The translations under genes and the position numbers were made by a program. 20,838 bases of DNA from IMG/VR virus record IMGVR_UViG_3300012936_003674, positions 1 through 20,838 of that record, one strand, 5' to 3'. Positions 1 through 20,838 of the stretch are shown here, one piece after another; position 1 is the stretch's first letter, and each line of letters begins with the position of its first letter. The DNA comes from a virus. The notes under the pieces are model-generated. The model was not told the origin of the DNA. It worked only from the letters and a program-made list of their open reading frames with translations, and made no database searches.

Positions 1-240
1 CGAAAGCGAATAGAAGAAGTGATTGCTCCTTTAGGTATGCGTAAAGTAAGAGCAGAACGGCTTTATAGAATGAGTGAACAATTTGGTGATTGGGACGGAG
101 AAGACGCCACAGAACTTTATGGTATTGGAAAGTACGGTAGTGATAGTTATCGCCTATTTTACAAAAAAGAGTTGCCCGAAAATGTAGGTGACCACGAATT
201 ACAACGGTATATTGACGAAGAATTTGTCCAAACAGTATAG
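1..240 (+). CDS. MBD4-like HhH-GPD DNA glycosylase, C-terminal part (5' truncated by window edge)
   Basis: The reading frame is open from base 1 to the TAG at 238-240 and encodes the last 79 residues of a longer protein. The segment ELYGIGKYGSDSYRLF (residues 38-53) matches the helix-hairpin-helix of the MBD4/thymine-DNA glycosylase branch of the HhH-GPD superfamily (human MBD4 has PGIGKYGNDSYRIF here). The GDH at residues 63-65 aligns with the PEDH of MBD4, which makes D64 (bases 190-192) the likely catalytic aspartate. Such enzymes excise mismatched or damaged bases, typically T or U opposite G, and begin base-excision repair. The ligase downstream and UvdE in the same window fit a repair role. 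The N-terminal half lies outside the window, so substrate preference cannot be judged. Family assignment is from remembered motifs. Confidence 0.8.
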   Translation, partial: RKRIEEVIAPLGMRKVRAERLYRMSEQFGDWDGEDATELYGIGKYGSDSYRLFYKKELPENVGDHELQRYIDEEFVQTV

Positions 241-266
241 ACAAAACCAAAAAAATGTACTATAAT
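238..266 (+). promoter_or_regulatory. Sigma-70-type promoter for the envelope operon
   Basis: TAGACA at 238-243 (5 of 6 matches to TTGACA), a 17-nt spacer, and a perfect TATAAT at 261-266. Transcription would start near 273 and the first ATG is at 289. The -35 overlaps the stop codon of the glycosylase gene. Confidence 0.7.
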
Positions 267-288
267 ACTGTTAATAATAAGGATAACA

Positions 289-423
289 ATGACTAAAAAA
301 TACAAAAGAAACAAGCTAGAAAGAAAACTTGATGAATACAATCATACTATGGAACTTGTAAGAACTATTGTTCCTATTGCAGTATTAGTATTACAAGTAA
401 TAATTTTAATGAAATTAGTGTAA
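289..423 (+). CDS. Small single-helix membrane protein (44 aa)
   Basis: The ATG at 289 follows an AAGGA Shine-Dalgarno sequence (about 280-284) and lies just downstream of a strong promoter. The product has a basic N-terminus (residues 2-14 are rich in Lys and Arg) and one hydrophobic helix, residues 22-43, so it is probably a bitopic inner-membrane peptide with the basic end in the cytoplasm. The stop TAA (421-423) overlaps the ATG of the next gene in a TAATG junction, indicating translational coupling. I do not recognise the family. Position and topology would suit a small modulator of the host membrane, but that is inference. Confidence 0.65.
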   Translation: MTKKYKRNKLERKLDEYNHTMELVRTIVPIAVLVLQVIILMKLV

Positions 424-728
424 TGTCATATTACGAAAAACTAGACGATAAAATTAAAGCACTAAACAGTACAAGAGTGTACAAAAAGATTACTCCAAAA
501 GGTGATCTTTCTTGGTATATAAAATGGCTTTCAAGTGCATTAATTTTGACAGCAGTTGTGTTTAGAAGTGTAGGCGTACATGAATACGATTTATGGTTTA
601 GTGTATTAGGAACATGTGGATGGTTTTGGGTAGGTATGCTTTGGCATGATAGAGCCCTTATCTTGCTTAATGGTACACTTACATTTGTATTAATTATGGG
701 ACTTGTAAATTTTTACCTAGGAGTATAA
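423..728 (+). CDS. Three-helix membrane protein (101 aa)
   Basis: It starts in a TAATG overlap with the preceding stop. Residues 1-30 are polar and partly basic. Three hydrophobic segments follow at about 32-50, 57-74 and 77-98, the second and third separated by a short loop containing WHDRAL (74-79). The pattern of a Trp-rich second helix, WHDR and a helix opening with LLNG resembles short membrane proteins of unknown function in marine phages and bacteria. From memory it may correspond to DUF6552, but I am not sure. It is the middle gene of a three-gene cluster whose products are all membrane-bound or exported. Function unknown. Confidence 0.75.
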   Translation: MSYYEKLDDKIKALNSTRVYKKITPKGDLSWYIKWLSSALILTAVVFRSVGVHEYDLWFSVLGTCGWFWVGMLWHDRALILLNGTLTFVLIMGLVNFYLGV

Positions 729-729
729 A

Positions 730-1578
730 ATGAAATTTTTATTATCACTTGCATTTTTGTTTATTTTTACAAATGCTTATGCAGATAAAATTGATATAAG
801 AAATATTAACAAAGCAATTAAAGAAGATAATACAATGCCTAGTATGAAAATACATGGTAATACAAATCCTAAAAATGGTGACCAAATATTAGTTAGTAAT
901 TTTAGTGTTGTAGGTAATAAAAGTATTCAATTTAAAGTTGCTCCAGGAGAATGTTATGATTGGGATTGTGAGCATGATAGAGAAAGAGCAGAACTATTTT
1001 CAGATTATGTGAATGTTAAAAATAAAGAACAGTGGTACAGAGTATCTTTTTATGTACCTAAAGAAACAGATGTATTATGGCCTACTAGATATAGTATTTG
1101 GCAACTAATGGCAAAGGTACCTAGTAACACACACAAGAGAGAAGAACATAAAAGTTGTAATAAAGGAAAACATCTTGTATTAGCAATGCTTACTATTAAA
1201 AAGCAAGGTATTGCAATGAGCAGACATGGTGATGTTTTTTGTGGAGGACATAAAGATTATATTATTGCAAGACACTTTGGTGCTAATAAAGATGCTTTTG
1301 GCAAATGGATTGATCTAACAATGCACTTTGGATTTTATGAAGATCCAGATAAAGGATTTATGCACATCTATATCAATAGTATTCCAACTCCAGCATTTAC
1401 TTTTAAAGGACAGATGTACAGAAAAGATATAAAACATCTAAGTATGAGGACAGGTTTATACAATAGTTACGTTAGCAAATCTCCAAATCGGGGTGTTAGA
1501 ACTTTGTTTGTTGACAATTTAGGTTTAGGAAATAAATGTAAAGATGTCCAAACTACAAACTTTTGTATTGACAAATAG
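730..1578 (+). CDS. Exported polysaccharide-lyase-like protein (concanavalin-like fold)
   Basis: The 282-aa product begins with a clear Sec signal peptide: Lys2, hydrophobic core 3-14, predicted cleavage after AYA at residues 16-18. The mature part resembles the PF14099-type polysaccharide lyase (heparin-lyase-like jelly roll): DRERAEL (83-89), WYRVSFYVP (102-110), a Trp/Gln strand near 124-126, GKWIDLTMHFGF (191-202), a strand HIYINSIP (212-219) and a final RTGLYNS strand (240-246). The mature protein has six cysteines (75, 80, 143, 171, 270, 279), an even number compatible with disulfides. An AGGAG site precedes the ATG. Phage depolymerases usually ride on the virion or leave at lysis without a signal peptide, so an exported one suggests action on envelope or capsule glycans during infection. 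Fold match is moderate; substrate unknown. Confidence 0.65.
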   Translation: MKFLLSLAFLFIFTNAYADKIDIRNINKAIKEDNTMPSMKIHGNTNPKNGDQILVSNFSVVGNKSIQFKVAPGECYDWDCEHDRERAELFSDYVNVKNKEQWYRVSFYVPKETDVLWPTRYSIWQLMAKVPSNTHKREEHKSCNKGKHLVLAMLTIKKQGIAMSRHGDVFCGGHKDYIIARHFGANKDAFGKWIDLTMHFGFYEDPDKGFMHIYINSIPTPAFTFKGQMYRKDIKHLSMRTGLYNSYVSKSPNRGVRTLFVDNLGLGNKCKDVQTTNFCIDK

Positions 1579-1596
1579 ATTTTATGATGCTATATT
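1568..1596 (+). promoter_or_regulatory. Extended -10 sigma-70 promoter for DNA ligase
   Basis: Perfect TTGACA at 1568-1573, a 17-nt spacer and TATATT at 1591-1596 preceded by TGC (extended -10). The -35 lies within the last codons of the upstream gene. Transcription would start near 1603, about 20 nt before the ligase ATG. Confidence 0.8.
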
Positions 1597-1624
1597 ATAT
1601 AAACAATAAACAAAAGAGGGCAAC

Positions 1625-2947
1625 ATGAGAACACAACCACAACAAATTATAGAAAAATTAGAAGCAGACAATTCACGTTTGGCAAAAGAAGCAGTGATCC
1701 AACAAGCAATGGAAGAAGGACTAGATGAGTTCTTTGAAGGTGTAAGAATGGCACTTGATCCACTTGTCACATTTGGAGTAAAACAAGTTGCAGAACTTGA
1801 TAGTGAGTGGGCTGGACAAGGCTGTGAATGGTCAGTGTTTAAAGAACTTGCAGATAAACTTATTGCAAGAGAGTTAACAGGTCATGCGGCACGAGATGCA
1901 ATTAATCTTGTAAAAAGTTCTTGTACTGTTGAGCAATGGAATATGTTTTATAGACGTATTCTAATTAAAGATTTACGTTGTGGTGTTTCAGAAAAGACTG
2001 TAAACAAAATTGCAAAGAAATTCCCACAATATGCTATTCCTACATTTACTTGTCCACTTGCACATGATAGTGCTAACCATGAAAAGAAAATGGTAGGTAA
2101 GAAACAAATTGAAATTAAGTTAGATGGCGTTAGAGTAATTACCATTATACGTGGAAACAAAGTAGAAATGTTTTCACGTAATGGTAAGCAGTTTCATAAC
2201 TTTGGGCATATTATTGCAGAAATTGAACAAGTGATTGCACAAAAGCCTGCACCATATGATCTTGTATTAGATGGTGAAGTAATGAGTGCTAACTTTCAAG
2301 ACCTTATGAAACAAGTTCATAGAAAAGATGGTAAGCAATCAGATGATGCAGTATTGCATTTATTTGATATGTGTCCCCTAACAAATTTTCAACAAGGTAT
2401 TTGGGATAAATCGCAGTCATTTAGGAGTCAAGCAGTTAAGGCTTGGGTAGAGCAAAATGCAAGCGTTTTAAAGCACGTACAAGCGTTAGAATGGGAAGAG
2501 GTAGACCTTAGTACTACTGAAGGCAATAGACGCTTTGTAGAGCTTAATAAAGCGGCTGTAGACGGTGGTTATGAAGGTGTTATGATCAAAGACATTGATG
2601 CACCCTATGAATGTAAAAGAACACATAGTTGGTTGAAAGCAAAACCTTTTATTGAAATTACACTAAAAGTCGTTGACGTCGAGGAAGGCACTGGACGTAA
2701 CGAAGGAAGATTAGGTGCCGTAATAGTAGAAGGAGAAGACGATGGATACAATTATCGCCTTAACTGTGGGAGTGGCTTCACTGACGCTCAACGTGATGAG
2801 TTCTGGACTCAACGTGCTGATCTCGTTGGTCAGTTAATTGAGATTAGAGCAGATGCTCGTACAAAGTCGCAAGACTCAGAAACATATAGTTTGCGTTTTC
2901 CTAGGTTCAAGACTTTCAGAGGATTCGAAGCTGGCGAGAAACTGTAA
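1625..2947 (+). CDS. ATP-dependent DNA ligase (T4 gp30 type)
   Basis: The 440-aa product has the nucleotidyltransferase ligase motifs in order: motif I EIKLDGVR (163-170, adenylated Lys165), motif Ia SRNG (184-187), motif III LDGEVM (215-220), motif IIIa LHLFDM (244-249), motif IV EGVMIKD (317-323) and motif V WLKAKP (336-341), followed by an OB-fold domain (about 345-440). An N-terminal helical domain (1-150) precedes the catalytic core. It seals nicks in duplex DNA using ATP, as in Okazaki fragment joining and base-excision repair. It is somewhat shorter than T4 ligase (487 aa). GAGGG lies 5-9 nt upstream of the ATG. The stop overlaps the next ATG (TAATG). The last third is richer in GC and C-ending codons than the rest. 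Confidence 0.95.
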   Translation: MRTQPQQIIEKLEADNSRLAKEAVIQQAMEEGLDEFFEGVRMALDPLVTFGVKQVAELDSEWAGQGCEWSVFKELADKLIARELTGHAARDAINLVKSSCTVEQWNMFYRRILIKDLRCGVSEKTVNKIAKKFPQYAIPTFTCPLAHDSANHEKKMVGKKQIEIKLDGVRVITIIRGNKVEMFSRNGKQFHNFGHIIAEIEQVIAQKPAPYDLVLDGEVMSANFQDLMKQVHRKDGKQSDDAVLHLFDMCPLTNFQQGIWDKSQSFRSQAVKAWVEQNASVLKHVQALEWEEVDLSTTEGNRRFVELNKAAVDGGYEGVMIKDIDAPYECKRTHSWLKAKPFIEITLKVVDVEEGTGRNEGRLGAVIVEGEDDGYNYRLNCGSGFTDAQRDEFWTQRADLVGQLIEIRADARTKSQDSETYSLRFPRFKTFRGFEAGEKL

Positions 2948-3612
2948 TGGATATAGAATTCATTGCAAGTAGTCAAGAAATCCACGACAACTGGCCAGTA
3001 GTACCTGCAAAAAAGTTAGTACCAGATTGGTATAAAAACACAAAACAGGAAACACAATTACATCCTAATGGTCCAATTATTCCAACTATAAAACAATGTC
3101 CGCCTGTAACAGATTTACTTACAAGCGGATACATTATTAGAAACCCTTTTAGTCTAACACTTTATCCTAAAGACGAGCCTGGCGGATACACAGGTATAAA
3201 TGCTCAAAGTCACATACAACTACAACCAGATGTTCATCATTGGAAGATGTGTCCTGTAAATGTATCGGGCAAACAACATTGGACTAAAATAAACAATGGA
3301 TGGACAGTAAAAACAGCACCTGGTTACAGTTGCTTGTTTATGCAACCTTTTTTCTTTTTTAATAAAAACATTACATTGTTTCCGGGTATAGTCGATACAG
3401 ATAAACACGACATTCCTGTACAATTTCCTGGTTACCTACATTCTGACGAACCTATTATTATAGAAGAAGGTACTCCACTTATTCAAATCATTCCGTTCAA
3501 AAGAGAGGAATGGAAAATGCAGACTTCGGTAAATGCTAATATAAAAGAAGAAACTAAATTAGCAGACGGTAGATATAAGGATATATTCCAAACTAAGAAA
3601 AAATTCCAATAA
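2947..3612 (+). CDS. DUF6065-like protein
   Basis: The gene overlaps the ligase stop by one base (TAATG), so the two are probably co-translated. The 221-aa product shows the landmarks I associate with the DUF6065 family: AKKLVPDWYK (21-30), IKQCPPVTD (48-56), a GYII strand (61-64), APGYSCLF (124-131), PGIVDTD (146-152) and EGTPLIQIIPFKREEW (174-189). Family function is unknown. The spacing of PGIVDTD followed by GTPLIQIIPF loosely recalls the GvID and GdrIAQ motifs of dUTPase/dCTP deaminase beta-barrels. Together with the ligase context this makes a nucleotide-binding role thinkable, but the catalytic signature of dUTPases is not complete. Family assignment is from memory. Confidence 0.6.
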   Translation: MDIEFIASSQEIHDNWPVVPAKKLVPDWYKNTKQETQLHPNGPIIPTIKQCPPVTDLLTSGYIIRNPFSLTLYPKDEPGGYTGINAQSHIQLQPDVHHWKMCPVNVSGKQHWTKINNGWTVKTAPGYSCLFMQPFFFFNKNITLFPGIVDTDKHDIPVQFPGYLHSDEPIIIEEGTPLIQIIPFKREEWKMQTSVNANIKEETKLADGRYKDIFQTKKKFQ

Positions 3613-3615
3613 TCA

Positions 3616-3644
3616 TTGACTTTTGTGTTTGACGGCTATATACT
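3616..3644 (+). promoter_or_regulatory. Sigma-70-type promoter for the 431-aa gene
   Basis: TTGACT at 3616-3621, a 17-nt spacer, and TATACT at 3639-3644. A second TTGACG at 3629-3634 is too close to serve this -10. The start would be near 3651, ahead of an AGGAG Shine-Dalgarno sequence and the ATG at 3671. Confidence 0.7.
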
Positions 3645-3670
3645 GACACAATATTTGGCAGGAGATCAAT

Positions 3671-4966
3671 ATGGCAATCCCAAAAAGAACTAAAAAAAGA
3701 CCACCTAGAGCCGCGGTTAGAGTAAAGCGTGGCAATAAACTTGTAGCACCTAGTTGGGAAGGTTGGGAAGAATGGAGTGGAGAAAAGTTTCATCGCTTTA
3801 GGCAGGCAACAAATGCTTGGTATTATGAAAACTTTAAACCTGTAGATTTATGGCCAGCAGTTTTTGAGTGGATGAAAACACAAGAATACACTTCTGCACA
3901 AATAAAGTTAGCAAAAGCGGCACCACCTTATTGTATAAGTGTAGTAGCGGCAATTAATTGTAAAATGTTATTAGCAGGCATGCCTGATATTAATCCTAAA
4001 GAAGATGAATACTGGCAAACACTTCCTGGCACAATGGGCAATACACAACCTGCATCAAAATTTATTAGAAAAAGATTAGAGGTAGCAATGACTGAAGGTG
4101 CTCAGGCACTGAAAGATAGAAAAGAAATTGCGGAAAAGAAAGCAAAAGAAGTTCCTCCTTTAAGTATACAAGAAAGATTACAAGTACAAGCACTTGCAAT
4201 GAGTGAGCATATAGATGAATGGCTAGATAAATGGCTTGAAGATCCAGATAACTTTGATGCAAAAGGATTTGATTTTAAAAAGTTTGTACAAGGACAAAAT
4301 GTTACAGGAGCTCATGCTCGCAAAATGATTCCATTATACGATAGGCTATTAGATGACTACAAAGAACTAGAAAGAATGCCTACTGCTGGGCAACTTAAAA
4401 AAATGGATGAAGTAGAAGCTGATCAGTGGGATCAATTAAAAGAAGGTTATAGTCATTTATCAAAGAAACAAATTAAAATTTATACAGAAGCAGTTAATTT
4501 TGTTTTACAGGAATTACAATTTGTTGTTGAAAAAGCAAAAGCAAATAGAAAGCCACCTAAACGTAAACCTAAAAGTGCAGATAAACTTGTTGAAAAGTTA
4601 AAATATTGTAAAGTAGATAACAAGTATCAAGTTACAAGTGTATCTCCTGAAAACATTATCAAAGCAAATGAGCTTTGGGTATTCAATGTTAAGACTAGGA
4701 AGATAGGAAAATACGTTGCTAGTAATATTGATCCTCTCGGACAACAACGTGAAGGCACAGGTCTGTCAGTGAAAGGAACTAGTATATTAGGATTTGATGA
4801 AAAATTAAGTATACAGAAAACCCTTCGTAAACCAGCCGAACAATTAAAAGAATTCAAAGACTCAGGCAAAGTAAAATTACGTAAGTTTATGGATGATATC
4901 AAAACCACAGATACCAAACTAAATGGTAGGTGTAATCCAGATACAGTGCTTCTTAAAGTAAACTGA
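3671..4966 (+). CDS. Conserved-looking basic protein of unknown function (431 aa)
   Basis: I do not recognise a named domain. Residues 1-23 are strongly basic (many Lys and Arg, Pro-rich), followed by a Trp-rich stretch (PSWEGWEEWSG, 28-38). Residues 120-170 and 220-310 are predicted to be long charged helices with coiled-coil character, including a Lys/Pro-rich linker at about 290-305. The C-terminal third has beta-rich character and ends with basic segments. No signal peptide, membrane segment or cysteine cluster is seen. AGGAG sits at the right distance before the ATG. The overall charge and helical content suggest a nucleic-acid-binding or scaffold-type protein, which is inference only. 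Its TGA stop is embedded in the late-type promoter of the fibre gene that follows. Confidence 0.85.
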   Translation: MAIPKRTKKRPPRAAVRVKRGNKLVAPSWEGWEEWSGEKFHRFRQATNAWYYENFKPVDLWPAVFEWMKTQEYTSAQIKLAKAAPPYCISVVAAINCKMLLAGMPDINPKEDEYWQTLPGTMGNTQPASKFIRKRLEVAMTEGAQALKDRKEIAEKKAKEVPPLSIQERLQVQALAMSEHIDEWLDKWLEDPDNFDAKGFDFKKFVQGQNVTGAHARKMIPLYDRLLDDYKELERMPTAGQLKKMDEVEADQWDQLKEGYSHLSKKQIKIYTEAVNFVLQELQFVVEKAKANRKPPKRKPKSADKLVEKLKYCKVDNKYQVTSVSPENIIKANELWVFNVKTRKIGKYVASNIDPLGQQREGTGLSVKGTSILGFDEKLSIQKTLRKPAEQLKEFKDSGKVKLRKFMDDIKTTDTKLNGRCNPDTVLLKVN

Positions 4967-4972
4967 TAAATA
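4965..4972 (+). promoter_or_regulatory. T4-late-type promoter box, GATAAATA
   Basis: GATAAATA matches the T4 late consensus TATAAATA at 7 of 8 positions and the NATAAATA form described for marine T4-like phages fully. Its last A is 6 nt before the A of the ATG at 4978, so the expected start site is the initiator codon itself. The box overlaps the upstream TGA (4964-4966). No Shine-Dalgarno sequence is present. Confidence 0.6.
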
Positions 4973-4977
4973 CTTAC

Positions 4978-6087
4978 ATGAGCACACAAGATCTTAATAA
5001 TAGCCTAGATTCTTTAGGGAAAGCAATAGTTGATCTAACTAATGCACCTAGTCCGGCACCAGAAATAAATGACCGTAGTCTAAGTGGAAATAAAATCCAT
5101 GGCGGCATGATTACTAATTTTTCAAGTAGAGGAATTAGCGATCAAGCAACACGCATGATAGTATTAATAAACGATGATGGCATTACAGTAGATGCAATTG
5201 ATGTTGATACTATATCAGGTGGTGCTACAGTGGCTGGTGATTTAAATGTAAGTGGAGCGTTAACTGCAAAAACTTTACATGTTGACGAACTTACTGCTGA
5301 CATAAGAGCGGAAAGAGCAGAGAGCTTAGAATTTGTAGGGGAACAAACTTCTGGAAAAGGTCTAATTTGGCGTTCAAATGAATATTCTAAACAATTAATG
5401 TATTACGAAAATCCAGATAGGATTTTTGTCAGTGAGCATTTAGATTTAGCACGAACAAAATATTTTAGTATTGGTACTGTTCCTGTAATTACAGAAAACA
5501 GTTTAGGTACTGGCATTATTAATAGTAATCTTAATTCTTTAGGAGTGTTAAACGAGCTTACTGTAAACGGCAATGTTCAATTTGACGACTTTCTATTTTG
5601 GGAGGCAAGTGCAAATAGGCTTGGTTTAGGAACAGAATCACCAAACGGTACTATTAGTATATTGAATGATGCACTAGATAGTGAATTTATTATTGACGGT
5701 GAATCAGCACAAGGTATAAGAATAGGAAACTGGACAAATAGTGATTTGCACATGATCACTGATGACACAACTAGATTAACTATTAAAGCAAATGGACATA
5801 TTGTTGTGGGTACACAAGGTGCAAACAATGCATCAGTAAACATACATGGCAAATTAGGAGTTGGAGTAACAAACTTAGACGCCGACGTCAGTTTATCAAC
5901 TTCAGGTCCTATTAAAGTAGAAGGTAAAAAAATGCAAAGTGGCTCGTCAGCACCTAGTACAGGTAGTTATAATTTAGGAGATATGGTCTGGAATAATAAT
6001 CCACAGCCAACTGGATATGTAGGTTGGATTTGTATTAGAGAAGGAACCCCTGGTATTTGGAAACCTTTTGGCACTATAAGTTCTTAA
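4978..6087 (+). CDS. Tail-fibre-like virion protein (369 aa)
   Basis: The product is a beta-rich, cysteine-poor protein with the composition of a trimeric phage fibre. Residues 80-108 contain the strand repeat GGATVAGDLNVSGALTAKTL, a common shaft element in marine phage fibres. Similar strand pairs recur through the centre (for instance around ELTVNGNVQF and KLGVGV). The C-terminal 45 residues carry a GDMVWN...GYVGWICI...GTPG.WKPFG pattern, a frequent terminal module of phage fibre and structural proteins. It would contribute to receptor binding or to an adapter of the tail. The start at 4978 has no ribosome-binding site but sits right behind a late promoter box. It is followed 11 nt later by a small membrane protein gene. 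Family is clear; its exact position in the virion is not. Confidence 0.8.
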   Translation: MSTQDLNNSLDSLGKAIVDLTNAPSPAPEINDRSLSGNKIHGGMITNFSSRGISDQATRMIVLINDDGITVDAIDVDTISGGATVAGDLNVSGALTAKTLHVDELTADIRAERAESLEFVGEQTSGKGLIWRSNEYSKQLMYYENPDRIFVSEHLDLARTKYFSIGTVPVITENSLGTGIINSNLNSLGVLNELTVNGNVQFDDFLFWEASANRLGLGTESPNGTISILNDALDSEFIIDGESAQGIRIGNWTNSDLHMITDDTTRLTIKANGHIVVGTQGANNASVNIHGKLGVGVTNLDADVSLSTSGPIKVEGKKMQSGSSAPSTGSYNLGDMVWNNNPQPTGYVGWICIREGTPGIWKPFGTISS

Positions 6088-6098
6088 AAGGTAACTAA

Positions 6099-6386
6099 AT
6101 GAAATTAAAGTCGATCTTAACCCAATCAAAGTTTTGGATAGCAGTAGCAAGTGTAATACCTATTACTATGCTTGTATGGATAATGACTGAAAGGTATCTA
6201 GGTCATGATGTTTACTTTAACAAAACTTTAAGTTGCTTCGTAACTATCGGAGTTGCTCTTGCAGGCTTTTGGTGGTGGTGGGCAATGTTTACAATAGTTA
6301 GGTTGACTACTTTCCTAGAAAAAACAGTCAATAAATTTGCTAGTTTAAGAAAAGATATTAAAGACGTAAAAGACGACTTAAAGTAA
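6099..6386 (+). CDS. Two-helix membrane protein with charged C-terminal helix (95 aa)
   Basis: An AAGG Shine-Dalgarno sequence precedes the ATG. There are two membrane segments: residues 11-30 and 43-66, the second including GFWWWWAM (56-63). A charged, probably helical tail follows (70-95, alternating Lys and Asp). Two helices plus a charged tail is a topology also found in holins, and late expression behind a fibre gene would suit lysis. The same topology occurs in many unrelated phage membrane proteins and no endolysin or spanin gene is adjacent, so holin remains only a possibility. Its stop TAA is part of the late promoter box of the next gene. Confidence 0.75.
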   Translation: MKLKSILTQSKFWIAVASVIPITMLVWIMTERYLGHDVYFNKTLSCFVTIGVALAGFWWWWAMFTIVRLTTFLEKTVNKFASLRKDIKDVKDDLK

Positions 6387-6389
6387 ATA
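6382..6389 (+). promoter_or_regulatory. T4-late-type promoter box, AGTAAATA
   Basis: AGTAAATACTAT resembles the T4 late promoter TATAAATACTAT. The box ends 5 nt before the A of the ATG at 6394 and contains the stop codon of the upstream gene (6384-6386). No Shine-Dalgarno sequence is present, so a leaderless or nearly leaderless mRNA is expected. Confidence 0.5.
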
Positions 6390-6393
6390 CTAT

Positions 6394-6978
6394 ATGCTTG
6401 TAATTGGAAATGGTGAAAGTCGTATAGGTATTGACATTAACAATATCAACGGAGACAAAATTGGTTGCAATGCAATCTTAAGAGATTGTGTAGTTGACTA
6501 TTTAATTTGTGTTGATAGAAAAATGGCAAGAGAAGCAATTACCAAAAAGTATCCAGCACAAATTTATACACGTGATGACTGGTGGCATGAATTTAAAGCA
6601 TATCCTAATATGAATAAAGTTCCAAAGTTACCATATAAAGGAGACCAAAGGCCTGATGATCCTTTTCATTGGGGTAGCGGGCCTTATGCTGTTTTACTGG
6701 CATGCTTGAAAAGCGATTACATAGAACTATTGGGTTTTGATTTACATAGTAAAAATAAGAACATTAACAATGTTTATAAAGATACACAAAATTACAACCA
6801 AAGCGACCACAGAGCGATTGATCCTAGATATTGGATATACCAAATTGGAAAACTAATGTCTATCTATCCACAAAAAAGTTTCAAAATATACCAAGAAAAG
6901 GGTTGGAATTTACCAGAAGTCTGGAATCACCCAAATGTTTCACTTGACTTTATAAGTAATATATCGTATAATACATAA
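6394..6978 (+). CDS. Rossmann-like protein resembling GT42 sialyltransferase / DUF115 proteins
   Basis: The 194-aa product starts directly with a nucleotide-binding-like strand and loop, MLVIGNGESR (1-10), then CN at 25-26, a strand DYLICVDR (35-42), GSGPYAVLLACL (94-105) and YIELLGFDL (109-117), with His139 after it. The order GNGxS, CN, SGxYAxxxA and E(I/L)xLxGxD is the pattern of the CstII-type sialyltransferase family GT42 and the related DUF115 proteins, which handle sugar nucleotides such as CMP-sialic acids. If correct, the enzyme could alter host surface glycans or a virion component. It is shorter than CstII (about 290 aa). The full catalytic set cannot be verified by eye. The start is fixed by the GNGES strand, which leaves no room for a later ATG. 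Confidence 0.55.
   Translation: MLVIGNGESRIGIDINNINGDKIGCNAILRDCVVDYLICVDRKMAREAITKKYPAQIYTRDDWWHEFKAYPNMNKVPKLPYKGDQRPDDPFHWGSGPYAVLLACLKSDYIELLGFDLHSKNKNINNVYKDTQNYNQSDHRAIDPRYWIYQIGKLMSIYPQKSFKIYQEKGWNLPEVWNHPNVSLDFISNISYNT
6944..6972 (+). promoter_or_regulatory. Sigma-70-type promoter for the QueD-UvdE operon
   Basis: TTGACT at 6944-6949, a 17-nt spacer and a perfect TATAAT at 6967-6972. The promoter lies inside the 3' end of the preceding gene. The predicted start near 6979 gives a leader of about 60 nt before the ATG at 7040. Confidence 0.8.
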
Positions 6979-7039
6979 TATATAGGACTTGGCGTCAACC
7001 CTTCTAATTCTGCCGCCGTATTTTATTAGGAGAAAACAT

Positions 7040-7489
7040 ATGGCAAAATACTTATCGACTAAAACATACGGACACAACATTGGTCTATCAGCAGTGTTCC
7101 GTCAACCACATGCAGATCATTCACACTGTAGATTCTTGCATGGTTACAGTTTACAATTTAAATTTACATTTGGCTGTGACAAATTAGATCATCGTAACTG
7201 GTGTGTAGACTTTGGTGGACTAAAGCCACTTAAAAAATGGTTAGAAGATACATTTGATCATCAAACAGTAATTGATATAAATGATCCGATGAAAGACGAA
7301 TTACTATTACTTCAAACAAAAGGACTAGCACAAATTACACAACTAGATGGAGTAGGCGCAGAAAAGTTTGCAGAACATGCATGGCGCTTTGCGGATAAAC
7401 TAGTTCGTGAAATGTCCGATGGACGTTGTTGGTGTGTAAGTTGTGAATGTGCTGAACATGGTGCAAACTCTGCTATCTATGAGGCATAA
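7040..7489 (+). CDS. queD: QueD / 6-pyruvoyl-tetrahydropterin synthase family protein
   Basis: The ATG at 7040 is chosen because AGGAG lies at 7028-7032 and the family's N-terminus begins there; the frame is open further upstream only through a TTG. The 149-aa product shows HSHCRFLHGYSL (27-38) with the putative catalytic Cys30, VDFGGLK (56-62), FDHQ (72-75, Asp73/His74) and ECAEHGANSAIYE near the end (substrate-binding Glu139). These fit the PTPS/QueD fold, which converts dihydroneopterin triphosphate into a pterin such as 6-carboxytetrahydropterin, the second step of 7-deazaguanine synthesis. The usual HGH zinc motif reads HGY here (34-36), so a nearby His (24, 27 or 29) may supply the third ligand. 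No queC, queE or folE lies in the window. Confidence 0.85.
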   Translation: MAKYLSTKTYGHNIGLSAVFRQPHADHSHCRFLHGYSLQFKFTFGCDKLDHRNWCVDFGGLKPLKKWLEDTFDHQTVIDINDPMKDELLLLQTKGLAQITQLDGVGAEKFAEHAWRFADKLVREMSDGRCWCVSCECAEHGANSAIYEA

Positions 7490-7496
7490 TGAATAA

Positions 7497-8408
7497 ATGG
7501 TTAAAAAGTATTATCCTGGCGAATCAAAAGAACAACGGAAAGCACGTAAGGCAAGAGAAAAATCAACAGGAGTCAAAGAAAAACTTCAGGTTCCTAAAGT
7601 TGAAAATCCACCTAAGGCAGTTGTTACAACAAATCCTCCTCCAGCACAAGTTGTTGAAAGAGATCCTGTTGTCAATAAAGATCGCTGGGCTAAAGGTTTT
7701 GAACCATATTCAAAAAGATATATTGCTTGTCTCAAACATGGTAACAAATATTCTGCAGAATATGTCAACAAATTATATTTTATGGCGAAGCGTAATTTAA
7801 CACTTCCATTTGAATTTGTATGTTTTACAGAAAACCCTGCAGACTTAGACAAGAATATTAGAGTGCAACCTTTACCAAGACGTAAAGTTTCAGGCTGGTG
7901 GCATAAACCAGGATTTTTCGATCGTGACTTACCTATACAAGGTACAGTCCTTTATTTAGACCTAGATGTAATTATATTTAGAAACATAGACAAACTATTC
8001 ACATATCAACCAGGCAAGTTTTGTATTATTAGAGATTTCAATAGAAGTAATGTACCAGGTTATCACAAATTTAACAGCAGTTGTTTTAGATTAGAAACTG
8101 GACAACATCCATACGTCTATGAAGAATTTATGAAAGCACCTGAGCAATATAGTAAAAAATTTCACGGAGACCAAGACTGGTTGTATCATATGATTAAAAC
8201 AGACTATCAGTATTGGCCAGATAATTGGTTACAAAGTTATAAATGGGAAATGCGTAAAAGAGCACCTATGCAAAGAGTAAATGGAGTAAGAAACTTTGTT
8301 TCACCTGGTCGACCTGATATTTTAGATGATACTGCTATAGCAGTATTTCACGGAGAACCTAATCCACATAATTGTGTTGATCCGTGGTGTAAGGAGAATT
8401 GGTACTAA
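7497..8408 (+). CDS. GT-A glycosyltransferase (GT8-like)
   Basis: The ATG at 7497 follows the queD stop by 7 nt, with a GAGG about 14 nt upstream. The 303-aa product has a basic, Pro-rich N-terminal extension (1-60), then a GT-A core: strand RYIACLKHGNKY (74-85), FEFVCFTENP (105-114), the metal-binding DxD in LYLDLDVIIF (152-161; Asp155, Asp157), FNSSCFRLE (192-200), GDQDWL (224-229) and FHGEPNPHN (284-292), where His285 is a likely metal ligand. This order is typical of GT8-like retaining enzymes, which transfer a sugar from a nucleotide sugar. The acceptor may be a glycan, protein or modified base. It lies between QueD and two oxygenases. The alternative 312-nt frame starting at 7489 is not supported. 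Confidence 0.8.
   Translation: MVKKYYPGESKEQRKARKAREKSTGVKEKLQVPKVENPPKAVVTTNPPPAQVVERDPVVNKDRWAKGFEPYSKRYIACLKHGNKYSAEYVNKLYFMAKRNLTLPFEFVCFTENPADLDKNIRVQPLPRRKVSGWWHKPGFFDRDLPIQGTVLYLDLDVIIFRNIDKLFTYQPGKFCIIRDFNRSNVPGYHKFNSSCFRLETGQHPYVYEEFMKAPEQYSKKFHGDQDWLYHMIKTDYQYWPDNWLQSYKWEMRKRAPMQRVNGVRNFVSPGRPDILDDTAIAVFHGEPNPHNCVDPWCKENWY
8329..8346. repeat. Perfect 18-bp palindrome
   Basis: ATACTGCTATAGCAGTAT at 8329-8346 equals its own reverse complement. It lies within the 3' part of the glycosyltransferase gene (codons for residues 278-284), about 60 nt before the first oxygenase gene. It has no loop, so a protein-binding site or chance is more likely than a hairpin. Confidence 0.6.
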
Positions 8409-9022
8409 TGCAAAACAATAAAGGTTTGAAGAAAAAATTAACAAGTTTATTTCCTGTTAATATTATGAAATTTAAATTACAAGACTCATATGAACATTGG
8501 GAAATGTTAAAACAAGAAGTAAAAGAATATGAAAGTAGAGAACTTGATATAGTTGAAGGAGATGCGAAAACAAGTTTTGCAGAAGATTGGAGAATAAGAA
8601 GTTATCTCCTAGACAAGTATCCAGAACTAGAAAGTTTAATGTTGTCATGTGTAAGTGAGTTTTGTTACTACAATAGTGTTGAACCTTTAGAATTATTTGA
8701 TAGTTGGTTTACTATTATGAATAAAGGTAGTAGAGTACAAAGACACAGACATGAAGGAAGTGTAATAAGTGGTACACTATTTTTAAACATGCCAGAAGGA
8801 AGTCACGGATTAGCATTTAGTAATCCAACTATTCCATATAGGATGTATGAAAAAATCAACAACAGGAATGACAGTTATTCTTATGCTCATCTTGAAGAAG
8901 TTGAAAATTATGATTTACTATTATATCCTAGTTGGTTAGAACACTTTGTGCCTAAAATTACATGTGATAATAGAATTACAATTAGCTTTAATACTGATTA
9001 TCCAAGATATAAAAAATTATGA
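8408..9022 (+). CDS. 2OG-Fe(II) oxygenase family protein, copy 1
   Basis: The start at ATG 8408 overlaps the preceding TAA (TAATG), with AAGGAG at 8391-8396. An in-frame TTG at 8399 is too close to that Shine-Dalgarno sequence. The 204-aa product carries the pattern of the PF13759/TIGR02466 putative 2OG-Fe(II) oxygenases: HRHEGSVISGTLFL (113-126), LLYPSWLEHFV (171-181, distal His179) and RITISFNTDY (189-198, 2OG-binding Arg189). These jelly-roll enzymes use iron, oxygen and 2-oxoglutarate to hydroxylate a substrate. The substrate of this phage group is unknown to me. The stop overlaps the next ATG (ATGA), and the next gene is a paralogue. Confidence 0.8.
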   Translation: MQNNKGLKKKLTSLFPVNIMKFKLQDSYEHWEMLKQEVKEYESRELDIVEGDAKTSFAEDWRIRSYLLDKYPELESLMLSCVSEFCYYNSVEPLELFDSWFTIMNKGSRVQRHRHEGSVISGTLFLNMPEGSHGLAFSNPTIPYRMYEKINNRNDSYSYAHLEEVENYDLLLYPSWLEHFVPKITCDNRITISFNTDYPRYKKL

Positions 9023-9600
9023 TAATACAAAAACATACACAAGATATCTTTCCTACTTTAATAATGAAGTTTGACCTAAGTCAACATCCACATTACAACA
9101 GAGTGTTAGAAGTTGTTGAAAAAACAAAAACAAGTTATCATATGATAATGAAAGATAGCGAAAGTTCTTACAGCGAAAAGACAGGTAACGCTTGGTTAGA
9201 TCATTTACTACTTGGTGATTTTAAAGATGCACTTCAGCATTGTGTTAATGAATGGGCAACTTCATATGGTGTTAAAAACTGTGTAATTAGTAATAGTTGG
9301 ATGAATAGGGTAGGTGTTGGCGGTGCAGTAAAAAGCCACAGGCATGAACTTAGTATAGTTAGTGGTGCTTTTTACCCTATTGCAGATAAAGATAGCACAC
9401 CATTAAAGTTTAAATCACCTTTGAGTATGTATAGAATGCACGAGTTTTTGGTAAAAGAAACTCTTTACACAGAGGCCCATCATAGTGTACAATGTAAACA
9501 AGGAGAGCTTATATTATTTCCGAGTTGGTTAGAACACTATACAGATGATAATGAAACACAAACAAGAGTAACAGTGAGTTTTAATACAAAATATGCATAA
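9019..9600 (+). CDS. 2OG-Fe(II) oxygenase family protein, copy 2
   Basis: It starts in an ATGA overlap with copy 1. The 193-aa product has the same landmarks: SHRHELSIVSGAFY (106-119), LILFPSWLEHY (164-174, distal His173) and RVTVSFNTKY (183-192, Arg183). The N-terminus (FPTLIMKFDL, 11-20) also parallels copy 1 (FPVNIMKFKL, 15-24). The two are divergent tandem paralogues, both with intact predicted metal and cosubstrate residues, so both are probably active but on different substrates or as a heteromer. The 3' end overlaps the UvdE start by 8 nt. Confidence 0.8.
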   Translation: MIIQKHTQDIFPTLIMKFDLSQHPHYNRVLEVVEKTKTSYHMIMKDSESSYSEKTGNAWLDHLLLGDFKDALQHCVNEWATSYGVKNCVISNSWMNRVGVGGAVKSHRHELSIVSGAFYPIADKDSTPLKFKSPLSMYRMHEFLVKETLYTEAHHSVQCKQGELILFPSWLEHYTDDNETQTRVTVSFNTKYA

Positions 9601-10678
9601 GAGAATAGGTTTTGCATGTAAGTACATGCACCCAGATCAAACACAAAAGAAAAAGTTACTAGAAGAAATTCAGCGACCGCTAAATACTCGAAGCACAACT
9701 GTTGCATGGCTTAATAGACAAACAAGAGAAGTAGCAGAGCAACGCTTGTGGGATATCATGGTTCATAACATTCAATCTTACATGAACCTTATTACCTATG
9801 TTGGAGGACTACCTAATGAATTACGTATGGTTAGACTTGGTAGCGATGTGCTTCCTGTTTATACCGAGCCTACTTGGTCTTATTTTTGGCGTAAGCCTGA
9901 TGTTGAAGCGTACTGCGAAAAAAACTTCGCGAACGTTGGCAGACAGGCAAGAGCCCTCGATGTCCGATTATCGATGCACCCAGGCCAATTTACTGTACTT
10001 GCAAGCGACAACCAAGACATTGTCGAAAGATCGATAGAGGAGTTTGAATATCATGTTAATTGCATCAGATGGATGGGCTATGGCCAATCGTTCCAAGACT
10101 TCAAATGTAACGTCCATATATCAGGCAGACAGGGTCCAGCCGGTATCAAACACGCAGTCAACAAAAGATTATCTCCGGAGGCGAGAAATACAATTACCAT
10201 CGAGAACGATGAAAACAAATGGGGCATCGAGGCGAGCCTCGAGTTGGTCGAAACATGTGCCCTCGTTCTCGACATACACCATCACTGGGTCAATTCAAAC
10301 GAATATATTTTACCAACCGACGATAGATTTTTACGCATAGTAGAAAGTTGGCGTGGTGTTAGACCTGTGATACATTATTCTGTATCAAGAGAAGATTTGC
10401 TAGTAAATCATGATACAAAAATTTTACCCAATATGAATTCTTTACTTGAACAAGGCTACAAAAAAGCAAAACTTAGAGCACACTCAGACTACATGTGGAA
10501 CGATGCTGTTAATGACTGGGCATTAAGTTTTTGGGATTCTGCTGATATTATGGTTGAATCTAAGGCAAAGAATTTAGCGAGCATAAAACTGCTAGATCAC
10601 TACAATAAATATATAACCAAAGGAGATTTATGGCAGGATACAAAGCGCCAACAGGACGTCCTAAGCCACGTAACATAA
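9593..10678 (+). CDS. uvdE: UV damage endonuclease UvdE
   Basis: The 361-aa product matches UvdE, a TIM-barrel, metal-dependent endonuclease that nicks DNA 5' of cyclobutane dimers, 6-4 photoproducts and other lesions. Visible family motifs: IGFACKY (5-11), HPGQF (129-133), FEYH (151-154), NVHISG (173-178), TIENDE (202-207), LDIHHHW (226-232), PVIHYS (258-263), RAHSDYM (295-301) and IMVESKAK (319-326), which supply the His, Glu and Asp residues of the metal cluster. It overlaps the preceding gene by 8 nt and shares its last 49 nt with the following small gene. Codons for about residues 105-245 are far richer in C and G than the flanks. It provides light-independent repair, useful for a virus exposed at the sea surface. 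Confidence 0.95.
   Translation: MHKRIGFACKYMHPDQTQKKKLLEEIQRPLNTRSTTVAWLNRQTREVAEQRLWDIMVHNIQSYMNLITYVGGLPNELRMVRLGSDVLPVYTEPTWSYFWRKPDVEAYCEKNFANVGRQARALDVRLSMHPGQFTVLASDNQDIVERSIEEFEYHVNCIRWMGYGQSFQDFKCNVHISGRQGPAGIKHAVNKRLSPEARNTITIENDENKWGIEASLELVETCALVLDIHHHWVNSNEYILPTDDRFLRIVESWRGVRPVIHYSVSREDLLVNHDTKILPNMNSLLEQGYKKAKLRAHSDYMWNDAVNDWALSFWDSADIMVESKAKNLASIKLLDHYNKYITKGDLWQDTKRQQDVLSHVT
9907..10330. other. GC-rich, TCGA-dense patch inside uvdE
   Basis: Within this stretch third positions shift to C or G (GTC, CTC, ATC, GAC, TTC, CAC). The row 10201-10260 has 32 G+C of 60, against 18 of 60 in row 8521-8580. Nine TCGA tetranucleotides fall between 9957 and 10272; only about that many occur in all the rest of the window. 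The boundaries are approximate. Confidence 0.65.
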
Positions 10679-10833
10679 AAAGAACATGGCACGGTAAAGA
10701 AATCAAACCCACTTTATATGTAAACAGTAATGGACGTAAAATGATGGCAGGAACCATTAATGGAGAAATAGTTACAGATGAACAAGGAAAAGTTCTACCA
10801 CTAGGCTCTGTTAAATCCGATGGCATACTTTAA
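10630..10833 (+). CDS. Small basic protein of unknown function (67 aa)
   Basis: It begins inside the 3' end of uvdE, in another frame, overlapping by 49 nt. The start is backed by a strong AAAGGAGA Shine-Dalgarno sequence (about 10619-10626) right before ATG 10630. The N-terminus is basic and Pro-rich (residues 1-24); the rest is a short beta-type sequence with GRKMMAGTINGEIV (35-48) and GKVLPLGSV (53-61). No membrane segment. I do not recognise the family. It is followed 11 nt later by another small gene with an even stronger Shine-Dalgarno sequence, so both seem real. Confidence 0.7.
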   Translation: MAGYKAPTGRPKPRNIKRTWHGKEIKPTLYVNSNGRKMMAGTINGEIVTDEQGKVLPLGSVKSDGIL

Positions 10834-10844
10834 GGAGGTATATT

Positions 10845-11009
10845 ATGATTAAAGGATGGATAAACAAAAGAATGAAAGAACGTACATCTTGGGACGGTGC
10901 GGCATTAGTTGCACTAGGTCTTATGGTGTTGTTTATGGCGCCAATAGCTAAAATTGCGGCAGGAGTTGCAATAGCATATGGTGCTTGGACTATTTGGAAG
11001 TCTGAGTAA
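10845..11009 (+). CDS. Small membrane protein (54 aa)
   Basis: A perfect AAGGAGGT Shine-Dalgarno sequence at 10832-10839 precedes the ATG. The product has a basic amphipathic start (residues 1-13), then ERTSWDGAALVALGLMVLF, one or two short hydrophobic helices (18-34 and 36-50) and a KSE end. The pattern SWDG, hydrophobic helix, P, K.AAG.AIAYG.WT..KSE recalls a widespread short membrane protein of marine T4-like phages with no known role. It ends one base before the stop codon of the convergent minus-strand gene. Confidence 0.75.
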   Translation: MIKGWINKRMKERTSWDGAALVALGLMVLFMAPIAKIAAGVAIAYGAWTIWKSE

Positions 11010-11297
11010 TTATAACTTACTAATTGGAATGGAACTGCTTGCTGAGTAGTTCCATTTCTGCTTCTGCTCTACACCCTTTTTTTGTGCAAACTTTTTATTA
11101 TCACAAGCACTACAAACATGGAAATATGTATTATTAAGCCTTTTAGGATCCATACTTCCTTTTGTTCTATTAAACAAAGATCCACAATTATCACATTGTA
11201 ACTTTAAGAACGTTTTAATACGGGTATATTCGTGTGACTTACCGCATTTACTTTTTCGTTTATGCCGGGCTTTTACTTTAAATTCTTCTATAAACAT
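11010..11297 (-). CDS. Zinc-ribbon protein of unknown function (95 aa)
   Basis: This is the only minus-strand gene. The start is ATG at 11297-11295; extension upstream would need a TTG at 11360 and would add an AT-derived hydrophobic stretch, so it was rejected. The product has a basic N-terminus (residues 8-19) and a paired-cysteine zinc ribbon: CDNC (35-38) and CSAC (62-65), with a basic loop KGSMDPKRLNN between. KKFAQKKG (68-75) follows. Such small ribbons often bind nucleic acid, so a transcription or packaging regulator is plausible but unproven. No Shine-Dalgarno sequence; a late-type TAAATA box sits 5 nt before the ATG on this strand. The gene is convergent with the plus-strand gene ending at 11009 and divergent from the Fe-S carrier gene. 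Confidence 0.7.
   Translation of the reverse strand: MFIEEFKVKARHKRKSKCGKSHEYTRIKTFLKLQCDNCGSLFNRTKGSMDPKRLNNTYFHVCSACDNKKFAQKKGVEQKQKWNYSASSSIPISKL
11026..11058. terminator. Strong hairpin between convergent genes, possible two-way terminator
   Basis: Arms 11026-11039 and 11045-11058 pair over 14 bp, including two G-U wobbles, around the 5-nt loop TGCTG. It lies 17 nt past the stop of the plus-strand operon and inside the 3' coding end of the minus-strand gene. Neither side has a U-run, so it is not a classical intrinsic terminator. It could slow polymerase, protect 3' ends or block read-through antisense transcription. Confidence 0.5.
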
Positions 11298-11359
11298 AAG
11301 TATATTTACATTAAGATTATAAAATAATATGGTAAATATGTATAACAACGGGGTGAACA
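11298..11359. promoter_or_regulatory. Divergent intergenic region with late-type boxes on both strands
   Basis: On the minus strand TGTAAATA occupies 11310-11303, ending 6 nt before the A of the zinc-ribbon ATG. A TATAAT lies at 11321-11316 with a weak TATACA 17 nt upstream of it. On the plus strand GGTAAATA occupies 11331-11338, followed by a leader with GGGGTGA and the ATG at 11360. The assignment of promoters here is tentative. Confidence 0.45.
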
Positions 11360-11716
11360 ATGGCTATAATGACTCTAACTGACTCAGCAAAAAACAAAAT
11401 CAACACATTATGTACAGAAACAGGAAACTGGGCTGTCAGCCTAAACCTTAAAGGTGGTGGTTGTGCTGGATTTGAATATGACTGGGGTTTTACAAATGAA
11501 AGTGAATTAGAGCAGGGAGACGAAATTATAGAAACAGGTTCAGGACGTTTAGTAATTAATTCTACAAGTATTATGTTCTTAGTTGGAACAGAACTTGATT
11601 ATAAAAATGAAGTATTTGGAAGTATGTTTGATATACGTAATCCAAATGCTCAAAGTTCATGCGGTTGTGGAGTAAGTGTGAACTTTGATATGGATAAATT
11701 AACCATACCTGCTTAG
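11360..11716 (+). CDS. A-type iron-sulfur cluster carrier (IscA/ErpA/HesB family)
   Basis: The 118-aa product shows the three cluster-binding cysteines of A-type carriers in their usual setting: GGGCAGFEY (Cys35) and SSCGCG (Cys101, Cys103), with the LTDSAKNKI start and the FDIRNPNAQ strand leading to the last motif. Length is normal for the family. These proteins bind an Fe-S cluster or iron and pass it to apo-proteins. Copies in marine phages are regarded as host-derived auxiliary genes. It has a GGGGTGA Shine-Dalgarno sequence and sits 12 nt upstream of the giant fibre gene, so the two are almost certainly one transcript. It could keep host Fe-S enzymes active or supply metal to phage proteins; the sequence does not decide which. 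Confidence 0.92.
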   Translation: MAIMTLTDSAKNKINTLCTETGNWAVSLNLKGGGCAGFEYDWGFTNESELEQGDEIIETGSGRLVINSTSIMFLVGTELDYKNEVFGSMFDIRNPNAQSSCGCGVSVNFDMDKLTIPA

Positions 11717-11728
11717 TTGGAGTAAAAA

Positions 11729-14700
11729 ATGGCAAGAGAAATAATTGATATTGGCGTAGAAGGTAACGACGGTACCGGTGATAGTATTCGTGAATCCTTT
11801 CGTAAGGTAAACGAAAACTTCCAAGAAGTATATGCTGTCTTTGGTATAGGAGGTCAAATTACTTTTAGCACATTAAGTGATGTGCCAGGAAGTTATACAG
11901 GACAAGCCAATAAAATTTTAGCAGTCAAAAGTGGCGAAGATGGAATTGAATTTTTAGAATTAGTTTCAGACGGTGCTGTTACAGGTGATCCGTTAGATGA
12001 TACAATAGTATTCAACGTTACACTAGGCGGCAAACTATTAGTACAAGCAGGTAGAACAAAGGTACAAGGTGATCCAGATCCACAATTAGCAGGTCATCTA
12101 AATGCAGACAGTTACGGAATAGGTAATGTAAGTATTACTGATGCTACAGCCAGTGCTTTCACTACAAAGTATGGCGGTAACTTTACTATACACGATCTAG
12201 TTCCAGACAAACAATATACAGACCAAAGATACGCTAAGGCAATGGAACCAGGTAAAATGGGCGGAGTACGTTCAGAACCTGCAGATGCAAGCGAATATAC
12301 ATTAGACATAACTGGTGTTACAAGCACACAAAATTTACAAGTTACAGGTCATGGATTAGATAGAGCAAGTAATGGTGTTCAGTACAAATATGAAACAGTT
12401 GGCGGTTCTTTAGGTGGACTAACTGATGATACACTTTACTTTATTAATGTAATTGATAATGATACTATAAGTTTACACAGTACCAAAGCTGATGCTTTAG
12501 CTGGTACAAATAATATTTTAATATCAGGAACTGTCGCACCTAGTACGCATACACTTACTGATACACAATACGATTCAGATTTAGAAGGATTTTATTTAAA
12601 GACAGAAGCACTTCCTCGTGATGCAATAGTAAGACGTCAAGGTGATAGAATGACAGGCGCTTTATATGCACATGATCATCCAGGTGCTCTTGCAGGAAGT
12701 CCTCCATTAGCGGCAGATGATTTACAAGTTGCAACTAAACTATATGTTGATCAAGCTGAAACAACATCTAGTACAAATTTATATGTAAGCACATCAGGTG
12801 ATGATGGATTAGAAGTAACTAGTCCAGGTAAAGTAGGACGTTCTCCTAGTTATGCATTTAGATCAATAGGAGCGGCGGCACGTAAAGCTGAAGAATTACA
12901 AATTGCGGCAAAATTTGAATTAGGAAACTATGCACAAACAATCACACATAGTAGTTTCAGTACTCCAGTTACAGTAACTTCGGCAGATGTAAAAACTATT
13001 CCATCAGGTAGAGGTAATTTACGTACACTATTTGATGAAAACAAAAAGTTTATATTAGAAGAAACAATAGAATTTGTTAATGCAACATATCCTAACTTTG
13101 TTTACAATCAAGAAATATGTAAACGTGATGTTGGATTAATTTATGAAGCAGTGAAGTTAGATGTTCTTTCAGGAGATAATGCTAACTTTTTATCAAGAAG
13201 AGCTGGTATAAGATATTATGCTAATGCTAGTGCTATTGCGGCAAGAACTACACAAAGAACAGAAACTAAAGCGGCAATCAACTTTGCAAAAGGTTTAACA
13301 AATTTAGTATTGCAAAATACACAACCTTCACAAACATACAATACACTTTTTACACAATATATAAATTTATCTCTCTCAACTACAGTTACTGATAGAGCGG
13401 CAGTAGATGCAAAATTTGATATTGTAACTGACATAATAGATGATGGAGATGTATTCAAAGCACCTGCTATAATTGATGGAAGCACTTATAAAATTACTAT
13501 GCCTAACGGTGTGCAAAATGATTTCGTAGACCAAGGTAATCCGGATAATACTGATATTCTTCCTGGTAAAATTGTACGTGGTAAAGAATCAGGTGCTATA
13601 GGTAGAGTAATTGATTATCTTAGTGAAAATTTAAATAATACTAATCCTGTCGATACAGACATATTAGAATTACAACTTTTAGAACCTATTGAATTTATAG
13701 TTGGTGAACAGTTAGAGTACGCTAATACAATTAAATTTGGACAAATAAGTTTAAGAGTAGAATCAGGTACTTATGAAGAAGACTTCCCGATAAGATTACC
13801 AGCTAACGTATCTATCAAAGGTGATGAATTTAGACGAGTAATTATTAGACCAAAAAATCAAGCATCACAATCACCTTGGGCTAACGTGTACTTTTATAGA
13901 GATCAAGAGTTTGATAACCTACAAGGTACTAATTTAAGTATTACAGGTGTTCCTGACACAAACTTACCAACAGGTGGATTCCGTTATGTTGACCCTTTAA
14001 CAGGTAATCCTATAGGATTCTTTGGTAGACATTATCTTGTTGATCCAACTCAAGATATTAATATTGGAAACTTCGGACAATCAAATCCAGGAGGATTTTC
14101 TAATGCGGCCGCATTAATAAGATATAATGTTGATTACATTGCGGCAGAATTAATTGCATGGATTAACACACAGATTTCTGGAAATATTGCTCCTTTTACA
14201 AGTTCGTTTACTTATAGCCAAACAAAATGTTTAAGAGATACGAAATTAATTTTGAGAGGTATTGCTACTGATTTAGAAAAAGGCGGACGTAAAGAATCAT
14301 TACGTAACCAAGGTATGTATTATGCAGGCGCAGTGTCTGGTCAAGAAGATGAAACAAGTGCGGCAATTTTAAGATTAAAAACTTATATAAGTGCGATTCT
14401 TGCAAATACAGCATTCAGCAGTTTACAGAGTGGCCAAGACCAAATTATTGACACAAGAAAAACAACAGAGTCGGGTGCTAATGCAAATGCTGACTCGTTG
14501 ATAGACTGTGTAAATTTTGCTTTCAACGCAAGCTACAATCCACCTAAAAACAATAGACAGATAGATGTATTCATGTGTAATGATGGTACTATTGTTAGAA
14601 ACTTGAGTGTTACAGGACATGGTGGCTTTATGATGGTACTTGATCCAGAAGGACAAGTTTTAACTAAATCACCATACTGTCAAACAGGTTCAAGTTTTTC

Positions 14701-17700
14701 ACAATCTTTAAACAGACAAGCATTTAGAGGTGGTATGTTAGTTGATGCGTTCACAGGAAACTTACCTATGGACGTTGTTGGCAAAACAAATAATTTTGTG
14801 ATACAAGTCGAATCGCCAACTGGACAAGGATTGTTTATTAGAAAACCTCAAGTACCTGCTCCATTCTATATGGAAGGTAGACGTTTTCAAGTTAATGCTG
14901 TTCGTAATTGGGATCAAGTAAATGGTACAGCAGAACTAATCTTAGATCCAAGTTCAAACCCAGATAATAATAATTTAGGACAAGGATTTACAGGAACTGT
15001 ATACGGTTCTGTAGATTTAGATACAGTTAGTTCTATAAACAGAGTTGAAATCACTGTACAGACTGCTGGTGCAAGATCTATGCTAGGTAATGACTTTACA
15101 CAGGTAAACGACTTAGGTTATGGACTTGTCGTTAATAACGGTGGTTTATCAGAAATGGTATCACAGTTTACATATTATTGTTGGACTGCTTATTATGCAA
15201 ACAATGGATCAGAGATTAGATCATTGAATGGTTCAAATGCTTACGGTGAATTCGGGCTTGTTGCTAACGGAAGTGATCCAAATGAAATTCCTGATGCTGT
15301 AACACTACGTGATCACATGGTTAAAAATGCCAAGGTTGCTATTGCAGAAACTTTCTTAGAATTTACTAATCCAATAGGTTTGGTGCCTGCTGTAGCAGAA
15401 CAAGGTCAAATTATAACACAATCAGGTGGTGCAAGTGGTACTGTTGTTTTTGAAACAGCTGGTAAAAAAATTGCACTAAAAAATGTTACAGGTACTTTTG
15501 ATACAACTGGTGCATGTACACTTAACGGTAGTACTGTAATTGGTGTGCCAAATGATGTAAGTAACCCTGCTTTAAGTGCAAACCAAGAACAAATTAATTT
15601 ATATGTATTTGACTTAGAAAGTTTACCTCAGTCGCGTGGTGAAATTGATATTATTCATCCAAACGGAACAAAGTCACGTTATGAAGTATCTAGTGTTGCA
15701 CCAGTTAAAGATTTTAGGGTAGACGGACATATTGATGTGGCATATACTGCAACTGCCACAGGTAGTAATGCAGAATTTGACGTACAAAAAATATTACAAA
15801 ATAAAGATAGCACAGGTACAGGTGACTATGTTGCTCATATTAGATCAGCTGGTACAGGTTACACAGTAGGAGATACTTTTGTAGTTGACGGTACACAATT
15901 AGATGGTGCTACTTCAACTAATGATTGTACAATTACAGTAGCTTCTGTAAGTGGTTTAGGTGCAATTACTTCTGTTACAGCAAGTGGTACTATAGTTGAA
16001 TTAAAAAATACTCCTATTTTTGATGGACAAGTTGTTAAGTTTACATTTAGTACTGCTACAAGTGGATATGATAACGATGGTTTGACAACTGCTTTAGATG
16101 AAGAACACTTTGTAACTTATAGACATAACCAAACATTTATTGTTGATAATGTTTTAGACGTACAACGTTTAACTATACGTCCAAGTACTGCGTTTGAATT
16201 TGATGAAAAACCAGGATTTACATATAGAACAACTACATTTACAGCAAGGGATCCATATGATGACTTGCCTGATAACCAAGTGTTAATGGGTGTTGATGCA
16301 ACTTATGACTATGTAAGAATTATTGTTGATGAAAATCATACAAGTGATGCAGTACAACCAGGATTTGGTGGTGCTACACTAGGAGCAACTAAAGGTGACG
16401 TTGGTATTGCTATTGAAGAACTTACAGAAATACAAGATATTGAAAGACTAAGAGCAGGCGGGCATATATTTGTTTGGGACGGTAAATTACACAGAGTAAT
16501 AGATTACATTCCAAGAGCCGGATTTGCTATTGTTAAGTTTACAGATGTAAGTGATCCTTTCACACCTAATGGTTATATTGATCACAACAAAACAGGTAAT
16601 GCGCCAGGACTTCATAGTAGTGTAGTGTTAAGTGGTACACAATCTAATACACTGCGTTGTGGTTTAATTCAAGGGTCACCTGGTGATATCACAATACAAA
16701 TTTCATTAACAAGAGCAACAGGACATGACTTCTTAGACATTGGTACTGGTAGTTACAACCAAACAAACTATCCACAAGTACTATTAGGACAGGGTAGACA
16801 AAATCAACAAGCAAACGAAGTACAAGAACGTGATAAAGGTAGAGTATTCTACGTAAGTACTGACCAAGATGGTTTCTTCCGTGTAGGTAGATTCTTTACA
16901 GTTGACCAAGGAACTGGTACAGTTACATTCGCAGGTAGTATTGCATTATCTAACTTAGATGGTATTGGTTTTAAACGTGGTGTTGTTGTTGCTGAATTTA
17001 GTACTGACGACGGTATGACACAAAATGCTTCAGACATTGTGCCAACACAAAATGCTGTACGTGGATATGTTAATAGACGTTTAGGTTGGGATCATAATGG
17101 TTTAGCAGTAAGTAATATTATTGGTGGTGGTGCAGTTGCTAGAGACGGTTCTACAGCAATGATAGGTAACTTAAATTTAGGAAGTTTCAAAATATATAAC
17201 TTAGGTGCACCGACACAAGGAAGTGACGCCGCTACAAAAAATTATGTAGATCAAGTTGCTTCAAGTTCTAACAGTTTAGATCTATTACGTGATGTAGCGG
17301 TAATGAAACCGTCAATAGATAGTGCAATAGCTGATAGATCTTTTTATGACGGACAACTATTACATTTCACAGGAAATAAAATATTATTATTAGATGCAAC
17401 TACAATACAAGACGGTCCATTTGTAACAACATTCAACAATTCAATTATTGAATCAGGAAGTGCAAAAGGTTGGGTACGTAGAGTAGAAACAGTAGTTGAT
17501 GCTGTGATTGGTAACGCAATAAAAATAACTTACAATGAACTATTTGGCGGAGCGGCATTTACAGGAAGTGGTGCAGTAACACAGAAAAATTTAGTTAGAG
17601 GATTGTCTTCACCTGCTATTACATACAACGGTGAAGTAAGTAACACTGGAGTAGATGCACAGTTTTGGATTTCACAAGGACTTGCATATGAAATTCAATT

Positions 17701-19222
17701 AATTGGAAATCCAGGTACTCTTTACGCACAAAATGAAACATTTACAGTACCAGGAACATTATTCCCAGGAGGTTCTTCTCCTGCAAATGATGCAACTATA
17801 ACTATTACTGCGGTAAACGGTGGCGGCGGAATAACAAGTGCAAGTATTACAGGAACAACAGGTTTAACTACAGTTCCTATATGTGATCAAGCAGGTGTTG
17901 CGCCATTACTAGAACATGCTAACGGAAGAGCGGCAAGTAATAGTCAAGTAGAATTTAACACATCTACAGAACAAGATTATTTTTCTGTAGCTTACATGAT
18001 AAAAGATGACAGTATTGTTAATGCTGATGTAAACAGTGCGGCAGAAATTGCACAAAGTAAATTAGATATGAATGCCGCAACTACAAGAGCAGATGCAGTT
18101 GGAATTGCACAAGCTGATTTAGGACTAGCGGCATTTGATGCTGATGACTTCGATGTTACAGACGGATGGGTAACACTTAAAGGTGGTGCAGTTGACTTAG
18201 CAGACATCGAAGAAATTGCAGACTTAACAGCATTGGGTAACATAAGCGGTGCAAGTGCAACGCCTACAGAAGTTCCTATTTCATCTACGGGTGGTAATGA
18301 TAGTTTAGTTCTTACAAAGAGCGATGGTAAGATTAGAACGACTGGTTTAATAGTTGGAGCGGCGGATAGTTACACTATTTTGCAACCAAAGACTGGTGCG
18401 GCTACAACTATACAAATGCTAACACCAGGTGGTGCTACAATATTTGAAGCAACAGGTACTAGTGATATTACAGCAGAGTTTGGTGCAAGTATTGATATTG
18501 ATGGCAGTGGTGCTGATACGCAAAGCACTTTGCAACAAAATTCTACCTTTGCTAATGAAGGACGTTTAAGTTCAGATTGGATTTACACACAATTTATAGA
18601 AGCGGCAAATGAAAAAGGCACAGGTTCTACAGGTATTGCTTTAGGCGCAGGTACTGGTAAAACTAATGCAGGTGAAATTAGTTTACTAGTTGCAGATGGT
18701 GCGGCAACAAAAGCACCATTTAAGTTTAGTGCGTCAGGCGTATTACCAGATGTCAATAACACATACAGCATTGGTAGTTCAACTTTAAAATACAATACAG
18801 TGTATGCAACAGTATTTAATGGAACAGCAACACAAGCTCGTTATGCTGACTTAGCTGAAAATTATCTAGCAGATAAAGAATATGAAGTTGGTACTGTAAT
18901 AATGCTAGGTGGAAACAAAGAGGTTACACAAAGCACAACTAAAGATGATACAAGAACAATAGGAGTTGTAAGCGATAAACCAGCATACCTAATGAACAGC
19001 GAATTACAAGGTGATTACAGCACACCAGTTGCGTTAACAGGTCGTGTTAAATGTAAAGTCATTGGCGTAGTAAATGCAGGTGACATACTTGTTGCAAGTT
19101 CAATAGCAGGTCATGCGATGGTTAACAATGATCCAAGAGTTGGTAGTGTTATTGGTAAAGCAATAGAAAGCAAAACTGATAGCGGACAAGGTTTAATAGA
19201 AATAGTAGTAGGGAAAGTGTAA
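11729..19222 (+). CDS. Giant tail-fibre / virion structural protein (2497 aa)
   Basis: One uninterrupted frame with GGAG before the ATG. Residues 5-37 form an N-terminal module (DIGVEGNDGTGDSIR, then a KVNENFQEVY helix) typical of marine T4-like fibres and shared with the next gene. About 300-340 holds GDRMTGALYA...ATKLYVDQ and 1806-1842 the related GSTAMIGNLNLG...AATKNYVDQ, a common fibre repeat. Residues 350-390 start a pectate-lyase-like beta-helix (YVSTSGDDG); ANVSIKGDEFRRVIIRP near 692 belongs to it. Two helical insertions share a YxQxxCxRDxxLI motif (Cys464, Cys834). Two GxxY..F.V beta modules lie near 1370 and 1990. The last 128 residues (from ARYADLAENY, about 2370) resemble C-terminal trimerisation or intramolecular-chaperone domains of phage fibres. 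Probable host-recognition fibre. Confidence 0.85.
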   Translation: MAREIIDIGVEGNDGTGDSIRESFRKVNENFQEVYAVFGIGGQITFSTLSDVPGSYTGQANKILAVKSGEDGIEFLELVSDGAVTGDPLDDTIVFNVTLGGKLLVQAGRTKVQGDPDPQLAGHLNADSYGIGNVSITDATASAFTTKYGGNFTIHDLVPDKQYTDQRYAKAMEPGKMGGVRSEPADASEYTLDITGVTSTQNLQVTGHGLDRASNGVQYKYETVGGSLGGLTDDTLYFINVIDNDTISLHSTKADALAGTNNILISGTVAPSTHTLTDTQYDSDLEGFYLKTEALPRDAIVRRQGDRMTGALYAHDHPGALAGSPPLAADDLQVATKLYVDQAETTSSTNLYVSTSGDDGLEVTSPGKVGRSPSYAFRSIGAAARKAEELQIAAKFELGNYAQTITHSSFSTPVTVTSADVKTIPSGRGNLRTLFDENKKFILEETIEFVNATYPNFVYNQEICKRDVGLIYEAVKLDVLSGDNANFLSRRAGIRYYANASAIAARTTQRTETKAAINFAKGLTNLVLQNTQPSQTYNTLFTQYINLSLSTTVTDRAAVDAKFDIVTDIIDDGDVFKAPAIIDGSTYKITMPNGVQNDFVDQGNPDNTDILPGKIVRGKESGAIGRVIDYLSENLNNTNPVDTDILELQLLEPIEFIVGEQLEYANTIKFGQISLRVESGTYEEDFPIRLPANVSIKGDEFRRVIIRPKNQASQSPWANVYFYRDQEFDNLQGTNLSITGVPDTNLPTGGFRYVDPLTGNPIGFFGRHYLVDPTQDINIGNFGQSNPGGFSNAAALIRYNVDYIAAELIAWINTQISGNIAPFTSSFTYSQTKCLRDTKLILRGIATDLEKGGRKESLRNQGMYYAGAVSGQEDETSAAILRLKTYISAILANTAFSSLQSGQDQIIDTRKTTESGANANADSLIDCVNFAFNASYNPPKNNRQIDVFMCNDGTIVRNLSVTGHGGFMMVLDPEGQVLTKSPYCQTGSSFSQSLNRQAFRGGMLVDAFTGNLPMDVVGKTNNFVIQVESPTGQGLFIRKPQVPAPFYMEGRRFQVNAVRNWDQVNGTAELILDPSSNPDNNNLGQGFTGTVYGSVDLDTVSSINRVEITVQTAGARSMLGNDFTQVNDLGYGLVVNNGGLSEMVSQFTYYCWTAYYANNGSEIRSLNGSNAYGEFGLVANGSDPNEIPDAVTLRDHMVKNAKVAIAETFLEFTNPIGLVPAVAEQGQIITQSGGASGTVVFETAGKKIALKNVTGTFDTTGACTLNGSTVIGVPNDVSNPALSANQEQINLYVFDLESLPQSRGEIDIIHPNGTKSRYEVSSVAPVKDFRVDGHIDVAYTATATGSNAEFDVQKILQNKDSTGTGDYVAHIRSAGTGYTVGDTFVVDGTQLDGATSTNDCTITVASVSGLGAITSVTASGTIVELKNTPIFDGQVVKFTFSTATSGYDNDGLTTALDEEHFVTYRHNQTFIVDNVLDVQRLTIRPSTAFEFDEKPGFTYRTTTFTARDPYDDLPDNQVLMGVDATYDYVRIIVDENHTSDAVQPGFGGATLGATKGDVGIAIEELTEIQDIERLRAGGHIFVWDGKLHRVIDYIPRAGFAIVKFTDVSDPFTPNGYIDHNKTGNAPGLHSSVVLSGTQSNTLRCGLIQGSPGDITIQISLTRATGHDFLDIGTGSYNQTNYPQVLLGQGRQNQQANEVQERDKGRVFYVSTDQDGFFRVGRFFTVDQGTGTVTFAGSIALSNLDGIGFKRGVVVAEFSTDDGMTQNASDIVPTQNAVRGYVNRRLGWDHNGLAVSNIIGGGAVARDGSTAMIGNLNLGSFKIYNLGAPTQGSDAATKNYVDQVASSSNSLDLLRDVAVMKPSIDSAIADRSFYDGQLLHFTGNKILLLDATTIQDGPFVTTFNNSIIESGSAKGWVRRVETVVDAVIGNAIKITYNELFGGAAFTGSGAVTQKNLVRGLSSPAITYNGEVSNTGVDAQFWISQGLAYEIQLIGNPGTLYAQNETFTVPGTLFPGGSSPANDATITITAVNGGGGITSASITGTTGLTTVPICDQAGVAPLLEHANGRAASNSQVEFNTSTEQDYFSVAYMIKDDSIVNADVNSAAEIAQSKLDMNAATTRADAVGIAQADLGLAAFDADDFDVTDGWVTLKGGAVDLADIEEIADLTALGNISGASATPTEVPISSTGGNDSLVLTKSDGKIRTTGLIVGAADSYTILQPKTGAATTIQMLTPGGATIFEATGTSDITAEFGASIDIDGSGADTQSTLQQNSTFANEGRLSSDWIYTQFIEAANEKGTGSTGIALGAGTGKTNAGEISLLVADGAATKAPFKFSASGVLPDVNNTYSIGSSTLKYNTVYATVFNGTATQARYADLAENYLADKEYEVGTVIMLGGNKEVTQSTTKDDTRTIGVVSDKPAYLMNSELQGDYSTPVALTGRVKCKVIGVVNAGDILVASSIAGHAMVNNDPRVGSVIGKAIESKTDSGQGLIEIVVGKV

Positions 19223-20838
19223 TGGCTATACAAGTTATAAACATAGGAACAAGTGCAAATAAAGGTGACGGAGATCCAATCCGCACAGCATTTGATAAAG
19301 TTAATGACAACTTTACAGAATTATACAGTGACGTAAAACAACTTAACAGTGTAAACTTTGGTGGCGGCACTATAACTTCAGACGTCATAGGAACTGTAAG
19401 CGGAACTGATAGTACAACGCTTGTTGATGGTAACAACAGTAAGTTAGTTGGTCCAATTGAAAGTAACACTTGGTTACTACCAGGTGCTGGTGATATAGAT
19501 ATTACTGCAACACAAGATGACGTAAACATAAACGCAGGTGGCGTTATAAATGTACAACATATAAGCGGACAAGATTATGTACAAGTAAGTAATAACGGTG
19601 TTGTAATGTACAGTGATAGTTCAATACAACTCAAAACAGGCGGACAAGATATACAAATAGGTTATGATACATCAAGTGGTGATGTTCAGATTGGACATAG
19701 TAGTTCACAATTATTTGTAAATGGAACGTTAACAGTCAATGAATTCGCAAAATTAGTTCCACCAGATTACGACACAGTTGCTAGAAATGGATTAGCAGGA
19801 TTAGTTGACGGACAAATGATTTTTAATACAGATTCAAGTAATCTAGAAGTTTATGTAGGAGGTGTATGGAAGAATGCAACTACTACAGATATTGGAGACC
19901 TTACAGATAACGGCAACATTATTCCTGCAGATGTTAGCAACCTAACTGACACAACAAATGTAATACCTGCAGATGTAAGTGATCTTACAGACACTACAAA
20001 TATTATTCCAAACGATATTGGAGATCTTGTTGCAGGTGGTAATACAGGAGACACACTTGTTAAGACAGCAATAGGTTACGGATTTGTTGCACCTTTTGGA
20101 GGTAGTTTTGCAGACCTTGCGGCAACACCAACTACAATATCTGGATATGGTATCACTGATGCAGTTGCTCTAACAGGATTAAGTGTATCAACAGCAAGTG
20201 CAGGTACAGCCGCACTATCATATAATGATTCAACAGGTGAGTTTACTTTTACTCCACCTGATTTAAGTTCTTACTTAACGAGTGTTGCAGGAACTGTTAC
20301 AGCAAGTTTAGTTCCAGACACAAATGAAGCATATGATTTAGGAAGTAGTACACTTAAATTTAAAGATTTATATTTGTCGGGGACTAGTATTAATTTAGGT
20401 AGTGCAACAATAACAGCATCAGGTGCAACAGTAACTTTGCCAGCAAATAGTACCATAGGAGGTACAGACACTATTAGTACATTTGATAGTGCATTTAGTT
20501 CGCTTACAGGCACACCAACAACTATTGCAGGATATGGTATTACCGATGCAGTAGAAAATTTTGCAGACCTAGGTGTTACGCCAACTACAATATCAGGTTA
20601 TGGAATTACAGATGCATTTGATGGTGCATTTAGTTCGCTTACAGGTAAACCAACTACAATAGCAGGTTATGGAATTACAGATGCTACATCAACTGCTTCA
20701 CCGGCATTCACAGGTGCAGTTGACTTTACTGGTGCAACAAGTGTAGACTTTACAGGTGCTACTATTACAGGAACAAGTTTCTTAACAAGTTACACAGAAA
20801 CAGATCCAGTAGTAGGTGCTATCACAGGAATAGTTAAA
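19222..20838 (+). CDS. Second tail-fibre protein, N-terminal 539 residues (runs off window)
   Basis: The ATG overlaps the preceding TAA (TAATG) and the frame stays open to the last base. Residues 4-35 repeat the N-terminal module of the giant fibre (INIGTSANKGDGDPIR, KVNDNFTELY), which suggests both attach to the same tail component. Residues about 185-225 include a strand-rich head ending in a LVDGQMIFNTDSSNLEVYVGG pattern. Then come three 14-residue repeats (from 223), four PTTIxGYGITDA repeats (296-488) and SYTETDPVVGAI near the end, all familiar shaft elements of phage side-tail fibres. It is low in Cys and rich in Thr, Gly and Ala. The C-terminal receptor-binding part is outside the window. 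Confidence 0.85.
   Translation, partial: MAIQVINIGTSANKGDGDPIRTAFDKVNDNFTELYSDVKQLNSVNFGGGTITSDVIGTVSGTDSTTLVDGNNSKLVGPIESNTWLLPGAGDIDITATQDDVNINAGGVINVQHISGQDYVQVSNNGVVMYSDSSIQLKTGGQDIQIGYDTSSGDVQIGHSSSQLFVNGTLTVNEFAKLVPPDYDTVARNGLAGLVDGQMIFNTDSSNLEVYVGGVWKNATTTDIGDLTDNGNIIPADVSNLTDTTNVIPADVSDLTDTTNIIPNDIGDLVAGGNTGDTLVKTAIGYGFVAPFGGSFADLAATPTTISGYGITDAVALTGLSVSTASAGTAALSYNDSTGEFTFTPPDLSSYLTSVAGTVTASLVPDTNEAYDLGSSTLKFKDLYLSGTSINLGSATITASGATVTLPANSTIGGTDTISTFDSAFSSLTGTPTTIAGYGITDAVENFADLGVTPTTISGYGITDAFDGAFSSLTGKPTTIAGYGITDATSTASPAFTGAVDFTGATSVDFTGATITGTSFLTSYTETDPVVGAITGIVK
19888..20028 (+). repeat. Three 42-bp tandem repeats in the second fibre gene
   Basis: Three units of 14 residues with consensus D(I/V)xxLTDxxN(I/V)IPA occupy 19888-20013, followed by a partial DIGDL unit. 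The nucleotide copies have diverged at silent positions, so the repeat is kept at protein level as a fibre shaft element. Confidence 0.8.
20107..20685 (+). repeat. Four PTTIxGYGITDA fibre repeats
   Basis: Copies of F(A/S)(D/S)L..xPTTI(A/S)GYGITDA lie at 20107-20163, 20494-20550, 20560-20616 and 20629-20685. Two alternating subtypes (FADL with ISGYG, and FSSL with IAGYG) are visible. The motif is a widespread tail-fibre repeat and a likely target for recombination. Confidence 0.85.

Follow-up and report, generated by a model that had tools for sequence, protein, structure and literature searches.

Phages such as 9g, CAjan and Iggy carry 7-deazaguanine DNA modification pathways, and a 2023 paper reportedly describes further DpdA subfamilies and dCDG. 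The QueD enzyme has the published motif CxxxHGH, according to the available part of PMC5041015. Class I preQ1 riboswitches of types I-III carry AC or UC before the 3' strand of helix P1, with the C acting as ligand-specificity base, as stated in the part of PMC11625349 that was accessible.

Here we describe a viral locus that can be compared with these systems. The window, as we call the whole stretch of 20,838 nucleotides analyzed, corresponds to positions 1-20,838 of the viral record IMGVR_UViG_3300012936_003674 and belongs to a marine virus of bacteria. A sequence-only reading had proposed that QueD, a glycosyltransferase and two 2OG oxygenases form one coupled operon behind a strong promoter and may act in sequence. 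Our preferred explanation, to which we give a probability of roughly 0.55, is that QueD would work in a phage 7-deazaguanine pathway, that its leader would be a pseudoknot sensor and that the other enzymes would be cargo. On sequence grounds, the analysis establishes the gene order, a covarying leader fixed to queD and, for two long relatives, pathway genes located far from queD.

Results

The queD island and its exchangeable slot

Profile matches confirmed the QueD, glycosyltransferase (GT) and two oxygenase (OG1 and OG2) genes at 7040-9600 (Table 1). The ends of the genes are indeed close or overlapping, with a gap of 7 nt between queD and GT, a TAATG junction between GT and OG1 and an ATGA overlap between OG1 and OG2; as OG2 also overlaps uvsE by 8 nt, the coupled run extends past 9600.

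Table 1. Features of the queD island and its flanks in the window
Feature	Position	Strand	Evidence
Tail-fibre-like protein, left flank of island	4978..6087	+	
Upstream gene, function unknown	6394..6978	+	phrog_30607
Sigma-70-like promoter TTGACT-17-TATAAT, within 3' end of upstream gene	6944..6972	+	Consensus match
Leader RNA, conserved, H-type pseudoknot candidate	6982..7021	+	Conservation, covariation
queD Shine-Dalgarno AGGAG	7028..7032	+	Direct reading of sequence
QueD-like 6-carboxytetrahydropterin synthase, CxxxHGY subtype	7040..7489	+	PF01242 6.4e-14; phrog_2389 1.5e-40
GT, GT8-like (GT-A fold) glycosyltransferase, DxD residues 155-157	7497..8408	+	phrog_1962 9.9e-27
OG1, 2OG-Fe(II) oxygenase, putative cargo	8408..9022	+	PF13759; TIGR02466 just above cut-off
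OG2, 2OG-Fe(II) oxygenase, putative cargo	9019..9600	+	PF13759; TIGR02466 just above cut-off; PDB relatives 2rg4, 3bvc
uvsE, UvsE/UvdE UV-damage endonuclease	9593..10678	+	PF03851
ErpA/IscA-like iron-sulphur protein, close to island's right end	11360..11716	+	Profile matches
Tail fibre, 2,497 aa, right flank of island	11729..19222	+	

The promoter in front of queD agrees with the consensus at 11 of 12 positions. TATAAT is kept in 28 of 37 leaders and the longer pattern TTGAC-N15-19-TATAAT in 23 of 37; the earlier call of a strong promoter gains from this conservation and loses from the count of promoter-like sites in the region, which is near chance (27 found vs 23.8 expected, sd 4.4).

The OG1-OG2 pair occurs in 9 of the 42 relatives that have GT and uvsE. 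The slot between GT and uvsE is empty in 12 of these 42; in others it holds a DHODH-like, reductase or phosphomannomutase gene. In one group of loci (L025) a DAHP/KdsA-type gene stands between queD and GT. These unrelated enzymes, together with the rarity of the pair and the occurrence of QueD without GT elsewhere, speak against the idea of four enzymes acting in sequence. In loci that have it, the pair is complete, and pN/pS values of 0.29-0.48, measured against the window, show purifying selection. The oxygenases were rightly said not to be of the TET/JBP type: they match PF13759/TIGR02466, and Pfam scans at E up to 0.1 found no TET/JBP family in them. OG2 has in addition weak PhyH and cupin matches below cut-off, and its relatives lie in 77 phage records, 70 of them named Synechococcus, Prochlorococcus or cyanophage; a search for relatives via the oxygenases with back-translated patterns gave no matches. 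GT scores 13.8 bits against the Pfam GT8 family PF01501 (cut-off 24.3, thus below it), its DxD is invariant in 32 sequences, and its predicted model has a GT-A/GT8 fold with an LgtC entry as best Foldseek match and an N-terminal extension of about 70 aa at low confidence. GT and the oxygenases look like separate cargo and not like steps of the QueD pathway.

A candidate pseudoknot in the queD leader

Between the promoter and queD lies a conserved leader element that the sequence-only reading had not mentioned. In this leader, helix P1 would pair 6984-6986 with 7000-7002 and helix P2 would pair 6991-6994 with 7014-7017; the outer positions 6983 and 7003 form a T-T mismatch in the window, and C 6999 precedes the P1 3' strand. 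DNA-pattern scans placed queD directly 3' of the leader in 197 of 198 copies (119/119, 6/6 and 72/73 by scan), the remaining copy being cut by the locus edge. The element is present in 37 of 88 queD leaders and absent from 10 of 42 GT-linked ones. Among the 80 leaders with a -10-like hexamer (107 leaders in total), 71 have the element starting 8-17 nt past it. In 113 of 115 leaders the Shine-Dalgarno is found 8-25 nt downstream of the conserved TCYGC block, outside P2. Before the P1 3' strand we found AC in 101 and UC in 6 of 107 distinct leaders, the C itself being required by the CCC search pattern.

Covariation argues for an H-type pseudoknot with two covarying helices, with the caution that relatedness of the copies inflates such tests. 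Across 34 of 80 distinct copies, 26 cells showed changes at both paired positions; shuffles averaged 7.3, and none of 500 reached 26. The complementarity of P2 loop and tail was higher than in all 500 partner shuffles. Helix variants with compensatory changes were GAGG/CCUC, AAGG/CCUU, UAGG/CCUA and GUGG/CCAC; and GGCG/CGCC, AGCG/CGCU, GUGU/ACAC and GACA/UGUC. Two of five shuffle measures were unremarkable or weak (further pair types 275/500, double-change pairs 12/500), and a control slid by +3 scored above the pseudoknot for covariation (0.286 vs 0.238).

A covariance model matched the window and two loci outside its training set (G011 and L123), each time before queD; across 1.18 Mb nothing else reached an E below 1, and the queD of G078 and of the isolates searched stayed unmatched. 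Plain folding energy gave no signal in three leaders (z 0.34, -0.83 and -0.18). Rfam returned no good match, the best being RF01054 on the leader of L084 (12.8 bits, E 8.7), and RF00522 was absent from the matches (E up to 10) for the leaders of the window, L010 and L084. In the literature covered, mostly titles and starts of abstracts, we found no description of a phage queD leader RNA, which is no proof of novelty. An anti-Shine-Dalgarno switch, with the leader pairing with AGGAG, was rejected, as 92 of 200 partner shuffles were equally good. Judged by its layout, the leader looks like a candidate preQ1-I-like riboswitch of a new kind.

An altered QueD and its distant partner genes

The window QueD scores 52.4 bits against PF01242, above the cut-off of 22.4, and 38.5 bits against the TIGR03367 equivalog, below the cut-off of 89.25. 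CxxxHGY replaces CxxxHGH in 92 of 92 QueD sequences (65 distinct); Cys30, Asp73, His74 and Glu139 are aligned, and the predicted fold matches 4ntk, 7v0f and 3jyg. A Phe occupies the position of E. coli QueD His16, which we take to be a zinc ligand together with His31 and His33. Of 14 bacterial genomes, whose completeness is not given, 10 have the CxxxHGY subtype as the sole PTPS found, and all 14 have TGT; in those 10 genomes QueC is above cut-off in 4, at 111-121 bits yet below cut-off in 5, and weak in 1.

The two longest island contigs have a single QueD, in the island, and a cluster with TGT-like, PRT, FolE and QueE genes that begins 56 and 61 kb downstream. The further 7-deazaguanine genes sought as a check were thus found there, with neither QueC nor a phrog_887 DpdA among them. 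G010 (107 kb), third in length among the island contigs, shows neither FolE nor a TGT-like gene, nor a strong QueE; G054 (133 kb, QueD without GT) shows no FolE, no full-strength QueE and no TGT-like gene, and the 20,838 bases of the window no FolE, QueE, PRT, TGT-like or QueC gene. Across 80 loci the TGT-like gene is linked to PRT in 56, to FolE in 46 and to QueE in 26, and in another lineage QueD is grouped with FolE, PRT and QueE, GT being absent.

Searches of Pfam, PHROGs, NCBIfam and PDB sequences gave nothing for the TGT-like protein (484 aa), and the DpdA1 alignment did not match it either. With hhalign it scores 35.1 against the TGT profile, compared with at most 22.2 in 30 column shuffles, with the motifs in order and P 0.001 at a probability of only 21%. 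The DpdA family phrog_887 was found in 0 of 49 records, the control search being positive in 3 of 3 DpdA phages. Because that search was empty, PRT had been considered to load the base for incorporation as a nucleotide, an idea weakened after the TGT-like protein was recognized. An HhH piece at 19-240 of the window is a possible lead to a deazaguanine cluster just left of it; it is no more than a lead, because L007's record and G078 also have this gene, between lig and orf431. With the partner genes found on both of the longest contigs that carry the island, the evidence favours a base role for QueD, G010 notwithstanding; the distant cluster favours a 7-deazaguanine pathway, with DNA as its probable end point.

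Discussion

In the mechanism that we propose, QueD would make CPH4 in a 7-deazaguanine pathway of the phage, with FolE, QueE, the TGT-like transglycosylase and PRT encoded elsewhere in the genome, presumably also in the window's own. The first feature of the queD mRNA would be an H-type pseudoknot of about 40 nt, probably binding a 7-deazaguanine as class I preQ1 riboswitches do and tuning QueD output, up or down. A phage gene set without QueC would give no preQ0 by itself; in genomes that yielded no QueC, the pathway would end at 7-carboxy-7-deazaguanine (CDG) or one of its derivatives, presumably destined for DNA, and PRT may recycle the guanine freed by base exchange. GT and the oxygenases would more likely act on virion or surface glycans or proteins. 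That marine T4-like phages hold a new riboswitch class of preQ1-I-like architecture, sensing a phage-made 7-deazaguanine (e.g., CDG) and controlling a zinc-site-altered QueD, is a tentative proposal at somewhat below even odds.

The leader could also be a regulatory RNA of another sort, in which a phage or host protein, perhaps QueD, binds the pseudoknot, or which protects the 5' end of the transcript. We hold this to be doubtful though serious: the element lies very close to where transcription is predicted to begin, has no good Rfam match and is strictly associated with one gene, as autoregulation would have it. Against it, class I preQ1 aptamers share both the H-type layout and the AC or UC in front of the 3' strand of P1, and the controlled gene belongs to the same pathway as preQ1. 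Conservation as DNA, as promoter or operator, or by recent common descent only, would fit the strong conservation of the primary sequence and of the adjoining upstream promoter, but the compensatory changes in both helices across divergent leader versions make it very unlikely.

As to the enzymes, a single pathway that makes a base or glycan, has the oxygenases hydroxylate it and then GT glycosylate it, on the model of base J or phage hypermodified DNA, would agree with the near-overlapping ends, the single predicted promoter and the intact, selected oxygenase pair. It becomes highly improbable given that the pair is infrequent in a slot that holds other genes or nothing, that queD and GT can be parted and that the cluster of QueD's partners is so distant in the two longest contigs. 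An unlikely but more plausible alternative is that QueD boosts host queuosine or pterin synthesis: the available part of PMC6884629 gives 48 phages with pathway genes and no DpdA, with queuosine boosting as one option, and the CxxxHGY subtype occurs in bacteria with TGT. Against host boosting, the two long contigs have FolE and QueE next to the phage TGT-like protein and yielded no QueC.

If the tentative proposal of a new riboswitch class is true, an RNA would let the product (or precursor) of phage DNA base modification regulate that modification, and a metabolite-sensing RNA on a base-modification gene would show how a phage keeps a costly DNA modification in step with supply. A riboswitch would also provide a further natural aptamer, for a 7-deazaguanine that is not preQ1. 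With the altered QueD comes the question of how PTPS-fold catalysis proceeds with two presumed zinc ligands replaced, and the cluster of TGT-like, PRT, FolE and QueE genes marks marine phages as candidates for 7-deazaguanine DNA.

Compared with known systems, GT resembles the GT8 family (LgtC, glycogenin and P1 PmgQ, the latter at about 26% identity) in its GT-A fold and DxD, and departs from it in the Pfam score and the N-terminal extension. The oxygenases differ from the TET/JBP-type enzyme of the base J system in belonging to PF13759; OG2 is like the TIGR02466 oxygenases of cyanophages (PF13759, phrog_81), while the window enzymes form an adjacent pair in an exchangeable slot. The window QueD shares PF01242, the four aligned residues and the fold with QueD/PTPS-I and differs in CxxxHGY and in the Phe; the phage 9g QueD tested in PMC6884629 is of the canonical type, as far as the accessible part of that paper tells. 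The two long relatives resemble 9g, CAjan and Iggy in having FolE, QueD, QueE and a transglycosylase-like protein, and differ in that no QueC and no phrog_887 DpdA was found, in the TGT-like protein without family match and in the PRT in the cluster. Finally, the leader differs from class I preQ1 riboswitches (RF00522) in the missing RF00522 match of three leaders, in the Shine-Dalgarno outside the knot and in preceding a phage queD, in genomes that yielded no QueC. It resembles them in its small size and H-type knot, in its place at the 5' end of a gene for 7-deazaguanine synthesis, and in the AC or UC that precedes the P1 3' strand.

A conserved RNA leader before queD

Aligning the sequences before queD revealed a conserved block directly 3' of the promoter, a leader RNA of about 40 nt forming a candidate H-type pseudoknot with helices P1 and P2. 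We regard this leader as the most interesting feature of the island, the gene stretch with queD between two tail-fibre genes, and it was missing from the sequence-only reading.

Features of the window around the queD island
Feature	Position	Strand	Remark
Piece resembling HhH-GPD-type DNA repair protein	19-240
Predicted polysaccharide lyase	730-1578		PF14099 1.7e-19; signal-like N-terminus by eye; same gene run
Left tail-fibre gene	4978-6087	+	island boundary
Gene with GNGESR motif	6394-6978
Leader	6982-7021	+	followed by AGGAG, then queD ATG at 7040
queD	7040-7489	+	gene call confirmed
GT	7497-8408	+	gene call confirmed
OG1	8408-9022	+	gene call confirmed
OG2	9019-9600	+	gene call confirmed
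uvsE	start 9593	+	within OG2
ErpA/IscA-like iron-sulphur carrier gene (iscA)	11360-11716	+	near right island end
Right tail-fibre gene	11729-19222	+	island boundary

Divergent copies carry paired changes in P1 (GAGG/CCUC, AAGG/CCUU, UAGG/CCUA, GUGG/CCAC) as well as in P2 (GGCG/CGCC, AGCG/CGCU, GUGU/ACAC, GACA/UGUC). Among 107 distinct copies the outer P1 pair is G-C in 45, A-T in 33, T-A in 3, T-T in 14, C-T in 10 and others in 2; the window has T-T. In helix tests that are inflated by relatedness of the copies, 34 copies from a set of 80 distinct ones, giving 33 distinct rows, were compared with 500 shuffles: paired cells were 89.4% versus 80.4 in shuffles, cells changed on both sides 26 versus 7.3, and covariation 0.238 versus 0.095, with none of the 500 shuffles reaching any of these leader values. 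The four pairs with a double change were matched by 12/500 shuffles and the eight further pair types by 275/500. Sliding the partners reduced paired cells, double-changed cells and covariation except at +3, where covariation was 0.286 (above 0.238), 13 cells were changed on both sides and 71.4% of cells paired. Some divergent copies have P2 in a shifted register, counted as unpaired by this alignment. The longest matched loop/tail helix averaged 3.78 versus 3.04 for shuffled partners (0/500; 51 distinct combinations).

Three leader DNA patterns were then scanned against the viral collection without use of protein. The main version has at least 119 copies, and all 119 fetched precede queD, as do 6/6 copies of a GTGG version and 72/73 of a GAGG version, the remaining one having only 67 nt left; together, 197/198 fetched copies stand before queD (main version at least 119). 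A loose pattern gave 239 matches in 508 sequences (6.0 Mb), 236 before queD, a count that is not independent because the loci were largely collected via queD or the leader. Its exceptions were the GTGG copy of locus L435, itself counted before queD in the pattern scan, and two at one GC-rich bacterial site. A covariance model searched against 1.18 Mb (including 27/80 loci with a TGT-like gene, the two long contigs and seven QueD-bearing loci of isolates) matched the window, the related record G011 and locus L123 (E 1e-4), each before queD, with no other match at E <1; it detected the element ahead of neither FolE, QueE nor the TGT-like gene, and likewise not ahead of queD in record G078 or the searched isolates. 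The element occurs in 37/88 queD leaders of loci L002-L092, in 32/42 linked to the glycosyltransferase gene GT versus 5/46 not so linked.

Island genes across relatives

The sequence-only reading had placed QueD, a glycosyltransferase (GT) and two 2OG-Fe(II) oxygenases (OG1, OG2) in one coupled operon, perhaps acting in sequence. All four genes are real and their ends nearly overlap as claimed, but the run extends past OG2, because the UV-damage endonuclease gene uvsE begins inside it.

A queD query supplied the best 80 among 595 confirmed loci, and 11 further relatives came from a GT query. At scores >40, these 91 loci contained queD (91), iscA (51), GT (44), uvsE (42), the right (42) and left (41) tail fibres, the GNGESR gene that stands before queD (37), OG2 (11) and OG1 (9). 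The OG1+OG2 pair is present in 9/42 loci having GT plus uvsE, and these nine are the window's nearest relatives, since all came via the GT query; an OG2-like gene alone occurs in two more, in one of them before queD. In 12/42 loci the uvsE frame starts 4-31 nt past the GT frame end. Elsewhere the slot holds a DHODH-like protein (L022; PF01180 6e-16), an NAD/FAD reductase (L051) or a phosphomannomutase (L025; PF03332 6e-26), and the L025 group has a DAHP/KdsA-type synthase between queD and GT; one example per kind was scanned with Pfam, and translations were read to assign the others. With the pair in so few loci and other genes or none in the slot, a four-step pathway shared by QueD, GT, OG1 and OG2 is not upheld; with such varied content, the stretch between the tail fibres carries cargo that can be exchanged.

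In twelve comparisons with the window, the oxygenases (PF13759/TIGR02466) proved intact and showed purifying selection at pN/pS 0.29-0.48. For GT, a GT8-like enzyme, the top Foldseek match is an LgtC entry. Given the flanking tail-fibre genes and the sugar-metabolism genes that relatives carry in this island, GT and the oxygenases probably modify virion or surface molecules.

QueD subtype

We aligned 92 phage QueD sequences (65 distinct) with what we take to be the E. coli QueD sequence, its first part being confirmed by a PDB alignment. At the position of His16, 91 sequences have Phe and one has Tyr, and all 92 carry Tyr in place of the last His of HGH; both His residues act as zinc ligands in E. 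coli QueD. Cys30, His34, Asp73, His74 and Glu139 are invariant. The His16/HGY change is common to all six aligned isolate phages. Genes for QueE, QueC, FolE and DpdA/queuine transferase adjoin queD in Iggy, BcepGomr, RHEph04 and MMDA13, and QueE, PRT (a member of the putative 7-deazaguanine cluster of relatives) and FolE are near it in BUCT-ZZ01; in Moby, no QueE, QueC, FolE, PRT or DpdA/queuine-transferase gene was found within 6 kb of queD.

A genome scan, by patterns themselves favouring FRQ or HSHC, gave 34 loci, of which 15 come from 14 bacterial genomes that were examined for PTPS, TGT and QueC. The FRQ...HGY type made up 15/19 PTPS matches, and no other PTPS was found in 10/14 genomes having it. 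TGT was present in 14/14; QueC exceeded its cut-off in 7 genomes, while 5 others scored 111-121 bits and the last 2 gave weak matches. The AlphaFold model of the window's QueD (mean pLDDT 88.8) matches QueD and PTPS structures, and we take the HGY subtype as a putative working QueD. One paper gives three PTPS motifs, each ending in HGH, and states that further subfamilies exist (PMC5041015). Phage 9g QueD is reported to substitute for E. coli QueD (PMC6884629); it is of the canonical type, so that result does not extend to the HGY subtype.

A 7-deazaguanine cluster in related records

The proposed check of relatives for queC, queE, folE and DpdA covered at most 62 records, or 49 in the case of some families, and absences are weak evidence because many records are fragments. 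It was positive in part: FolE was found in 6/49 records and QueE (E about 1e-53) in the same six, while DpdA of phrog_887 was found in 0/49 (positive controls 3/3). Weaker QueE matches in nine further records were taken for other radical-SAM proteins. QueC reached E <0.001 in three of 62 records and exceeded the cut-off in one, only together with neighbouring pieces, within a 580-aa frame in G014. PRT (17/49) and a TGT-like protein (8/45) include all six FolE/QueE records, and TGT-like, FolE, PRT, QueD and QueE are grouped together in G049, G052, G053, G055 and G058.

A possible base role of QueD, also raised by the earlier reading, gains from two long sequences. G011 (146 kb) shares the window's island, where the one QueD found in it lies at 5.0 kb, and has a cluster of TGT-like, ORF353, PRT, HhH, FolE and QueE at 61-70 kb; its PF06508 (QueC) match is under cut-off (64/210 positions covered). 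G078:C57 (335 kb) has the island from 66 kb, QueD at 72 kb and the cluster at 133-141 kb. On the other side, no FolE, strong QueE or TGT-like gene was found in G010 (107 kb, same island) or G054 (133 kb, QueD without GT), and none of the FolE/QueE/PRT/TGT-like cluster in the window, which spans its entire virus record (G000, 20,838 bases).

G078:C57 (also L120), filed under a Neomarinimicrobiota assembly and carrying phage island and cluster, is probably a large, misbinned phage. The HhH-GPD-type piece of the window resembles the protein located after PRT in G011; in other records this gene also lies between lig and orf431. A single contig, L125 (710-9572), has a fuller cluster of QueE, PRT, QueD, FolE and QueC (PF06508, 6e-52), with a possible short TGT-like protein (phrog_19058) and an amidotransferase-like gene, both by eye.

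Searches of Pfam, PHROGs, NCBIfam and PDB sequences found nothing that matches the TGT-like protein (P0001, 484 aa). It contains DSGGFQ plus further landmarks in order, which we take to be TGT motifs; of 11 bacterial TGT sequences, 10 have DSGGFQ and 1 DSGGYQ. Aligned to these by hhalign, P0001 scored 35.1 (P 0.001, probability only 21%), versus 20.9 for a QueD alignment, 17.4 for GT, 17.8 reversed and at most 22.2 in 30 column shuffles; for known DpdA1 the score against the TGTs was 19.4. Among the best 80 of 600 viral TGT-like loci, neighbours were ORF353 (72), PRT (56), FolE (46) and QueE (26). Vibrio phage 2.275.O has a relative of the protein, with FolE, a QueC relative and a QueF-like reductase close by. 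In Pseudomonas phage PA5oct (L258 5995-11323), whose DNA may be modified, the TGT-like/ORF353 pair, annotated hypothetical, is near a QueE-like gene. We infer that the TGT-like protein is a putative DNA-guanine transglycosylase.

Proposed mechanism and comparison with preQ1-I riboswitches

Most likely, transcription would start just 5' of P1, and the knot would fold around a 7-deazaguanine and thereby alter accessibility of the adjacent ribosome-binding site. A QueC-less pathway would end at 7-carboxy-7-deazaguanine, our favoured ligand.

Compared with Rfam, the leader gave nothing above cut-off, and preQ1-I was not among its best weak matches, which were freshwater-2 (E 1.3), Mu-gpT-DE (3.4) and preQ1-II (8.7). 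Its Shine-Dalgarno is located outside the knot, unlike in preQ1-I, and a model of anti-Shine-Dalgarno pairing failed its control. For these reasons we term the leader preQ1-I-like, not preQ1-I. The likeness lies ahead of the P1 3' strand, where 101 of 107 distinct leaders have AC and 6 UC, the C having been selected for by a search pattern that required CCC. Class I preQ1 riboswitches have AC or UC at the same place, and that C pairs with the ligand's guanine-like face (PMC11625349; PMC10622847).
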